Of a DNA stretch of 64,000 nt, positions 1 to 64,000 are shown piece by piece. How positions within the stretch are numbered: the stretch's first letter is position 1; each line of letters opens with the position of its first letter. Both the position numbers and the translations under genes were made by a program. The stretch is from an uncultured Pontibacter sp. (GTDB lineage: Bacteria; Bacteroidota; Bacteroidia; Cytophagales; Hymenobacteraceae). The stretch spans positions 372,001-436,000 of the forward strand of contig NZ_CANMNI010000003.1 of assembly GCF_947499215.1 (NCBI RefSeq). The letters are read 5' to 3'. The notes under the pieces are model-generated. The model made no database searches. It had not been told where the DNA came from and saw only the letters and a list, made by a program, of their open reading frames with translations.

Positions 1-418
1 TATTCCAAAGTGCATGACAAGCAACAATCTTATTTGCAGCCAAAATCTCGAATCCAAAATTTATTACTGCCTTTGTGGATTCTGTCATATATCCTTTGTT
101 TTGCTGTTCCGGATGTGTCCAGAATCCAATATTCCATATGTCTGGTTCGGCTTCACGTCTAATAGATATTTTTCCTACAAGAGAATCCTCATCTTTGTTA
201 ATTATTGTAAAACTATAAGCTGAATCTTCATTCCATGCCTTTTCAATATTTTCATAGACAGAAATTAATTCATCAGGAGTTTCAGGGGCATCCCACACCA
301 TACCATCGTTAAACCCTTCAAATCTCGTTGCAGAAAATACAAATGGAATATCATCAACTTTAGAAATTCGCAGAAGTAATCTTTCTGTTTCAATGGTAAA
401 TGTTTTAGATATCCTCAT
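1..418 (-). CDS. GNAT-family N-acetyltransferase (RimJ-like), partial at window edge
   Basis: I read this by translating the minus strand from the ATG at 416-418 to the window edge, which gives about 139 codons with no stop. It starts MRISKTFTIETERLLLR, the usual opening of RimJ/RimL-type GNAT proteins. Later come VGKISIRRE, WNIGFWTHPEQQNKGYMTE (the acetyl-CoA binding motif A with its Q/RxxGY core) and a following helix ending AANKIVACH. Members acetylate amino groups of small molecules or protein N-termini; the substrate here is unknown. The gene is AT-rich and is the last visible member of the cassette-like array, which suits a mobile cargo gene. The C-terminus lies outside the window. Confidence 0.85.
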   Translation of the reverse strand, partial: MRISKTFTIETERLLLRISKVDDIPFVFSATRFEGFNDGMVWDAPETPDELISVYENIEKAWNEDSAYSFTIINKDEDSLVGKISIRREAEPDIWNIGFWTHPEQQNKGYMTESTKAVINFGFEILAANKIVACHALWN

Positions 419-440
419 GTAATCGTAGTTATTGCAATAG

Positions 441-498
441 CCTACAACGGCTCTGCTATAAGGTGGCCTAGTTAACTTATAGCAGAGCCGTTGTGTTT
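441..498 (-). repeat. Cassette boundary site D, perfect 19-bp stem hairpin
   Basis: A perfect inverted repeat has arms at 444-462 and 476-494 and a 13-base loop. It lies between the 506-964 gene and the GNAT gene. Read on the minus strand it opens with AAACACAAC (490-498) and closes with GTTGTAGG (441-448). The opening copy is complementary to the closing end of site C (981-989), so it forms the far end of the 506-964 cassette. It could also act as a terminator. Its perfect stem is stronger than a typical integron attC site. Confidence 0.7.
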
Positions 499-505
499 TC
501 GTTTT

Positions 506-964
506 TTATTCAGTTCCAAACACTTTCCCATTTAGTGTGTGAGTACAACAATCACAGGATGGAGCCAAGTCTTTCGCACTTAGCTCAGGATTTGTTAGCT
601 GTAATTTACCATCATTGTCAATGTACATTCCTGAGAAATAGGTAGATTCTCCAACTCTGACAAAATCTTTTCTCTCATCTTCATTCAGAGCGACTATCCT
701 ATATATAGGTTCAGGTTTATCCAAACGAGATTTGGCTTCGCTTAGGACTTCCTCCCAATCATTCCCAACTTTTGACAATAGAAATTTGTAAAGAGGTGTA
801 TAATCAAGTCCTCTTTCTTTTTTACCATGCATTGAACCTTTGGTTTGCTCAATTGTCTCTCGTTTTTTGTTCCTCGAATTTTTGAAATCACCACCAAAAT
901 TATGGCGAACACCTCTTGCTCTTGTATTTACCTTTCTAAATAGGGGTGTTTTATCTCTATTCAT
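506..964 (-). CDS. Hypothetical protein with C-terminal CxCC motif
   Basis: This is a 152-residue soluble protein with no signal peptide. The N-terminal 45 residues are very basic (many K and R). The middle contains DYTPLYKFLLSKVGNDWEEV, and the C-terminus has SCDCCTHTLNGKVFG, a cysteine cluster (CxCC) that could bind metal. I do not recognise a named family. It is AT-rich compared with the chromosome to its right. It fills most of the roughly 500 bp between sites C and D, the size and layout of an integron-type gene cassette. Function unknown. Confidence 0.75.
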   Translation of the reverse strand: MNRDKTPLFRKVNTRARGVRHNFGGDFKNSRNKKRETIEQTKGSMHGKKERGLDYTPLYKFLLSKVGNDWEEVLSEAKSRLDKPEPIYRIVALNEDERKDFVRVGESTYFSGMYIDNDGKLQLTNPELSAKDLAPSCDCCTHTLNGKVFGTE

Positions 965-980
965 TTCTTTTTTCTAAATG

Positions 981-1047
981 AAACACAACGTCTTGGGCAG
1001 CTGGTGAGCGAGGCGTAGTCAAGCATAAGGGTTGAAATTTGTTAGGT
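981..1047 (-). repeat. Cassette boundary site C (attC-like, 67 bp)
   Basis: Read on the minus strand, the site opens with ACCTAAC (1041-1047), which fits the integron inverse-core consensus RYYYAAC. It closes with GTTGTGTTT (981-989). ACCTAAC is the exact complement of GTTAGGT at the closing end of site B, on the other side of the 1053-1517 gene. GTTGTGTTT is the complement of the opening of site D. The interior has only short dyads such as CAGCTG, so a folded attC structure is not obvious by eye. Confidence 0.55.
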
Positions 1048-1052
1048 GGCTG

Positions 1053-1517
1053 TTATTTTTTATGCTCATCCCACTCTTCTTTTGTAAAACCTTTAGAGCC
1101 AAATAAACCACCAGCTCCAAAATCACTGTCTCCGATGTCTGCTAATTCTCCTTGGAAGCCGCTACCAAGTATAAATTTTACAGTCAAACCAAACACTGTA
1201 GCTATTTCCAGAGCCTTACTTGTAGGATTAAAGGTTATCACGTCAATGAAGTGATTGTCTTTAAATTTGTCGTCTTCTCCTTCTAATACAATTTCTTTTA
1301 TTCCTGATAATTTGATTAGAGATGTTTTGCCGCCAAAGCTGGTGCTTGTCCAAAACAAGAATTTCTTCCTTTTTACATTCTTGAAGCACCGTCTTTCTAC
1401 TTCAATTTCAATCGGCTTATCTATACTTAAGTTTTCAAGGTCTTCAAACTTAACACTGGCGTCGAAGAGTAGATGGTTTAGACTCTCTAAATCTTCTAAG
1501 TCAATTTTATAAACCAT
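1053..1517 (-). CDS. Hypothetical protein (cassette cargo)
   Basis: From the ATG at 1515-1517 this is a 154-residue acidic soluble protein. A longer reading starts with GTG at 1533-1535, but that codon abuts boundary site B, so I prefer the ATG. The first half (YKIDLEDLESLNHLLFDASVKFEDLENL) looks helical and acidic. The middle has VERRCFKNVKRKKFLFWT, and the C-terminus is glycine-rich (DSDFGAGGLFGSKGF) before EEWDEHKK. No signal peptide or membrane segment is visible. I recognise no family. The gene occupies almost all of the segment between sites B and C and is AT-rich. Confidence 0.7.
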   Translation of the reverse strand: MVYKIDLEDLESLNHLLFDASVKFEDLENLSIDKPIEIEVERRCFKNVKRKKFLFWTSTSFGGKTSLIKLSGIKEIVLEGEDDKFKDNHFIDVITFNPTSKALEIATVFGLTVKFILGSGFQGELADIGDSDFGAGGLFGSKGFTKEEWDEHKK

Positions 1518-1536
1518 TTTATACGATTTTAACACT

Positions 1537-1606
1537 ACCTAACGGACTGGTGTAGACGATGTGCAAGGCTTTCAGCCACAGCATAGAGTATACACGTGGT
1601 TGTAAG
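1537..1606 (-). repeat. Cassette boundary site B (attC-like, 70 bp)
   Basis: On the minus strand the site runs from CTTACAAC (1599-1606) to GTTAGGT (1537-1543); the latter fits the integron core consensus GTTRRRY. The interior holds GGCTgaaAGCC and the spaced pair GTGTA/TACAC, giving an imperfect hairpin with unpaired bases, as expected for attC. CTTACAAC is the exact complement of GTTGTAAG at the other end of the 1617-2096 gene segment. Confidence 0.6.
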
Positions 1607-1616
1607 GAGTACTTTT

Positions 1617-2096
1617 CTATGCGTGGGGAAAGGTTCCAGTAGGATAAGTTCTTTTTTTTCTTGTTAACTGAAATTCCTTTTCCCGTTTTATGCCTGTATC
1701 CAAGTCCTGCAAATACACAGTAACTTTAAGTCTTTTATTATTATCGATGATATAACTTAGGTTCTTATTCTGAAACCAGAATGATTTAAGTTTACCTATG
1801 TGGACTAACTCTAAAGTGTCTCCTGTTTCAGCAAATAGCACTTTTACATCAAGTATTTCTACCTTTTTTTCTGACTTTATACCCTTTAAGTGATCGTAGT
1901 AACCTTTTCCATAAGTAATGGGAGTATAAGCACCAATTATCAAGTAATCTTCTCCTTTAGCCCCTTGCTTTGTGCATTTCAAAATAAAGCCTTCGTCTCG
2001 AACATATTCTTCCTTCTTATGATGATTGTAAGACACAGCGGTATGGAAGGAGCAAGAGCTACAGAAAAGTAAAACGATAATTACAATTTTCTTCAT
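1617..2096 (-). CDS. Hypothetical lipoprotein (cassette cargo)
   Basis: The 159-residue product starts MKKIVIIVLLFCSSC, a short basic and hydrophobic signal ending in a plausible lipobox with Cys15 as the lipid-attachment site. The mature part is lysine-rich with beta-type segments such as EDYLIIGAYTPITYGKGYYDHLKG and LKVTVYLQDLDTG. It probably sits in the periplasm or outer membrane. I recognise no domain. It is AT-rich and fills the segment between sites A and B, each end of which carries the complementary octamer GTTGTAAG/CTTACAAC. Confidence 0.75.
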   Translation of the reverse strand: MKKIVIIVLLFCSSCSFHTAVSYNHHKKEEYVRDEGFILKCTKQGAKGEDYLIIGAYTPITYGKGYYDHLKGIKSEKKVEILDVKVLFAETGDTLELVHIGKLKSFWFQNKNLSYIIDNNKRLKVTVYLQDLDTGIKREKEFQLTRKKRTYPTGTFPHA

Positions 2097-2104
2097 TTGT
2101 ATTT

Positions 2105-2167
2105 CTTACAACTATCTGCTAGCAGGAACACCTACTCCCACTATCTGCACTATGTGTGGAGTTTAAC
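2105..2167 (-). repeat. Cassette boundary site A at the array edge
   Basis: On the minus strand this 63-bp site runs from GTTAAAC (2161-2167, fits GTTRRRY) to GTTGTAAG (2105-2112). It contains GCAGATAG twice and the 10-bp palindrome CTGCTAGCAG. It separates mgsA (stop at 2176) from the first AT-rich gene and so marks the junction of the island with conserved chromosome. It differs from sites B-D in that its outer end reads as a core site rather than an inverse core site. Confidence 0.5.
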
Positions 2168-2175
2168 GGACCTTC

Positions 2176-2550
2176 CTATACCTCCTCACTCCGCACCAGC
2201 ACGATTAGATCAGCCGAAGCCTTATTCAACGCGATGGGGATATTATTAAGTACCGCCGTGCGGATAAGCGTCTGTATATCGTGTTCGTGGCCGTGTGGAG
2301 TTTCGACGTCGATGAAGAAAATTACCTTTTGGATTTGACCCTGCAGCAGGCGAGCGGCCAGCAGAATGTCACCGCCGCTGGGGCCGTGTCCGAAGGGCTC
2401 GATGTTCATGTCCAGCAGTTCGTTGATCAGCTTAGAAGTATTGGTGGTGCCTACCAATTTGTATTGCCGCAGCGCCTGTTGGTTTTCCTTTACCCAGTTG
2501 AGCAATTCGGTTTTTTTGTTATTGTGGGCAATCAGTGCAATGGTTGTCAT
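2176..2550 (-). CDS. mgsA: Methylglyoxal synthase
   Basis: MgsA converts dihydroxyacetone phosphate to methylglyoxal plus phosphate, a cytosolic bypass of lower glycolysis. The start at 2550 gives MTTIALIAHNNKK, matching the family N-terminus (IALIAHD). An in-frame ATG at 2625 would add 25 residues not expected in the family. Conserved parts visible are LVGTTNTSKLI, GHGPSGGD (phosphate-binding loop with the catalytic Asp) and VIFFIDVETPHGHEHDIQTL, then NIPIALNKASADLIV. The length of 124 residues is close to normal. It borders the cassette-like island. Confidence 0.9.
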   Translation of the reverse strand: MTTIALIAHNNKKTELLNWVKENQQALRQYKLVGTTNTSKLINELLDMNIEPFGHGPSGGDILLAARLLQGQIQKVIFFIDVETPHGHEHDIQTLIRTAVLNNIPIALNKASADLIVLVRSEEV

Positions 2551-2724
2551 AAGGTATGCTGTATAGCTTGTATCAGCAACGCCACAGTGCAGTTGCTGTT
2601 GAGCTAGTGAAGATAAGCTTTTCATCTTAATAATTTAAATGCATAACAGAAAGATCACGTGTCTCGTCAAAAGAGTGAGGCAGCTTACAGTGCCTGATGT
2701 TGGAGGACAGGCAAGAAAGCACAT

Positions 2725-3532
2725 ATGATAGTAGACAAAAAAGTACAGAAAGATTGCGCAGTGGCTGGCCCGTTACGGCTGTGTCTCCATCGGGATAGTG
2801 TATATACTGCTTGGCAGCATGGCGATTCTGTCACTGTTTGGTAGGTCTGAGGACGATGCCGATGAAGAGCGTGCATTGGATTATCTGCTCGAATACACAC
2901 TGGGGGAGGTGCTGGTCTGGGTAGTGCTGATCGGTATGGTCGGTTATATTGCTTGGCGGATATTCGAGGCCATAACGGACCCATACGAGTTTGGGAAAAA
3001 TCTGAAAGGTATAGGCAAAAGGATAGGCGTTGCCTTGAGTGGCGTAGGCTATGGACTTATCGCCTTTTCAGCCTACGAAGTGCTGACCGGAGGAGGAGGG
3101 AACAGTGAAGAGGAACAGCAACTCATGATCGCCAGAATACTGGCTTGGGGCGCGGGTCCATGGCTGATTGGGGCGGCTGGAGTGGTCACTATGCTGACTG
3201 GCTTGGTACAGTTCCAGTTCGTGATACAGGGAGCCTATAACAAGCGCCTAGATCTAGACGAACTAGAGCCGTATAAAAAGCGCATCATTCACATGCTGGC
3301 ATGGGCGGGATACTTTGCACGCGGCATTATCCTGCTCGTACTGGGTTATTTTCTGCTGCGAGGTGCTATCAAGCAAGACGAAAACGCGGTCGGAGATACC
3401 GATTCAGCTTTCGATTTTATAGGCGGCGGCATGGTGGGAGATACAGCCTTCTTTCTGGTGGCGGTAGGCACGATCTGCTATGGCTTTTTTATGTTTATCT
3501 TCAGTGTGTTTTATAAGTTTAGGAAAGGCTGA
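2725..3532 (+). CDS. DUF1206-family membrane protein, with apparent N-terminal frameshift
   Basis: The clear frame starts at a GTG at 2798 and gives 244 residues with about six membrane helices arranged as three related pairs, as in DUF1206 proteins. Upstream, the same frame still reads like family sequence (KIAQWLARYGCVSIGIVYILLG) back to a TAG at 2732-2734. An ATG at 2725 in another frame starts MIVDKKVQK. Removing one A near 2747-2750 would join the two into a normal protein of about 268 residues. The gene is therefore either frameshifted (real or an assembly error) or starts inside at GTG 2798. The function of DUF1206 is unknown. Confidence 0.75.
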
Positions 3533-3540
3533 TGGCAAGT

Positions 3541-4746
3541 TTATTCTTGCGCAAACACATCTGACAGGTTCTCCATGTACTTCTGCCCGGAACCGGTGTT
3601 GAGCAGGAGAATCTTTTCATCAGGTGAGATGCAGCCCGTATCGACCAGTTTGCGGGTGGCCATCCAGACGGCAGCACCCTCGGGCGCGACAAACAGGCCT
3701 TCGTTTGCGCCCAGTTCTTTCAGTCCGCTTATCATTTCGTTCTCGGAGATGCTGATAGCCGTACCACAGGATTCCTGAAGTGTTTGCAGCATCAACTGTT
3801 CACCCAGTGGTCGCGGCACGGCTAGTCCGTTGGCAATAGTGGGTTTACCTACGTAATTTTGGGCATTGGCCTGCCTGCCGTAAAAGGTCTCGACAAGTGG
3901 ACGGCAGTTTTCGGCCTGCACCGCTACCATGCGGGGCAGTATGGCGTTTTCCGGAAGCCAGCCTATCTTCTTCATTTCCTTGAAGGCTTTCCAGATTCCG
4001 ATCAGTCCGGTGCCGCCGCCAGCAGGGTATAGAATGACGTCGGGGAGCTTCCAGTTGCCTTGCTCGGCTATTTCATAGCCCATGGTTTTTTTTCCTTCGA
4101 TGCGGTAGGGCTCTTTCAGTGTCGACACGTCCAGCAGCTCGCCATTGCTGTTGAGTTCCTTTGCCTTGGCGGCGCAGTCGTTGATCAGACCATCCACCAA
4201 TACCACCTCAGCGCCATACCAGTAGCATTCTTCCCGAAAAGCCTTTGGCGTATGGCGCGGCATTACCACCACGGCACGCATACCTGCCTTGGCGCAATAG
4301 GCAGCCATTGCCACGCCGGCATTGCCAGCGGTTGGTACAATGCAGCCTTCCACACCATGTTCTTTGGCTTTCGAGATAGCCATGCTCAGTCCACGGGCCT
4401 TGAACGAGCCGGTCGGGTTCTGGCCTTCGTCCTTTAGCTGCAAAGAGCGCAATTCATATTTCTTTGCCAGATTAGCGAGTTGCAGAATCGGGGTATAGCC
4501 TTCGCCGAGGCTTACGATATTTTCTTCGTGCAGCACCGGCAACATTTCAAGGTAGCGCCACATGGTTCCTTCCCGGCTGTACAAAGCCTCTTTTTCAGGC
4601 ATTACATCAGGGGCATAGCCGGCCAGCAAAGGCAGGTGGCAACAAGGCGAAACGGTTTGTTTTTCGAATGCGTCGTAAGGGTTGCCACAACCGGAACAAG
4701 TCAGGGTGCTAAGGTGGCTCAAAAGGGAATGTGATGTTGTTTGCAT
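3541..4746 (-). CDS. thrC: Threonine synthase
   Basis: This PLP-dependent enzyme makes threonine from O-phosphohomoserine. The 401-residue product has an N-terminal zinc-ribbon-like segment (CSGCG...SPCC, residues 17-36), the PLP lysine in PTGSFKARG (Lys116), the TAGNAGVAMAAY phosphate loop, the PAGGGTGLIGIWKA cofactor loop, and NTGSGQKY near the C-terminus. Length and motifs fit the plant/archaeal-like type of threonine synthase. No thrA or thrB lies nearby. A LysR-type regulator gene lies 62 bp upstream on the same strand and may control it or be co-transcribed. Confidence 0.88.
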   Translation of the reverse strand: MQTTSHSLLSHLSTLTCSGCGNPYDAFEKQTVSPCCHLPLLAGYAPDVMPEKEALYSREGTMWRYLEMLPVLHEENIVSLGEGYTPILQLANLAKKYELRSLQLKDEGQNPTGSFKARGLSMAISKAKEHGVEGCIVPTAGNAGVAMAAYCAKAGMRAVVVMPRHTPKAFREECYWYGAEVVLVDGLINDCAAKAKELNSNGELLDVSTLKEPYRIEGKKTMGYEIAEQGNWKLPDVILYPAGGGTGLIGIWKAFKEMKKIGWLPENAILPRMVAVQAENCRPLVETFYGRQANAQNYVGKPTIANGLAVPRPLGEQLMLQTLQESCGTAISISENEMISGLKELGANEGLFVAPEGAAVWMATRKLVDTGCISPDEKILLLNTGSGQKYMENLSDVFAQE

Positions 4747-4808
4747 ATCCGTATTTACGGCAAATAGCCTCTCCGATATGACGAAACAAAATAGCTTTTA
4801 GGAATAGC

Positions 4809-5714
4809 TTATTCCGTTTTGGAATAATACCTTTTGGTAAACTGAATGAAATTTTTGTAAGGGAAATTGTTCTCTGTGCCCTTCCGTTGGATGAAATTGA
4901 AACTCCGCTTGATCGTGAGTCCCTGTATGGGCACCTGCACCAATTCACCGGACTGCAGCTCTTTGAGCACCGCCTGCCGGGGCAGGAAAGAAAGGCAGGT
5001 ATCGACTCGCACAAAATTCTTAAGAGCCTCTGTACCGCCCAGCCTTATCTTGATGGGCAGTTCGCCCAGCTTCACCTTTTTTTGCTCCAAGGCTTGCTCC
5101 AGAACGGCGAGCGTACCCGAACCGCGCTCGCGCAGGGCCAACGGAATGTCGTAGAGATCAGCTATTTCCAGTTGCTGTTTTTTAAGTGGGTTACGTGAAG
5201 AGCATACCGCGATGACCTCATCCGTCAGGAAAGGCATATAAGTGACGTTACTGACTTTGTTGACGCCCTCCACAATGCCTAGGTCAATTTCATGATCGAG
5301 CAGGGCCTTCAGAATATTCTCGCTGTTTCGGTTCTTGAGATCGAGCTGCACATTCGGGTTTTTCTGCAGGTATGCCGAGAGCACAGGCGGTAGGATGTAT
5401 AGTGAGATCGTGGTACTGGCGCCGAGCACCATGTTCACTTGCGGAGAGAAGTTCTCGCTCACCTGTTTGAAATCCTGATAAAGCTCGTGCTGCAACTGTT
5501 TAGCAACCAGCAATTTTTCATACAGCAGCTTGCCGGCAGGTGTCAGCACCACATTGTTTCCCAGCCGCTCAAAAAGCCCCGTCTTGTAATACTCCTCCAG
5601 CGCCTTGACATGCTTGCTGACCGCCGACTGGCTGATAAAGAGCGTCTGACTGGCTTTGGTGAAGCTCAGCAGCCGTGCCACTTCCATAAAAATCTCGTGC
5701 CTGTGAGAGAGCAT
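4809..5714 (-). CDS. LysR-family transcriptional regulator
   Basis: The start at the ATG 5712-5714 gives MLSHRHEIFMEVARLLSFTKASQTLFISQSAVSKHV..., a typical LysR helix-turn-helix in the first 60 residues. A TTG at 5738 would add eight residues and is less likely. The remainder is a periplasmic-binding-protein-like effector domain (LGASTTISLYILPPVLSAYLQ, LGIVEGV, LRERGSGT). The arrangement resembles CysL/CbbR-like members. It lies just upstream of thrC on the same strand; its target and ligand are not evident. Confidence 0.88.
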   Translation of the reverse strand: MLSHRHEIFMEVARLLSFTKASQTLFISQSAVSKHVKALEEYYKTGLFERLGNNVVLTPAGKLLYEKLLVAKQLQHELYQDFKQVSENFSPQVNMVLGASTTISLYILPPVLSAYLQKNPNVQLDLKNRNSENILKALLDHEIDLGIVEGVNKVSNVTYMPFLTDEVIAVCSSRNPLKKQQLEIADLYDIPLALRERGSGTLAVLEQALEQKKVKLGELPIKIRLGGTEALKNFVRVDTCLSFLPRQAVLKELQSGELVQVPIQGLTIKRSFNFIQRKGTENNFPYKNFIQFTKRYYSKTE

Positions 5715-5787
5715 ACCCGTCGTAATGTGTTTCTGCAAGTATAACGAAATGCATCGTGGTTTAGTAGTGGGGAAGGCGCAAAGAGGC

Positions 5788-6033
5788 TTAGCTCTGTTGC
5801 GCTATAATCTGTTTCACCAAGTCCTCATCCGACAAGGCCTCCATCCAATCTTTTGGCAGCTGCAAACGCACCGTCTGGGCGCCGCCGCTCGGGGTGCAGA
5901 CCACGGTCACATCGCCGTTTGTTTCTTCGGTCAGCTCAGCTGCCTTGTCTGCGTTTTCCTGTGATAAATTGCCATAGGCCTGCACGCAGGTCCAGTTAGT
6001 GTTTTCGCTGTCGGTAACTTCTCGTTGTGTCAT
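5788..6033 (-). CDS. Small hypothetical protein
   Basis: This is an 81-residue acidic soluble protein beginning MTQREVTDSENTNWTCVQAYG. It has no signal peptide or membrane segment. The composition is regular for a native gene (GC-rich, no rare-codon excess), and the pattern SQENADKAAELTEE followed by GDVTVVCTPSGGAQTVRLQLPKDW suggests a small alpha/beta fold. No family recognised. It stands alone between the LysR gene and the terminator of the glycan locus. Confidence 0.6.
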   Translation of the reverse strand: MTQREVTDSENTNWTCVQAYGNLSQENADKAAELTEETNGDVTVVCTPSGGAQTVRLQLPKDWMEALSDEDLVKQIIAQQS

Positions 6034-6087
6034 TATTCGTAATTTAAGGTATACCCTATACTCGTTTCTAGAAAAGAAGATGCCTTG

Positions 6088-6137
6088 AAACCAGAAAGCC
6101 CCGGCCTGATTTCCTTTAGGCCGGGGCTTTCTGGTTT
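6088..6137. terminator. Strong bidirectional terminator-like hairpin
   Basis: Two perfect 20-bp arms (6088-6107 and 6118-6137) with a GC-rich core and A/T ends form a stem-loop just downstream of the glycosidase gene at 6153. It most likely ends the long minus-strand glycan operon. Confidence 0.85.
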
Positions 6138-6152
6138 AGCTACTTAAGAGAT

Positions 6153-8882
6153 CTACTGTACCCGGATCAGGCGCAAGTGGTCAATCATGGCTTGGTTGAT
6201 ATCGCCGTTCATATTCTCGTTGGCCGGCTCGAAAGTAAGCGACAACTGGTTGGCGCCTTTCTCGAGCTGTACCCATACCTTGTTGGTATAGCCCCAGTCG
6301 CTCCACTCGCCAATGCCACGCTGTGGCAGCACGATGGCGCCGGCCATCTCCTTTCCTTTGCGAAGGGTGCGCAGAGCCGCTTTGTTGTCGGTGTTGATCG
6401 GGCCGTTGCCGTTAGCGTAGCGGAAGTCGATGGCATACAGGCCAGCTTCTGGAGCGGTTACTTTAAAGTTGATGGTTGTGTTTGCCTTTTTGCTCACTTC
6501 CACAAAGCCCTTGCCCGTGAAGCCTTTGTAAGGTTGTTTGGCTGGTCTGGCCACCGCCTCGGCTTCGTATACCTGTTCCAGTGCCTTGGCATACACCGCT
6601 ACCGGTTCGCTCGCAAAAGAGCCGTAACCCGTCGCATCCGTCGCGATCACCTGATATTCGGCAAAGCCATCGGCCTGCACCGCTACACCTGTTTCAGTGG
6701 TTTCCTGCAGTGGCTTGCCGTTTCGGAGCACGGTATAGTTCACCGCGCCTTCCACCGGCTGCCAGCTAAGTTTGCCATTCGTGTAGCTCGTCGTTGGAGC
6801 GGGAGGCGTTACATGGTGGGCCACTTTATTCTGGCTGCCTTTGTCGCTTATTTCATCAGCCAGCACGATCTGCACCGTATGCTGTCCAGTAAGGCTGGCA
6901 GGTATAGCAGCACCTTGCAGCGGCTGACCGTCCAGTGTGATGCTGCGGATGCTGTTGCCAAAGCCCTGCATTTCGATGTCGAGCACAGCGTTTCTATACC
7001 TGAAATTAGTCAGGCGGCGGCTGCCTTTGTAACTCTCCGGCACAAAAGGCTTGAACACCAGTTGGTTCGCCTGAAAATCCATGCCGAAAAGCAATTTATA
7101 AGTCATGCCCAGGTATCCGGCCACGCTCCAAAGTTGACGGTCAGAGTTTACCTGCGTGCCGGCATAGTCGCCGTTGCTGGCCACGAAGTTCTCTTTGTTC
7201 GTCAGGAACAAAGCGGCTGGCCGGTAGAGTGCGTTCAGGCTCTCCACGGTAGCGGTTTCATTACCGGCTTTTGCAGCGGCCAGTGTCCAGTAGGCCTGCA
7301 CAAAGGGCCATATGCCGTTGTTGTGGTAAGGCGGGATGTTCGGGATCTGCGGGAAAATGCTCGGCACACCAAAGTCGTATACTGGCGTGTTAGCCACAAT
7401 TCGTTTTGCTCTGTCGGCATCGGCGATGCCAAACAGCACCGTGAGCGCCTCACCCAGCGCCTCCGCTCTTGGCGACAGCGACAGGTAGTTGCGGCCGTAC
7501 AAGTACTGTCCGTAATAGCCTTTGTCTTCCTGCCATAGGTGCTGGTTTATACCTTGCTTGATGCGCTCGGCCAGCTGGCTATACTTGTCGGCCGCCTGTT
7601 TGTCCTGCAGCATCTTCGCCATCTGGCTCAACAACACATTGGCCTGATAGTGCACCGCGTTTGTCCCCAAGTTTTGTGAAGCGTAAATGTCGGCAGGCTG
7701 CATCCATTTCGGGTAGGTCTGTTCGCGCCAATCCAAGAAGGAAGACTCGCCGCGCATCATGTTTGTGCTCTGGTCGAAGGCGTTTAGCAAATCGTCTTCC
7801 ATGGAGTTACGGACGATCTCATAAGACATACGCAGCCAGCTCTGGTCACCCGTCACCGTGTAGATTTCCCAAGCGGCCGTGGCCCACACAATGCGGTCAG
7901 TCGACACCGGATAGGCTCCGCCTGTGCCTGTGTCCTGAATGATGCGCTGGTTCTTCACTTTGCGCATCAGGCTCTTGCGGGCGATCTCCGGCTCGATGGC
8001 CGCCAATCCCAGTATCAGACTGTAGCTAATGTCGCGCGTCCACACACCGGCCCACTCTTTGCCGGTCCGGAAAGTGCTGTCTTCTTCGATGTTCTTCACC
8101 ACTTCCTCCAGCGTCATGTTATAGAGTGCATCGGTGAGCACGTAGTCGGAGCTGTACTGCGGATAGTGGTCGATCGGCAGGCTCAGCTTCCAGTGGGAAG
8201 CGATCTGCTTTTCTTCTTGATGCGCATTCATGCTCAGGGTCACTTCATAAATCCCATCGCCATCAGGGTCTTCCAGTTCCATCCCTTCACGACTCGCTAA
8301 GTTGTCGAAATCCCAAGAGAGGGGAGAGGAGTTGCCTGCGATGTAAACGCCCTTGAAATCGTCTTTGTATACCTTGCTGCCATTGTAGGCGGTGTAGAAA
8401 CCGTCCTTCTCAAAAGCTGCCAGCACATCGCGCATATCCACGCGCACCGTCAATGGCGTGTTTGGCGGTAGAAAAGCCTTTGGTGGTGCCGGAGCTGTGG
8501 CCTTCAGTTGTTGACCGAATTTTATGAGCGGGGTTTCGCAGCTTCCGCCTTCCTCGGCAAGGCAGATGAACTGGTGGTCCATACCCGGCGGCATCTCGTT
8601 GTCTTTGCTGTTGATGCTGAATTTAAAGAGCACCTCCGGCGACTGGAACTCATTGGCCGGGCTCTGGTAACTGGAGGTGATCTCCGTGGGGGAGAGCGCC
8701 TGCGCTACGTGCTCACCTTGTACGACGCGGTCAGGGTATATGCTGTAGGCTTGCGATTGCCAAATAGCTTGTTCTTTGCTGACAGCTGTGTCTGTTCCGG
8801 TTTCCGGCTGTTGCGTTTTGCAGGCTGTTGCAGTTAGTAGGACTGCCAAGCCGAGGGTATGTATGTATCTGTATTTGGTCAT
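6153..8882 (-). CDS. (alpha/alpha)6-barrel glycoside hydrolase lipoprotein with C-terminal carbohydrate-binding module
   Basis: The 909-residue product starts with a lipoprotein signal ending LTATAC (Cys21). The centre (about residues 250-600) has features of six-hairpin glycosidases of the MGH1/GH63-like group: EWAGVWTRDISYS, GAYPVSTDRIVWATAAWEIY, SSFLDWREQTYPKWM and NNGIWPFVQAYWTLAAAKAG. A fibronectin-like segment (SYTNGKLSWQPVEGAVNYTVLRNGK) and a CBM6/35-like beta-sandwich (EQVYEAEAVA to the end) follow. It is the last gene of the alpha-glucan locus and probably trims oligosaccharides at the cell surface or in the periplasm. The exact GH family and bond specificity are uncertain. Confidence 0.75.
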   Translation of the reverse strand: MTKYRYIHTLGLAVLLTATACKTQQPETGTDTAVSKEQAIWQSQAYSIYPDRVVQGEHVAQALSPTEITSSYQSPANEFQSPEVLFKFSINSKDNEMPPGMDHQFICLAEEGGSCETPLIKFGQQLKATAPAPPKAFLPPNTPLTVRVDMRDVLAAFEKDGFYTAYNGSKVYKDDFKGVYIAGNSSPLSWDFDNLASREGMELEDPDGDGIYEVTLSMNAHQEEKQIASHWKLSLPIDHYPQYSSDYVLTDALYNMTLEEVVKNIEEDSTFRTGKEWAGVWTRDISYSLILGLAAIEPEIARKSLMRKVKNQRIIQDTGTGGAYPVSTDRIVWATAAWEIYTVTGDQSWLRMSYEIVRNSMEDDLLNAFDQSTNMMRGESSFLDWREQTYPKWMQPADIYASQNLGTNAVHYQANVLLSQMAKMLQDKQAADKYSQLAERIKQGINQHLWQEDKGYYGQYLYGRNYLSLSPRAEALGEALTVLFGIADADRAKRIVANTPVYDFGVPSIFPQIPNIPPYHNNGIWPFVQAYWTLAAAKAGNETATVESLNALYRPAALFLTNKENFVASNGDYAGTQVNSDRQLWSVAGYLGMTYKLLFGMDFQANQLVFKPFVPESYKGSRRLTNFRYRNAVLDIEMQGFGNSIRSITLDGQPLQGAAIPASLTGQHTVQIVLADEISDKGSQNKVAHHVTPPAPTTSYTNGKLSWQPVEGAVNYTVLRNGKPLQETTETGVAVQADGFAEYQVIATDATGYGSFASEPVAVYAKALEQVYEAEAVARPAKQPYKGFTGKGFVEVSKKANTTINFKVTAPEAGLYAIDFRYANGNGPINTDNKAALRTLRKGKEMAGAIVLPQRGIGEWSDWGYTNKVWVQLEKGANQLSLTFEPANENMNGDINQAMIDHLRLIRVQ

Positions 8883-8905
8883 AATGCAATTCGTGTTGTT
8901 ACATA

Positions 8906-9027
8906 GCGCGAGCGTCCTCGCTCGTGCTTATTATAGAGGGGCCTCTGGCCCAGTTGTGAGTTGTCTCGGCTTAGCACTAGGGGCCAGAGGCCCCACGATA
9001 GCAAGTCACGAGCGAGGACGCTCGCGC
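8906..9027. repeat. 122-bp nested palindromic repeat (MITE/REP-like)
   Basis: A perfect 21-bp inverted repeat (8906-8926 with 9007-9027) encloses a second perfect 14-bp pair (8938-8951 with 8981-8994). It fills most of the gap between galM and the last glycosidase gene. There is no coding sequence or transposase. The composition (gcgagcg/ctcgctc and ggggcctctggccc) is unlike an ordinary terminator, so I read it as a non-autonomous mobile or extragenic palindromic element. It could also process or stabilise the polycistronic mRNA. Confidence 0.75.
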
Positions 9028-9034
9028 CATAAAG

Positions 9035-10207
9035 TTACTTCACCTCAAACTTATAAATCGTCGTTTCGCTGTACTTCTCACCCGGCCGAAGAATGCTTGA
9101 AGGGAAGCTTTCCTGATTCGGGGAGTCGGGAAAATGCTGGGCTTCGAGGCAGAGGCCGGCGTAGCGATTGTACGTCGTATTGTTGTGGCCAGTCAGGGTG
9201 CCGTCTAGGTGATAGGCGGTGTAGAGCTGGATGCCGGGCTGCGTGGTTTGCACTTTCATCACGCGGCCTGTGATTGGCTCTTCTACCGTTGCCGCATGCA
9301 CCAGTTTTTCGCCGCCATATCGAACCACATAGTTCAGATCGTACCCGTAGCCTTGCAGATTGTCGATGCGCTCACCTACACGGGTTGGAGATGTGAAATC
9401 GTAAGGCGTGCCTTTTACCGGAGCTAACTCACCGGTTGGAATAAGCGTCTCGTCGGTAGCCGTGAACTGGTCGGCGTGGATTGTCACGATGTGGTTGAGA
9501 ATGTCCTTTTCCTTGCCCGCGCTTAGGTTGAAATAGCTGTGGTTAGTAAGGTTAACCGGAGTGGCTTTGTCGGTGGTGGCTTCGTAGTCGATCTTCAAGG
9601 CATTGAAGCCGGTCAAGGTATAGGTGACCACCACGGTCAGGTTGCCCGGATAGCCTTCTTCGCCGTCTTTGCTCACGTAGGTCAGCCGGATCGCATTTTG
9701 CTTTTGCAAGGGCTCGGCCTGCCATACCACTCTGTCGAAACCCGTGATGCCGCCATGCAGGTGGTTGGGCGCATTGTTCACGGCCAAGGTATACTCCTGT
9801 CCGTCCAAGGTGAATTTGCCTTTGGCGATGCGGTTGGCATAACGCCCCACAATGCCGCCAAAATGCGGATCGTTGGGTACGTAGCCGTCCACGCTGTCGA
9901 AACCAAGCGCCACTTCACCTATGTTGCCATCACGGTCGGGTGTTTGAATGGACGTGACGATGGCTCCGTAATTGGTGATCTTCACGGTCATTCCCTCCGC
10001 ATTGGTCAGGGTATAGAGCTGCACTTCCTGCCCGTTAGGGGCGGTGCCAAAGGGTTCTGATTTGATTTCCATGGTGCTTTCTTCTTCGGTGCTCGTTGTT
10101 TGTTCAGTCTGGCTGTCGCTACCGTTACAGCCTGTGAATGTCGCAGTCCCTAGATAGCCAAACAGCGCCATCATGAGCAAGGTATGGTGGCCTTTACGTT
10201 TTTTCAT
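9035..10207 (-). CDS. galM: Aldose 1-epimerase (mutarotase) lipoprotein
   Basis: GalM interconverts the alpha and beta anomers of glucose or galactose. The 390-residue product has an N-terminal signal ending TFTGC (lipobox Cys), a low-complexity Thr/Glu linker, then the GalM fold: NYGAIVTSIQTPDRDG, GRYANRIAKGKF, NHLHGGITGFD (catalytic His), NLTNHSYFNLSA (second catalytic His) and GLCLEAQHFPDSPNQ (catalytic Glu). Its place among amylases suggests it equilibrates glucose or maltodextrin ends released outside the cytoplasm. It lies 19 bp downstream of the GH13 gene and is probably co-transcribed. Confidence 0.9.
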   Translation of the reverse strand: MKKRKGHHTLLMMALFGYLGTATFTGCNGSDSQTEQTTSTEEESTMEIKSEPFGTAPNGQEVQLYTLTNAEGMTVKITNYGAIVTSIQTPDRDGNIGEVALGFDSVDGYVPNDPHFGGIVGRYANRIAKGKFTLDGQEYTLAVNNAPNHLHGGITGFDRVVWQAEPLQKQNAIRLTYVSKDGEEGYPGNLTVVVTYTLTGFNALKIDYEATTDKATPVNLTNHSYFNLSAGKEKDILNHIVTIHADQFTATDETLIPTGELAPVKGTPYDFTSPTRVGERIDNLQGYGYDLNYVVRYGGEKLVHAATVEEPITGRVMKVQTTQPGIQLYTAYHLDGTLTGHNNTTYNRYAGLCLEAQHFPDSPNQESFPSSILRPGEKYSETTIYKFEVK

Positions 10208-10226
10208 AAACTCGTTCCGGTTTGGT

Positions 10227-11801
10227 TTATTTTTTTAGGATAAGCGAACTATACGCTGGAAGCTTGACCGTACTTTTGTTCAGGCTCGCTCCATTGTGCT
10301 GGTGCATAAGCTGGCTGTGTTCCTGCAGACTGGCAGGTATGGTGATGCTCACCTCTTTGCCTGACAGGTTGTGCAGCACAAGCACCGATTCGTCAGCCAC
10401 CGTGCGAAGGAAAGCGCTTACTGCTCTGTTGCTCATGTTCACCGGCTCAAGCTCTCCATGGGTGAGGGCTTTGCTGTTATTGCGCAGTTTGATATAAGCT
10501 TTGTAGTGATTGAGGATCGAGTTTGGATCTTGCGCCTGTTGAGCAACCGGCTCTACATTTTGCTCGGTGCTATACTCCGGCGTCACCCAGCTTGTTCTGC
10601 AATCATCATTGGCTTTGGTGTCCCACAGGAAAGGCTCTCGGATTTGTTCGTCCGGCTTTTTGCCCTGCATGCCAATCTCCTCGCCATAGTAAATATAAGG
10701 CGCTCCCGGCAAGGTGAGAAGCAAGGCGGCACCCATTTTGGCTTTGTTCAGATCGACGTTCACCTCGCTCATGATGCGGTTCTGGTCGTGATTGCTCAGG
10801 ATAGTGGCATCCACAAAATCCGGGTTTACCTTCTGGTATGTGTTGACGATGCGATCATGATGGATGGCCAGCGAGTCGCCGTTGCCTGTTTTTAAGGCAT
10901 CAAGTATCTTCCAGCTCATCTCAAAATTAAAGAGGGCAGGCAGGCCTTTGGTATAAGGGGCCACGATATCGGCCTCGGCCCATACCTCACCGACAAGGTA
11001 TACGTCGGACTTCACCTTCTGCATCTCGGCTCTAAATTCCTCCCAGAAAGCATGATTATCTTCGGGTCTGTCATCCGGGAAAATGTGGCGAGCCGCATCT
11101 AAACGGAAACCGTCCACACCCACTTCCTCAAGCCAGTAACGACCGATCTTGTAGACCTCCTCGCGCACCTTCGGGTTGTCGAAGTTAAGATCGGGCATGC
11201 CGCCCCAGAAGTAACCGAAGTATTTGTAGTCGCTGCCTTTCACTTCGTGCCACTGGTGCACATTGTGGGAGTCGTCGCCTGTGGTTTTGCCTTCGCCTTT
11301 GGTCTGCGGATCGTCTTTATGCGCCCATACGTAGTAGTCGCGGTAAGGACTTTTCTCATCTTTGGCCGCTTCCAAAAACCAAGGATGCTGGTTGCTGGAG
11401 TGGTTGACCACAAAGTCGATCACCACCTTGATGTTGCGTTTCTGGGCTTCGTTCACAAACTCCTTAAAGTCCTCCATTGTGCCGTAGTCCGGATGGATGC
11501 CGGTGTAGTCGGTCACGTCGTATTTGTGGTAGGAAGGAGAGGGGCTCATCGGCATCAGCCAAATGCCCTCTATACCTAAGTCAGCCAAGTAATCAAGCTT
11601 GGAGGTCATGCCTTTGATGTCGCCGATACCGTCGTTGTCGGAGTCACAGAAGGACTGCACAAAGATCTCGTAGCTCACGCTTCGCGGCCATTCGCTGGCG
11701 CTGGCCTCCGGCTGTGTGTCGAGTTTAGCCGGTGCGCTGCAACCTGTCGCCAAGTATAGCGCAGGTATAAGCAACAGGTGATGCAGGTTTAGTTTTTTCA
11801 T
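10227..11801 (-). CDS. GH13 alpha-amylase lipoprotein (SusG/neopullulanase-like)
   Basis: The 524-residue product has a lipoprotein signal (ALYLATGC) and a GH13 TIM barrel. Visible motifs are DFVVNHSS (region I), DGFRLDAARH (region II, nucleophile about Asp235), LVGEVW (region III, acid/base Glu) and ILSNHDQNR (region IV, Asp). A beta-rich C-terminal domain (SAFLRTVADESVLVLHNLSGKE) completes it. The enzyme is predicted to cleave alpha-1,4 bonds in starch or maltodextrin at the envelope. It is the second hydrolase of the locus, 243 bp after the GH31 gene across a repeat-rich gap. Confidence 0.9.
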   Translation of the reverse strand: MKKLNLHHLLLIPALYLATGCSAPAKLDTQPEASASEWPRSVSYEIFVQSFCDSDNDGIGDIKGMTSKLDYLADLGIEGIWLMPMSPSPSYHKYDVTDYTGIHPDYGTMEDFKEFVNEAQKRNIKVVIDFVVNHSSNQHPWFLEAAKDEKSPYRDYYVWAHKDDPQTKGEGKTTGDDSHNVHQWHEVKGSDYKYFGYFWGGMPDLNFDNPKVREEVYKIGRYWLEEVGVDGFRLDAARHIFPDDRPEDNHAFWEEFRAEMQKVKSDVYLVGEVWAEADIVAPYTKGLPALFNFEMSWKILDALKTGNGDSLAIHHDRIVNTYQKVNPDFVDATILSNHDQNRIMSEVNVDLNKAKMGAALLLTLPGAPYIYYGEEIGMQGKKPDEQIREPFLWDTKANDDCRTSWVTPEYSTEQNVEPVAQQAQDPNSILNHYKAYIKLRNNSKALTHGELEPVNMSNRAVSAFLRTVADESVLVLHNLSGKEVSITIPASLQEHSQLMHQHNGASLNKSTVKLPAYSSLILKK

Positions 11802-11825
11802 GGTTGTTTGTGTTTACCCCACCCC

Positions 11826-12036
11826 AGCCCTCCCCTAAGAACAGGGGAGGGAGTTAGGGAATGATTGGTCTTGTTATTCTTTTGCAAAAGAGCAATTGAT
11901 TACTCTAATTTCTTATCCTTTCAGGTTGTAAGCCCTTAGCCCTTGCCCCATAATTCATCGGGATGGGGGCTTCATCTGGACTCCCCCTCCTGTTTTGGGG
12001 GTAGGGGCCCTCTACAAAAGGAGGGGGCTGGGGGGA
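11826..12036. repeat. GC-rich hairpin repeats between GH31 and GH13 genes
   Basis: The 243-bp gap holds two palindromic blocks. A hairpin of the form ccctcccc..ggggaggg lies at about 11828-11851, and a longer one pairs ccccctcc (11983-11990) with ggaggggg (12020-12027). Similar wording (cccctctcct..aggagagggg) recurs at 45191-45215. This looks like a dispersed Bacteroidota intergenic repeat rather than a simple terminator. No gene is visible here. Confidence 0.6.
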
Positions 12037-12044
12037 GGTTACCC

Positions 12045-14513
12045 TTAAAAGCCGACAGTGAAGCGCCCGTTGTCATTACGCACGACCATGCTGCGCACCT
12101 TATACCCAATTTGCGGGTTGGCTGTGCCCTGTGGATCGAAGCGGGAAACCGGATCTATGAAAGAAGCGAAGTCTTCCTGCACATCAGCTCTTTTGCCATT
12201 GAACCTGAATCTGGCCTTAGAATCATAACCGTGCAGCATTACCTTCACGTGGTTGAACTTGGTCTTGAAGTTGCCTTCCACATCGCCAAACGTTATGGTC
12301 TTGCGGCGTGGGTCGTAGGTGATCGTTCTTTTGTAAAAAGCTCCCTTCTCGTAGTCGTAGCTCTCGCCATCGTCTTCGTAGTACACAAAGCTGTTGGCCA
12401 CATCGCCGCGGTATACATGGATGGTCAGCGTGTCAGTAGGCATCTCGCCGGTGTGCTGCACCAGTGACTGCATCGGAATGATGCTGCTCTCCTTCACGTA
12501 GATCGGCAGTTTGTTGTATTGCACCCCGATCATCTCCTCACGGTTGCCCTGCTTCACTTCGCCTGTCCAGAGGTCGTACCACTTGCCGCGCGGGAAATAT
12601 ACCTTGCCGTAGTTCTTGGTACTTTCAAACGGCATGATCAGGAAGGCCTTGCCGAACTGGAACTGTGAGTCGAACTCGCCGTTGTATACCTTCTCATCAT
12701 GGGTATAGTCGATGGCCAAGGTGCGCATCAGCGGCTGACCGTTCTGCGTCGCCTCGTACATGTTAGAATAAATGTACGGCATCAGTCGGTAGCGCAGGTT
12801 GATGAAGTTGCGGGCAATCTCCGTCACTTCCTCGCCAAAGGCCCAAGGTTCGGCAGAGCGGGTGTTGACGCCTGTGTGGTTACGGAAGTAAGGGGTGAAA
12901 GCACCCAACTGAATCCAGCGGGCAAACAGGCCAACGGGAGCGTTGCCGGTAAAACCGCCAATGTCCATGGCCGAGAAACTTACACCTGTCACGCCGAGGC
13001 TGTTGAGCAAACGTATGCCTAGCAGCATGTGGCTGTCTTCAGCGCGGTTGTCACCGGTCCAGATGGCGGAATAGCGCTGCGAACCGGAGTAGCCGGCACG
13101 GGAGAGTATAAACGGACGCTTGTTGGGCATGTGCTGACGAGCGCCTTCGTAGCTGGCACGGGCCATCTGCAGGCCGTAAACGTTGCGGCCCTCCTTGTGC
13201 GTAGTGATATTGCCTTCGAAATTGAAGAGTACGTTGTTTGGCATTTTCTGACCCCACGTCGCGATCTCGTTCATGTCGTTCCAGAAGCCGTCCACATTGG
13301 TGTCGGCAAAGAATTTGATTTCTCTTTTCCACCATTCGCGGCCTTTCTCACTTGTGAAATCAGGGAAGTGTGTCCAGCCCGGCCATACCTCGCCGGCGTA
13401 GTTTTTGCCGTCGTGGTACTTCAGAAACACATCGTCTTTAATTCCACGCTCATAGGCACCGTAACCTTCCTCGATCTTGATACCCGGGTCCACGATCACG
13501 GTGGTCCGGAAGCCCATGTCCTTAAGCTTTTTGTTCATGCCGGCTGGATCAGGGAAGCGGCTTTTATCCCATGTAAAGAGCTTGTAGGCATCCATGTAGT
13601 GAATGTCCAGCGTGATGCCGTCGGCAGGTATACGCTTTTCGCGCAAGGTCTGGGCAATGCGGTATACCTCGGTTTCGGGGTAGTAGGAGTAGCGGTTCTG
13701 CTGGTAGCCCAGACTCCAGAGCGGAGGCAGCTCCATACGGCCGGTCAGGAAGGTATAGCTCCCGATGATGTCGGCCAGTTTGGTGTGGTAGAAGAAGTAG
13801 TAATCCATCTCACCGCCCTGCGCTCCGAAAGAGGAGAAGCGGTCGTTGCTGGCCCCGAAGTTGAAATCACTCTGGTAGCTGTTGTCGAAGAAGATGCCGT
13901 AGTTGAGGCCGTTGTGTATACCGATGTAAAAAGGGAAGGTGGTATAAAGCGGATCCTGGTTGGTGGTGTAGGCATAGGCATCGGTGTTCCAGTTGGTATA
14001 GCCGCTGCCACGACGGTCAAGGCCGCCAGTCTTTTCACCAAGGCCAATAAAGCGCTCACCTTTCTGCATCTTTTTGTAGGTGGTTACTTCTTCGCCAATC
14101 CAAGAGGTAGTCAGTCCTTCTTCATCTTGGTTGATCACTTTGCCATCGCGGGTATAGAAGGCAACGGCAAACGGATTTTTGGTGATGCGGGCCTGCAAAG
14201 AGTCCGTCAGGATCGTAACCTCTTTGTCGTTTTGGGTGATGTTTACTTTGGTTTGTTGCGGCTGTGTGACCACGGCATAGGAAAAGTCTTTACCCAGCGG
14301 TTGTTTGTCCATGCGCACGCGCACTACGGTCGGGGTATAGACCGTCACTTCCACGTGGGTGTTCTGGTCGGTGGTCAGGCTTACTTTCTGGCCTGCAATA
14401 TTAACATTGTTCACGGCACCTACTGCTCTGATCGGGCTGTTCTGGGCCAAAGCCGGCAGGCTAAGAACGGAGGCCAAGAAGAGGGCGGCAAGTGGTTTAA
14501 TAGAAATGTTCAT
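12045..14513 (-). CDS. GH31 alpha-glucosidase
   Basis: The 822-residue secreted enzyme has a type I signal peptide (cleavage near ALAQ, residue 24). It shows the GH31 N-terminal beta-sandwich (GLGEKTGGLDRRG), the barrel motif LWSLGYQQNRYSYY, the nucleophile loop DGFWNDMNE (Asp413), the acid/base segment WTGDNRAED, and the late RYRLMPYIYS helix with C-terminal beta-domains (YFPRGKWYDLWTGE, YYEDDGESYDYE). It removes alpha-linked glucose from the ends of maltooligosaccharides in the periplasm, like SusB-type enzymes. It is the first hydrolase after susE/F, with a stem-loop at 14559-14591 between them. Confidence 0.93.
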   Translation of the reverse strand: MNISIKPLAALFLASVLSLPALAQNSPIRAVGAVNNVNIAGQKVSLTTDQNTHVEVTVYTPTVVRVRMDKQPLGKDFSYAVVTQPQQTKVNITQNDKEVTILTDSLQARITKNPFAVAFYTRDGKVINQDEEGLTTSWIGEEVTTYKKMQKGERFIGLGEKTGGLDRRGSGYTNWNTDAYAYTTNQDPLYTTFPFYIGIHNGLNYGIFFDNSYQSDFNFGASNDRFSSFGAQGGEMDYYFFYHTKLADIIGSYTFLTGRMELPPLWSLGYQQNRYSYYPETEVYRIAQTLREKRIPADGITLDIHYMDAYKLFTWDKSRFPDPAGMNKKLKDMGFRTTVIVDPGIKIEEGYGAYERGIKDDVFLKYHDGKNYAGEVWPGWTHFPDFTSEKGREWWKREIKFFADTNVDGFWNDMNEIATWGQKMPNNVLFNFEGNITTHKEGRNVYGLQMARASYEGARQHMPNKRPFILSRAGYSGSQRYSAIWTGDNRAEDSHMLLGIRLLNSLGVTGVSFSAMDIGGFTGNAPVGLFARWIQLGAFTPYFRNHTGVNTRSAEPWAFGEEVTEIARNFINLRYRLMPYIYSNMYEATQNGQPLMRTLAIDYTHDEKVYNGEFDSQFQFGKAFLIMPFESTKNYGKVYFPRGKWYDLWTGEVKQGNREEMIGVQYNKLPIYVKESSIIPMQSLVQHTGEMPTDTLTIHVYRGDVANSFVYYEDDGESYDYEKGAFYKRTITYDPRRKTITFGDVEGNFKTKFNHVKVMLHGYDSKARFRFNGKRADVQEDFASFIDPVSRFDPQGTANPQIGYKVRSMVVRNDNGRFTVGF

Positions 14514-14558
14514 GCTGTCGGATTGCTATTGAGATGAAACAGAATGGCTATACATAGA

Positions 14559-14591
14559 AAACCCGGCAGAGCGGAGCTGCCTGCCGGGTTT
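14559..14591 (-). terminator. Intra-operon stem-loop between susE/F-like gene and GH31 gene
   Basis: Arms of 11 bp (14559-14569 and 14581-14591) with a GC-rich core are followed, on the transcribed minus strand, by a TTTTCT run. This is an intrinsic-terminator pattern. Inside the operon it would lower read-through into the hydrolase genes compared with the binding and transport genes. Confidence 0.7.
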
Positions 14592-14616
14592 CTGATATGT
14601 TAGTAATGAAGTCGGA

Positions 14617-15648
14617 TTACAACTTGGTTAAGGTATAGGTCGCGGTGTCATCCTCATCACTGAGTTTGAGCGTGATCTGATATCTGCCTGCTTCCGTAAT
14701 GGCGATGTTATCACCTCCAAGGGTCAGATTGCCACCAGAGCCGCCGTAGTTGGTACCCCAGTCATCATTAAAGCGGAATTTGATTTCACCCTCTGTCAAA
14801 TCAAGCGTGGCTCTCCATTCATCTTCTTCGTTGTTGTAGCGCATGTTTTGGTCAGCGTCCCAACCACCTGCGGTTGCATTGCCAATTATGCCCCAGGAGT
14901 GCTTGGCATAGCTCCAAGTCATGGCATTCAGGTCTACAGTAAGCATGTAGCTTTCGTTGGCAGGCACAGACAAGTCTGGACCATTTTGCTCCAGGTTGCC
15001 GTTTGTACCACCCCAGTTCAAGTCCCAGTTACGGTTTGCTGTAAACTTGAACATGCGGCTGTTTGGCTCCGTGAAGCTGATCACACCTTGGTAGATGTTA
15101 TTGGCCTCTACCGAGATTAGGCTAGGCGCTGTAGCCGGGTTCCAGCCTTGGTAGTCGCCTGGCACATAGATAAAGGTCGGCTCAATGTAAGTGTTATAAG
15201 GGGTGATATTCACGGTTACCGGGTTAGAGTAAACCGGGCTTACGAACTCCGACACAATGGCTCTGATTCTGAAAGTCACCTCATGGGTTTCTTCCGGCGC
15301 GTACTTCAGTCGGCCCATCAGTGCGTTTAGTTCCTGACCTGTATAGGTTCTGGAAGTTACCTTGTTGCCCAACGAAACAGAGTACGGACGCACAAAGTTG
15401 TCACCAGCTGTGTCTATCTGCAGGGAATACTCAGTAGCCGCATCGAAACCGAAATCAGCCTCGTTCCAGTTCAGTGTAAGCGCTGTGCCCTCAGCGGTCT
15501 CCTCAGTCAACACCACATTGGTAGAGCTCGCCGAGAGCGCGGGAGGTGTCCCTTCACTGAGAATCAATTTCTCTTCGTCTTTCTCGCAGCTCATCAGCGT
15601 GAGGGAGGCAGCCACGAAGAATAGCGATTTGTTTAACCAGTTTTTCAT
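14617..15648 (-). CDS. SusE/SusF-like outer-membrane starch-binding lipoprotein
   Basis: The 343-residue product begins with a lipoprotein signal ending LTLMSC. An N-terminal SusE-type Ig-like domain (LTLNWNEADFGFDAATEYSLQID) precedes two tandem repeats of the SusE/F starch-binding type: YVPGDYQGWNPATAPSL...FKFTANRNWDLNWGG and a second WGIIGNATAGGWDADQNM...FRFNDDWGTNYGG. Such proteins hold starch on the cell surface but do not cut it. The two GW-type modules are strong evidence that the locus targets starch or maltodextrin. It lies directly after susD. Confidence 0.85.
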   Translation of the reverse strand: MKNWLNKSLFFVAASLTLMSCEKDEEKLILSEGTPPALSASSTNVVLTEETAEGTALTLNWNEADFGFDAATEYSLQIDTAGDNFVRPYSVSLGNKVTSRTYTGQELNALMGRLKYAPEETHEVTFRIRAIVSEFVSPVYSNPVTVNITPYNTYIEPTFIYVPGDYQGWNPATAPSLISVEANNIYQGVISFTEPNSRMFKFTANRNWDLNWGGTNGNLEQNGPDLSVPANESYMLTVDLNAMTWSYAKHSWGIIGNATAGGWDADQNMRYNNEEDEWRATLDLTEGEIKFRFNDDWGTNYGGSGGNLTLGGDNIAITEAGRYQITLKLSDEDDTATYTLTKL

Positions 15649-15677
15649 AAAAAACGATTTTTAAAACATTTAGAATA

Positions 15678-15708
15678 GGGAGCTGCAGGCACAGGACCTG
15701 CAGCTCCC
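15678..15708 (-). terminator. Stem-loop downstream of susD
   Basis: Perfect 12-bp arms (15678-15689 and 15697-15708) with a 7-base loop lie between the susD stop and the susE/F start. The position is that of the hairpins that often end or stabilise susCD transcripts; only a short T-rich stretch follows. Confidence 0.65.
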
Positions 15709-15717
15709 GTCAATCAG

Positions 15718-17307
15718 TTAGTAACCCGGCGTAGGCGTCAGGTTAGGGTTTGCAACCAAATCATTGGCAGGAATTGGGTACAGCTTCCTGAAGTCAGCCA
15801 CGTTGGTGCCCTCCATCATGCCGCCTTTCCATGCCCACACATAGCTGTCGCCTGTGAAACGGTTGAAGCGGATCAGGTCGGTACGGCGGTGTGCTTCCCA
15901 ATTCAGTTCACGGGCACGCTCATCCAAAATGAAATCGAGGGTCATCTGGTTTGCCGCAACGTTACCCATGGTGCTGCCATCGTAGGCACGCGTACGAAGG
16001 GCGTTTAAATATTGCAGCGCCAGCGAAGCGTCGCCACCTGTACCGCCACGCAATACTGCCTCAGCATACATGAGGTACACATCTGCCAGTCGGAACATCG
16101 GGAAGTCGGTGTCTACGAACGTAGGGTTGGAACCAGCCTGACCAGCAGGGTTGGTGTTTTTCCATTTCGTAATCGGATAACCGTCTGTGAAGGTAGCTAT
16201 CGTGTTGATCTCCTTCTCTTGTCCGTCAGTGTGGAAGTTAGCACGGTCGTCGCTAGCAAGCGCTGTGCTGGAGAACAGGTCATAGACAGCAGGGGTGGAA
16301 CGTATACCTCCCCAGCCTGAGTCGATTCCGAATGAAGAGGCAGACATGTTGCCGCCAACCGCCGCGTGTGTCAGAAAGGTGGTACCACCGTAAGACTGCG
16401 TGCGCAGACCATCAAACGCGATCGGGAAGATGATCTCGTTGGAGGTATTGTTGGTCGTCATGAACAGGTGGTCATAATCCGCCTCCAAGGTATAGCCTGC
16501 GTTTATCACTTTCGTGGCATACGTAATAGCCTCCGTGTTCTTCTGCTGGTTCGTGTATACTTCAGCGTTCAGATACAACTTGGTCAAGAGTGTCCAAGCG
16601 GCAGCTTGGTCGGCACGGGCGTACTCGTTCTGGCGAGGGGCTGCCAACTCGTTCTCGATGGCCAGCAGTTCAGACTCCACATAAGCGAAAAGTTCGGCTC
16701 TGGAGGCCTGCTCCGGGAAGAACTTACCTATTAGGTCTTCTTCTGTTACAAAGGGAACGCTACCGTAAAGGTCGAGGGCATGCCAATAACTGAGGGCACG
16801 CAGGAAGCGAGCTTCAGCACGGAATTTTTTCGCCTCTTCTAAGTTTGCACCTGTAATACCGCGCTCATTTAGCTTTTCATCACTCATTTCACGGATAAAC
16901 TCGTTTGCCAGCGTGATCTGGTAGAAAATACGGTAGTACATGGCCGTGGTCACGTCGTTACTCGATGACCAAGTCAGCGTGTTGAGCGCTGGCAAGCCCG
17001 GGTCGTTCCAAGCGATTACCGCTTCATCGGTTGGTACCTGCTGTAGCATCCAGTAGGTGCGCACGTAGTTGGAAGCGCCTTCATCTATACCGCCCACATC
17101 CGGGCGACCAGCAGGACCTTGCTGCCCTGTCAGGGCAAAGCCAGCGTATAATTTGCCTAGAATAGGCTTGTAATTGGCAAAGTCACGGTAAACGCTTGCC
17201 GATGTAGCCTCATAGAAAGGCTCTCTGTCGAGGTCGTTAACGCAGGAGGTAGTGGCCACAGCCATGAGTCCTGCACAGAGTAAGGTTTTTAGATATCTTG
17301 ATGTCAT
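15718..17307 (-). CDS. RagB/SusD-family nutrient-binding outer-membrane lipoprotein
   Basis: The 529-residue protein has a lipoprotein signal (MAVATTSC) and the SusD fold. Typical parts are YYRIFYQITLANEFI, EAKKFRAEARFLRALSYWHALDLYGSVPFV (TPR-like helices), ADQAAAWTLLTKLYLNAEVY, FPMFRLADVYLMYAEAVLRGG and FILDERARELNWEAHRRTDLIRF. SusD caps the SusC channel and presents glycan. It starts 12 bp after susC, so the two are translated from one mRNA. Confidence 0.93.
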   Translation of the reverse strand: MTSRYLKTLLCAGLMAVATTSCVNDLDREPFYEATSASVYRDFANYKPILGKLYAGFALTGQQGPAGRPDVGGIDEGASNYVRTYWMLQQVPTDEAVIAWNDPGLPALNTLTWSSSNDVTTAMYYRIFYQITLANEFIREMSDEKLNERGITGANLEEAKKFRAEARFLRALSYWHALDLYGSVPFVTEEDLIGKFFPEQASRAELFAYVESELLAIENELAAPRQNEYARADQAAAWTLLTKLYLNAEVYTNQQKNTEAITYATKVINAGYTLEADYDHLFMTTNNTSNEIIFPIAFDGLRTQSYGGTTFLTHAAVGGNMSASSFGIDSGWGGIRSTPAVYDLFSSTALASDDRANFHTDGQEKEINTIATFTDGYPITKWKNTNPAGQAGSNPTFVDTDFPMFRLADVYLMYAEAVLRGGTGGDASLALQYLNALRTRAYDGSTMGNVAANQMTLDFILDERARELNWEAHRRTDLIRFNRFTGDSYVWAWKGGMMEGTNVADFRKLYPIPANDLVANPNLTPTPGY

Positions 17308-17319
17308 GATTTGCTCTGA

Positions 17320-20300
17320 TTAAAGTTCGATGTTCAGACCAAGGCTGAATACACGCGGTCTAGGGTAGAAATTATTGTCGATACCACCCGCGATCTCTGG
17401 ATCCAGACCGGTATAGTCGGTGATCACAAACGCGTTCTGAATGTTGGCGTTCAGGCGGAGGGCGGCACGATCATTCATGATTCTGCCAAAATTATACCCA
17501 AGGCTGATGTTCTCCATGCGCACAAAAGAAGCGTTCTCGATGTAGTAGTCCGATTCGTACTGGCGGATGTTAAAGCCTGTGTCAAATACATTGCGTGACA
17601 TGTTGGAGAGCCAGTTGCTAACAGATGTTACTTCGTAAGCACCGGTGTTGGAGTTCACGTTATTGTATACATAGTTGTTGAAGCTGCCTCGCATCAATAA
17701 GCCAAGTGACCAGTTATTGTAGTTCAATTGCGTGTTGAAGCCCATGAAAAGGCGTGGCTCTGGGTTCTTGTAGCGGTACTTGTCCTGCTCGTTGATGATG
17801 CCGTCATTGTTCAGGTCAGCATATAAGCCTTCGATCGGACGACCGTCTTGACCATATACCTGCTTGTATACATAGAAGGTGTTAGGAGCATAGCCTACGG
17901 TGTGTACCTGTATGTTACGGCCTGTTGCACCAGCAATACCGCCTGTAACCACACCTACAGAGTTTTCTTCCTCTACCGTGTTCAGCTTAGTAATTTCGTT
18001 GCGTATTACAGTACCGTTGATACCCACAGACCAAGTAAAGTTCTCCCGGTCGATTGCTACATAGTTCAACACAGCTTCTATACCTTTACTTTCGATGCTA
18101 CCCACGTTGGTGAGCAACAAGTTGGTCAAGTTTGTACCGGCTGGTACTGGCACCACACTTAGCAGGTCTTTGGTGTTACGCTGGAACACATCTAAACTAC
18201 CATAGAGGCGGTTATTTATAAATCCGAAGTCGATACCGGCGTTCCAAGTCTGAGTCTCTTCCCATTTCAGGTTCGCGTCATATGCCTCCGGACGAAGCAG
18301 CAAGTAGTATTGATTACCGATCTGGTACATGGCGGCACTATCACTGGAAGTATAACGGGCTAGGTATGGGAAGTCGTTACCCACGTCCTGCTGACCGGTT
18401 ACACCATAGCCTACACGCAGTTTCAAATCAGACACCGTGCGGGAATCACGCAGGAAAGCCTCCTCGTTGATTCTCCACGCAAATGCCAGTGATGGGAAAG
18501 TACCCCATTTCTGGCCTTCTCTGAAGCGGGAAGAACCGTCGCGACGCACAGTGGCCGTTATTAGGTAGCGGTCCATCAGGCCATAGTTGACACGGCCGAA
18601 GAAAGACACCAATGTGTTCTGCGTTTTGAAAGGGAATGGGCCAGCAGCTCTGCGTACACTACCATCTTCTCTCAGTAGAGGGAAAGCTGGACGCTCTGTT
18701 ACCCAGTCTTGGTAAGAATAACCACCTGTCACATCGATGCGGCTGCGAAGGCTCTCGATGTCGTTGGTATAGTTCATGTAGTAATCGAGCAACTTGTTGG
18801 TTCTTTTCTCTTCAAATCGCTGGTAAGATCCACCTTCGAATGACTCAGAAGCAAGCGTAACAGGGGCATTGTTGTTGCCGTCGCTATCAGATTTGTCTAA
18901 GCCTACGTTCAGGTTGGCACGAAGCTCCGGCAGGAAGTGGAATTTGTAGTCGAGCTGAACGTTACCGATGCTACGGAAAGCCTGCCCTTCGTTGCGGCGC
19001 TGCTCTAGCATGCTAAGCGGGTTACGCGTCGCAATAGTAATTGGTCTTCTGTCCGATGGGTCGAGCCATTCAAAATAGCCGCCAAAACTGTTATCGGCAT
19101 ATACAGGCTGTGTCGGGTCGAACCCTACGGCTGCACCGATAGCACCTTGGTCAGCGAAACGGCTGTTGGTCAGAGCACCTTTCCAGTTTACATCTACGCT
19201 CAAGTGGTCGTCGAGGAAAGTCGGTGTCAGCTTCACGCTACCTGACACACGCTCAAAGTTAGAGGTTTTAAGCACACCATCTTGGTTGAGGTAACCAAGC
19301 GATACGCGATAAGGCAGCTCTTTCACAGATCCGCTCACGCTCAGGTTGTTGTCAGTGGTATAGGCATTGCGGTAGATCTGGTCCTGCCAGTCGGTGTTCT
19401 CAGTTCCCAGCAGTCGGATCTGATCTTGGTTGCCCAATTCTGTTACTGTGCTTCTGAATTCATCACCGTCCATTACGTCCACTTGCTTGGTGTTGGTAGA
19501 GAGGGAGTGCAGCGTGCTGAAGTTCACACGCATCTTCTGCCCGGCCTCTCCGCTTTTGGTGGTGATGATGATCACACCGTTGGAGGCGCGCGATCCGTAG
19601 ATGGCTGTCGCAGAGGCATCCTTCAGGATGTTCATCGAAGCGATGTCATCCGGGTTGATAAAGTTCAGTGGGTTGGCCGAACCTGCGATCACTTGGTTGT
19701 CGATCGGTACGCCGTCGATCACGATAAGCGGATCGTTGCTGGCGTTGAGCGAAGCACCACCACGAATACGGATACGGCTGCCGGCACCCGGAGCACCACC
19801 GTTTGAGGTGATTTGCACACCGGCTACTTTACCGGTTATGAGCTGCTCAGCTGTGGTCACCTGTCCGTCTTGGAACTCTTCTTCAGAGATGGTGGTAACG
19901 GCACCCGTTACGTCTTTTCTCTCCTGCGTACCATAACCAACTACCACTACCTCCTGTAGCGCACGGGTGTCGGTGCGCATGGTAATAGTGAAGTTCGTCT
20001 GGCCTCCAATGGCTACTTCCTGCGTGGCGTAACCTATGTAGGAGAACACCAGTGTGCCGCCTTCTGCAGGCGTTGGCAGTGTAAACTCGCCATTGGCATT
20101 GGTCGCAGTGCCGCGCGTGGTGCCTTTCAGCACAACCGTCACACCCGGTAGGGCGCTGCCAGTTTCATCTGTCACGCGTCCGCTCACTGTTTGGTCTTGG
20201 CGCACTTTGGTAGTAGGCTTTGCAACTACGGTGGCAGCTGGCGCAGTTGGGGCAGGTTGAGCCGCTCTGGAGATGATGTACACCCCATTCACCTTTTTGT

Positions 20301-20616
20301 AGGCAAGGTTGTTGGAGGCTAAGGTTTTGCCTAGGTATTCCTCCACATTCTGAACGCCGCTTTTCTGTTCTGGCAAGATCAGTTGCAGGTCTTGCGCCAA
20401 GCTGGCTTGGTAAGAGAACTGAATGCCGTGGGAGTCTTTTAACTCATTTAGCAAATCCTTTAGCGACTTGGCCGTTAGGGCCTGTCCGGAGGTGTGGTTC
20501 ACAGCAAGGTTCGGGCCCGGGCCCGGATACCCCTGAGCGGTTCCCGGAACCTGGAAGCAGCTCAGTGCCACTGCCAGACCTAAGGAACCGAGTCTCTTGG
20601 TAGATTTATTTAGCAT
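17320..20616 (-). CDS. SusC/RagA-family TonB-dependent glycan transporter with STN signalling domain
   Basis: The 1098-residue protein has, in order, a signal peptide, an STN domain (about residues 45-120: LKDLLNELKDSHGIQFSYQ to GVYIISRA), a CarboxypepD_reg domain (VSGRVTDETGSALPGVTVVLKG), the TonB box/plug (LQEVVVVGYGTQERKDVTGAV, IRIRGGASLNASNDPLIVIDGVPID) and a 22-strand barrel ending YPRPRVFSLGLNIEL. It imports oligosaccharide with SusD using TonB energy. The STN domain is the known contact for FecR anti-sigma factors, and a fecR/ECF sigma pair lies directly upstream, so the transporter is also the likely sensor. Confidence 0.93.
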   Translation of the reverse strand: MLNKSTKRLGSLGLAVALSCFQVPGTAQGYPGPGPNLAVNHTSGQALTAKSLKDLLNELKDSHGIQFSYQASLAQDLQLILPEQKSGVQNVEEYLGKTLASNNLAYKKVNGVYIISRAAQPAPTAPAATVVAKPTTKVRQDQTVSGRVTDETGSALPGVTVVLKGTTRGTATNANGEFTLPTPAEGGTLVFSYIGYATQEVAIGGQTNFTITMRTDTRALQEVVVVGYGTQERKDVTGAVTTISEEEFQDGQVTTAEQLITGKVAGVQITSNGGAPGAGSRIRIRGGASLNASNDPLIVIDGVPIDNQVIAGSANPLNFINPDDIASMNILKDASATAIYGSRASNGVIIITTKSGEAGQKMRVNFSTLHSLSTNTKQVDVMDGDEFRSTVTELGNQDQIRLLGTENTDWQDQIYRNAYTTDNNLSVSGSVKELPYRVSLGYLNQDGVLKTSNFERVSGSVKLTPTFLDDHLSVDVNWKGALTNSRFADQGAIGAAVGFDPTQPVYADNSFGGYFEWLDPSDRRPITIATRNPLSMLEQRRNEGQAFRSIGNVQLDYKFHFLPELRANLNVGLDKSDSDGNNNAPVTLASESFEGGSYQRFEEKRTNKLLDYYMNYTNDIESLRSRIDVTGGYSYQDWVTERPAFPLLREDGSVRRAAGPFPFKTQNTLVSFFGRVNYGLMDRYLITATVRRDGSSRFREGQKWGTFPSLAFAWRINEEAFLRDSRTVSDLKLRVGYGVTGQQDVGNDFPYLARYTSSDSAAMYQIGNQYYLLLRPEAYDANLKWEETQTWNAGIDFGFINNRLYGSLDVFQRNTKDLLSVVPVPAGTNLTNLLLTNVGSIESKGIEAVLNYVAIDRENFTWSVGINGTVIRNEITKLNTVEEENSVGVVTGGIAGATGRNIQVHTVGYAPNTFYVYKQVYGQDGRPIEGLYADLNNDGIINEQDKYRYKNPEPRLFMGFNTQLNYNNWSLGLLMRGSFNNYVYNNVNSNTGAYEVTSVSNWLSNMSRNVFDTGFNIRQYESDYYIENASFVRMENISLGYNFGRIMNDRAALRLNANIQNAFVITDYTGLDPEIAGGIDNNFYPRPRVFSLGLNIEL

Positions 20617-20631
20617 AGAATATGTGGTTAA

Positions 20632-21666
20632 TTATAGTGAGCTTATGTATAGTGTTTTCTCTTTTTGGGTAATCTGCACCTCAAAAGTCTCTTTTAGGGT
20701 GCTAAGGATATCATCTGCATTCTTTACTTCCAAAAAAGCGGTGATTTTCTGTTCCGACAGCTCTTGGCTGCTAAACTGCACCCGGTAGCCGTACTGCTGC
20801 TCGAGCATTTCGGCTACTTCTTTTAGGGTATAGTCATCAAAATATATCTTGTTATGCTGCCAAGCGGTGTACAAGGCAGGGTCTACCCGCCGGCGTGATA
20901 CGCCTGCGCCAGTTGTTATACTTACTAAATCGCCGGGCTCCATTTCTATTTGCTGCTTGTTGCCATCTTGGAATAAGCTGAGGTTTACTTTGCCACTTGC
21001 CAATACCACGCGGTCTTCGTGGCCGCGATCGTATACGTTAAATTCGGTGCCAAGTACATGTATGGCGGTTCCTTTACTTGTTGTTACAACAAACCTTTGA
21101 CTATTAGGTTGATGCGTAACAGAAAAATATGCCTCACCTTGTAGTATTACCTCGCGGGGACTGTTGCTAGACCATTTGCTAGGTATAGTTATACTTGAGT
21201 TGGCGTTAAGTACTACTACGGAATTGTCAGGAAGTTGGATAGTTCGCTTTTCGCCGAAAGTAGTAGCATAGGTCAGGGGCTGATCGCGTTGCAGGCTGTA
21301 GAATGTGAAAACGCCTGCCAGAACCAGTAAACTGGCAGCAGCTACCGAGAGCCACGCTTTCGGAACAGAGTGCCACATTGAGATCATCTTTCCTCCATCA
21401 CTGTTCCCTTTATTATCCTGTCGCAGGGTCTGTTGCAGGTGCTCCCATACTTGGTGCACATCGTGGTCATAAGCCTCCTGATCCGCTTCTTCTTGCGAGA
21501 GCAACAGTACCAACTGACGGGCCTCTGCCAGTTCCTTCACCTTATAGGGATGTGCATCGGCAAATTTATTCCAGTAAACATTGCTTTCATGGGTAGGGTA
21601 TTTCACCCATCGGATGAATTCGTGGTCTACTGCCAGTTCAGCTGCAGTGGCTGTTGCGTGGTTCAT
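20632..21666 (-). CDS. FecR-family anti-sigma factor
   Basis: The 344-residue protein has a cytoplasmic N-terminus that would bind the sigma factor, one membrane helix (WLSVAAASLLVLAGVFTFYSL, about residues 105-125), and a periplasmic FecR domain (FGEKRTIQLPDNSVVVLNANSSITIP, REVILQGEAYFSVTHQ). The DUF4974-type C-terminus (YFDDYTLKEVAEMLEQQYGYRVQF) is expected to contact the STN domain of SusC. It lies 15 bp upstream of susC and downstream of the sigma gene. Confidence 0.92.
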   Translation of the reverse strand: MNHATATAAELAVDHEFIRWVKYPTHESNVYWNKFADAHPYKVKELAEARQLVLLLSQEEADQEAYDHDVHQVWEHLQQTLRQDNKGNSDGGKMISMWHSVPKAWLSVAAASLLVLAGVFTFYSLQRDQPLTYATTFGEKRTIQLPDNSVVVLNANSSITIPSKWSSNSPREVILQGEAYFSVTHQPNSQRFVVTTSKGTAIHVLGTEFNVYDRGHEDRVVLASGKVNLSLFQDGNKQQIEMEPGDLVSITTGAGVSRRRVDPALYTAWQHNKIYFDDYTLKEVAEMLEQQYGYRVQFSSQELSEQKITAFLEVKNADDILSTLKETFEVQITQKEKTLYISSL

Positions 21667-21807
21667 GTCGGTTCAACTTGTGGGTTTCAGTTTGGCGGCG
21701 GTGTCTATATAGACTATAGCCGGTCATAACTCAGAATATCCCTTGTGGAAAGGAAAATATTTTTAGGTTAGCCCTAACTGTCTGTAAATAAATAAGATAA
21801 TTTTGAT

Positions 21808-22374
21808 CTAGGAGTGCAGGAGAGAAAAAAGAAGTAATGAGAAGCCCGCAAGTAACTTTTGCAGGCGGGCAATAGCTTTGTAAGTGATTTTGTATACTGA
21901 CTCCTGCTCAATGTCCATAATGGCTGAGATCTCGTCGTATTTCAGATTGGCGTAATATTTTAGAAAGATGACTTCCCGCTGCCGAGCAGGCAGTTGAGTG
22001 AGCAGATCGGCGATACGCTGGCGGGTAATTTCGGCTGCCTGCAGCTGGATGAGGGTCTGCTCATGAGAGTCTTCCAACTCAAAGTGGTAGTCCTCGGGCA
22101 GTGACTCGTGCAATTTGTCGCGGTTCGCCTTTTTGATGATCTCGTTGCGGATGGCCTTGAGCAGATAATTGCGCACACTGGCCGGGTTTCCCAACGTTTC
22201 GCGGCTCCGCCAGAGGCTGTAGAACACTTGCTGCAAACTATCGCGTATAAGTTCTCTGTCGGTTGTGATGCGGTGGCCGTAACGGAGCATAACGGGTGCA
22301 TAATAGTGGTAAAGCTGCGAAAACTCCTCTTCGCTTCCTGCTTTAAACTTGCCCCAGACTACCAACTCATCCAT
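21808..22374 (-). CDS. ECF-type RNA polymerase sigma factor
   Basis: From the ATG at 22372-22374 the protein has 188 residues. A TTG at 22410 would add 12 and seems less likely. Region 2 is visible as FSQLYHYYAPVMLRYGHRITTDRELIRDSLQQVFYSLW, and region 4 as LPARQREVIFLKYYANLKYDEISAIMDIEQESVYKITYKAIARLQ. Bacteroidota ECF factors paired with FecR switch on the adjacent susCD when ligand arrives. The gene reads toward fecR and susC. Confidence 0.92.
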   Translation of the reverse strand: MDELVVWGKFKAGSEEEFSQLYHYYAPVMLRYGHRITTDRELIRDSLQQVFYSLWRSRETLGNPASVRNYLLKAIRNEIIKKANRDKLHESLPEDYHFELEDSHEQTLIQLQAAEITRQRIADLLTQLPARQREVIFLKYYANLKYDEISAIMDIEQESVYKITYKAIARLQKLLAGFSLLLFSLLHS

Positions 22375-22667
22375 GCTCGATTGACCCGTTTTGTCTACGG
22401 TTTGCAACAATAATATTAGAATTTAATCTAAAATCATACCTTTAGGCTTTGAAAAATAACGTAGCCTTATCCAGTGTTATAACATTTAGTGTTAGCGAAT
22501 GGGGCTTTACGGGTAAAGACTAAGCTGTCACTTGGCACCGAGGTATGTTAACGACTCCTGTAGGCCTTGTTACGATAGAAATTCGCTTATTTCCGTATAC
22601 CGCTTGTGCATTTGGTTCATTTCCAATTTATACTATAAAGTTTCTCATTATCTAACTATAATTTTCT

Positions 22668-25487
22668 ATGGCATACAAATACCTCTGTCGCTTTTGTGCG
22701 CTCTTCATTTTTTTCTTGGCCATTGGTACGCAGGCGTTCGCCCAAGCGGTAACCACCATCCCCGAGTTTCCGACCGGAGACGAGGAGATCACCCTCATTT
22801 TTGATGTGAAGCAGGCGAAGGACGGTCGCGCGAGCGGATTACTCAACCAGACTGGCGATGTATACCTGTGGTCAGGCGCAGGCACGGTTGGATCGACGGA
22901 TGCTTTTAAATACCAGCCGGCCGGTCAGACGAATTTCAACCAGCCTTTTGCACCGGGCAAAATGACCCCGCTCGGCAATGACCGATGGGAGATCAAGCTA
23001 ACGCCACGCACTTATTTTGGCGTGCCAGCCGGTGAAACGATCGATAAACTGGGTCTACTTCTCAAAAATGGCAATGGCACCGCCCAAACAGAGGACTTCA
23101 TCATCAAGATTTACGACGGCAGTCTGCAGGTGGCCATTCGTGAGCCGGCAGAGCAGAACTTCTTCGTCGATGCCGGTAGCAGTATACCTGTCCGAGCGGT
23201 TATCTCTTCCAAGGCCGATGTGACCGTGAAACTCGATAATGTGGTGATACACACCGACAGCGATGCAGACGAGGTAAATATCTCCGTTAATGCCGGCGTA
23301 CTGCCGGGTGTCGCCAGAACCGTAACCGTAGAAGCCAAGATCGGAGACGAGACCGCTACAGAAAGCTTTACGTTCTCTGTTAAACCGCAGCCAGTTACGG
23401 CAGCGCTGCCGGCCGGAATGAAGGACGGCGTGAACTACACCAGCGCAACCAGTGCCGTGTTGGTGCTATATGCACCCCACAAAAGCTTTGTGTATGCCAT
23501 TGGCGAGTTCAATGACTGGCAGAGTACACAACAGCATTTGATGAGACGCACACCCGATGGCAACCGCTATTGGATCGAGCTGAATAACCTGCCTGCTGGC
23601 CAAGAAGTAGCCTATCAGTACCTCGTAGACGGTACCTTGGCGGTGGCAGACCCCTATGCCGAAAAGATTTTGGACCCTAACAACGACCAGTATATTCCGG
23701 CCAACACGTATCCAAACCTAAAAGCCTATCCAGCCGGGGCCAGCGGTATTGTGTCGGTACTGCAGACCAACCAAGAGCAGTATACTTGGAAAGTGACTGA
23801 CTTTGATCGCCCTGACCCAGAGAATCTGGTGGTTTACGAACTGCACGTGCGTGATTTCATAGCGGCCCGCAATTACCAGACCCTAGCCGACACGCTTTCT
23901 TACCTGAAGCGCCTAGGTATAAACGCCATTGAACTGATGCCGGTGATGGAGTTTTCCGGGAACGATTCTTGGGGCTATAACCCAACATTTTTCTTCGCGC
24001 CGGACAAAGCCTACGGTACCAAAAACGACCTCAAGGCCTTCATCGATAAATGCCACGAGTTTGGTATAGCCGTGATTCTAGATATTGTGCTCAATCAGGC
24101 TGACTACGAGTACCCTTATGTGCGGATGTACTGGGATGGCAACCGTCCGGCCTCCAACAGCCCTTTCTTTAACCAGCAGGCCACGCACCCCTTCAGTGTG
24201 TTCTTCGACTTTAACCATGAAAGCGAGGCGACCAAAGCCTTAGTGGAGCGTGTGAACCGCCACTGGATCGAGGAGTACAACATCGACGGGTACCGTTTTG
24301 ACCTTTCGAAAGGCTTCACACAGAAGAACACAGGCGAGAACGTGGGTGCCTGGAGTGCTTACGATGCAAGCCGCGTAGCCACTTGGAAGCGCATATACAA
24401 TGAGATCAGAAGCTACGACGAAACGGCCTATGTGATACTGGAACACTTTGCCGACAACCAAGAAGAGAAAGAACTGGCTAATTATGGCATGCTGTTCTGG
24501 GGTAATCTGAGCCATGACTATCGCAACATGGCCAAAGGCGTGCAGGCCAATCCGCAGTGGATCTCCCATCAGGCACGTGAGTGGGAGAAGCCTTACGTGA
24601 TCGGTTACATGGAAAGCCATGATGAGGAGCGCTTGATGTATGATGTGCTTACTTACGGCAACCGCAATGGCAGTTACAACACCCGCACCTTGGGCACCGC
24701 CCTTGACCGTGCCAAATTGGCTGCGGCTTTTTTCCTGCCTATACCCGGCCCTAAAATGATCTGGCAATTTGGTGAATTGGGCTATGATGTGCCCATCAAC
24801 CAAAACGGGCGTACCGGTCAGAAACCGATCCGTTGGGAGTACCAACAGAATGCTGACCGCCAGAAGCTGTATCAGGTATATGCGGAGTTGATCAAGCTCA
24901 AACTAAACGAACCGGCTTTCTCCACTGACAATTTTGACCTGCAACTGAACGGGTACGTAAAGCGCATCTCCCTTTTGCACGACGACATGGATGTATTCAT
25001 CCTAGGTAACTTTGATACAAGAATGCAGCAGGTGAATGCCAACTTCCCAGCAACAGGCGTATGGTACGATTACTTCACAGGCAGCGAAAACAGGATAGAA
25101 GATGCCGGTCAGCAGATGGATTTACAACCGGGTGAATTCCATATCTATACCTCCAAGCGACTGGAAACTCCTCAGCCGGGTTTGGTGCCGTGGCAGGGGC
25201 TAGTGCTCTCTGCCGAAGAAGAATTGGCAGGCACTGGGGTGGCCGTCTATCCAAACCCGATGCAGGAGGCCACAGTGCTTAGTTTGGAGGGCGATTACCG
25301 TGGACCCGTGCAGGTACAGTTTATCGATATAACGGGCCGACAATTGCAGACCGTGCGCTTCCTGAAGCACCAGCAAAGCCACCAAGAGCATGTTAAACTG
25401 AAGCGCGTACCATCGGGCATCTACTACATGCAGGTGGAGCAGGGCGGTAAGAAAACCGTGCATAAAATGCTGAAAGTGAAAGAATAG
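22668..25487 (+). CDS. GH13 alpha-amylase with E-set domain and T9SS C-terminal sorting domain
   Basis: The 939-residue secreted enzyme has a type I signal peptide (ending AFAQ), an N-terminal beta-domain, an E-set/CBM48-like domain (FVYAIGEFNDWQSTQQHLMRR, about residues 270-350) and a GH13 barrel. Catalytic motifs are DIVLNQ, DGYRFDLSKG (Asp545), VILEHF (Glu about 592) and ESHDEERLMY (Asp652). The end (VAVYPNPMQEATVLSLEGD...GIYYMQVEQGGKKTVHKMLKVKE) is a type A T9SS sorting domain, so the enzyme should be exported by type IX secretion. It is transcribed divergently from the sigma/susCD operon and probably makes the first cuts in extracellular starch. Confidence 0.9.
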   Translation: MAYKYLCRFCALFIFFLAIGTQAFAQAVTTIPEFPTGDEEITLIFDVKQAKDGRASGLLNQTGDVYLWSGAGTVGSTDAFKYQPAGQTNFNQPFAPGKMTPLGNDRWEIKLTPRTYFGVPAGETIDKLGLLLKNGNGTAQTEDFIIKIYDGSLQVAIREPAEQNFFVDAGSSIPVRAVISSKADVTVKLDNVVIHTDSDADEVNISVNAGVLPGVARTVTVEAKIGDETATESFTFSVKPQPVTAALPAGMKDGVNYTSATSAVLVLYAPHKSFVYAIGEFNDWQSTQQHLMRRTPDGNRYWIELNNLPAGQEVAYQYLVDGTLAVADPYAEKILDPNNDQYIPANTYPNLKAYPAGASGIVSVLQTNQEQYTWKVTDFDRPDPENLVVYELHVRDFIAARNYQTLADTLSYLKRLGINAIELMPVMEFSGNDSWGYNPTFFFAPDKAYGTKNDLKAFIDKCHEFGIAVILDIVLNQADYEYPYVRMYWDGNRPASNSPFFNQQATHPFSVFFDFNHESEATKALVERVNRHWIEEYNIDGYRFDLSKGFTQKNTGENVGAWSAYDASRVATWKRIYNEIRSYDETAYVILEHFADNQEEKELANYGMLFWGNLSHDYRNMAKGVQANPQWISHQAREWEKPYVIGYMESHDEERLMYDVLTYGNRNGSYNTRTLGTALDRAKLAAAFFLPIPGPKMIWQFGELGYDVPINQNGRTGQKPIRWEYQQNADRQKLYQVYAELIKLKLNEPAFSTDNFDLQLNGYVKRISLLHDDMDVFILGNFDTRMQQVNANFPATGVWYDYFTGSENRIEDAGQQMDLQPGEFHIYTSKRLETPQPGLVPWQGLVLSAEEELAGTGVAVYPNPMQEATVLSLEGDYRGPVQVQFIDITGRQLQTVRFLKHQQSHQEHVKLKRVPSGIYYMQVEQGGKKTVHKMLKVKE

Positions 25488-25507
25488 AATTGCTCTTACC
25501 AGTTAGA

Positions 25508-25560
25508 GCTTAAATAAGAATCCCCCTGCTTATTGCGAGCAGGGGGATTCTTATTTAAGC
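25508..25560. terminator. Bidirectional terminator, 23-bp perfect stem
   Basis: Perfect 23-bp arms (25508-25530 and 25538-25560) with a 7-base loop lie between the convergent GH13 and M48 protease genes. A/T-rich flanks on both sides allow termination in both directions. Confidence 0.88.
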
Positions 25561-25586
25561 CTATACTTTATTCAGTTGTTGCTTGG

Positions 25587-27044
25587 CTACTTACCAATCA
25601 CTTTGATCATGGTGCCGGCTTGTACTTGGTCGTTGAGTTCCATACCGTTTAGCACGGCAAGCTCGTTCATGCGGGCATCCGGCACTTTGTTGTTGCGGAG
25701 TGCCTGTGCCAGTGAGGTACCCTGCGACACCGTTACGATTTTTATACGCTCCGGCTGTCTGTTCAATTTATCGGGGTCAGACAACTCTCGGAAGCTTTGC
25801 ATACTGCCACTGAACACCTGGAAATAGCTGTTGAAGTTAGGGACGGTCGTGATACCCATCAGGCTATAGATATTCTCGCCATGCTGAATAAAATAAGTGA
25901 GTGTCCGCAAAGGCTGCTGTTGCTGCTGCTGTTGTTGCTGTTGTTGCTGAGGATCAGCCACCACCGCAAGGGCAGGAAGTCCGTTCACTGTTACCTGTTT
26001 ACTTTCTGTAGGCTGTAACTGGTAGCGTTGCATCGCCTGTTGGGCGGCTTCCTGCAAATTAGCTCCGGGGGCCAGTGTCAGTATCATCACGGCACTTCCG
26101 TCTTTAGGGCCCATCTGCACCTGCTGTGGAGAGTTCTGGTATCCCCAATTGGTGGGCATGGTGTACTGGAATTTCAATACTGGATGATAAAAGACACTGT
26201 TTTCCACAAAACCCTGCTTTGGATCCTCCCCATAGATAAGGCCGTCAATCATCTTTAGGTAGCTGTTTCGGTTGATCTGCGCATTGGTTAGGTTTTGTTT
26301 CTTTTTTTCTTCTGCCGCCAATTGGTTTACAGTAGTATAGCGGTCGCCCGGGTCAGGGTGTGAGGATAGGAAAGAGGGCAGTGCCTGTCCACTTTCTTCC
26401 TGTTTGCGCTGGAGTGTGGTAAAGAAGTCAGCCATTTCTTTGGCGTCATATCCTATTTTGGTGGAGTACTCCACACCTAGACGGTCAGATTCGCGTTCGG
26501 CATCACGACCATACTTCAGCATCAACAGGCCAAGCCCCTGCGACACCTCTTGGCCATACTGTGCGACGGTCGGAGACAGAATCATGCCGAGTAGCAGGCC
26601 ACCCTGCGCCAGTATGGATTTACTCTGCTGCTGCGCTGAGTGGCGCGCGGTAATGTGGCCGATCTCGTGGCCAAGTACACCGGCAAACTGCGCCTCATTG
26701 TTGAAGTGGGCCATGATGCCGCGTGTAAAGTATACGTAGCCACCCGGTACGGCAAAAGCGTTTATCACGGGCGAGTCTACGATCTTAAACTCATAGTTAA
26801 GGTTGTTGCGATGCGAAATCTGAGCCATTTGCTGGCCTTTCTCATTAATAAAGCGCTGCAGATTGGGGTCCTCGTAAAGTCCAAACTGGGCTACGATCTG
26901 TGGGTCAGCCTCCTTGCCAAGTGCAATCTCTTGGCTTTCGGACATAAACATCACATCTTTCTTGCCTGTCACCGGGTTGGTTTGGCAGGCAGTGGCTAGC
27001 AGCATGACGGATGCCATCAAACTGGTTATTATGTTCTTTTTCAT
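25587..27044 (-). CDS. M48-family zinc metalloprotease lipoprotein with polyQ linker and LysM-like C-terminus
   Basis: The 485-residue protein has a lipoprotein signal (MLLATAC), the zinc motif GVLGHEIGHITARH near residue 125, and the third-ligand region YGRDAERESDRLGVEY. This matches BepA/LoiP-type periplasmic proteases that survey outer-membrane proteins. A run of 12 glutamines (DNA about 25913-25950, mixed CAG/CAA codons) separates a middle beta-domain from its continuation. The end (SQGTSLAQALRNNKVPDARMNELAVLNGM) resembles a LysM-like fold. It stands alone on the minus strand. Confidence 0.9.
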   Translation of the reverse strand: MKKNIITSLMASVMLLATACQTNPVTGKKDVMFMSESQEIALGKEADPQIVAQFGLYEDPNLQRFINEKGQQMAQISHRNNLNYEFKIVDSPVINAFAVPGGYVYFTRGIMAHFNNEAQFAGVLGHEIGHITARHSAQQQSKSILAQGGLLLGMILSPTVAQYGQEVSQGLGLLMLKYGRDAERESDRLGVEYSTKIGYDAKEMADFFTTLQRKQEESGQALPSFLSSHPDPGDRYTTVNQLAAEEKKKQNLTNAQINRNSYLKMIDGLIYGEDPKQGFVENSVFYHPVLKFQYTMPTNWGYQNSPQQVQMGPKDGSAVMILTLAPGANLQEAAQQAMQRYQLQPTESKQVTVNGLPALAVVADPQQQQQQQQQQQQPLRTLTYFIQHGENIYSLMGITTVPNFNSYFQVFSGSMQSFRELSDPDKLNRQPERIKIVTVSQGTSLAQALRNNKVPDARMNELAVLNGMELNDQVQAGTMIKVIGK

Positions 27045-27181
27045 TGTTTTGTTGTTTAAAAGCCTGCGACACCATTTATTGTGCTAATACTACAGGCAGT
27101 CTATATATGTAACAAGCAACGATATTGCACTTGATTAGTTGCGAATTGCAGAAGTGTCCGGTTGTTTGGATGTGGGTATGG

Positions 27182-27820
27182 CTAGTCGTAGGAAGGTATG
27201 TTCTGCCCTAGGACGATATCTCTTTCTGCCACCAGTAGGCCGTCTTTTTCCTTTAATGTCACAATGCCGGACCCACCGCGCATTGGTCGTGAAGTTCTCA
27301 CTTTTTGGGTAAGCAGGGGATCACCTTCAAAGAGGTAGTCGTCGAGGTAGTACTCATTTTTACCCGGCTCTTTTACCGTGGCGTGGATATGGGCGGGCTC
27401 CGTTCTAGTAGGATAAGTGCCAGGGCGCAAGGTATAGAAGGTATAGCGCCCGTCCGAACCGGTCATGACCCAACCGCGCAAGTAGCCGTGGCGTTTGGCC
27501 CAGCCATGTTCATCTCCTTTTTTCGGATAGATACCAGTTTCATCCGTGTGGTAGATATAGAGAATCACGCCCTCTGCCGGTGTTTTTCCATCTTGCTGGT
27601 ATACAATGCCGGTCACTTTGATTTTGTCGGTTCCGGCTTTGCCGAAATTAGGCAGGGTATCGACAGGAGAAAGGATTTTATCGCCGTACTCATGTATCGC
27701 CTCACATCCCTCGCAGGGGCCGCCGACGTGGTGGGAGGTTTGCAACTTTTCCCGGCTGTCCTGCGCTTGGCAGCCAGTGGTTAACAACAAAATAGACAAA
27801 GAGAACAGGAGCCTTAGCAT
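27182..27820 (-). CDS. Intradiol ring-cleavage dioxygenase-like lipoprotein
   Basis: The 212-residue product has a lipoprotein signal (LLTTGC) and a protocatechuate 3,4-dioxygenase-type beta-sandwich. The core KIKVTGIVYQQDGKTPAEGVILYIYHTDETGIY contains a Tyr ligand candidate, and GYLRGWVMTGSDGRYTFYTLRPGTYPTRTEPAHIHATVK contains the second Tyr and the two His positions (HIH) of the iron site. Cytoplasmic members open catechol rings; envelope-bound Bacteroidota versions are of unknown substrate. No aromatic catabolism genes are nearby. Confidence 0.8.
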   Translation of the reverse strand: MLRLLFSLSILLLTTGCQAQDSREKLQTSHHVGGPCEGCEAIHEYGDKILSPVDTLPNFGKAGTDKIKVTGIVYQQDGKTPAEGVILYIYHTDETGIYPKKGDEHGWAKRHGYLRGWVMTGSDGRYTFYTLRPGTYPTRTEPAHIHATVKEPGKNEYYLDDYLFEGDPLLTQKVRTSRPMRGGSGIVTLKEKDGLLVAERDIVLGQNIPSYD

Positions 27821-27943
27821 ACTGTTTTTACTACGTCTGATAAAGGATGACCGTTGTTAGCAACTCTCGTAAAATTAGCGTTGCATACCGTCTTCTCATC
27901 CGTATACCTTGCTAATCTATTGGGCAATTGCCAATTTTGTGAT

Positions 27944-28405
27944 ATGTATACACGTGAACAAACTTCAAAACTCAGACAGGCCTTCTGGACCGCGTTTGGA
28001 CAGTATATGGCGCCGGTCGTTTCCGCTGAAGGCATGCCGACCAACTGGATCAACTACAAGACCGGACTGAAGGACGTGTTTTTCAAAATGCAGACTGATA
28101 AAAAGAAAGCCTCCATCGGTATAGAGTTGAACCAGCGTGACCCTGAGATACAGCAGCTGTTTTTTGAGCAGTTTGAAGCCCTGAAAGACTTGCTGCATGA
28201 GGCTGTGGGAGAGGAGTGGGAGTGGGACCTGCATACCTATGACGAACAGGGCAAACTGGTCAGTCGCATCTATACCGAGTTGCCGGGGGTGAGTGTGTTC
28301 AACCAGAACGACTGGCCGGCGCTTATTTCATTTTTCAAGCCCCGCATCATCGCCCTCGATGCTTTTTGGAACGATGCCAAGTACAGTTTCGACGAACTTA
28401 GGTAA
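27944..28405 (+). CDS. DUF4268-domain protein
   Basis: From the ATG at 27944 (MYTREQTSKLRQAFW) the protein has 153 residues; upstream in-frame codons look non-coding. A -7-like element AATTTTG sits just before the start. The sequence GLKDVFFKMQTDKKKASIGIELN and WEWDLHTYDEQGKLVSRIYTELPGVSVFNQNDWPALISFFK fits DUF4268, a domain also found at the end of some restriction or DNA-repair-related proteins. Function unknown. It is convergent with the DUF3820 gene, only 9 bp apart. Confidence 0.8.
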   Translation: MYTREQTSKLRQAFWTAFGQYMAPVVSAEGMPTNWINYKTGLKDVFFKMQTDKKKASIGIELNQRDPEIQQLFFEQFEALKDLLHEAVGEEWEWDLHTYDEQGKLVSRIYTELPGVSVFNQNDWPALISFFKPRIIALDAFWNDAKYSFDELR

Positions 28406-28414
28406 TAATGCAGT

Positions 28415-28645
28415 TTAGCGCAAGCGGGCCTGTCGCTTTAGGGGCTCTAGCAGATGTTCCAGTCCGTTTATTTTAATCTCGTAGAGGGTGGCCAGCTGCA
28501 TACCCAATTTGCCGGGAGGGAAACCCTCACGCGCAAACCATTCCAAATAGGAGACCGGCAGGTAGCAGAGCACCGTGTCTTTGTACTTGCCGAAAGGCAT
28601 TTTCATTCGTACAAGTTCGGTAAGTATGGACGCGTCTGGCTGCAT
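28415..28645 (-). CDS. DUF3820-family small protein
   Basis: This 76-residue protein contains MPFGKYKDTVLCYLPVSYLEWFAREGFPPGKLGMQLATLYEIKINGL, the characteristic DUF3820 pattern (FGKYxG/D...LPxxYLxWF). Members are small putative nucleic-acid-associated proteins of unknown role; the core resembles the exonuclease-linked GKYKG motif. It converges with the DUF4268 gene. Confidence 0.85.
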   Translation of the reverse strand: MQPDASILTELVRMKMPFGKYKDTVLCYLPVSYLEWFAREGFPPGKLGMQLATLYEIKINGLEHLLEPLKRQARLR

Positions 28646-28700
28646 GGGATGTGGGTTAATTGAAAGCCCAAAGATACATTTAAAGACAATGAAGGGTATA

Positions 28701-28731
28701 AAAAAAGCCTTCCAATTCGGAAGGCTTTTTT
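28701..28731. terminator. Terminator between DUF3820 and lipocalin-like genes
   Basis: Arms aaaaaagccttcc (28701-28713) and its complement (28719-28731) with a 5-base loop make a standard intrinsic terminator for the minus-strand gene at 28755. Confidence 0.85.
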
Positions 28732-28754
28732 GTTATTAGTGAGGTCGGTGAGCC

Positions 28755-29243
28755 TTACTGTTTAACGTAAGTATACGTTTTAGCTACTTTGGCAGCCTCA
28801 TACGTTTCACCGTCTTTCTCATAGGTGTCGTTGTCGTACTCATGTACCAGAACCATCTCGGTAGCTGTCAGTTTCTGTATTCTGTAAGCGATCTCTACTT
28901 CGTCACCAGCTGCATTGTAAACATTCAGCATTTTAGGGTCACCGTCTAGTTCAAGGTCAAACTTACGCGTGTACCAAGTAGGGTCTTCGCCAATCTTGAA
29001 ACGCACCGTATTATCATTTTTGTACTCAAACTGATTGTTTAGATTCTCCTGACCGGTTGTATGAACAACAGTGCCATTTTCATCATAGTATTTATATTCC
29101 TCAGTATTCATTAACCAGTTTCCGAAGAGCAGTTGCTCAGTCTCAGATATTGCTGGAACAGGTGTATCATCATCGTCGTCATTACAGCTCGTAACCGTAA
29201 AAAGAACTAGAAGGATTAGTGGGAAAAATAGTAATTTTTTCAT
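28755..29243 (-). CDS. Lipocalin-like domain lipoprotein
   Basis: The 162-residue lipoprotein starts MKKLLFFPLILLVLFTVTSC, followed by an aspartate run (NDDDDD) typical of Bacteroidota surface lipoproteins. The rest (LFGNWLMNTEEYKYYDENG..., FEYKNDNTVRFKIG, YRIQKLTATEMVLVHEYDN) matches lipocalin-like/DUF5004-type beta-barrels that open with a LxGxW motif. The ligand is unknown. The gap 29244-29476 upstream shows no other gene. Confidence 0.75.
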   Translation of the reverse strand: MKKLLFFPLILLVLFTVTSCNDDDDDTPVPAISETEQLLFGNWLMNTEEYKYYDENGTVVHTTGQENLNNQFEYKNDNTVRFKIGEDPTWYTRKFDLELDGDPKMLNVYNAAGDEVEIAYRIQKLTATEMVLVHEYDNDTYEKDGETYEAAKVAKTYTYVKQ

Positions 29244-29476
29244 TTTGAATAATAGTTATTGGTGGTGTACAAACCTTAAATAGCAAAAGCTATATAGCTA
29301 TTTGGATGGTGTGAATACGGTGCTATATTCAAAAAGATACAGTTATTGCTTTATTAATAGGTAGAGAGGGGAAATAGCTAAGTGTAAGCCGCTGAAAAAG
29401 AGTGAAATAATTTTAAATAGGCAAATAGAATTATTCCTCTACTGGTTGTGCTGCCATAGAACTTAGTTTGTTCTAA

Positions 29477-30337
29477 TCAGCTTAACAGCTCACTAACGTG
29501 CTTGCGTATGTTATGGCAGATCTGGTCCACTGGCAGGTCGTTCGGATCGGTGCCAAACGGATTCTCAATCTCCTCGGCAATCAGCTCCAAACTGGCCAGT
29601 GCGTACAGAATCAGGATAACGACAGGTATAATAAAATAGCCAAGGCTGAATACCCAACCAAAAGGCAGCGTCATGACATAGAAGAACACGAACTTTTTGA
29701 TGAAGACGCTATACGTGAAGGGAATCGGCGTGTTTTTGATGCGCTCGCAGGCACCGCAGTGGTCGGTCAGCGCTTTGATGTCCTCGCTGATGACCAGCAT
29801 TTGGGCCGTGTTAAGTTTGCCCTCCGTCTGCATGGCATTGAGGCGGGTATACAGCTTGGCTGCGACTTGGTTAGGTAGGTGTTTTTCCTTTTTGAGATCA
29901 AGCACCGGGTCCAGTTCATGGAAATCCTCGTTTTCGCGCAGCAGACATTTAAGTGCAAAGGCATAGTTGGGAATCATGAGCCGGAAAAACTGCTTGTCCT
30001 TATCGTCGGTGGCGATGGCCTGCAGCTTGATGGCCAAATTACGGGAACTGTTGGTAAGGCCTCCCCATATTTTGCGGCCTTCCCACCAACGGTCGTAGGC
30101 CGTGTTGGTGCGGAACACAAGTAGGAGCGAGATCACGAAGCCCAATACCCCGTGCATCATCCCCACATTGCGGATGTACTGTGTCTCAGCAAGGTTCAGG
30201 AAGTTAAGCTCTAGGTAGGCGATCAAACCGGAATAGACACCAACCGCCAGCATGAGCGGCAGCAGCCTCCGGAAGGTGTCGGCTTTCGAGAAGCGAAAGA
30301 TAAAAACGAACCAGTCTTTGGGATTGTAGTTTATCAT
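29477..30337 (-). CDS. Bestrophin-family anion channel
   Basis: The 286-residue membrane protein has N-terminal helices around LPLMLAVGVYSGLIAYLEL and GMMHGVLGFVISLLLVFRTNTAYDRWWEGRKIWGGLTN, the bestrophin core. Later segments are HCGACERIKNTPIPFTYSVFIKKFVFFYVMTLPFGW, two further helices, and EEIENPFGTDPNDLPVDQICHNIR (the family's ExENPFGxDxNDLP motif). Bacterial homologues form pentameric ion channels. A terminator-like hairpin followed by a T-tract lies directly before the start codon. Confidence 0.93.
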   Translation of the reverse strand: MINYNPKDWFVFIFRFSKADTFRRLLPLMLAVGVYSGLIAYLELNFLNLAETQYIRNVGMMHGVLGFVISLLLVFRTNTAYDRWWEGRKIWGGLTNSSRNLAIKLQAIATDDKDKQFFRLMIPNYAFALKCLLRENEDFHELDPVLDLKKEKHLPNQVAAKLYTRLNAMQTEGKLNTAQMLVISEDIKALTDHCGACERIKNTPIPFTYSVFIKKFVFFYVMTLPFGWVFSLGYFIIPVVILILYALASLELIAEEIENPFGTDPNDLPVDQICHNIRKHVSELLS

Positions 30338-30390
30338 AAAAAAGAAATCCGCTTAGCCCGTCCCAAAATAAGTGAGGGCAGGCTAAGCGG
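30338..30390 (-). promoter_or_regulatory. Terminator-like leader hairpin abutting the bestrophin start (possible attenuator)
   Basis: Arms ccgcttagcc (30349-30358) and ggctaagcgg (30381-30390) form a stem that extends inward with more G-C pairs. On the transcribed minus strand the stem is followed by ATTTCTTTTTT and then immediately by the bestrophin ATG. A -7-like TATCTTTA lies upstream (30419-30426 on the complement), so the hairpin would be in the 5' leader of this mRNA. Confidence 0.5.
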
Positions 30391-30597
30391 GGGTTCAGTT
30401 TGGCTAAAAGCTGAGCTTAAAGATAAGCACAAAATTTTCTAACGTGCAAGAGATACAGCAAAATTTCTATCTTGTATTTTTTAAATGTATCTGATTACCA
30501 GTAATGTAGGGTTGATTTCCTTCTTTTCTGTCTAAAATGTGATTTTAAAAAAATGACCCATGCCGCACATTTTAAGTGTAGCCTTTGTTCAACAGGT

Positions 30598-31362
30598 ATG
30601 GAATACTTTGTAAGAGAGGGAAGCATCGTGCGTGAGATCTGGGGTAAAGGGGACACCATCCTTTTTATATTTGCCGGGGCCTCAGCCGAGTTTGCCCTTA
30701 ACAAGGCGGTTGACTGGCTATACTTCACAGGCAAGCTACCTGCCGATCCGCTGGGGCGTCTGTTTTCTACCGTGGGCTATGCCCGTCAAATCGTTTTCTC
30801 GAGCAGGGAGGGGGCGCATAAGGCCATCGACACCATGGCAAAAATACATGCCGGTGTGGAGTCAAAAAGGGGCATGTCCATACCTGACTGGGCCTACCGG
30901 GACGTGCTTTTTATGCTGATTGACTACTCTATTCGTTCCCAAGAGTTGCTGGAAAGGGAATTAAGCCAAGCAGAAAAAGCCGAAGTATTCGAAGTGTTTT
31001 ACCGTGTGGGTGCCCGCATGGGATTGAAGGGACTGCCAGCTTCTTTCTCTGAGTGGCAGACGATGCGGGAAGAGCACTTGAAGCAGAACCTGCAGCAGAG
31101 TCCCCATACCTTCGACCTGTACAAACAGTATCGCAAACATCTTGGGCCGATCAGGTATAAACTGCTGTTGGAAGGACAGAAACTGATTGTGCCGCCTTTT
31201 GTGCGGGAGCAGCTGGCCTTGGGTAAGATCTCACTGCTGGGCCCTGTGCTGGGCGTGTATAAACTAAGCAGGAAGTTCAGAGCGGAGTGGCTATTGAAAT
31301 CCATCATCCTGCCACACGCCTACAAGAAGGAGATCAGGGAGCTGGACAGTCGACCGGTTTAA
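30598..31362 (+). CDS. Oxygenase MpaB-like (DUF2236) family protein
   Basis: The preferred start at 30598 gives MEYFVREGSIVREIWGKGDTILFIFAGASAEFALNKAVDWLYFTGKLPADPLGRLFSTVGYARQIVF, the DUF2236 N-terminus; an ATG at 30553 would add 15 atypical residues. The later IHAGVESKRGMSIPDWAYRDVLFMLIDYSIRS carries the helices that hold heme in MpaB/latex-clearing-protein relatives. The family includes heme oxygenases acting on isoprenoid chains. Substrate unknown. It is 254 residues, soluble or peripheral, with no operon partner. Confidence 0.8.
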   Translation: MEYFVREGSIVREIWGKGDTILFIFAGASAEFALNKAVDWLYFTGKLPADPLGRLFSTVGYARQIVFSSREGAHKAIDTMAKIHAGVESKRGMSIPDWAYRDVLFMLIDYSIRSQELLERELSQAEKAEVFEVFYRVGARMGLKGLPASFSEWQTMREEHLKQNLQQSPHTFDLYKQYRKHLGPIRYKLLLEGQKLIVPPFVREQLALGKISLLGPVLGVYKLSRKFRAEWLLKSIILPHAYKKEIRELDSRPV

Positions 31363-31409
31363 GTAGTTTTAGTGCGAAAATTATGTTAAGTAGTTTGGGG
31401 TGTTGAAAC

Positions 31410-32468
31410 TTATTCCCTCTTCAAAAACTCCTGCACCTCATGTACCGTTTTGCGTGCTGTTCGCCCCACACCGATGAGGGTGGCGGAGGCAAAGCCAGTC
31501 CAGTTGCCGTAACCGACCAACCAGAGGCCCGGTTGCTGTGTTACACGCGTGCCCTCAACAGCTATTTTACCAGCTTCATTTTTTAACTGCAAACAGGCCA
31601 GATGGTCTAGCGCAAAGCCGAAACCGGTGCACCATATTACGGCATCTACTGGCTCTTTCTCCCCGTTAAGCCAAATCACGCCTTCCTCGTAAAAGTGCTC
31701 AAAAGGGCGTACTGTATGCAGCACGCCGCGGTCACGGGCCTCTTTCATAGGTGGCACCATCACGATGTTGCCTACATGAAACTGAGACGGCTGTACTTCC
31801 TTACCGTGTTGCATGGCGTAATACTTGGCCGAGGCTTGGTCAAAAAGAACGCGCCCGTCCACATCATCGGGCAGAAAAGTCACTTCATCCAGCGTTACCC
31901 AAGTCGTGTTGGCTACTTTTGAGACCTCGGCCAAAATCTGAGCGCCGGAATTGCCACCACCCACTATTAGCACCCGCTTCCCGGCAAACGGTTCAGGGAT
32001 TTTATACTCAGAAGAATGCAGCTGTATGCCTTTAAATGTTTCGGCTCCTGTGTAGGCAGGTATAAAAGGCTTTCGGAACGTGCCGGTCGCACTGATCACG
32101 GAACGGGCATGATAAGTCTTGCCACTGCTCTTTACCTCGAACAAACCCTCGTTGTAGCAAACATCCTCTACTTGCACCGGGCGCTCAACTGGTATGTTAT
32201 ACCTGTTTTCATACTGGGTCAGGTAGATGATCACCTCCTCGCGACTCGGAAAAGGGCCTTTACTCTCCGGCATCAGCCAACCGGGCAAACTGCTGAAGGC
32301 GGCAGGAGAGAAGAGTGTGAGCGATTCCCAGCATTGGCGCCAAGAAGCACCGGGACTGGCTTGGTCATCAAGCAAAAGGTAGTTGAGCTTGGCTTTGTTA
32401 AGATAGTAGGCGCAGGCTAGCGCACTTTGCCCACCGCCGATTACTATGGTGTCGTAAGTGGTTTGCAT
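31410..32468 (-). CDS. Flavin-dependent monooxygenase (CzcO/ArsO-like FAD/NAD(P)-binding)
   Basis: From the ATG at 32466-32468 the protein has 352 residues: MQTTYDTIVIGGGQSALACAYYL (first GxGxxA/G FAD motif), SWRQCWESLTLFSPAAFSSLPG, then VISATGTFRKPFIP and KRVLIVGGGNSGAQIL (NADPH motif), and VDAVIWCTGFGF. Such enzymes insert oxygen into small molecules (Baeyer-Villiger or N-/arsenic-oxidising types). A longer reading from a TTG at 32504 is unlikely. It follows the DinB gene by 39 bp, probably in one transcript. Confidence 0.85.
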   Translation of the reverse strand: MQTTYDTIVIGGGQSALACAYYLNKAKLNYLLLDDQASPGASWRQCWESLTLFSPAAFSSLPGWLMPESKGPFPSREEVIIYLTQYENRYNIPVERPVQVEDVCYNEGLFEVKSSGKTYHARSVISATGTFRKPFIPAYTGAETFKGIQLHSSEYKIPEPFAGKRVLIVGGGNSGAQILAEVSKVANTTWVTLDEVTFLPDDVDGRVLFDQASAKYYAMQHGKEVQPSQFHVGNIVMVPPMKEARDRGVLHTVRPFEHFYEEGVIWLNGEKEPVDAVIWCTGFGFALDHLACLQLKNEAGKIAVEGTRVTQQPGLWLVGYGNWTGFASATLIGVGRTARKTVHEVQEFLKRE

Positions 32469-32507
32469 GCTAGGAAGATGAGATCTGTGTACATGGAATG
32501 ACAAGAG

Positions 32508-32963
32508 CTAAGACAATTGACCATACTTTAACAACATGCTAATTTGCCCGGCATGGTAAGCGGTATGGGTGGTGATGCGGCCCAGTGCTTCCGCCTTCGT
32601 CTTCGTGCCGAATTCCTTTGTCGTAATTGTGCTGTTCCAATCTTCGTCGGTCTGTGCTTCGATCGCCTGCTGTAGCTTCTGAGCGGAGTGTGCTACGTAA
32701 TCCTTCAGTTCCCCGAAGTTAGTCCACTCGCCCGTGTCCCGCTGGGCTACAACTGTCTTGGCCCGTACCTGCAACTCCTGACCAAATACGTTTTTGGCGA
32801 ACAGCAATTCTACATCGCCTATATGCCGCACCAGAAATCCAATGCTGTTGGGGGCAGGAGGGAGTTTCTTGCTCAGGTCTTCTTCCTGTAACTTATCCAG
32901 TAGTTGTGTGAAGCGCGTGCGGCCTTCCTGCCAGAGTTGTATGAGTTGTGCCGTGGATTGCAT
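32508..32963 (-). CDS. DinB-family (DUF664-like) metal-binding four-helix protein
   Basis: The 151-residue protein has the DinB/YfiT four-helix layout with the three histidines expected for metal: VRHIGDVELLF (His at about 47), and THTAYHAGQISML near the C-terminus (two His). Family members are often thiol transferases (bacillithiol or similar) or of unknown role. It begins an apparent two-gene operon with the monooxygenase, suggesting detoxification. Confidence 0.85.
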   Translation of the reverse strand: MQSTAQLIQLWQEGRTRFTQLLDKLQEEDLSKKLPPAPNSIGFLVRHIGDVELLFAKNVFGQELQVRAKTVVAQRDTGEWTNFGELKDYVAHSAQKLQQAIEAQTDEDWNSTITTKEFGTKTKAEALGRITTHTAYHAGQISMLLKYGQLS

Positions 32964-33086
32964 AAGCCTTATGATTTTATAGTATCAAGGTATGAATAAA
33001 ATGTAATAGACCCTTATACCTTTCCTGATTTTTGGCCGCTCAGGTGAGCATCTCGTAATGATGGGGCCACAACTTATCACCAAACA

Positions 33087-33114
33087 AAAAGCCCCGACCT
33101 AGGCCGGGGCTTTT
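33087..33114. terminator. Terminator downstream of tricorn-type protease
   Basis: Arms aaaagccccgacct (33087-33100) and aggccggggctttt (33101-33114), with one mismatch, form a GC-rich stem with A/T ends just after the stop at 33133. Confidence 0.8.
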
Positions 33115-33132
33115 GCTGTACCCAAGGACGGC

Positions 33133-36100
33133 TTATTTCTGAGCGCTTCCCTGTGCTTCTATGTCCTTCAGCAGTTCTTTCACGGCTGCCTCCAGTTGTT
33201 GATCTTTGCCTTTGCTCACCAACTCGTATTCGTTGGCAACTTTCAGGTCTGGTTCTGTCTGCAGGTTTTCGAGGTACTGGCCTTGAATGTCCTTCACACC
33301 CAGTGGGGGCACACCCCAGCGCACATTGCCGTTCTGCAGCATTTCCCAACCGCCGAAGGTACAGGTACCCGGCACCGGCATGCCTACCAGCTTGCCCAGT
33401 TTTAGGTCGATGTAGCTGTAAGCGAAGCAGTGGCCATCGCTGTAGTTGGCCTCGTTGGCCAGCGCGATGCTCGGCTTGGTCCAGCGGAAAGATGGTTCAA
33501 AACCGGCTGAGCGGGTGTCGGTGGTATAGTCCAAGAACTTCTTGCCGCTCAAGAACATGGCTAAGTCAGCTACCAAATCGCCGCCGCCATTGTTTCGGGT
33601 GTCCACCACCATACCTTTGCGGTTGGCGTATTTGCCCATCACCTCTTCGTACACGGTGCGGTAGCTCGGGTCGTTCATGCCCGGAATGTGCACGTAGCCC
33701 AATTGGCCGTTGCTCAAACGATCCACCTCATCCGCGTTGCGGCGCACCCAGCGCTTGTAAAGCAGCGCATTCTCTTCGCTTTGTGGAATCGGTTTTACGG
33801 TAACGTCTCTTCTGTTTTTCCCGTTGGCGTCCGTTACGGTCAGCAGCGTGTTCTTGCCGGCTTTGCGGTTCAGGAACTGTGCCAAGTCCTTGTCCGGCGT
33901 GATAGTTTCGCCATCGATCTTCTCGATGATCATGCCTGCTTTTAGGTCCAAACCGGCCTTGTTCAACGGACCGCCCACGATCACTTCGTCGAGTTTGATG
34001 CCATTGCCGGTATAGGTCTGATCGTAGAAAATGCCCAGCGAAGCCGTGGCATCGCCGTTCGGGTCATTTTTGTTGTAGCTGGAACCGGAGTGCGATACAT
34101 TCAGCTCACCCAGCAATTCGCTCAGCATCTCAGAGAACTCATGCTCGTTGCTGATGTGTGGCAGGTAGGCTTCGTAATCGGCCTTTAGCTCGTCCCACTT
34201 GGTGCCGTGTAGATTGGTTGTGTAAAAGGTCTGCTTGGTGCGGCGCCATACATGCTCAAACATGAAGGCACGCTCAGCGGCGGCATCCAGATTCATCTCA
34301 CCGTCGATCTTCACCGTTTCCTGCTTGCTGTTGCTCGGGTCCAGCTTTACGATCTTGCCATCAGACTCCAAGAAGATGTTCTTCTGCTCATTGTCCCATA
34401 CCATGCGGGCGCGGTTGGCGTTCAGGGGCACCAGCATTTTGGTTTCCTTGGAGCGCAGGCTCGTCGACCACAGGTTAAAGCCTTTCTCAAACTTGGCGAG
34501 GTAATACAGTGTTTCGCCGTCTTTCGACATCAGGGCATCGGAAAGCGTAGAGGAGTGCAGAGTCAGTTTGGCTTTGCGGTAAGGCATGCCCTCCCAGTGG
34601 ATTTTCACATCATTTTTCTTGGCGACCTCGTCTTTCTTGGCTTTCTTCTTTTTGTTTTTCTCCTGTTCTTTTTCCTTCTCTTCTTTGGCCGCTTTTTCTT
34701 CCTGCTCTTTCAGCAAGGCATAATCCTCTTTGCTCAGTCTATACTTGTCAAAGGCGTCCTGTGTAAAGAAGAGGGCGTAAACGTCAGCTTGGGAGCCGCC
34801 GCTGTTGGCTTGGCTGCGCATGCCGTCGCGGGTGCTGTTCCAGATCATCATTTTGCCGTCCATCATCCACTTTGGGGCAAAGTCGTTGTAACCGCTCTCG
34901 GTCAGGTTCATCTTCTTGCCTTTGCCGTCAGCCGCGATAATGCCCACCTCTCCATTGGCAAAGCCCGGCTCAGAGTACTCAAACAAAAGCCACTTGCCAT
35001 CCGGACTCCAAGTATAATACTGGTCGTTGTCGCGCATGGAGAACAGCTCGTTGGTGTTGAGAATGGTGCGCACCTGCTTGCTGGCAAGGTTGAGCACTTT
35101 CAGCGTCATGCGGTTTTCCAAGAAAGCGATCTCTTTGCCGTCAGGCGAGTACTGAGGATCATAGTTCTCTTTGTCATTCTCAACCAAGGCTGTTTCCTTC
35201 AGCAGGGTGGAAGCATAGAAGTAAGGCTCTTCGGAACGCACAATGTCAGTTTTGTAGATCTTCCAGCTCTTGCCGCGCTCGCTGGCGTAGAGTAGCGACT
35301 TGCCGTCAGGTGAGAAGCTCACGCTGCGCTCCTGCTCCGGTGTGTTGGTAATGCGCTTGGTCACGGAGCCTTCCACTGCGCTCACAAACACCTCGCCACG
35401 GTAGATAAAGGCTACCTCTTTTCCATTGGGCGATACCGCTAGGTTGCTGATGCCGTTTCCGACCTTCAGGATGCTCTCGTTGTTGGTTTTGGCGTCGGTG
35501 GCGATGCGTATATTCAGTTTTTGCGCCTGTCCGCTAGCCTTTTTGGTATACAGTTCACCATTCTGGCTAAAGCTCAGCGTGCCGTCGTTGGCAGCAGTAA
35601 GGAAACGCACCGGATGCTTCTCGAAGGAGGTTACCTGCTCAGGTTTGGCAGGACCCTGCGCCGCCATTTTGTGCACGTTGAAGGTGCCACTGGCTTCGCT
35701 CAGGAAGTAGATGGTCTTGTCATTGTCAGCAAAAACCGGGCTGCGGTCTTCGCCTTCGTAAGTGGTGAGCTTGCTGTGCTTGTTGGTTTTGGTGTCGTAT
35801 ACCCAGATGTCGCGGGTCACGGATGACACATGGTGCTTGCGCCACTGGTTCTCACCGCCTTTTTTATCCTGATAGAGCATTTTGCTGCCATCGCGGCTCA
35901 GTTTCACCTCCTCGGCCGGGGTGGTGAGCACCTGTGTTACGCGGCCGCCTGAAACCGCCACTTGGTACAGCTCCGGCTGGTAGGCCGTTGGGAACTGGCG
36001 GTTGCTGGCCGCGTCCAATCGGTTGGAGCCGAAGTAGACAGTCTTGTTGTCGTGGCTGAACTCGTAAGGGAATTCGTTGGCCGAGTGGTAGGTAATGCGT

Positions 36101-36408
36101 TGGGCAACACCGCCCGTGGCCGGCATAACGAAGATGTCGAAGTTGCCGTAGCGGTCGCTGGCGAAGGCAATGGACTTGCCATCGTGGCTCCAAACCGGCA
36201 TGAAGTCGTGTGCTTCGTGCAGGGTAAGCGGGGTAGCCGTACCGCCTGCGGCTGGCACGGTATAGAGATCCCCTTTGTAGGTGAAAACAATGGTTTTGCC
36301 ATCCGGAGAAATAGCCGGATAGCGCATCCAAGAAGGCGCGTCTTGCGCAGCGACTGACAAAGCCGATCCGGCTGCCAGTAATGCTGATAGTGCTAATTTT
36401 TTGATCAT
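33133..36408 (-). CDS. Tricorn-type S41 protease
   Basis: The 1091-residue secreted protein has a signal peptide (ending VAAQ). A beta-propeller follows (repeats of the WSHDGKSIAF, FSPDGKSLLYAS and YSPDGKEIAFL type), then a charged Lys/Glu linker (about 590-625) and a second propeller-like part. Next come a tricorn core domain with ELNVSHSGS (catalytic His candidate), a PDZ domain (GLDLKAGMIIEKIDGETI) and the S41 protease domain with NYSDGH (Ser-Asp) and EPD near the end. Such enzymes degrade peptides to small fragments. It is the only gene of its transcript here. Confidence 0.9.
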   Translation of the reverse strand: MIKKLALSALLAAGSALSVAAQDAPSWMRYPAISPDGKTIVFTYKGDLYTVPAAGGTATPLTLHEAHDFMPVWSHDGKSIAFASDRYGNFDIFVMPATGGVAQRITYHSANEFPYEFSHDNKTVYFGSNRLDAASNRQFPTAYQPELYQVAVSGGRVTQVLTTPAEEVKLSRDGSKMLYQDKKGGENQWRKHHVSSVTRDIWVYDTKTNKHSKLTTYEGEDRSPVFADNDKTIYFLSEASGTFNVHKMAAQGPAKPEQVTSFEKHPVRFLTAANDGTLSFSQNGELYTKKASGQAQKLNIRIATDAKTNNESILKVGNGISNLAVSPNGKEVAFIYRGEVFVSAVEGSVTKRITNTPEQERSVSFSPDGKSLLYASERGKSWKIYKTDIVRSEEPYFYASTLLKETALVENDKENYDPQYSPDGKEIAFLENRMTLKVLNLASKQVRTILNTNELFSMRDNDQYYTWSPDGKWLLFEYSEPGFANGEVGIIAADGKGKKMNLTESGYNDFAPKWMMDGKMMIWNSTRDGMRSQANSGGSQADVYALFFTQDAFDKYRLSKEDYALLKEQEEKAAKEEKEKEQEKNKKKKAKKDEVAKKNDVKIHWEGMPYRKAKLTLHSSTLSDALMSKDGETLYYLAKFEKGFNLWSTSLRSKETKMLVPLNANRARMVWDNEQKNIFLESDGKIVKLDPSNSKQETVKIDGEMNLDAAAERAFMFEHVWRRTKQTFYTTNLHGTKWDELKADYEAYLPHISNEHEFSEMLSELLGELNVSHSGSSYNKNDPNGDATASLGIFYDQTYTGNGIKLDEVIVGGPLNKAGLDLKAGMIIEKIDGETITPDKDLAQFLNRKAGKNTLLTVTDANGKNRRDVTVKPIPQSEENALLYKRWVRRNADEVDRLSNGQLGYVHIPGMNDPSYRTVYEEVMGKYANRKGMVVDTRNNGGGDLVADLAMFLSGKKFLDYTTDTRSAGFEPSFRWTKPSIALANEANYSDGHCFAYSYIDLKLGKLVGMPVPGTCTFGGWEMLQNGNVRWGVPPLGVKDIQGQYLENLQTEPDLKVANEYELVSKGKDQQLEAAVKELLKDIEAQGSAQK

Positions 36409-36507
36409 AGGGTTCTGCTTGAGAGCCCTAATTTAAGGAAGAAGTAGGGATTATTTAGTGTTTAGCAGAAAGTGTTTTGGGGTTATTGTGAAGGGATGAT
36501 GTATACC

Positions 36508-37818
36508 TTAATGCGACTGCATTACCAAGGCCAGCACACAAAACGCCACGATCACCCACAGCGTAGGCGACATGCTCCTGCCTTTACCGGTTGCCACCTT
36601 CAGGGCGGCCCAGCTCAGGAAACCCCAGATGATACCCTGTGAGATGGAGTAGGTAAACGGAATCAGCACCATGGCTAGAAACGCAGGTATAGCCTCATCC
36701 ATTTTCAGCCAGTTGATCTTCACCACCGGCCGCACCATAAAAGCACCCACCAAGACCAAGGCAGGGGCCGTGGCAATGGCCGGAATCATAGAAAGCAGCG
36801 GCGCTAAAAAAAGGAAGGGCAAAAAGAGCAAGCCGCCAACCACAGCCGTTAAACCGGTACGTCCACCAGCCTCTATACCTACAGCCGACTCAATATAAGC
36901 CGTACCCGGACTGGAGCCTACCAAACCCGCCAAAGTAGTTGCCACCGCATCTGTTGCGAGTGATCGTTTCACGTTGCGGGGCTCGCCGTGCTCATCGGTC
37001 AAATTGGCGGCTTCGGCCAGACCCACGAAAGTGGAAAGGCTGTCGAAAAGATCGGTAAAGACAAAAGCGAAGATCACCGGGAAGACAGCGAACTGCAGGG
37101 AGTTAATCAGATCAAGCTGAAAGATCAAGCTGAAGTCTGGTGCCGACACGAGCCCTTGCCAGCTGATGATCGGGTCCACATCAGTCCCCCACCAGCGACC
37201 CAGCGGGTATGCAGCCAAAGTGGTGAGTACGATGCCCAGCAAAATAGCGCCCGTCACGTTGCGGGTAATCAGGATCGCCATGAGCAGAAGACCGCCCAGA
37301 AAAGTAAGCACTGACGGTGAAAGCGTGCCGAGGCCTATGGTAGTGGCAGGGTGTGAGACAATGAAACCTGCGTTGATGAAGCCGATCAGGGTAATGAACA
37401 AACCGATGCCTGCCGCGATGGCATAGCGCAGCGGACGTGGTATGGCCTTGACAATGAGCGTGCGCACATTGAAAAGCGAAAGCAACAGGAAAACAATGCC
37501 TGACCAGAAAACGGCCCCCAGCGCCACCTGCCACGAAATGCCCATGCCCATCACGGCGGAGAATGTGAAGAAGGCATTCAGCCCCATCCCCGGCGCTACC
37601 AGAATCGGATTGCGGGCATAAAGCCCCATCATGACACTACTGAAAAATGAAACCAGTACCGTAGCCGTGAGCACTCCCGAAAAAGGCATGCCCGCCTGAC
37701 TCAGAATGGCCGGGTTCACCACGATGATGTAAGCCGTCGCCAGAAAAGAGGTAAGGCCGGCGAGGACCTCCGTTTTAATAGTGGTATTGTTCTTTTTCAG
37801 CTGAAAATATGATTCCAT
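36508..37818 (-). CDS. NCS2-family purine permease (AzgA/PbuG-like)
   Basis: The 436-residue inner-membrane protein has about 12-14 helices and the AzgA-subfamily marks: AGLTSFLATAYIIVVNPAILSQAGMPF, NPILVAPGMGLNAFFTF, FVFTDLFDSLSTFVGLAEAANL and SSPGTAYIESAVGIEAGGRTGLTAVV. AzgA/PbuG-type carriers take up guanine, hypoxanthine or adenine by proton symport. It is a single gene; no riboswitch-like fold was evident by eye upstream. Confidence 0.9.
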   Translation of the reverse strand: MESYFQLKKNNTTIKTEVLAGLTSFLATAYIIVVNPAILSQAGMPFSGVLTATVLVSFFSSVMMGLYARNPILVAPGMGLNAFFTFSAVMGMGISWQVALGAVFWSGIVFLLLSLFNVRTLIVKAIPRPLRYAIAAGIGLFITLIGFINAGFIVSHPATTIGLGTLSPSVLTFLGGLLLMAILITRNVTGAILLGIVLTTLAAYPLGRWWGTDVDPIISWQGLVSAPDFSLIFQLDLINSLQFAVFPVIFAFVFTDLFDSLSTFVGLAEAANLTDEHGEPRNVKRSLATDAVATTLAGLVGSSPGTAYIESAVGIEAGGRTGLTAVVGGLLFLPFLFLAPLLSMIPAIATAPALVLVGAFMVRPVVKINWLKMDEAIPAFLAMVLIPFTYSISQGIIWGFLSWAALKVATGKGRSMSPTLWVIVAFCVLALVMQSH

Positions 37819-38198
37819 ACCTATGGGAGAGGTTTTGTGTCGAAAGGGAGCATAATATTAGGGAATTTATACGGAGAAGCCTCAAAAATATATGGAAAGT
37901 CAGGTGTAGAAAGCCCGTTTTGGTATCCCTTAGCTTCTTTCAATGCTGTTTAACAAATATTTAACACACCGCCACTGCCCGGGCATGCAACTTACATGTC
38001 TGTTCAGTCATCATTTGTGTCCGCCCCATCTTTACAAATAGTGTCCATTTCAGAACAGCAGGTGTCCATTATGGAACAGAAAAGCAGCTCGTTTTGCTGA
38101 TAATTGGTTGTAATGTGCTGTAAATCAATCTTTAATATGGTTGGCACACATTTAGGATAGAGAAATATAAACTATGAATAACCTTACTCTCAAATCAC
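37819..38198 (+). promoter_or_regulatory. 380-bp intergenic region with tandem enhancer-like repeats and a sigma54-like promoter
   Basis: No gene is visible. Two 18-bp copies of GTGTCCATT-nnn-GAACAG lie at 38041-38058 and 38062-38079, exactly 21 bp (two helical turns) apart; each is an imperfect dyad (TGTCC...GGAACA). About 65-100 bp further on, TTGGCACACATTTAGG (38141-38156) resembles a sigma54 -24/-12 promoter; the TGGCAC half is exact and the -12 half is weak. The layout suggests an NtrC-type activator driving the receptor gene at 38199. Confidence 0.5.
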
Positions 38199-40685
38199 AT
38201 GAACCATTCTCTAACACAACAAGACAAAACCAGAGGCAAAGCCTTTCGCTATCTGCTTCTAACACTTCTTCTAGGGCTGACTTTTTCAGTCTCAAAAGCA
38301 CAGGAGGCCACCGTAGCAGGTAAGGTGCTCGAGTCGGCTGACAAGCCACTGGGTTATGCCAATGTACTCCTGCTGAAGGCGGCAGATTCCTCGCTGGTAA
38401 AAGGCACACTGACTGACGAGGCTGGCGCTTTTCTTTTTGAAGGTATAGCCATCGGGAAATACAAAGTAGTGGCCAGCATGGTGGGTTTTGGGAAGTCAAA
38501 AGCCATGGAGGCCAATGTGACCAACGCCGACGAAACTGTGAAACTCAGCCCCATCATGATGAGCGAAGCCGCCACTGCGCTAAAAGAAGTGGTGATTGAG
38601 GCGCAAAAGCCACTCATAGAACAGCACCTTGACAAGACGGTGGTGAACGTGGAGAACAGCATTGTGTCGGCGGGCAGCACGGCTCTGGAGGTGCTGGAGA
38701 AAGCACCGGGCGTGGTGGTGGACCAGAACGACAACATCAGCATGCGCGGCCGCCAGGGGGTGATCGTGATGGTGGACGGAAAACCGGTACCGATGTCAGG
38801 CCCGGAACTGGCGAACATGCTGCGCGGTATGTCAGCTAACAGTGTAGAGAAGATCGAGTTGATCACGAACCCATCTGCTAAGTATGACGCGGCGGGCAAC
38901 TCCGGCATCATCGACATCCGTCTGAAGCGTGACAAGAGTCTGGGTACGAACGGCACCTTCTCCTCTTCATTCGGGCAGGGGCGCTATGCCAAGTCCAACC
39001 AAGGTTTGCAGCTGAACCACCGGGCCAAGAAGTTCAACGTGTTCGGTAACTACAACTACGTGCTGCGCAAAGACTTTAATGAACTGGATATCTACCGCCG
39101 CTTCTTCGACGAAAATGGGGCATACATTGGAGCTTACGATCAGCAGAATGTCTTTAACATGACTTTCAACAACCACAGTGCTCGCGTAGGCGCCGACTAT
39201 TTCCTTTCTTCCAAAACGACTGTCGGGGTGGTGGCCAATGGCTTCTTAATGGATATCGATAGAACTTCTGATAACAGTTCCGCCGTGATCAATGCCGCCA
39301 ATCAGCCGGAATCCTCTTTCCTGACCAATGCGCTGGTGGAGCATGGTCGCCGCAACCAAGGCATCAACTTCAATCTGAAGCACACCATTGATAGTCTGGG
39401 CCGCGAGATCACCGCAGACGTGGACTACATCGCCTTTAAAAACACCGACGAGCAGAACTTCACGACCAACTATTACAACCTGAGCAACGAGCAGCTGCGT
39501 GACCCATACCTGCTATACGGCACACTGGATGGTAACCTGACCATCAAATCGGCGAAGGTAGATTACCGGCAGCCGCTGACTGCCATAGGAGGCAATTTGG
39601 AGGCCGGTTTGAAGAGCAGTTTGGTGAGCGCCGACAACGATTTGCAATTCTTCGACCGCAGCAACGGAGGCAATGTGTTCGACACCGACAAGAGCAATCA
39701 CTTTCTGTACGATGAGAATATTAACGCTGCCTATGTGAATGCCAACAGGAAAGGGGATAAACTGAATGTGCAGCTGGGTCTGCGATTGGAGAACACCATT
39801 GCCAAAGGAGAGCAACTGTCCGACGTGCCCGACAACAAGCCTTTTGACCGCAACTATACCCAACTTTTCCCGAGCGCTGCCATGAACTACAGCCTGAACA
39901 AGAAACACGATCTCGGCGTATCAGTGAGTCGTCGCATTAATCGTCCGTCTTACAACCAACTCAATCCTTTTAAGAACTTTCTGGATCCTAGCACCTACTC
40001 AGCCGGCAACCCATACCTGAAACCTGAACTGTCCTACGCCTTCGAACTGACCCATACCTTCGACCAGCGCTTTATCACCAAACTGAGCTACAGCCGTACC
40101 ACCGACGTGATGGTGCAGGTGCTTGCGCCGGCCCCTGAGGGAGAGAAACTGGTGAGGCAGACGTTTGAGAACCTAGCCACGCTCGACTACTTCGGGTTGA
40201 CGACAACAGCACCCTTTTCCATCGGCAACTGGTTCAACAGCGTGAATAACGCTACCATCTACTACGGACTGTATAAAGGCAGCCTCGCCGATACGGATCT
40301 TAGCAACGGTATACCGACCTTTAACCTAAACTCCAACAACACGATCAAGCTGCCGAACGACTGGTCTGCCGAGTTTGTGGGAGTATACAGAAGCCGCGAG
40401 GTTTATGGCTTTTTGGAAGTCGACCCGATATGGTTTGTGTCGGCGGGGGTGCAGAAGCAGTTCTGGGACAAGAAGGCCAGCGTGAAACTGAACGTAACCG
40501 ACGCCTTTTATACCAACAAGGCCCGTGGCTTTACCCACTTGGCCCGCTACGCCGAGAACTTCTACCAGCGCCGCGACACGCAGGTGGCCACGATCAGCTT
40601 TAACTATCGCTTCGGAAATGCGCAGTCAGGCCCTTCACGCCGCCGCACGGGTGGTGCCGAAGAAGAGACCCGCAGAGCGAACTAG
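38199..40685 (+). CDS. Outer-membrane beta-barrel receptor (CarboxypepD_reg, plug, OMP_b-brl_3 type)
   Basis: The 828-residue protein has a signal peptide (ending VSKAQ), a CarboxypepD_reg-like domain (ATVAGKVLESADKPLGYANVLLL), a plug-like domain (LKEVVIEAQKPLIEQHLDKTVVNVENSIVSAG, GRQGVIVMVDGKPVPM, VEKIELITNPSAKYDAAGNSGIIDI) and a barrel with NRPSYNQLNPFKNFLDPSTYSAGNPYLKPE, the hallmark of this TonB-receptor-like family. It lacks a SusD partner, so the substrate is unknown. Expression is probably controlled by the enhancer-like repeats upstream. Confidence 0.88.
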   Translation: MNHSLTQQDKTRGKAFRYLLLTLLLGLTFSVSKAQEATVAGKVLESADKPLGYANVLLLKAADSSLVKGTLTDEAGAFLFEGIAIGKYKVVASMVGFGKSKAMEANVTNADETVKLSPIMMSEAATALKEVVIEAQKPLIEQHLDKTVVNVENSIVSAGSTALEVLEKAPGVVVDQNDNISMRGRQGVIVMVDGKPVPMSGPELANMLRGMSANSVEKIELITNPSAKYDAAGNSGIIDIRLKRDKSLGTNGTFSSSFGQGRYAKSNQGLQLNHRAKKFNVFGNYNYVLRKDFNELDIYRRFFDENGAYIGAYDQQNVFNMTFNNHSARVGADYFLSSKTTVGVVANGFLMDIDRTSDNSSAVINAANQPESSFLTNALVEHGRRNQGINFNLKHTIDSLGREITADVDYIAFKNTDEQNFTTNYYNLSNEQLRDPYLLYGTLDGNLTIKSAKVDYRQPLTAIGGNLEAGLKSSLVSADNDLQFFDRSNGGNVFDTDKSNHFLYDENINAAYVNANRKGDKLNVQLGLRLENTIAKGEQLSDVPDNKPFDRNYTQLFPSAAMNYSLNKKHDLGVSVSRRINRPSYNQLNPFKNFLDPSTYSAGNPYLKPELSYAFELTHTFDQRFITKLSYSRTTDVMVQVLAPAPEGEKLVRQTFENLATLDYFGLTTTAPFSIGNWFNSVNNATIYYGLYKGSLADTDLSNGIPTFNLNSNNTIKLPNDWSAEFVGVYRSREVYGFLEVDPIWFVSAGVQKQFWDKKASVKLNVTDAFYTNKARGFTHLARYAENFYQRRDTQVATISFNYRFGNAQSGPSRRRTGGAEEETRRAN

Positions 40686-40748
40686 GTATAGCCATCTGTA
40701 GATATGATAGCCTGTACATAAAACAAAGAATTGGTTTTTGTTAATTGT

Positions 40749-40778
40749 AAAAAGCCCGAGCGCCTGCTTGGGCTTTTT
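40749..40778 (+). terminator. Terminator after outer-membrane receptor gene
   Basis: A stem of aaaaagcccgag (40749-40760) and cttgggcttttt (40767-40778), with one G-T pair, ends in a T-run. Its position argues against starting the next gene at the in-frame ATG 40731. Confidence 0.8.
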
Positions 40779-40811
40779 ATTTGCCGTATACCGGAGTCTA
40801 TACCTTGTGCC

Positions 40812-41543
40812 ATGCAACAAACAGCCGAATTTTACTTTCACGGCTCCCTCAACGATTTCCTGCGCAGTAAGAAGCGGAAGGTTTGGTTTAGCTATACCTT
40901 CTCCGGTCACCAAACGGTGAAGGATATGATTGAGGCCATCGCCGTGCCGCATGCGGAGATCCGGGAGGTGCTTGTAAATGGGAAAGCTGTTTCATTCAGT
41001 CACCGACTGCAGCGAGAAGATAGGGTGGAGGTATACCCCTATGACGGGCGGGAAGAATTGCTGCTGCAAGGTATAGGCGACCTGAAATTTGTATTGGATG
41101 TGCTCTTGGGCACCTTGGCCAAATCGCTGCGCATGCTGGGTTTCGACACGCTCTATGAAAATACCTTTACTGACAAAGCGATTGCAGGTATAGCCGAAGC
41201 GGAGCAACGCATCGTGCTGACAAGGGATGTAAACCTGCTCAAAAATAAGATTATACCTATTGGCTACTGGCTGCGGTCGCAGCACACCGAAGAGCAGCTG
41301 GCTGAAGTGATAAGACGATTCCGATTAGTAGATCACATCAAGCCCTTTACCCGCTGTATGGTTTGCAATGGCTTGATTGTAGCAGTCCCCAAAGACGCCG
41401 TGCTAGAACAGCTGCCTCCGAAGACCCGGCTTTATTTTGAGGAATTTTACCAGTGTACAAACTGCCTGCGTGTTTACTGGAAGGGCTCGCATTATGAGAG
41501 GATGCAGGAATTGATTAAGCGCCAGTTGGGAGAGAATTGGTAG
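40812..41543 (+). CDS. Mut7-C RNase with N-terminal ubiquitin-like domain
   Basis: The start at 40812 gives MQQTAEFYFHGSLNDFLRSKKRKVWFSYTF..., 243 residues. The first 85 residues match the Mut7-C-associated ubiquitin-like (beta-grasp) domain. The Mut7-C PIN-like nuclease follows: DVLLGTLAKSLRMLGFDTLYENTFTDKAI, IVLTRDVNLLKN, and a C-terminal zinc ribbon (CMVCNGLI...CTNCLRVYWKGSHYERM). It is a predicted cytoplasmic RNase of unknown target. A terminator separates it from the receptor gene, so it probably has its own promoter. Confidence 0.9.
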   Translation: MQQTAEFYFHGSLNDFLRSKKRKVWFSYTFSGHQTVKDMIEAIAVPHAEIREVLVNGKAVSFSHRLQREDRVEVYPYDGREELLLQGIGDLKFVLDVLLGTLAKSLRMLGFDTLYENTFTDKAIAGIAEAEQRIVLTRDVNLLKNKIIPIGYWLRSQHTEEQLAEVIRRFRLVDHIKPFTRCMVCNGLIVAVPKDAVLEQLPPKTRLYFEEFYQCTNCLRVYWKGSHYERMQELIKRQLGENW

Positions 41544-41571
41544 ACGTTAAATACTTTCAATAATTTTTCAA

Positions 41572-42228
41572 CTAAGATTTCAGCGCATAGCTTTGTATGA
41601 CCCGAGCCAACTGCTCTAAGAATAAATGCAGGTGGTAACCATCTGCCAAGGCATGATGCAGACCAATGCTCATAGGCAGGTATACCTTGTCCTCGCGCAT
41701 TTCTAGTTTGCCATAGCCGATCTTCGGTACACCCGGATCTTCTTGGCCGATCGAGAACGCATGTTCCATTCCTTTAAAGGTAAACCACGGCAGGGTGGTC
41801 ATGTGCAGCAGGTCTATACCTTGGTGACCGTTAAACAGTTTTTTGCTTTTCTTAACCTCCGCAATAATCGCAGTACCCACAGAGCAGAACTCCTCTAAAC
41901 TCTCAATAAAAGGGAAGTGGGTGAAGGCAATATTTTTATCATCTCTCAGAATAGTGGTGGACATGTCTAGTCCGCTAAACTTAACGACCTGTCCGTTTTT
42001 GATGCGCAGCAAAAAACTGTCTGTGGCCCGGGCGGCCTGCGTGGTGGCATGCATGTAACCCAGTGAAACTGAGAGACCATGCTGTTTGCAGTAGGTATAA
42101 AGCGGGGTGATATCTACCTCCGTGTGGACATTAAAAAACGGCTGGGTGAAGGTGCTGAAAAAGCGGAAGGTCTCTTCCCGTACCCATCCTTCGATCGATA
42201 TAATTTGGCTGCTATAGCGTGATTCCAT
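41572..42228 (-). CDS. Chloramphenicol acetyltransferase-like (type A CAT) enzyme
   Basis: The 218-residue protein fits the trimeric CAT fold: RFFSTFTQPFFNVHTEVDIT, SVSLGYMHATTQAARATDSF, LPWFTFKGMEHAF, and the active-site motif HHALADGYHLHLF (His191-His192, Asp196-Gly197). True CATs move acetyl from acetyl-CoA to chloramphenicol; chromosomal Bacteroidota homologues may act on other substrates. Resistance cannot be concluded from sequence alone. A perfect -7 element (TATCTTTG) lies 50 bp upstream. Confidence 0.88.
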   Translation of the reverse strand: MESRYSSQIISIEGWVREETFRFFSTFTQPFFNVHTEVDITPLYTYCKQHGLSVSLGYMHATTQAARATDSFLLRIKNGQVVKFSGLDMSTTILRDDKNIAFTHFPFIESLEEFCSVGTAIIAEVKKSKKLFNGHQGIDLLHMTTLPWFTFKGMEHAFSIGQEDPGVPKIGYGKLEMREDKVYLPMSIGLHHALADGYHLHLFLEQLARVIQSYALKS

Positions 42229-42277
42229 ATAAATATGTCGCCGGCCGGAACGGCACAGCGCGGTTTTAATACTGGTG

Positions 42278-42285
42278 CAAAGATA
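42278..42285 (-). promoter_or_regulatory. Bacteroidota -7 promoter element (TATCTTTG) for the CAT-like gene
   Basis: The complement of caaagata reads TATCTTTG, an exact fit to TAnnTTTG, 50 bp before the start codon. A clear -33 TTTG is not obvious. Confidence 0.5.
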
Positions 42286-42410
42286 AGGTAAGCTTGTAAC
42301 ATATACCTTAGTAAGAAAAAAACTAATGCAAATTGAAGCAGAGTATATGTGTTGTTATGAATATTCTATTATATTTATAGCACAATACATGTTGCTATCA
42401 AATACTACCT

Positions 42411-43037
42411 ATGAACGAACTTTTACAAGCTACTTTTTCCAGTGTCAACCTCATCCCAACTGCCTTACTGGTTTTTGTGCTACTCTATTGGGTGGCCGTC
42501 ATCTTTGGCTTTCTGGACCTTGACTTCTTTGATGTAGAAGTAGAGGCGGAAGTGGATGCCGATGGCGTGTCCTCGGTGACGTGGCTCAACTCCGTGCTGG
42601 CTTTCTTTAACTTGGGCAAGGTGCCCTTCATGGTGTTCCTGACCTTTCTGGCACTGCCATTCTGGGCAATCTCCATTTTGGGCAACTACTATCTCAACAA
42701 CGACTATGCACTGTTGGGGCTGCTATACCTTATCCCGTCTTTCATCGCGGCACTTTTTGTCTCGAAGATCCTGACAAGGCCTTTTGTGAAGATCTTTGCC
42801 GCCATGGAGATCGAGCATGATTCGGTAGCCACGATCATCGGTCAGGTGTGTACCGTCATTCTCCCAGCCAACCCTACGGAACTGGGCCAAGCGACGGTTA
42901 CGACCAAAGGCGCCCCACTCTTACTGAATGTCAAGACTACTGAAGGCTCCGCTGTGCAGAAAGGCGAAACCGCGCTGGTGCTGGAGTATAATGCTGAAAA
43001 CAAATTTTACCTCATACAACCTTACCAAATCCTTTAA
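42411..43037 (+). CDS. YqiJ-like membrane protein with OB-fold (NfeD-related)
   Basis: The 208-residue protein has three to four membrane helices (SVNLIPTALLVFVLLYWVAVIFGFLDLDFFD, VPFMVFLTFLALPFWAISILG, LLGLLYLIPSFIAALFVSKIL). They precede a C-terminal OB-fold-like beta domain (DSVATIIGQVCTVILPANPTELGQATVTTKGAPLLLNVKT). This is the YqiJ type, the usual genomic partner of YqiK-class flotillins. It lies 5 bp before the flotillin gene, so the two form one operon and probably one membrane complex. Confidence 0.82.
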   Translation: MNELLQATFSSVNLIPTALLVFVLLYWVAVIFGFLDLDFFDVEVEAEVDADGVSSVTWLNSVLAFFNLGKVPFMVFLTFLALPFWAISILGNYYLNNDYALLGLLYLIPSFIAALFVSKILTRPFVKIFAAMEIEHDSVATIIGQVCTVILPANPTELGQATVTTKGAPLLLNVKTTEGSAVQKGETALVLEYNAENKFYLIQPYQIL

Positions 43038-43042
43038 TTCAC

Positions 43043-45178
43043 ATGATTGAATCTTTATCCATGTCTATCGTCATCGTGCTGGCGGTAGTCGCCATTGGCT
43101 TCATTGCCATGGTTATCAAAATGTACCAGAAAGCCATACAGGGCGAAGCCATGGTACGCACCGGTCTGGGCGATACGAAAGTGTCTTTCTCCGGTATTTT
43201 TGTGGTGCCTGTTATCCATAAACTGGAAGTGATGGACATTACGCTCAAGACGATCGTGATCTCCAGAACAGGTTCCGAAGGTTTGATCTGTAAAGACAAC
43301 CTGCGTGCCGACATCAAGGTGAACTTCTTTTTGCGCGTGAACAAAACGCCGGAGGACGTGATTCAGGTGGCGCAATCCATTGGCTGTAAGCGGGCCTCTG
43401 ATCATCCGGCACTGGAGAGTCTGTTTGATGCCAAGTTCTCCGAAGCATTGAAAACCGTGGGTAAGCACTTTGATTTCGTGGAGCTTTACAACAGCCGCGA
43501 CGATTTCAAGCGCCAAATCATCCAAACCATCGGCACCGACCTGAACGGGTATGTGCTGGACGACTGCGCCATCGACTACTTGGAGCAAACACCACTAACC
43601 CACCTGAACGAAAACAACATCCTTGACGCCGAAGGTATCAAGAAGATCATCGACTTGACGGCTAAGCAGAAGGTACAGGCTAACCTGATCGAGCGCGAGA
43701 AGCAGAAGACCATCAAGAAGCAGGACGTAGAGGCGCAGGAAACCATCCTAGAGTTGGAGAAGCAACTGGCTGAAAACGAAGAGAAGCAAAAGCGTGAGAT
43801 TTCCAACATCAAGTCCCGTGAATTTGCCGAGATGGAGAAAGTGCGCCACGAAGAGCGCCTGAAAGCGGAGAAAGCCCGCATCGCCACCGACGAGGAAGTG
43901 AAGATCGCGGAGCAGAACAAAGACCGCCAGATTCTGGTAGCCGAGCGCAGCAAGCAGCGTACCGACGCGATCGAGACGGAGCGAGTGGAGCAGGCCCGTT
44001 TGCTGGAAGAAAATGAAAAACAGCGCATCGTGGCACTGGCGCAGATCGAGAAAGAGAAAGCCATCGAAGAAGAGCGCAAGAACATACAGGGCATCATCCG
44101 TGAGCGTGTAACCGTGGAGAAAGCCGTGGTGGAAGAGGAAGAAAAAATTAAGGACACCAAGGCCTTTGCTGAGGCAGACCGTACAAAAGCGGTTGCAATA
44201 AAGAACGCTGAGCGTGAAGCAGAAGAGTCGCTGGTGAAAGAGATCAAGAGCGCAGAAGCAGCCCGTCAGGCGGCGGAGTTCCGTGCCAAGCAAATGCTGA
44301 TCGACGCGGAGGCGGAACAGGTGTCTTCGAACAACCGTGCGCAGGCCATCAAAACCATGGCAGAAGCCGAGGCAGCGCAGGCAGCAGCTATTGGTTTGTC
44401 AGAAGCACAAGTAATGGAAGCGAAAGCCCACGCCCGTCAGAAAGAAGGCGAAGCGGAGGCGCTGGTGATCAAAGCAAAAGCCAATGCACAGGCTGAAGCC
44501 GACGAGAAAATGGGTATGGTAACTGCCAAAGTAACCAAAGAGCAAGGTATAGCTAATGCAGCTGTAGTAGAGAACTTGGCTGCTGCCGAAGAGAAGCGCG
44601 GACTGGCAGAAGCACGTGTGATCGGAGAGAAGTTCACCGTGGATGCCAAAGGTATAGAGGAGAAAGCCGAAGCCATGCGCAAGCTGGATGGCGTGGGCAA
44701 AGAGCACGAAGAGTTCAAGCTGCGTCTGGAGAAAGACAAGTCGATCGAACTGGCTCAGATCAACATCCAGAAAGACATTGCCGCTTCACAAGCCGAGGTA
44801 ATTTCTGAAGCCCTGAAGTCAGCGAAGATCGACATCGTGGGTGGCGAGACCATGTTCTTCGACCAGATCGTGGGCTCCATCACTAAAGGCAAGCAAGTGG
44901 ACCGACTGGTGGGCAACAGCGAAGTGCTGAACACCGTGAAGGAGACGTTTTTCCAGCCAAACGGTAACGGGCATGTAGACTTCCGTGAGAACCTGCAGCA
45001 GTTCATTAATCAGTTCGGCATGAACTCGGAAGACGTGCGCAACCTGAGCGTATCGGCCATTTTGCTGAAGATGATGCAGAGCAGCGCTGACGAGAGTACG
45101 CTGAATACCCTGAAGCAACTGACCACGACGGCCACTGCCATGGGGATTGCGGACAAGCCGTACATTTCACTGAACTAA
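43043..45178 (+). CDS. Flotillin-family protein (YqiK class)
   Basis: The 711-residue protein has an N-terminal membrane anchor (residues 5-27), an SPFH/band-7 domain (about 30-200: KAIQGEAMVRTGLG, ICKDNLRADIKVNFFLRV, YVLDDCAIDYLEQTPL) and a very long Lys/Glu/Ala-rich coiled coil (about 205-610) with EA-repeats typical of flotillins. A small helical C-terminal part follows. Flotillins form cage-like membrane microdomains. It follows the OB-fold membrane protein and precedes a DUF2321 gene and a giant AAA ATPase; a terminator at 45191-45222 ends the first pair. Confidence 0.9.
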   Translation: MIESLSMSIVIVLAVVAIGFIAMVIKMYQKAIQGEAMVRTGLGDTKVSFSGIFVVPVIHKLEVMDITLKTIVISRTGSEGLICKDNLRADIKVNFFLRVNKTPEDVIQVAQSIGCKRASDHPALESLFDAKFSEALKTVGKHFDFVELYNSRDDFKRQIIQTIGTDLNGYVLDDCAIDYLEQTPLTHLNENNILDAEGIKKIIDLTAKQKVQANLIEREKQKTIKKQDVEAQETILELEKQLAENEEKQKREISNIKSREFAEMEKVRHEERLKAEKARIATDEEVKIAEQNKDRQILVAERSKQRTDAIETERVEQARLLEENEKQRIVALAQIEKEKAIEEERKNIQGIIRERVTVEKAVVEEEEKIKDTKAFAEADRTKAVAIKNAEREAEESLVKEIKSAEAARQAAEFRAKQMLIDAEAEQVSSNNRAQAIKTMAEAEAAQAAAIGLSEAQVMEAKAHARQKEGEAEALVIKAKANAQAEADEKMGMVTAKVTKEQGIANAAVVENLAAAEEKRGLAEARVIGEKFTVDAKGIEEKAEAMRKLDGVGKEHEEFKLRLEKDKSIELAQINIQKDIAASQAEVISEALKSAKIDIVGGETMFFDQIVGSITKGKQVDRLVGNSEVLNTVKETFFQPNGNGHVDFRENLQQFINQFGMNSEDVRNLSVSAILLKMMQSSADESTLNTLKQLTTTATAMGIADKPYISLN

Positions 45179-45190
45179 CCTCACCCCAAA

Positions 45191-45222
45191 CCCCTCTCCT
45201 AAAACAGGAGAGGGGCTTTTTT
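45191..45222 (+). terminator. Terminator after flotillin gene
   Basis: A perfect 10-bp stem (45191-45200 with 45206-45215), a 5-base loop and a T-run end the OB-fold/flotillin transcript. The wording matches the dispersed cccctctcct/aggagagggg type of repeat. Confidence 0.85.
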
Positions 45223-45233
45223 CTCGCGTGTAA

Positions 45234-45803
45234 AAGCCATTAGTAAAACTCAAGCGAAATGAACTACTACGATGTAGCACAAATCTGTCTAAATGGTCAT
45301 GTTATAACTCCCATGGCACAAACATCACCTAACTTTCAGCAAAAGTTTTGTAATGAATGTGGCGAGAAAACAGTAATGAATTGCCAGTCATGTGGTAGCT
45401 TAATAAAAGGCTTTTACCACGTAACTGGAGTTATAGGTTTGTATGACTATGAAAAGCCTAAATTCTGTGAAAACTGCGGTACTCCATATACATGGACGGA
45501 GAGACAGCAAAATGCTGCAAATGAGTTGATTGATTTTAGTGAGAAGCTATCGGAGGCTGAAAAAGAAGATTTTAAGGCAAGTGTAAACGCTATAATTAGA
45601 AACTCTACAAACAGTAATGTGGCTCAACTAAAGTTTAAAAAATACATAGCAAGTGCTGGCAGTGAAATCGCTAAAGGCATGCGAGATATTTTCATAGACG
45701 TAGTGAGTGAATCTGTGAGAAAATCAATATGGGGCAACTAAGTCTAGTCAAGTTCCACTTTTGCTTAGGACTTATAACTTCTTCGATACTCAAGCCATTA
45801 GTA
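45234..45803. repeat. 12-bp direct repeats bracketing an AT-rich segment
   Basis: AAGCCATTAGTA occurs at 45234-45245 and again at 45792-45803. The 546 bp between them are AT-rich, contain the DUF2321 gene, and lack the GGTATA hexamer common in the surrounding genes. The pattern fits insertion or recombination between short repeats, but no transposase is present. Confidence 0.6.
45259..45741 (+). CDS. DUF2321 zinc-ribbon protein
   Basis: The 160-residue protein starts MNYYDVAQICLNGHVI, the signature opening of DUF2321. It has two zinc-ribbon pairs (FCNECGEKT with CQSCGSLIKG, and FCENCGTPYTWT) and a helical C-terminal half. It has no signal or membrane segment; its function is unknown. The gene is clearly more AT-rich than its neighbours and sits between 12-bp direct repeats, so it looks acquired and may not belong functionally to the flotillin/ATPase group. 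Confidence 0.85.
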   Translation: MNYYDVAQICLNGHVITPMAQTSPNFQQKFCNECGEKTVMNCQSCGSLIKGFYHVTGVIGLYDYEKPKFCENCGTPYTWTERQQNAANELIDFSEKLSEAEKEDFKASVNAIIRNSTNSNVAQLKFKKYIASAGSEIAKGMRDIFIDVVSESVRKSIWGN

Positions 45804-45824
45804 CAATTTAGACTGTGAAAACAA

Positions 45825-45844
45825 TTGGCTTTAACTGAAGCCAA
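45825..45844 (+). promoter_or_regulatory. Small hairpin upstream of the giant ATPase gene
   Basis: ttggctt and aagccaa (7-bp arms, 6-base loop) lie 36 bp before the ATPase start. No T-run follows, so it may be a leader hairpin or operator rather than a terminator. Confidence 0.35.
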
Positions 45845-45880
45845 AAACTTACCATCATTCATTTTTAATCCTCCAACCTA

Positions 45881-48800
45881 ATGGAAGATACCAATACCAC
45901 CACCGCCCCAGCTGCCGAGAACGTGCAGTTGGAGGGTGGTACCTATGAAATCTTGCGGAACCGTCTGCAGAAAAGCGGGGCCGAACTGCGTGCGCAACTC
46001 GAGCAGTTGAATCAGGAACGGAAGAGCGTTTTCGGTGCGATCGAGACGAAGCTGATTACGACCGAGCGCATCACCACTGAGAACAACTGTGTGCCTTGGG
46101 ACATGGTGCCGGTGGGCTATACCTTGCTTTTTGGCTACAACGTATACCTTGGCCTGAAGTCGGAGGTGGAGCTGTCGGATGTGTTCGGCGTCTATACCTA
46201 CGAAGGCCACAGCTTCCACCAGCAGTCTCTCGACTTGCTGCAGGATAAAACCTTTCAAGACGATTTCCAGAAGCTTTACAAGTACTACAAGAACACCCAG
46301 TTCGTCAAGTTTGCGCACATCGGCAACTACCTGTACATGGTGTTCCGGGTGGGCAAGGGACTCAACGATATCAAGACCTTTAAGTGGTTGCTCAAAGGCG
46401 GTTCCATCACTTACGTGGACAACCGCAGTGATCACGAATATGTGTTCCCCAACCAGCATGATTTCAGCTGGAAGCGTACCACCCGCGAGGCACAGCGCAA
46501 AGGCAAGCACCCGCACGTGTCCATAGAGGACAAAGTGTTCGTGGAGACTGTCGGCGGTGACCTTACCATCAAAGTAGAAGATAACACCGATTCCGGCCGC
46601 GGCATTTATTCCGAAGAAGTCGAAGACAAGGACCAGACGCTCGACGACTCGGAGATTTACTATGCTGTGGTTGGGAATATCATCATTCTGAAAATACGGC
46701 CCTACCGCGAGAACAATTACCGGTATTTTGTCTATAACATTAAGCTGCAGGAGGCCCGCCGCATCGATGCGCTGGAGCACAGCTGTGTGCTTTTGCCAGA
46801 CGGGCAGGGCATTATCTATGCCTATGGCTATTACCTGCAAACCGGCGAGTTCAAGCAATTCGACAACAACCTGCAGGACATGCTTTTTGAGAAGCGCATC
46901 ACCTCTCCGAATGGTGAGGATTTCCTGTATGTGTTCTATAACAAGGAGTCCGGCATCTACCAGTTGCTGTCCTACAACCTGATCACGCAGCAGATCGAAA
47001 CGCCGATTCTTTGCCATGGTTACGCCATCTACGAGAACGGGGAGCTAAGCTATTTTCGGGCCGACGAAGAGGCGCAGAAGCACCACGCTATCCAGATCTG
47101 GCAAACCCCCTACATCGGGCCAAACTTTACTATACCTGTTACGCAGGAGTCGTACCTCTACAAGATCGGCAACAAGGACATTGTTCGGGCCATGGCCGAA
47201 AGCAACGAAGTGTTGTCGCTGTTGCACAAGGACGATTCCTATGCCAACCTATACCTTGATCTGATCAAGAAAACCACCGATGTGTTGGACTCCTACCACT
47301 GGCTCAACCGTGCGGAAACCTATAATCTGGCTGCGCCTATTTCAGCGATCCGGCAGACGGCCACGGCGGCGGTGGAAGAGTACGAAAAAGTACTCAGCAT
47401 CAAGAAAAACACGCAGGCGCAGATCAGTCAGGTGCTGGGGCAGGCCGACGCGCTGATCCAGACGCTGAAGTTCAAGAAGGCCGAAAGCATCAACGACTAT
47501 GTGAAGTATCTGGCGGACCTGCGGGGTTTACGGGGTGAGGTGATTTCGCTGAAAGAGCTCCGCTATACTGATCTGCCCACCATCGAAAAATACGAGGCGC
47601 AGCTGCAGCAATTCGCGCAGGACACCGCTAACGGAGCGGTAGAGTTTCTACTGCAGCCCAATGCGCTGGCGCCTTACGAGAAGAAGGTAAAGGAGATCAA
47701 CACCGCCATTGAAGGTATAGCCAAGGTGGTGGAGGCCGACGCGACTGACGAAGAGATTGCGACGGTTTCGGCGGAGTTGGAAATGCTGATCGATGTAGTG
47801 AGCAACCTCAAGATCGAAGACGCCACCCAGACGACCCGCATCATCGATACCATTTCGGCCATTTACGCCACTTTCAACCAGACCAAAGCCACCCTGCGCC
47901 GCAAGCGCAAAGAGCTTTTGAGTCAGGAAGGCAAGGCCGAGTTCAACTCCCAAATTAAGCTGATCAGCCAGAGTGTGGTCAACTACCTCGATGTGTCGGA
48001 CTCGCCGCAGAAGTGCGAGGAATATCTGGCCAAGCTTATGGTGCAGCTGGAGGAACTCGAAGGCCGCTTCCCGGATTTTGACGAATTCATTGAGCAGCTC
48101 ACGGTTAAGCGGGAAGAGATTTACAGCGCTTTCGAATCGAAGAAGGTACAGCTGCAGGAGGCGCAGAACAAGCGCGCTAACAGTCTACAGCAGGCCGCCG
48201 ACCGTATCTTGAAAGCAGTGCAGAACCGGGCTGGCAAAATGACTTCGGTCAACGAGATCAACGGTTACTTCGCTTCTGATCTGATGATCGAGAAAGTGCG
48301 CAGCACGGTGGCGGAATTGCTTAAAATAGGCGACACAGTAAAAGCCGATACCATCCAGAGCCGCCTCAAAACACTGAAGGAAGACGCTGTTCGCCAACTC
48401 AAGGATAAGCAGGAACTGTTCGTAGATGGTGCCAACATTCTGAGGTTTGGCAAGCACCAGTTCACGGTGAACACGCAGCCACTGGAGTTGAGCGTGGTGC
48501 ACCGTGACGATGCCATGTACTACCACCTAACCGGAACCAGCTTTTTTGAGAAGATCACCGATGACCAGTTTCTGAGTTTCCGTCCGGTATGGGAGCAGAC
48601 GCTGGTGTCGGAAAACAATCAGGTATACCGCGCCGAATACCTTGCCTTTAAAGTGCTGGAAGCGGCGCAGGACAGAGGTATAGCCGGCCAGCAAACAGAG
48701 AATAGCCTGCGCTACCTAACCATCGACGAACTGCACAAACTCACGGAAGCGGAGCTGACTGAGTACGTGAACAAATTCATGGCCGTTCGCTTTAACGAAG

Positions 48801-50845
48801 GCTATATGAAAGGTGTGCACGACCACGACGCAGCGCTGATCTTAGGCGCGCTGATCCGCCTGATCAAGACAGCGGACCTGTTGCGCTATACCTCCATCGA
48901 CAGAGCCTGTGCGCAGCTCTACTGGCAAGTGTTTGTGCCGGAAGCGAAGAAAAATACGCTCAACCACCAGCTCAAAGGGATAAGCGCCATCCTGCAAGTA
49001 TTTCCCGACACGCACGAGTTTGACGACGTGAAGGCCGGGCTTCAGCAGGAACTTTATACCTTCCAGCAGGAGACGGGACTGTGCAAAGAAGCCAATGCAG
49101 CAGAGGCTGGCGAGTACCTGTTCTACGAACTGACCCGAGGCAATCATTTTGTCATCGACAGTCAGGCCGATGTGCTGTACGACGGCTTCAAACATTTCCT
49201 GACGGAGCGTCATGTGCTGGATCGCTTTGAAGAATCGGTGAAGGCGCTGGAAGAGAATGTAGCGCACCAGTTCGAATTGATTCAGCATTGGATCAAGGCC
49301 TACATTGCAAAGGCCGGGCAACACGACAAAGTTGAGTTTGTGGCCGAGGTAGCGACGCTGTTGCTCACTGACAGTTACAATCCGTTGCAGGTGGTGCACA
49401 CTGTTCTGAAAGAGAATCTTCAAGGTATGCAGGGCGCGCACCAGCAGTTGCAGGGGCAAAGCTATCAACTGAACTACCACCAGTTCCTGCACCGTTTACG
49501 CGATTACACCAGCAGCACCGCCACGGCTTTTATAGCTTTCACGGAGTTCAAAAAGAACATGACGCAGCAGGCTGAGCAGGCATTGCGTCTGAATGAATTC
49601 AAGCCGCGGGTACTGTCTTCCTTTGTGCGCAACAAACTGATTGATCAGGTATACCTGCCGCTGATCGGCGCCAACCTCGCCAAGCAGATTGGCACGGCAG
49701 GCGAGACCAAGCGCACCGACCTGATGGGCATGCTGTTGCTACTTTCGCCTCCGGGCTATGGCAAGACGACCATCATGGAGTACATCGCCAACCGACTGGG
49801 CATCATCTTTATGAAGATCAACGGTCCGGCCATCGGGCACCAGGTCACTGCGCTCGACCCGAAAGAGGCACCCAATGCCGCTGCCCGAGAGGAGCTGGAG
49901 AAGCTGAATCTGTCTTTTGAGATGGGCGACAACGTGATGATCTACCTCGACGACATTCAGCACTGTAATCCGGAGTTTTTGCAGAAGTTTATTTCGCTGT
50001 GTGATGCCCAGCGCAAGATCGAAGGCGTGTACAAAGGCCGCAGCAAGACCTATGATTTCCGGGGCAAGAAGGTATGCGTGGTGATGGCCGGCAACCCCTA
50101 CACCGAGACGGGGGAGAAGTTCCGCATCCCGGACATGCTCGCCAACCGCGCCGACATCTATAACCTCGGCGATATCATTGGCGATACAGCAGATGTATTC
50201 AAGCTGAGCTACATCGAAAACTCCCTCACTTCGAACACGGTGCTGGCGAAACTGGCTGCGAAGAGTCAGAAAGACATCTATGCCCTGATCCAACTGGCCG
50301 AAACCGGCGACAGCGAAGGGTTGGAGTTTGAAGGCAACCACTCGGCAGCCGAGCTCAACGAGTATGTGCTGGTGCTGAAAAAGCTACTCAAGATTCAGGA
50401 CGTAATCCTGAAGGTGAACCTCGAGTACATCCGTTCAGCCGCGCAGGCCGACGAGTACCGAACCGAGCCAGCCTTTAAACTGCAAGGCTCTTACCGCAAC
50501 ATGAACAAACTGGCTGAAAAGGTGATGCCGATCATGAACGATCAGGAATTGCAGACGCTCATCCTGTCGCACTACGAAGCCGAGTCGCAGACGCTCACTT
50601 CCGGTGCCGAAGCCAACATGCTAAAATTCAAGCAACTGATCGGTATTATGACCGAGGCGGAGGCGCAGCGCTGGGAGGACATTAAAGCCACATTCGTTCG
50701 CAACAACAAGCTCAAAGGCTTCGGAGGCAATAACCAGGTTGGGCAGGTGCTTTCCGAAATGGAAAACATCTCCGGCGGACTGGCAGGTATAAAGGATGTA
50801 CTGAGTCAGTTTAAGCCAACCAAGCTGGAAGCCGAAGAGTTTTAA
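45881..50845 (+). CDS. Giant DUF3686/AAA 'DNA repair ATPase'-type protein
   Basis: The 1654-residue cytoplasmic protein has an N-terminal DUF3686-like region (about 20-490, with NCVPWDMVPVGYTLLFGYNVY, FVKFAHIGNYLYMVFRVGKGLNDIKTFKWLL). A long helical/coiled region follows (about 490-860), then a middle helical domain. The C-terminal AAA ATPase has Walker A SPPGYGKTT (Lys1295), Walker B VMIYLDDIQ (Asp1357-Asp1358) and VVMAGNPYTETGEKFRIPDMLANRADIYNLGD as sensor and arginine-finger region. Homologues are often named DNA repair ATPase, but I know of no firm biochemical role. Its position after a flotillin operon suggests a membrane-linked remodelling machine; this is inference. Confidence 0.8.
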   Translation: MEDTNTTTAPAAENVQLEGGTYEILRNRLQKSGAELRAQLEQLNQERKSVFGAIETKLITTERITTENNCVPWDMVPVGYTLLFGYNVYLGLKSEVELSDVFGVYTYEGHSFHQQSLDLLQDKTFQDDFQKLYKYYKNTQFVKFAHIGNYLYMVFRVGKGLNDIKTFKWLLKGGSITYVDNRSDHEYVFPNQHDFSWKRTTREAQRKGKHPHVSIEDKVFVETVGGDLTIKVEDNTDSGRGIYSEEVEDKDQTLDDSEIYYAVVGNIIILKIRPYRENNYRYFVYNIKLQEARRIDALEHSCVLLPDGQGIIYAYGYYLQTGEFKQFDNNLQDMLFEKRITSPNGEDFLYVFYNKESGIYQLLSYNLITQQIETPILCHGYAIYENGELSYFRADEEAQKHHAIQIWQTPYIGPNFTIPVTQESYLYKIGNKDIVRAMAESNEVLSLLHKDDSYANLYLDLIKKTTDVLDSYHWLNRAETYNLAAPISAIRQTATAAVEEYEKVLSIKKNTQAQISQVLGQADALIQTLKFKKAESINDYVKYLADLRGLRGEVISLKELRYTDLPTIEKYEAQLQQFAQDTANGAVEFLLQPNALAPYEKKVKEINTAIEGIAKVVEADATDEEIATVSAELEMLIDVVSNLKIEDATQTTRIIDTISAIYATFNQTKATLRRKRKELLSQEGKAEFNSQIKLISQSVVNYLDVSDSPQKCEEYLAKLMVQLEELEGRFPDFDEFIEQLTVKREEIYSAFESKKVQLQEAQNKRANSLQQAADRILKAVQNRAGKMTSVNEINGYFASDLMIEKVRSTVAELLKIGDTVKADTIQSRLKTLKEDAVRQLKDKQELFVDGANILRFGKHQFTVNTQPLELSVVHRDDAMYYHLTGTSFFEKITDDQFLSFRPVWEQTLVSENNQVYRAEYLAFKVLEAAQDRGIAGQQTENSLRYLTIDELHKLTEAELTEYVNKFMAVRFNEGYMKGVHDHDAALILGALIRLIKTADLLRYTSIDRACAQLYWQVFVPEAKKNTLNHQLKGISAILQVFPDTHEFDDVKAGLQQELYTFQQETGLCKEANAAEAGEYLFYELTRGNHFVIDSQADVLYDGFKHFLTERHVLDRFEESVKALEENVAHQFELIQHWIKAYIAKAGQHDKVEFVAEVATLLLTDSYNPLQVVHTVLKENLQGMQGAHQQLQGQSYQLNYHQFLHRLRDYTSSTATAFIAFTEFKKNMTQQAEQALRLNEFKPRVLSSFVRNKLIDQVYLPLIGANLAKQIGTAGETKRTDLMGMLLLLSPPGYGKTTIMEYIANRLGIIFMKINGPAIGHQVTALDPKEAPNAAAREELEKLNLSFEMGDNVMIYLDDIQHCNPEFLQKFISLCDAQRKIEGVYKGRSKTYDFRGKKVCVVMAGNPYTETGEKFRIPDMLANRADIYNLGDIIGDTADVFKLSYIENSLTSNTVLAKLAAKSQKDIYALIQLAETGDSEGLEFEGNHSAAELNEYVLVLKKLLKIQDVILKVNLEYIRSAAQADEYRTEPAFKLQGSYRNMNKLAEKVMPIMNDQELQTLILSHYEAESQTLTSGAEANMLKFKQLIGIMTEAEAQRWEDIKATFVRNNKLKGFGGNNQVGQVLSEMENISGGLAGIKDVLSQFKPTKLEAEEF

Positions 50846-50864
50846 GGTATAGCGAGTGAAAAGG

Positions 50865-50898
50865 AAAGCCCCTGCAGGTATAAACTGCTGGGGCTTTT
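50865..50898 (+). terminator. Terminator after the giant ATPase gene
   Basis: Arms at 50865-50877 and 50885-50897 (aaagcccc..ggggcttt, one internal mismatch) end in a T-run. Confidence 0.8.
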
Positions 50899-50995
50899 GT
50901 GTTTACCGAGGTATAGCTTTAAAGTTATATTTTTAAAATCAAGGGACAGGAATCATTTTAAGTTTTAGCAGGTTGATTAATCTCCGGATAAGCCC

Positions 50996-51003
50996 GACCT
51001 TTG
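50996..51003 (+). promoter_or_regulatory. Bacteroidota -7-like element before the MBL-fold gene
   Basis: GACCTTTG (one mismatch to TAnnTTTG) lies 7 bp before the ATG at 51011, with a TTG 20 bp further upstream. This implies a very short leader, which is common in this phylum. Confidence 0.45.
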
Positions 51004-51010
51004 TACCTCT

Positions 51011-51850
51011 ATGCAATTAGCCATCACCTCCTTAAATTCAGGCAGCAACGGAAACTGCTACTACATCGGTAACGAGCAGGAAGCCGTGCTGGTGGATGTG
51101 GGCATTTCGTGCCGCGAAACCGAAATGCGGATGCAGCGCTTGGGCCTGTCCATGCGCAAGGTGAAGGCTATTTTCGTGTCGCATGAGCACTCGGATCACA
51201 TCAAAGGTATACCGGTGCTGGCCCGTAAGTATAAACTGCCTGTATACATTACAACTAATACCCTGTATCGCTCCCGCATAGACCTCAGTGGAGTGGAGGT
51301 ATTGTCATTCACAGGTTACGAGTCAGTACAGATTGGTAACCTGACTATTACCGGCTTCCCGAAATTTCATGATGCTGCTGACCCGCACAGTTTTGTGGTG
51401 GAAGGCAACGGCGTAAAGATCGGCGTGTTTACGGACATCGGTGCCCCCTGCGACCACGTCATCCAGCACTTTCAGCAATGCCACGCTGCATTTTTGGAGA
51501 CGAACTACGACGATGGGATGTTGGAGCAAAGTTATTATCCATATTACCTCAAGCGTCGCATCAGTGGCAACCACGGTCACTTATCAAACAAGCAGGCATT
51601 GGAGCTTTTCGTCGCCCACAAACCCGCCTTCATGAGCCATGTGTTCCTCTCGCACCTCTCCAAAGACAACAACTGTCCCAAACTGGCGAAGAGCCTTTTC
51701 GAGACTTGTGCTGATGGAACGGAAGTGGTCGTGGCTTCCCGTTTTCAGGAAACCCCTGTGTATAACATTAGCTGCCAAGGCGATATTTTCGGACGTACTA
51801 TATCTATAGCGGATATCACGCCGGCAGGGGAGCAGCTGTCGTTGTTTTGA
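51011..51850 (+). CDS. MBL-fold metallohydrolase, WalJ/YycJ-like
   Basis: The 279-residue protein begins LNSGSNGNCYYIGNEQEAVLVDVG, then has the metal motif SHEHSDH (His58, His60, Asp62, His63), FTDIGAPCDHV, ETNYDDGMLEQSYYPYYLKRRISGNHGHLSN and HLSKDNNCP. These are marks of the YycJ/WalJ branch, which is linked to 5' DNA/RNA exonuclease-type activity and coordination of cell division with replication in Gram-positives. It is a single gene with its own promoter-like element. Confidence 0.88.
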   Translation: MQLAITSLNSGSNGNCYYIGNEQEAVLVDVGISCRETEMRMQRLGLSMRKVKAIFVSHEHSDHIKGIPVLARKYKLPVYITTNTLYRSRIDLSGVEVLSFTGYESVQIGNLTITGFPKFHDAADPHSFVVEGNGVKIGVFTDIGAPCDHVIQHFQQCHAAFLETNYDDGMLEQSYYPYYLKRRISGNHGHLSNKQALELFVAHKPAFMSHVFLSHLSKDNNCPKLAKSLFETCADGTEVVVASRFQETPVYNISCQGDIFGRTISIADITPAGEQLSLF

Positions 51851-52007
51851 TATTCAAAAATAGGTATGGGGCCCCCTACACTGCGCCCCAGAACAAGCTG
51901 GCCGTTACCAATAAAAAAAGTGCCAGCTGAATGAACAGTTGGCACTTTCCCTTTTTCAAACAATTGCTAGTATTGCATCCTTCTTAATTCGAGACTCAGA
52001 ACTCGAA

Positions 52008-52946
52008 TTAGTTCGCCCTCTTTAAATACTTATACAATTCCGAGTCAGTAGACAGGATGATGCTGGTCTTATCATCGAATGATTTATCCAGCGTTTCCAT
52101 AGAGCGGAGGAAGCCGTACAGCTCACGTGCCTGAGCGTTTCTGTTATAGGCAGAGGCGTAAATGGAAGTGGCCTGTGCATCGGCCTTACCTCTGATCATC
52201 TCGGACTCACGGGTGGCCTGCGATGTAATTTGGGCCAAATCGCGCTCTTTGTTACCCTGTATCTTACGGGCCTCCCCCTGTCCTTCGGAGCGGAACTGGT
52301 CGGCGATGCGGTTTCGCTCACTGATCATACGGTCGTATACCCGGTTGCGCACCTCGTCCACATAGTTCATGCGCTTGAAGCGGAAGTCCAAGATCTGCAC
52401 GCCTAGGTCAGATGTGCGTTCATTGGCACGTTTCAGTATAAGGGCTTCGATTTTGTCACGGCCGACAGAGATTTTCTCAAGGTTCTCCAAATCTTCCATG
52501 ACCTCATCCGTAACTTCCGGATCCCGGTTGGTAGAACGAACGATGTCGAGCAGGTCGTTGCTTGCAATGGCGTTGCGGGTCTCACCGTCTAGTATGTCGT
52601 CGAGGCGGGACTGGCCGGAACGCTCGTCACGCAAACGGATAAAGAATTGCAGCGGATTGGTGATCTGCCAGCGGGCGTAAGTATCCACAAAAATGAACTT
52701 CTTGTCTTTGGTAGGTACTTGGTTGGAATCGCCGTCCCAAGCCAAATAGCGTTTGTCAAAAAACTGCACTTTCTGGATGATCGGTATTTTGAAATGCAGA
52801 CCCGGCGTTGTGCGCGGCTCCCCTACAGGTTTACCAAACTGTGTGACAATGGCCTGCTTGGTTTCGTCCAGCACGAATACGCTTGTGAAAAGCAGGGTGA
52901 GCACGAGGACAGCGGCTATGAGCGAGAGTATGTTTCTGGTGTTCAC
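52008..52946 (-). CDS. hflC: HflC-like SPFH membrane protein
   Basis: The 312-residue protein has an N-terminal anchor (LSLIAAVLVLTLLFTSVFVL) and an SPFH domain (QAIVTQFGKPVGEPRTTPGLHFKIPIIQKVQFFDKRYL). The HflC tail is DRMISERNRIADQFRSEGQGEARKIQGNKERDLAQI...AYNRNAQARELYGFLRSMETL. HflC and HflK form a cage around the FtsH protease and modulate membrane protein turnover. It starts 3 bp after hflK, so they are co-translated. Confidence 0.92.
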   Translation of the reverse strand: MNTRNILSLIAAVLVLTLLFTSVFVLDETKQAIVTQFGKPVGEPRTTPGLHFKIPIIQKVQFFDKRYLAWDGDSNQVPTKDKKFIFVDTYARWQITNPLQFFIRLRDERSGQSRLDDILDGETRNAIASNDLLDIVRSTNRDPEVTDEVMEDLENLEKISVGRDKIEALILKRANERTSDLGVQILDFRFKRMNYVDEVRNRVYDRMISERNRIADQFRSEGQGEARKIQGNKERDLAQITSQATRESEMIRGKADAQATSIYASAYNRNAQARELYGFLRSMETLDKSFDDKTSIILSTDSELYKYLKRAN

Positions 52947-52949
52947 GGG

Positions 52950-53927
52950 CTATTTCGTTTGAGTTTTATTCTGATCAAGGTTTAGCAGGGGCAGTACGTT
53001 GTTGCCTTTTTCGTCCACGATGACTTTGCCGCCGATCTTTGGCAGGATGCGTTCCATCGTTTCGAGGTACAGCCGTTTTTTGGTTACTTCAGGCGCTTTC
53101 ACATACTCTTCGAAGAGAGAGTTGAAACGCGCGGCTTCACCGGTTGCCACGTTCACACGGGTGAGGGCATAGGCCTCTGCTAACTGTATGGTCTCATCAG
53201 CTTCGCCGCGGGCGCGCGGAATGATGCGGTTATACTCTGACTCAGCTTGGTTGATAAGCGTCTCACGCTCCTGCTGGGCTTGGTTAACTGCGTTAAAGGA
53301 CGGCTTCACGGGCTCCGGTGGATTCACATCCTGCAGTACTACTTGGTCGATGCGGATGCCGTTTTCGTACTCATCGCACATGCGCTGCAACAACACTTCC
53401 ATGCTGGTGGCCACTTCCTGACGGCCTACAGTTAGTACCTCGTTCACAGTGCGGTCCCCTACAACTTTGCGCATAGCCGACTCGGCCATATCGCGCAGAG
53501 CCTTATCGGCGTCGCGTACCTTAAACAGGTAGTTATAGGAGTTGACAATACGGTACTGCACCACCCACTCCACATTGGCTAGGTTCAAGTCCCCGGTAAG
53601 CATGAGCGACTCATCATTAAAATCTTGCTTGGAGTACTGGGTGTTCCTGCCTGCCTCAACGGTTCTGAAACCAAATTCCTGCTTGAGTTGACGCTGCACA
53701 GGTATCTTTTTCATTTCTTCGATGCCAAAGGGGAGGATGAAGTTCAGACCGGGCTGCACGGTACGGTCGTAGTGGCCCACATACAAGACCACGCCTTCTT
53801 CTTCAGGGCCCACGGTTTTTACAGATGTTAAGATGACAATAAGCAGAACAAGTCCGAGCAAGATCTTTCGGAAGTGCTTACTAAACAGGAACATGTAATA
53901 CTGCATGCGGTAATTAGGCTCGGCCAT
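52950..53927 (-). CDS. hflK: HflK-like SPFH membrane protein
   Basis: The 325-residue protein has one anchor (FRKILLGLVLLIVILTSVKTV), an SPFH domain (GPEEEGVVLYVGHYDRTVQPGLNFILPFGIEEMKKIPV, NLANVEWVVQYRI), and the HflK-specific IDQVVLQDVNPPEPVKPSFNAVNQAQQERETLINQAESEYN. It is the first gene of the hflKC pair. The gap 53928-54175 upstream contains only a short dyad (atgctcta at 53977-53984 with tagagcat at 54000-54007). Confidence 0.92.
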   Translation of the reverse strand: MAEPNYRMQYYMFLFSKHFRKILLGLVLLIVILTSVKTVGPEEEGVVLYVGHYDRTVQPGLNFILPFGIEEMKKIPVQRQLKQEFGFRTVEAGRNTQYSKQDFNDESLMLTGDLNLANVEWVVQYRIVNSYNYLFKVRDADKALRDMAESAMRKVVGDRTVNEVLTVGRQEVATSMEVLLQRMCDEYENGIRIDQVVLQDVNPPEPVKPSFNAVNQAQQERETLINQAESEYNRIIPRARGEADETIQLAEAYALTRVNVATGEAARFNSLFEEYVKAPEVTKKRLYLETMERILPKIGGKVIVDEKGNNVLPLLNLDQNKTQTK

Positions 53928-54175
53928 GGGTGCAGATGAATTGGTTTGTAGCGTTAAGATACAATAAAAAATCTATATGCTCTAATTCTAGAGATGCGCT
54001 AGAGCATGCGTGATGCAGCACTAAACAGGATTATATGGGATTACAACCTGACAGTTAACGCACATACAGTGTGGCATATAGTCAGAAAAACATCGCTTTT
54101 TTGTCGGATTCACGTAAAGGATAGGAATTGGGAATTCTACGTGCTCTAAGTGCACAAAATCTAAAAGCGTCAGAC

Positions 54176-54784
54176 ATGAAAAAGTATTTCGTAATTGCGC
54201 TTATGGCGCTTGTCGGCTACGGTACACAGGCCCAAACTACAATGCCTGCCACCGAAGTTCAAATCAAAACCGCTGTGCTGGCAGCACCAGCCGATATGAG
54301 GGAAGGGGCTACCGTGCTAGGTTACAACCAGAAAGGGGAGGTGGTGACCTTGCGCAAAGGAACGAACGAATTGGTTTGTTTAGCGGACGACCCCAACCAG
54401 CCCGGTTTTTCAGTTTCATGCTATCACCGCGATCTAGAGCCTTTTATGGCGCGCGGACGCGAGCTACGCATAGCAGGCAAGAAAAGTGACGAGATCTTTG
54501 ATACCCGTGAGAAAGAGGCTAAGAGTGGAAAGCTAACCATGCCCAAACAGCCGACCTCCCTCTTCGTGTATAGCGCTCCTGAGGAGCAGATAAACATGCG
54601 TACCGGGGAGGTGGCAGACGGCTATCTGCGCTACGTGGTCTACATACCTTGGGCTACAGCCGAGAGCACCGGTCTGCCGCTAAAGCCTGACAAAGGCTCT
54701 GTCGCCATGCCTTGGATTATGCATCCCGGCACGCATGGGGCACACATCATGATCAGCCCGCCACGGGATAAAGCTGGTCAGTAA
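54176..54784 (+). CDS. Secreted hypothetical protein
   Basis: From the ATG at 54176 the protein has 202 residues with a signal peptide (MKKYFVIALMALVGYGTQAQ). The 16 extra residues from 54128 do not look like a signal. The mature part includes AAPADMREGATVLGYNQKGEVVTLRKGTNELVCLADDPNQPGFSVSCYHRDLEPFMARGRELR and PWIMHPGTHGAHIMISPPRD. It resembles an uncharacterised periplasmic family seen in Bacteroidota. Function unknown. Confidence 0.75.
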   Translation: MKKYFVIALMALVGYGTQAQTTMPATEVQIKTAVLAAPADMREGATVLGYNQKGEVVTLRKGTNELVCLADDPNQPGFSVSCYHRDLEPFMARGRELRIAGKKSDEIFDTREKEAKSGKLTMPKQPTSLFVYSAPEEQINMRTGEVADGYLRYVVYIPWATAESTGLPLKPDKGSVAMPWIMHPGTHGAHIMISPPRDKAGQ

Positions 54785-54797
54785 TCAGGTTTGTAAC

Positions 54798-55250
54798 TCA
54801 TAATAAACGCTTTTGCTGCTTGCTTTGCAGGCGCTCCATCAGGAGCGGAGCGAGTGTCATAAGTAGCAAACCGATGGGCTGTAAACCGCCTTTTGGGAGG
54901 TTGTAATCGGAAAGGAGCCGCTGCCAAGAGAGGTGCAGAACCTTACGGCCAAGCACAAACTCAAAGATCAGTGTGAGTAGGAACCATAACAAGCCTAGCC
55001 GCAGGAGCGTACTTTTGTCACGACTACCAATCCATTTGATGGTCAGATAGGTAATACTCATAATCAAAGCCGAGCCGGAGAAAACGCTGATCTGTCTTGC
55101 TTTAAAATCTCCGGTTCGAGGTGCCAGCAAAGCTGTGCGTGCGATCCCATGTACAACCTCCACACCCATGATTAGGAGCCAAACAGCAGCTCCTCTCAGC
55201 AAAGCGTTCTGAAGTGACGATTCTCCTGAAAAAAGCTGTTTTATTTTCAT
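54798..55250 (-). CDS. Hypothetical membrane protein, about four helices
   Basis: The 150-residue protein has hydrophobic segments around ALLRGAAVWLLIMGVEVVHGIA, ISVFSGSALIMSITYLTIKWIG, LLRLGLLWFLLTLIFEFVLG and GLLLMTLAPLLMERL, giving a four-helix inner-membrane protein. No catalytic motif is evident. It lies 18 bp after the GerW-like gene on the same strand and is probably co-transcribed. Confidence 0.7.
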   Translation of the reverse strand: MKIKQLFSGESSLQNALLRGAAVWLLIMGVEVVHGIARTALLAPRTGDFKARQISVFSGSALIMSITYLTIKWIGSRDKSTLLRLGLLWFLLTLIFEFVLGRKVLHLSWQRLLSDYNLPKGGLQPIGLLLMTLAPLLMERLQSKQQKRLL

Positions 55251-55268
55251 AGAGTGCGGTTTACAGGA

Positions 55269-55631
55269 TTACCGATCCAGCATTTTACTTACAGCTTTAA
55301 CAAGCAGCAGGGCCATTACCCCGCTAACAGCAATTATTTTTACAACTCTTTCCGGGTCCGGTATGGACTTGAATTTGGTATTGCCGTCTTTAATTTCAAT
55401 ATAACCCACGGGTTTGATGCCCACGCCGCCACCGCCGCCGGTTCCTTCTTCGCCTGCTTTAGATCCACTGCCACCGCCAAAGCCATACATCGCCTTGGCC
55501 GCAGGTATAACGGTTACGCCATCGCGTTCCACCGGCTCACCGTAAATCGTTGTGGCATTGGCGGAAATGCCCAGCCGCTGCGCCAGACGCTCTATAAAAG
55601 TGTTCTTTTCAATTTTTGCTGTCTCTTCCAT
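55269..55631 (-). CDS. GerW/YtfJ-family protein
   Basis: The 120-residue protein matches the YtfJ/GerW pattern: IERLAQRLGISANATTIYGEPVERDGVTVIPAAKAMYGFGGGSGS, a glycine-rich stretch (EGTGGGGGVGIKPVGYIEI) and a C-terminal membrane helix (VVKIIAVSGVMALLLVKAVSKML). In sporulating Bacillota it is linked to spore germination. Here, in a presumably non-sporulating organism, the role is unknown, perhaps in the envelope. It heads a two-gene unit with the downstream membrane protein. Confidence 0.85.
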   Translation of the reverse strand: MEETAKIEKNTFIERLAQRLGISANATTIYGEPVERDGVTVIPAAKAMYGFGGGSGSKAGEEGTGGGGGVGIKPVGYIEIKDGNTKFKSIPDPERVVKIIAVSGVMALLLVKAVSKMLDR

Positions 55632-55782
55632 GCGTTTTAAATTTAAGTTTAATATTAACTATTTGATAGTCAGTTGTACGTAAAGAAAAACATGCATTTC
55701 AGAAAAGGAAGAGGAGGGACTTGAATAATGGGTGAGTGGTACTTCAGTGAGGGTATAGGTAACTTGCAGCTTAGGCATAAAA

Positions 55783-55814
55783 AAACAGACCCGAGCATCG
55801 CTTCGGGTCTGTTT
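55783..55814. terminator. Terminator downstream of LLM oxidoreductase gene
   Basis: Perfect 12-bp arms (55783-55794 and 55803-55814) with A/T ends lie after the stop at 55860. The rest of the 228-bp gap shows no gene. Confidence 0.85.
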
Positions 55815-55859
55815 CTGAATAGCGGGCTAGGTCTGCAAAGCCAAGCCAAAACATAGTCC

Positions 55860-56876
55860 TTATTTTTCTTGAAGCGCCGTGATCTCCGATAACAAGGTAT
55901 AGGAATGCAGCCGCTTCTCAGGATCAAATATACCCGTTGAAATCATCAACTCGTCTACCTGTGTCTCGTTCACGAAGACCTCTAGCTCTTCCTGCACTGA
56001 CTTTTTGCTGCCCACAAAGCTGTAGCGAAGCATCTGTTTCACAGCATACTCCTCCTGCAGACTCCAGCGGTTTTCCATGCTCTCCACAGGCGGTTGCATC
56101 GGCAAGGCCTTGCCCTGAATCACGTTCAGGAAAGACTGGTAGAGGGAGGTCGCCAAATGGTTTGCCTCCGCATCTGTGTCAGCAGCCACTACGTTCACAC
56201 AAGCCATGGCATAGGGCTCCTGCAATTGGTCAGACGGCCGGAAGCTGTCGCGGTATACCTTGAGCGCGGCGTGTAGGGCGGCCGGGGCGAAGTGACTTGC
56301 GAAGGCGTAAGGCAATCCCATGATGCCGGCCAACTGCGCCCCGAAAGTACTCGAGCCTAGAATCCAAACAGGTATATCCAATCCCTCGCCAGGTATAGCG
56401 CGAACCTTAGCCGTACTGTTTTCTTTGTTCAGGTATTGCCGCAGCTCGGCCACATTGTTCGGGAAGTCCTCCACATTGCCCTGCAGGTCGCGGCGCAGCG
56501 CGTAGGCCGTTACTTGGTCGGTGCCGGGGGCGCGGCCCAGCCCCAAGTCGATGCGGCCGGGGTACAGACTCTCGAGCGTACCGAACTGCTCGGCCACTAC
56601 CAAGGGGGCATGGTTAGGCAGCATAATGCCGCCGGAGCCCACTCGCAAAGTAGAGGTACCGCCGGCAATGTAGCCGATCAGCACCACTGTGGCCGAACTG
56701 GCGATGCCGGGCATGTTATGGTGCTCCGCCAGCCAGTAACGGGTATAGCCCAACTGCTCTACGTGACGGGCCAATTCCAGACTGTGCTGAAAGGATTCGT
56801 GTATGCTCTTGCCTGTGCGGATAGGCACGAGGTCGAGCACGGATAGTTTGATTTCGCTTAGCTTTTTGTCAGCCAT
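55860..56876 (-). CDS. LLM-class flavin-dependent oxidoreductase (luciferase-like)
   Basis: The 338-residue protein has the luciferase-like barrel pattern: [114 protein letters not shown], and [15 protein letters not shown]. It is the MsnO8/YhbW-like group that uses FMNH2. Substrate unknown. It is the third gene of the redox cluster, 21 bp after the DsbA-like gene. Confidence 0.9.
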
Positions 56877-56897
56877 GGTGTTTTGCTTGTTTAGTGA

Positions 56898-57602
56898 TTA
56901 GCAAATGCCGCCTACTTCGCAGCTGTTGCCCTCAATGTCGAGCTTCTGGATAGTCGGTGCTATTTGCTTGAATACGTTTAAGAAAGATTCTGCAGGCTGT
57001 GCGCCAGTCACCAGATACTGATCGTTGATCACAAAAGCGGGCACACCGGTTATACCTGCTGATTGCGCAAAAGCTTCCATCTGGCGCACTTCCACTTTAC
57101 CTTCCTCGCTTTCAAAGAAATTCTCTAAGCGCTCAGTCGGTAATCCTTGGGCTACACCTATTTCCTTGAGCACAGCCAAGTCGTTCATGTTTTGGTTTTC
57201 GGTGAAATAGGCTTTAAACAGCGCACTGGCTACCTCGTGCTGTACACCATACTGCTCAGCCAGCCAGATCAGACGGTGACCGTTGAAGGTGTTGTTCACG
57301 GTCATGCTGTCCGAGAAGTTGAATTTTATACCTTCCTCAGCACCAGCCTCCGTCATGCGCTGGTCCATGGCCGGCACCTGTGACACAACCTGCTCACCGT
57401 AGTTACCCTTAAAGTAGTCAAGACGGCCCATGCCATCCTGCGGGATGTTCGGGTTCAGCTCAAAGGCTTTGAAGTTGATCTCGGCCTCGTATTGTTCTCC
57501 GACCTGCTGTAGCGCTTTGTTGAGGCGTCGTTCGCCCACGTAGCACCAAGGACAGTTAATATCCGAGAAGATGTCTATTTTGATTTTCTGCTTTGTCGTC
57601 AT
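56898..57602 (-). CDS. DsbA-family oxidoreductase, FrnE type
   Basis: The 234-residue cytoplasmic protein has IDIFSDINCPWCYVGERRL with the CPWC active site (Cys17-Cys20), then NPNIPQDGMG, NTFNGHRLIWLAEQYG, and GITGVPAFVINDQYLVTGAQPAESFLNVF (cis-Pro loop). FrnE-type proteins are thiol-disulfide isomerases tied to oxidative stress. It lacks a signal peptide. It sits between the LLM oxidoreductase and nitroreductase genes on one strand. Confidence 0.92.
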   Translation of the reverse strand: MTTKQKIKIDIFSDINCPWCYVGERRLNKALQQVGEQYEAEINFKAFELNPNIPQDGMGRLDYFKGNYGEQVVSQVPAMDQRMTEAGAEEGIKFNFSDSMTVNNTFNGHRLIWLAEQYGVQHEVASALFKAYFTENQNMNDLAVLKEIGVAQGLPTERLENFFESEEGKVEVRQMEAFAQSAGITGVPAFVINDQYLVTGAQPAESFLNVFKQIAPTIQKLDIEGNSCEVGGIC

Positions 57603-57674
57603 ATTTTCTTTAAATGCGTAAGCCGACAGCTACCTGATAAAGGCAGCTGTCGGCTATATATGTTATGCTGAAGC

Positions 57675-58304
57675 TTAAGCTTCCAGTACGAATTTTTCTT
57701 TCTGGCGTCTTACTTTCGGCAACTTGGCCAGCCAGTCATTGTCCGCGTCACGATAGCCGAGTGGCATCAAAGTAACACTGCGCAAACCTTTATCTGGCAG
57801 GTTCAGCAGTTTATCCAAAGCGGCTGCATCAAAGCCTTCCATCGGAGTAGCGTCCACTTGCTCAGAGGCAGCAGCCACCAGTCCTACACCAAAGGCGATG
57901 TAAGCCTGACGGGCAGCCCAATTGAAGTTCTGCTCCTGCGTGTTGCGCTCAGCTATACCTAACAAGGTGTTTTTGAAGTCCTCCAGCTGCTCGGCTGGCA
58001 TGTTGCGTACTTCGGCCGTGTGCTGGATGTATTCCTCAATGTGCGTTGAATTGATGTCGTCCCATGCGGCAAAAACCAGCAGGTGCGAGCCTTCCTCGAT
58101 CTGCGGTTGATTCATGGCAATTGGTCTGATCTGCTTTTTCAATTCTTCGTCCTCGATCACCAGCACAGTATACGGCTGCAGACCCATGGAAGAAGGAGCC
58201 AAACGGATGGCCTCCAATATACGCTCTACTTTATCTGACGGCACACGCTGACCGTTCATACGCTTGGCGGCATAGCGCCATTTCAAAGATTCTAATATAT
58301 TCAT
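57675..58304 (-). CDS. NfnB/NfsB-like NAD(P)H nitroreductase
   Basis: From the ATG at 58302-58304 the protein has 209 residues: MNILESLKWRYAAKRMNGQRVP (FMN-binding RYAxK), AIRLAPSSMGLQPYTVLVIED, NFNWAARQAYIAFGVGLVAAA, and LPDKGLRSVTLMPLGYRDADNDWLAKLPKVRR. It reduces quinones or nitro compounds with NAD(P)H. A 12-residue extension to 58340 is unlikely. It is the first gene of the redox cluster and diverges from the HxlR regulator. Confidence 0.9.
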   Translation of the reverse strand: MNILESLKWRYAAKRMNGQRVPSDKVERILEAIRLAPSSMGLQPYTVLVIEDEELKKQIRPIAMNQPQIEEGSHLLVFAAWDDINSTHIEEYIQHTAEVRNMPAEQLEDFKNTLLGIAERNTQEQNFNWAARQAYIAFGVGLVAAASEQVDATPMEGFDAAALDKLLNLPDKGLRSVTLMPLGYRDADNDWLAKLPKVRRQKEKFVLEA

Positions 58305-58345
58305 GTCTATACAACAGTTAAAGTGCCAGTAACGTTTCAATACTA

Positions 58346-58383
58346 AGTTACTTTTGGTAACTCAAAGGTATTTGTTAATTTTG
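58346..58383 (+). promoter_or_regulatory. HxlR-gene promoter overlapped by a dyad operator
   Basis: TTTG (58353-58356), 19 bp, then TAATTTTG (58376-58383) is an exact TTTG-N19-TAnnTTTG promoter reading toward the HxlR gene. The dyad AGTTAC-5-GTAACT (58346-58362) overlaps the -33 box and faces the divergent nitroreductase gene. It is the likely operator for both directions. Confidence 0.6.
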
Positions 58384-58420
58384 GACCTGTCAAGAAGGCA
58401 CCTCCGCTAAACTAAGTATC

Positions 58421-58855
58421 ATGGAAGTAACTAATATTGAAAACCAGCAGCTTACGATCCAGAAAAAGATCGATAAAGTTTTGTGCAACTCTGCAGATGT
58501 GGAGTCTTGCTGCCCGATCAAAGATATTCTGGCCCGTTTCGGCGACAAGTGGTCGATCTACACCATTCTTACCTTGGGGAAGCAGGAGAAACTGCGCTTT
58601 AACGAACTGAAAAGCCAGATCAACGGCGTGTCGCAGCGTATGCTTACCGTTACGCTCCGATCGTTGGAAGAAGACGGATTGGTCAGCCGGGAGGTATACG
58701 CTGAGATTCCGCCCCGCGTGGAGTACAGCCTGACACCACTAGGGCAGGGGCTGCTGCTGCAACTGCTGCAGCTCGCTGACTGGGCCAAACTGAATGTTGA
58801 TCAGATTCTGGAAGCGCGGGAAAGGTATGGAAAGAAAAGTACGCAGGGGGTATGA
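58421..58855 (+). CDS. HxlR-family transcriptional regulator
   Basis: The 144-residue protein has a winged helix of the HxlR type: CCPIKDILARFGDKWSIYTILTLGKQEKLRFNELKSQINGVSQRMLTVTLRSLEEDGLVSREVYAEIPPRVEYSLTPLGQGL. The adjacent cysteines (CC) at the start of the DNA-binding domain match HxlR members such as HypR/YodB that sense quinones, aldehydes or disulfide stress. Divergence from nitroreductase, DsbA-like and LLM genes supports a redox-sensing role. Confidence 0.9.
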   Translation: MEVTNIENQQLTIQKKIDKVLCNSADVESCCPIKDILARFGDKWSIYTILTLGKQEKLRFNELKSQINGVSQRMLTVTLRSLEEDGLVSREVYAEIPPRVEYSLTPLGQGLLLQLLQLADWAKLNVDQILEARERYGKKSTQGV

Positions 58856-58922
58856 TTAAGTCATGTAAGAGACAAGCGTCTATGCCTTATCTTGCTCCAT
58901 AAATTTTTGGAACCAGACGGAA

Positions 58923-59038
58923 TGTCCCCTTGAGGGGACTACAGGGGTGTATATAAGGCCTCTGAAATACCAAATGCATCTCTTGAGAAGATGAAATCCG
59001 TGGACGTGTAACACCCCTACGGTCCCCTCAAGGGGACA
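58923..59038. repeat. 116-bp palindromic element
   Basis: Two 28-bp arms (58923-58950 and 59011-59038) are complementary apart from about four bases. Each arm itself contains the palindrome GTCCCCTTGAGGGGAC. There is no coding potential inside. It resembles non-autonomous extragenic palindromes or MITEs. Confidence 0.75.
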
Positions 59039-59217
59039 ATTTCTTTTGACTAAATCTGCCTTAATAGATCTAGAAAATACAATTGTAATGTCTCGAAAAG
59101 TAGTGGCCCAACCCCCAAAGGGTAAGCTTTCACTTATTGCGAGAGTAGGGTGGTTTACCGAGGTTCCTAAAACAGGTTCGAGGTCATCAAATATAAAATA
59201 ATAAAAATAGGAGAATC

Positions 59218-59255
59218 AAAAAGCCCGACCGCTTTTCACAGTGGTCGGGCTTTTT
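59218..59255. terminator. Terminator of MG2/plug gene
   Basis: Perfect 13-bp arms aaaaagcccgacc (59218-59230) and complement (59243-59255) flank a 12-base loop, right after the stop at 59274 on the minus strand. Confidence 0.88.
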
Positions 59256-59273
59256 GATATAGACTCTCAATTC

Positions 59274-61742
59274 TTACGGATTCGCTCTTCCCAAACTCAC
59301 ATCAAAAGTCACCATTCCACGGCCGGGCTTGCCGGCGTCGGATATACCTTCCATGATCGCACGGTAAGTCGTGTTGCGGTCGGCGGCGTAAAAGGTCACG
59401 GTTGCCTTACCTTGGGAATCGGTTTGCACGCTTGGGTTCCAGTAGAGCGTCGTGCGCAGGTCGGGTTCGCGGCTGGCCGGTGTCTTGCCGTCGTACTGCG
59501 GACTGTAGAACTCTCGCACTTTGCTGTAGCCATCTGCACGGTGGATGATGATGTACTTGCCCGGCTGCACTTCCTGCATCGGCTCCCCACCCTGACGTGT
59601 ATACAGGGCGATCACACCACCCGAGGCACGACCTCCGTACAGGCCAGCCGACGCCGGACTTTTCAGGATTTCGATGCGGCTTATGTCGAACTGGTTAAGC
59701 TGTGAGGTGATGCTTTCATCAACGGGCATCCCGTCGAGCAGGTAGAGCGGCGGATTCTGGCTTCCGCGTATACGCGCCCTGAAATCATTCTGTCCGGCAC
59801 GGTAGATTTGTAAACCAGCCACCCGCCCTTGCAGTGACTCAATTATGTTGCCCGACGGTGAAACAGGCAGTTCTTTTACATTCAGCACAACATCCGCTTC
59901 CCGGTGCAGTTTGAATGGCTGCACCATCTCCGCTTCCCCTTGAATCTTCACATCCTTCAGCAGGATGCCCCTCAAGGTGAGCTCGCTGTTCATTTCGTCG
60001 GCGGCAGCCATTTCCACTTTACCGGCAGTGATCAGCTCTGAACTGGCGCTTGCCAAGAGCTCTCCTATTTGTGGGGCAGGTATAATAGGCAGCTTCGGTA
60101 GATAGGAGTCTTCGTCTAGGTTTACCTGCAAGTGCTTGCGTCGGCCTCTCGCATCCGTACCCTGCACCACCATGTCCACGGGACCAGTAAAATCAAATCC
60201 CTCAAAAGCAAAGCGGCCTTCTTTGTCTGTTTCTGTTGTGATAAAAGCCAGATGCTGTCCTTTCAGGTATAGCAGCGCCTCACCGCCTTTTACAGGTTTC
60301 CCTCTATCGGTCTGGAGTGTTCCACGAATAGCAAGGTCTGTCTCTAGGCTATACTTTAGCTCCGGGAATTCGCCTTTGGCGATTTGCTGCCAGCCGAAGC
60401 GGCGCCAGCCCTGCGTCATGAGCAGGTAGGAGAGGGCCTCTTTGCGAGCTGTGTCATTACCTTCAAAATAATAACCGGGGTTCTGTACATGGCCGCGAAG
60501 ATCGGAAGTCAGCAGCAGGTAGGTGTTAATGTTAAGTCCCTGCAAGTCCGGTGTAACAAGTTCGTCGTCGGTAACGGCTAGCGAAAAGTCCGTAGATACT
60601 GGTTTACCCTGCTTGTCCCGCGCCAGCACCTGCATGGTCACACGCTCCCTGCCCGAATAGGTTTTCTTATCTGTAGTCAGGGTGATGTCCAGATTGTCTT
60701 GGTTGTCAATAAAGACGAGCCGCTCAGCTAAGGGCTCACCATTGGCCTTGGCCAAATTGAAGCGCACTATACCTGTCGCGAAATCCGCTTTGGCAATTTG
60801 CTTACTGAAAGACTGTCCCGGCTGCAGGTTGAGCTGTTCGGCGTACTGCACTTCATCGCGGCTGATGCCGGTGAGAAGCAGCGGCTGTCTACCAGCAACA
60901 TTGCCTGCCACAGTCACTTGCAGCTGGTCGGGGTTGGCTGTTTCGTTGATTTGGAGCACATAGCCACTGGCCTGCGCCTCAGGTAAAGAAAATTCTGCCG
61001 TACGGCCGTCCGCAAAGTTCACCCGAGCCGTATAGCGTTGGCCCTGTTGCGGCTGCAACACAAACGCTCCCATGCCTAAGTGCGTGTCTTTAAAGTCAAG
61101 AACTTTTTGGTTTTGTGCGTCATAGACAGCACCAGTCACTGCTATACCTGTTCCATCAGGGTTAGTGGCTTTGAAGGCCACGCGGCTTTGCAGGCCTTGC
61201 ACCAGATCACCGCCCTCGGGAAAGAACTGCAGATCGATCTTTTGAGCGGTTTTTTCTGTTTTTTCTTCGGTTTTGGTTTGCGCGCCTATAATGTTGATTT
61301 CTTTGCGGAAGAAGCTCTCTTCGCCGAAATTGCGCATCCACTGGGTATAGGCGGTCAGGGTGTAAGTACCTTCGGACAAGTTAGACGGCAGGATGATATC
61401 GCCGTTTGCTTTGCCGTTTTCCGCCTTTAGCGTCAGGCGCTGCACCGCTTCGTTGTTTGCATCGAGCAGGTCCACGTACAACACGCCGCTTTTAGCTGTT
61501 GGCTGCAATGTGGCGGCGTCCACAACATAGCCTTTCAACCAGATCTGCTGACCCGGCGTGTAACGCGGCTTGTCCAAGTGCAGGTATACCTTCTCAGGTG
61601 CATATTGGGTGTTCCAGCTCGCTAGGTGCGCCTGTAGTGTATTAAGCAGGTCCGGCTTTTGACTGACAAACGCCAGCGATACGAAAGCTAGTAGCAAGAC
61701 CGGCAAAATGTATCTCCAACGCTCTAATTTATTACGATTCAT
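59274..61742 (-). CDS. MG2-domain / TonB-plug-domain envelope protein without barrel
   Basis: From the ATG at 61740-61742 the protein has 822 residues; a 19-residue extension to 61799 looks non-coding. It has an N-terminal membrane or signal segment (YILPVLLLAFVSLAFVS), an alpha2-macroglobulin MG2-like domain (APEKVYLHLDKPRYTPGQQIWLKGYVVD, about 50-150), several beta-domains, and a plug-like domain (IIESLQGRVAGLQIYRAG, IRGSQNPPLYLLDGMPVDE, ISRIEILKSPASAGLYGGRASGGVIALYT, about 640-740). No transmembrane barrel follows. Such proteins are common but uncharacterised in Bacteroidota, probably periplasmic or outer-membrane associated. Confidence 0.8.
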   Translation of the reverse strand: MNRNKLERWRYILPVLLLAFVSLAFVSQKPDLLNTLQAHLASWNTQYAPEKVYLHLDKPRYTPGQQIWLKGYVVDAATLQPTAKSGVLYVDLLDANNEAVQRLTLKAENGKANGDIILPSNLSEGTYTLTAYTQWMRNFGEESFFRKEINIIGAQTKTEEKTEKTAQKIDLQFFPEGGDLVQGLQSRVAFKATNPDGTGIAVTGAVYDAQNQKVLDFKDTHLGMGAFVLQPQQGQRYTARVNFADGRTAEFSLPEAQASGYVLQINETANPDQLQVTVAGNVAGRQPLLLTGISRDEVQYAEQLNLQPGQSFSKQIAKADFATGIVRFNLAKANGEPLAERLVFIDNQDNLDITLTTDKKTYSGRERVTMQVLARDKQGKPVSTDFSLAVTDDELVTPDLQGLNINTYLLLTSDLRGHVQNPGYYFEGNDTARKEALSYLLMTQGWRRFGWQQIAKGEFPELKYSLETDLAIRGTLQTDRGKPVKGGEALLYLKGQHLAFITTETDKEGRFAFEGFDFTGPVDMVVQGTDARGRRKHLQVNLDEDSYLPKLPIIPAPQIGELLASASSELITAGKVEMAAADEMNSELTLRGILLKDVKIQGEAEMVQPFKLHREADVVLNVKELPVSPSGNIIESLQGRVAGLQIYRAGQNDFRARIRGSQNPPLYLLDGMPVDESITSQLNQFDISRIEILKSPASAGLYGGRASGGVIALYTRQGGEPMQEVQPGKYIIIHRADGYSKVREFYSPQYDGKTPASREPDLRTTLYWNPSVQTDSQGKATVTFYAADRNTTYRAIMEGISDAGKPGRGMVTFDVSLGRANP

Positions 61743-61861
61743 ATTTCCTCCATTTCTAATCATCTCTTCTAAATCAACAAAGAATGGTACAACAATCATT
61801 CCTTAAAGTGCTAGTGCAATGCTTTATGCACAAAGCCTGAAAATTATGCTGAGTTGGCCCC

Positions 61862-63007
61862 CTAGAGCAGTAAGGAGTCGATGCGGTTGGCCTGAACCAT
61901 ATTTTCGCAGGCTGACCAACTGAAGATGGTAAAACGCCCATCTTGGGAGGCAACGAGTGCAATGGCATCCCGTTGGTCGTGCACGAACTGGGCGGCTGAT
62001 AAATGCCTTGTGCCCCCACTGAGTACCGGCTGGTCGATCATGGCCTCGCCTCCGATCACGGGTTCTGTCAGGATGAGCTTGTCGACCGGCCTGCTGCCCA
62101 ATTTGCGCGTTATCTTCGCACCGAAACCGTACAGCTCATACCTGTCACTGATAATGGTAGCACCGTCAACAGCTGTAAGTCCGGCCATGTGATTGATAGC
62201 TCTCCCCAGTTCATCCTGCCAGTTGGTATCTTTTTCGTCCTTTTCTTTTTCCAGCTTCATTAAGTCGGCAAGTTCGGAATAAGCCGGGTCAACCGCGTAC
62301 CGCATGGGGTGGCGTATCGATGTACGCCAAGCTTCTGTACCGGCAGGCACCACCAGCAAAATGCCTCCCTTTTTGTGAGCGCGCATCGATACTGCCAGCT
62401 GTACCAGCACGTTCAGCGACTTGTTCCAAGCGCTAAGTGAGCTGAAACCGAGCGCCGAGTAGAGCACATCGGGACAATTGGGCAGATGGGCGCTTTGCTC
62501 GTGCACAATTTTCACTTGATCGCCCATCAGCACGGCCACATTAACAAACTTGCCGAAGCCGTCCTGTCGGCGGTGCTTGATCACGAGCAAACCGGGCTCT
62601 GACACATCGAGCACAAAGCAAAAATTGGGTATACTGCGCGTGGTGCCCCAGATGTGCAGGAAGTCCCCTTCGTACCACACGCCTAAGTGGATGCCCGGCC
62701 GCTCCACACCCGGCCCGATCTTGGTAAGCACGGCAGGGGACAGGGTCAGGTGATGCTCAAAGAGAAGCGGTTGCTCAGCCTGTTCTGGCGGCAGGAAGGC
62801 GAGGGATATTTTAGGTGATTGCCCTTCTTCGCGCCGTAGGCTGGCCCAGAACGCGGCATCGATGATCGCTTCTATGATACGGGCGCTGGGCACGGTAGCG
62901 AGGTTGTCGCCGCCCTGATTCTTTGCCGCTTCTATCTGTTCTGAAAAATGGTTCTCTGCTAGCTGAGCCACTTCACGCGCGGCTTGGTATGTTGATTTGC
63001 CAATCAT
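61862..63007 (-). CDS. Predicted DisA-like diadenylate cyclase with DACNV-type sensor domain
   Basis: The 381-residue cytoplasmic protein has an N-terminal region (1-180) that I match to the DACNV-type probable sensor found before some DisA-like domains. The C-terminal half has diadenylate cyclase marks: GGILLVVPAGTEAWR (213-227), LTAVDGATIISDRYELYGFGAKI with DGA at 281-283, and GGTRHLSAAQF at 331-341, where classical enzymes have GTRHRAA. The second Arg of the RHR motif is Leu here. It would make c-di-AMP or a related nucleotide, or be an inactive variant. It stands alone. Confidence 0.75.
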   Translation of the reverse strand: MIGKSTYQAAREVAQLAENHFSEQIEAAKNQGGDNLATVPSARIIEAIIDAAFWASLRREEGQSPKISLAFLPPEQAEQPLLFEHHLTLSPAVLTKIGPGVERPGIHLGVWYEGDFLHIWGTTRSIPNFCFVLDVSEPGLLVIKHRRQDGFGKFVNVAVLMGDQVKIVHEQSAHLPNCPDVLYSALGFSSLSAWNKSLNVLVQLAVSMRAHKKGGILLVVPAGTEAWRTSIRHPMRYAVDPAYSELADLMKLEKEKDEKDTNWQDELGRAINHMAGLTAVDGATIISDRYELYGFGAKITRKLGSRPVDKLILTEPVIGGEAMIDQPVLSGGTRHLSAAQFVHDQRDAIALVASQDGRFTIFSWSACENMVQANRIDSLLL

Positions 63008-63158
63008 ATCTGTTTTTTACTTCCCTATTTTGTTATAGGAGTCTCTTGGCATAGGTGATGCTAGAGACCTATAATTTTATACGGTGCTTTGCACAAAAGT
63101 CAACGGGAGTCTGGAAAACAGCTTCCATGGCAGGCGCTGCAGGTATAGGCCTAAAAAC

Positions 63159-63195
63159 AGTACAGCCGCTGCGGATGACCCACAGCGGCTGTACT
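63159..63195. terminator. Terminator after M28 peptidase gene
   Basis: Perfect 13-bp arms (63159-63171 and 63183-63195) are followed on the minus strand by a T-run (complement of ctaaaaac). It ends the peptidase transcript before the cyclase gene upstream region. Confidence 0.85.
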
Positions 63196-63229
63196 TTAAA
63201 TATTGGGGAAAGCCCTTTGTTTAATCGGT

Positions 63230-64000
63230 TTAGTCCAAACCGCCCTTACGGGTAGAAGGTCTGGCCTGTGGCCATGTCGTTTGCTCGCCTGTGCGCGGGT
63301 TAACCGGCATGACACTGCGCTCACGCGATACCAGTTCAGGTTCCTCACTGGCCATATATGCCAAGATTGCCGTCAAAATCACGTTGCTGCGAACATCATC
63401 AAATACAACTTTGTCATACGTGTCGCGGTTGGTGTGCCATGTGTAATTGCCGTATGACCAGCTCAGGGAGCTCAGCATAAAGGCTGGCACGTCGTGCGGA
63501 ATGAAAGAGGCGTGGTCGGAACCGCCGCCGCCTGGGAAACCCGGGAAGGTTGTCTGGATGTCTTTGGTGATATCACGCGGAACAGCGCTCAACCAGCGAC
63601 CCATATAGTCATAAGAGTTCAGGAAACCCTGACCGGAGATGTTCGCCACACGGCCGGTACCATTGTCTTGATTGAAAACAGCCTGTGTCTTCTTCACGAT
63701 TTCTGGATGATCTTCCACAAAGGCGCGTGAACCGTTCAAGCCCTGCTCTTCGCTACCCCAGTGACCTACCAAGATGGTACGCTTCGGATTTGGGTATACC
63801 TGCTTGAGGATGCGCATTACTTCCATCATCAGGATCGTGCCGGTACCGTTATCGGTAGCACCTGTGCCGCCATCCCATGAGTCGAAGTGAGCCGACAGGA
63901 TCACGTACTCGTCCGGCTTCTCAGAGCCTTTGATCTCAGCGATGGTGTTGAAAGTCGGAACAGGCTTCTTGGCGTGCTTCGACTCGGCCACCACTTTAAT
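63230..64000 (-). CDS. M28-family zinc peptidase, partial at window edge
   Basis: The frame stays open to the right edge, so only the C-terminal 256 or so codons are present. M28 metal-binding pattern parts are visible: YVILSAHFDSWDGGTGATDNGTGT (His, Asp), HWGSEEQGLNGSRAFVE (Glu pair), GGGGSDHASFIPHDVPAFML (Asp/His region) and WHTNRDTYDKV (His). Members are co-catalytic aminopeptidases or carboxypeptidases, mostly secreted in Bacteroidota. The signal peptide lies outside the window. Confidence 0.9.
   Translation of the reverse strand: MKVVAESKHAKKPVPTFNTIAEIKGSEKPDEYVILSAHFDSWDGGTGATDNGTGTILMMEVMRILKQVYPNPKRTILVGHWGSEEQGLNGSRAFVEDHPEIVKKTQAVFNQDNGTGRVANISGQGFLNSYDYMGRWLSAVPRDITKDIQTTFPGFPGGGGSDHASFIPHDVPAFMLSSLSWSYGNYTWHTNRDTYDKVVFDDVRSNVILTAILAYMASEEPELVSRERSVMPVNPRTGEQTTWPQARPSTRKGGLD

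Follow-up and report, generated by a model that had tools for sequence, protein, structure and literature searches.

A small integron cassette array behind mgsA in Pontibacter is probably docked at one of many dispersed attI-type sites

The window that we analyzed is a 64 kb stretch of a Pontibacter genome. Near its start, all on the minus strand, lie mgsA and a string of small genes behind it. The methylglyoxal synthase-like gene mgsA (2176..2550; Pfam MGS, E = 1.7e-7) is a host gene, with a single match per genome in 45 of the 50 genomes that we sampled from the genus. Its 3' end bears an attI-type docking site at 2110..2156, with the crossover GTT at 2112-2110; our attI model R3 finds it (C3:374110-374156, E = 2.1e-5), this site being a member of R3's own training set. 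An earlier note on this DNA had counted the stretch at 2105-2167 as the first attC, but it is an attI-type site instead.

Three cassettes follow, also on the minus strand. Cassette 1, the unit between two GTT crossovers (1543..2111), carries an ORF for a 159-aa putative lipoprotein (1617..2096; nothing above the cut-off in Pfam), and its attC is at 1537..1606. Cassette 2 (989..1542) encodes a 154-aa protein without an assigned function (1053..1517), with its attC at 981..1047. Relatives of this gene are found in 7 of 149 other genomes of the family, and in 3 of these 7 there is an attC within 1.5 kb. Cassette 3 (445..988) has an ORF for a 152-aa protein with no assigned function and no Pfam match (506..964) and an altered attC at 438..498. 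Beyond it is a GNAT acetyltransferase gene (1..418, minus strand, running past the window start; Pfam Acetyltransf_3, E = 2.8e-22), whose start lies behind GTTGTAGG and which might be a fourth cassette. The earlier note predicted that such a cassette would end in CCTACAAC, and this end was not found: the sole CTACAAC in the oriented stretch of 18.6 kb falls within a flanking gene (oriented position 6000). The GNAT gene's status as a fourth cassette is therefore not provable. No recognizable attC accompanies this gene or the next two behind it, and an Rfam search of the flank and the window start gave nothing over any gathering score.

The ends of the three cassettes are complementary GTT...AAC sequences, exactly where they had been reported: CTTACAAC/GTTGTAAG at 2105-2112 and 1599-1606 (8 nt), ACCTAAC/GTTAGGT at 1537-1543 and 1041-1047 (7 nt), and AAACACAAC/GTTGTGTTT at 981-989 and 490-498 (9 nt). 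The complementarity spans each gene, and the boundaries fall at G|TT, as in integrons. The attC sites were searched for with a covariance model (R1) built from 42 sites in integrase arrays, none of them from the window or from any mgsA locus. R1 matches the attCs of cassette 1 (59.6 bits, E = 9.2e-15) and cassette 2 (42.3 bits, E = 1e-9), and nothing else in the 64 kb window scores better than E = 0.71. When both strands were folded, the bottom strand was more stable for both sites (-7.8 versus -5.9 kcal/mol for cassette 1; -5.6 versus -1.7 kcal/mol for cassette 2).

The attC of cassette 3 has no R1 match and is found instead by a model for short-class attCs (R2, 26 bits, E = 3.9e-4). As the earlier note had seen, it is a perfect 19-bp stem (fold z = -8.7), without unpaired spacers. 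Its 37-nt core is identical at 34 of 37 positions to attCs in two other loci (L088 and L123), which, unlike it, retain the unpaired left spacer. Judging from these sequences, it is a short-class attC that has been turned into a perfect stem. A near-perfect hairpin is also what one might see if this were an ordinary string of genes with terminator or repeat hairpins between them. However, the other two attCs in the window fold no better than shuffles, and the attC model matches and the complementary ends refute this explanation; the variable gene content described below is also against it. We give it practically no weight.

Similar ends are found at other loci. From 26 of the 42 loci searched, we obtained 148 model-defined sites, dropped 9 that lacked clear AAC or GTT ends, and considered only neighbors 150-1300 nt apart. 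At least 7 end bases were complementary in 76 of 99 cassettes, whereas the two ends of a single site reached this in 10 of 139 cases and mismatched cassettes in 38 of 1,093. The training sites had been picked for such ends, via a chain finder, so we recounted without cassettes that end in a training site: 39 of 58 were complementary, versus 5 of 88 (one site) and 19 of 657 (mismatched). With these statistics and the model matches, the sites are not at random positions relative to genes. The attCs have R and L boxes and conserved structure, as in integrons, with two-sided changes in 6 of 11 stem pairs. The bottom strand was more stable in 124 of 146 sites and equal in 6; outside the training sets, it was more stable in 81 of 95 and equal in 3. 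We rely on model-defined sites for our counts and not on the chain finder, whose earlier versions were in turn too loose (at array ends) and too strict. The compromise version that we used found no chain at 5 of 19 integrase loci (L079, L080, L082, L085, and L092). On reversed sequence it gave chains of at least 4 in 7 of 300 starts (longest 7, top score 6.4), versus scores of 13-60 for arrays of at least 4.

The integrase in these arrays is a tyrosine recombinase of 484-490 amino acids. It was present in 42 of the 50 genomes sampled from the genus, so the system is common there rather than rare. It is followed by an attI-type site and then by cassettes, up to at least 16 of them. An attC was found in 19 of 20 Pontibacter integrase loci, and the exception's contig stops about 260 bp behind the integrase. 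By inspection, the same attI-type site lies behind the integrase in 19 of the 20 loci; in L086 the site is present, with AGTGTC in place of the AGTT of the other loci. Within the genus, then, attI adjoins an integrase, as in integrons, while the window itself has attI without an integrase.

The site behind mgsA is identical at 46 of 50 nucleotides to the site behind the integrase of another genome (G003; alignment score 42, versus at most 10.5 for shuffled sequences). It is one of about 20 attI-type sites in this genome. R3 found 20, and every one has a same-strand attC no more than 5 kb away (E = 0.009 for the weakest); 14 of the 20 were used to train R3, so this count is partly circular. In a finished genome that gave just one training site (G029), there are 12 attI-type sites, 11 of them followed by an attC, and each of four genomes has 12-20. 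Of 18 places with attCs in the window genome, six lack a clear attI (it is weak or missing at L224, L227, L231, L234, and L239 and marginal at L228). Stand-alone sites sit between genes: none of 29 is within an ORF, the upstream ORF is co-directional at 24 of 29, and the downstream ORF at 29 of 29. A conserved hairpin in attI, which we had expected, was not borne out: RNAalifold gave no consensus structure and only some attI types have long inverted arms, so we do not claim a folded attI.

The same attI-type site is behind mgsA in 14 of the 30 genus genomes scored, one of them marginally. When gene content was compared across relatives, it was not identical: not one of the four genes that follow the site in the window was seen again at the 20 other mgsA loci. 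Nor did we find an integrase of this type when we looked through 21 mgsA loci and 16.5 kb of adjoining sequence, so the earlier description of an integron-type array without a local integrase holds. Two genomes (G033 and G043) have the mgsA site with no detectable integrase. Of 13 genomes whose mgsA site is clear, 11 carry the integrase's N-terminal domain; among the scored genomes that lack the site, 15 of 16 do. Having the integrase is therefore not associated with having the mgsA site. These two observations count against the explanation that we favor below.

Could each dispersed attI be the remnant of an integron, once complete, that lost its integrase gene and whose array is now frozen? 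The absence of an integrase from all 21 mgsA loci would fit, as would the array's last attC being now a perfect palindrome. Also, the mgsA site is like the attI of integrases from other species, and its type is not that of the attI next to either of the window genome's two integrases. On the other hand, just 2 of the 20 sites in this genome adjoin a new-type integrase, so 18 would have lost theirs while two were kept elsewhere. The lack of recurrence of the window's genes at mgsA in relatives implies exchange after any integrase loss. We consider relics to be an unlikely explanation, but a serious one.

We think it likely that integron cassettes have docked here at a stand-alone attI-type site behind mgsA, forming a small array that is part of a distributed integron with dispersed attI copies and a recombinase acting in trans. 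The bottom strand of attC would form a hairpin and serve as a single-stranded substrate. The recombinase, the 484-490 aa enzyme encoded elsewhere and outside canonical IntI, would cut attC at G|TT and attI at its terminal GTT. By this recombination of attC with attI, the cassette would insert beside attI in the orientation of the upstream gene. The promoterless cassette would then be transcribed from that gene, here mgsA.

The only IntI-like recombinases found in the window genome are two on another contig, both without the IntI insert; one is broken near its C-terminus, which, like the differing attI types noted above, counts against our favored explanation. The earlier note suggested a divergent or integrase-less (CALIN-like) system, and both descriptions apply. 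The 42 IntI-specific columns, which correspond to a 42-residue insert near patch III, are absent from the new type. The spacing from GKGxKxR to HxLRH is 58-59 residues in the new type (28 of 41 sequences with both motifs read) versus 100 in 20 of 21 IntI. In a phylogenetic tree, the 21 IntI sequences form one side of a branch with support 100/99 and the new type is outside, grouping with a Chryseobacterium integrase (98/90); this tree includes few other recombinases, and the program flagged long branches. In these tests, the domain that defines IntI is absent.

Might the cassettes have been placed by a canonical IntI on a transient plasmid? Such integrases are common in the phylum: 105 of the 395 genomes sampled from it have a TIGR02249 match above the family cut-off. 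However, only 1 of 295 genomes from the class and none of the 50 from the genus reach the cut-off, and a resident recombinase directly precedes the same attI and arrays, so we view this as very improbable. (Matches below the cut-off prove nothing alone, as all 14 control genomes have them.) We have similarly little belief that the housekeeping recombinases XerC and XerD move the cassettes. Both are present as full-length ORFs, but the attI sites and arrays adjoin the 490-aa recombinase and not the two xer genes. Also, Xer sites are not known to be hairpins with unpaired spacers.

The N-terminal domain of the new integrase weakly resembles HARP and XPB folds. Its repeats align to XPB with VIA Z = 6.1 over 56 residues, which is weak and may reflect a common arrangement. 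Foldseek gave no match at E ≤ 0.001; the similarity to HARP is weak (probability 0.57, E = 0.21). Higher-ranked Foldseek matches to reverse transcriptases (E = 0.01) and VIA matches to retroviral integrase cores were taken as chance. Pfam's HARP family (PF07443) gave 21 bits in a distant relative (L173; cut-off 25, E = 2.5e-4), weaker scores in L164 and L165, and no match in L152 or the window genome's integrases. A zinc-ribbon gene is beside the integrase in all 35 Hymenobacteraceae loci checked.

Relatives of the integrase, followed by cassettes, are also found elsewhere in Bacteroidia. A search of the phylum with the N-terminal domain gave 2 weak matches in 394 other genomes, so its double-repeat form seems almost restricted to the family. 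Scanning with the full-length integrase instead yielded 473 relatives, of which we kept 80, many with a shorter N-terminus. Among 24 distant integrase loci, the Pontibacter attC model had matches in three (L156, L175, and L176). A chain test was positive at L152, L156, L157, L162, L167, and L173 (the last two by one cassette each) and weak at L169 and L174; at L149, L158, L160, L164, L165, L166, L175, L176, and L198 it failed or did not exceed the control.

We lean, by a little, towards a broader proposal: Bacteroidia would possess an integron of a second class. Its integrase would have evolved the ability to recombine cassettes while lacking the IntI domain, probably by gripping the folded attC with its N-terminal HARP/XPB-like module, with the zinc-ribbon protein as a putative partner. 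In Hymenobacteraceae it would be a distributed integron, with attI copies behind at least a dozen host genes, each taking cassettes, so that many host promoters serve instead of one array promoter. Dispersed attI copies would turn the integron from one platform into a genome-wide docking network, each copy placing captured genes behind a different host gene. According to published accounts, integron recombination requires the IntI additional domain, by which integrons are also detected (PMC9668308, PMC9024848). An enzyme that lacks it and heads attC arrays of canonical appearance across many members of a large class allows this rule to be tested, and standard searches may miss such a gene-capture system. 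A 2022 survey lists a complete integron in Bacteroidetes proper only from Salinibacter ruber, with only integrases without cassettes before then (PMC9024848); the new-type integrase would explain why no more were reported.

Among known systems, sedentary chromosomal integrons with a canonical IntI are alike in the R and L boxes of attC, the bottom-strand folding bias, the GTT crossover logic, the small cassette genes in one direction, and the order of integrase, attI, and array. In contrast, the integrase here is outside the IntI branch and lacks its insert, has an N-terminal extension with a weak likeness to HARP/XPB folds and a zinc-ribbon neighbor, and is co-directional with the array, with attI behind its stop codon; also, there are many attI copies per genome. 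The extension's repeats may share a fold with the HARP domain of SMARCAL1 and the damage-recognition domain of XPB, a weak likeness. Tyrosine recombinases near IS91-family elements have related catalytic cores, but the one beside the IS91-family transposase on a Chryseobacterium plasmid (L199) sits on a long branch, separate from the new type. CALINs, as outlined in PMC9024848 and PMC12444791, are likewise integrase-free attC clusters at a fixed chromosomal place that may be mobilized in trans, and the window has at least two attCs with no integrase nearby (two with E ≤ 1e-9 and one with 4e-4). Unlike a CALIN so described, this cluster starts with a dedicated attI-type site, of which four genomes have 12-20 each. 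At attG sites (Loot et al. 2024, as summarized in PMC12444791), cassettes also enter the genome away from the integron; by that summary, the attG consensus is neither attC nor attI, whereas docking here is at a conserved 45-nt site that copies the attI of the integrase itself.

We are close to certain that the window carries an integron-type cassette array at a copy of an attI site, and this array was likely built by a family of 490-amino-acid recombinases. The genome is 4.31 Mb in six contigs, with the window at positions 372001-436000 of contig C3, and we added the flank to the left of the window to the stretch that was analysed. On the reverse strand behind mgsA (2176-2550) lie an attI-type site (2110-2156), three cassettes (genes at 1617-2096, 1053-1517, and 506-964), and a GNAT gene (1-418). 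The earlier note claimed that each gene segment begins and ends with complementary bases, and all three pairs are there as claimed. A covariance model of the attC sites (42 training sites from integrase arrays, with the window and the mgsA loci excluded) matched the window at two of the sites between genes, 1537-1605 and 983-1047, and nowhere else.

The last site (438-498) matched a model of a shorter class of attC, and its core is identical at 34 of 37 positions to the short attCs of two other loci, L088 and L123. The unusually perfect stem proposed for this site is a 19-bp palindrome, its left arm complementing the right arm exactly; L088 and L123 have an unpaired left spacer there. This resembles the outcome of copying a quasi-palindrome into a perfect form; the change probably spoils the site for recombination. 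The GNAT gene is separated from the flanking genes by two more genes (an HTH protein and a putative lipoprotein, L007:14274-15772), which have no counterpart at the mgsA loci of 20 relatives and no recognisable attC.

Those mgsA loci (20 relatives, chiefly the nearest ones) also bear on the prediction that gene content should vary among close relatives. It does: in the close relatives the genes behind mgsA differ, with most found at a single locus, and then comes a shared right flank. The window's four genes are all absent from behind mgsA in the 20 relatives. The gene itself has a single match in 45 of 50 genomes of the genus. Directly 3' of its stop codon is a conserved site that ends in AGTT, and the sequences diverge immediately beyond it. 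Scoring against the attI sites found at integrases put an attI-type site at 14 of 30 mgsA loci (marginally so in G035). The window's site matches the integrase attI of a sister genome, G003, at 46 of 50 positions (alignment score 42, versus a maximum of 10.5 for shuffled sequences). In a more distant species (G033, locus L067), a different type of attI lies at the same place behind mgsA, which suggests that attI has been gained or replaced here repeatedly.

As the earlier note had it, there is no local integrase: the window's contig has no Phage_integrase matches, and the new type of integrase described below is missing from the window locus and from the mgsA loci of the 20 relatives. No genome of the genus (0/50) has a match to the IntI family TIGR02249 above the curated cut-off. 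Matches below the cut-off are present in all 50 and also in all 14 control genomes, and the best of those in the genus are a tyrosine recombinase of 484-490 amino acids. The window's genome has two copies of it on contig C1; the IntI-specific insert is missing from this type. One copy is intact (L074) and the other (L073:2400-3773) is interrupted near the C-terminus, ahead of the catalytic tyrosine.

The same kind of attI-type site as at mgsA is found 3' of the integrase's stop codon, on the same strand, and is followed by cassettes. The longest run, as read by our first chain finder, is at L090 and counts no fewer than 16 cassettes whose ends are complementary over 7 or more bases. Ahead of the integrase is a small divergent gene whose product starts with a zinc ribbon (CxxC...CxxxC; L074:2118-2576). 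It is present at 20/20 Pontibacter loci and 15/15 loci from other Hymenobacteraceae (35/35 for the family), and at 1/24 distant loci. Its product has no hit above the Pfam cut-offs, and it is probably a regulator or an accessory factor.

The cargo of the genome's own arrays includes a HigB-like toxin paired with a helix-turn-helix protein in one cassette (L073:6129-6747) and, in the second array, a MerT/HMA mercuric-transport-like gene (L074:5218-5817). For 12 of 20 proteins from these arrays and from dispersed sites, Pfam gave no match at E = 0.001. Relatives of the protein in the window's second cassette are found in 7 of 149 other genomes of the family, all within the genus and none at mgsA; 3 of the 7 have an attC within 1.5 kb.

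At E ≤ 0.05, the attC model found 148 sites across 20 integrase loci, with at least one site at 19; at the remaining locus, the contig stops about 260 bp past the integrase. In the attC alignment, 6 of 11 base pairs show two-sided compensatory changes. With sites defined by the model (26 loci), the ends complement each other over at least 7 bases in 76 of 99 cassettes, as compared to 10/139 within a single site and 38/1,093 for mismatched cassettes from the same arrays. Since the training sites were chosen for complementary ends, we recounted without any cassette that ends in a training site, and the proportions were 39/58 versus 5/88 (within site) and 19/657 (mismatched). Folding both strands, as the earlier note proposed, showed the bottom strand to be more stable for 124 of 146 attCs (6 equal), and the same was seen for 81 of the 95 attCs that were not used in training (3 equal). 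Known attC sites likewise fold better on the bottom strand.

Across the whole genome, the attC model had 41 matches, clustered at 21 places, of which 18 are neither the window nor the two integrase loci. A clear attI-type site (above background) is present at 12 of these 18, usually right behind another gene. At 7 of the 12, the start of the sequence after attI complements the end reached at the first model-defined attC over at least 7 bases; at the other 5, an intermediate short attC or a different spacing is present or possible. Our sequence model of attI, built from 43 sites (in which we found no consensus fold), identified 20 sites in the window's genome and 12, 12, and 13 in the single-contig relatives G029, G021, and G036. 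Each of the 20 sites in the window's genome, 14 of which had served to train the model, has a same-strand attC no more than 5 kb away, and this also holds for 11 of 12 in G029, from which training took only the integrase site. Among 29 stand-alone attI sites from these two genomes, none lies inside an ORF, the downstream ORF is co-directional for 29, and the upstream ORF is co-directional for 24 (p = 5e-4, with one site that has no upstream ORF in the stretch scored as non-co-directional). Of 50 genomes of the genus, 49 contain a 16-nt attI motif, and none contains the motif reversed. By inspection, the window's genome has at least four types of attI; two fit its own integrases and two fit those of sister species.

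The spacing between two conserved motifs is 58-59 residues in the new type (counted where both motifs were readable, in 17+11 of 18+23 sequences), versus 100 in IntI (20/21) and 65-66 in XerD (11/13). In the alignment, 42 columns are specific to IntI, and the match of the new type to the solved structure of IntI4 is interrupted at the IntI-specific stretch. In a tree of 78 rows with a Xer outgroup, a branch (100/99) sets the 21 IntI apart, and another (98/90) unites the new type (41 rows) with a Chryseobacterium integrase; the program flagged long branches, and there were few other recombinases among the rows.

The N-terminal 200 residues are predicted to fold as a pair of beta-beta-alpha-beta-beta-alpha units that resemble each other (mean pLDDT 78, pTM 0.49). 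The closest solved fold is the damage-recognition domain of XPB (VIA Z = 6.1 over 56 residues) and a weak second match is HARP of SMARCAL1, with Z values of a size that may reflect only a shared arrangement. Pfam's HARP also matched 3 of 4 relatives scanned, below the cut-off. Because HARP and the XPB damage-recognition domain are modules that bind DNA structures, a role for this predicted domain in gripping the folded attC is attractive but unproven.

The N-terminal domain is found in 42/50 genomes of the genus and 63/150 of the family, including partial matches. A named scan gave 473 relatives of the integrase; the 80 that we kept include Rufibacter, Sabulibacter, Adhaeribacter, and Botryobacter and also span Bacteroidales, Flavobacteriales, and others, many with a shorter N-terminus and mostly MAGs. 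Pontibacter-type attCs are present at 14 of 15 loci from other Hymenobacteraceae (L115 has them upstream of its integrase only) and at 3 of 24 distant loci. Six distant loci have cassette chains after the integrase, two of them by a margin of one cassette. A MAG labelled Bacteroides fragilis (L149) has the long form of the integrase with a broken frame, plus the zinc-ribbon gene, which could stem from misbinning or from a transfer.

Canonical IntI is above the cut-off in 105 of 395 genomes from the phylum versus 1 of 295 from the window's class. Among the papers listed by full-text searches of open-access PMC, as judged by titles and the starts of abstracts, we found no Pontibacter integrons and no integrase of this build. 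One passage describes Salinibacter ruber as having the only complete integron in Bacteroidetes proper, with just In0 reported earlier (PMC9024848); Bacteroidota are named among the integron-bearing phyla in an excerpt that also covers the origins of CALINs (PMC8618304). An extra domain distinguishes IntI according to a passage of PMC9024848 and is defining for IntI in a passage of PMC9668308, and the I2 helix is treated in part of PMC4792948. PMC8565304 and PMC11023631 contributed nothing more on these points. In Xanthomonas, part of PMC12444791, which also covers attG, describes CALINs at seven loci.
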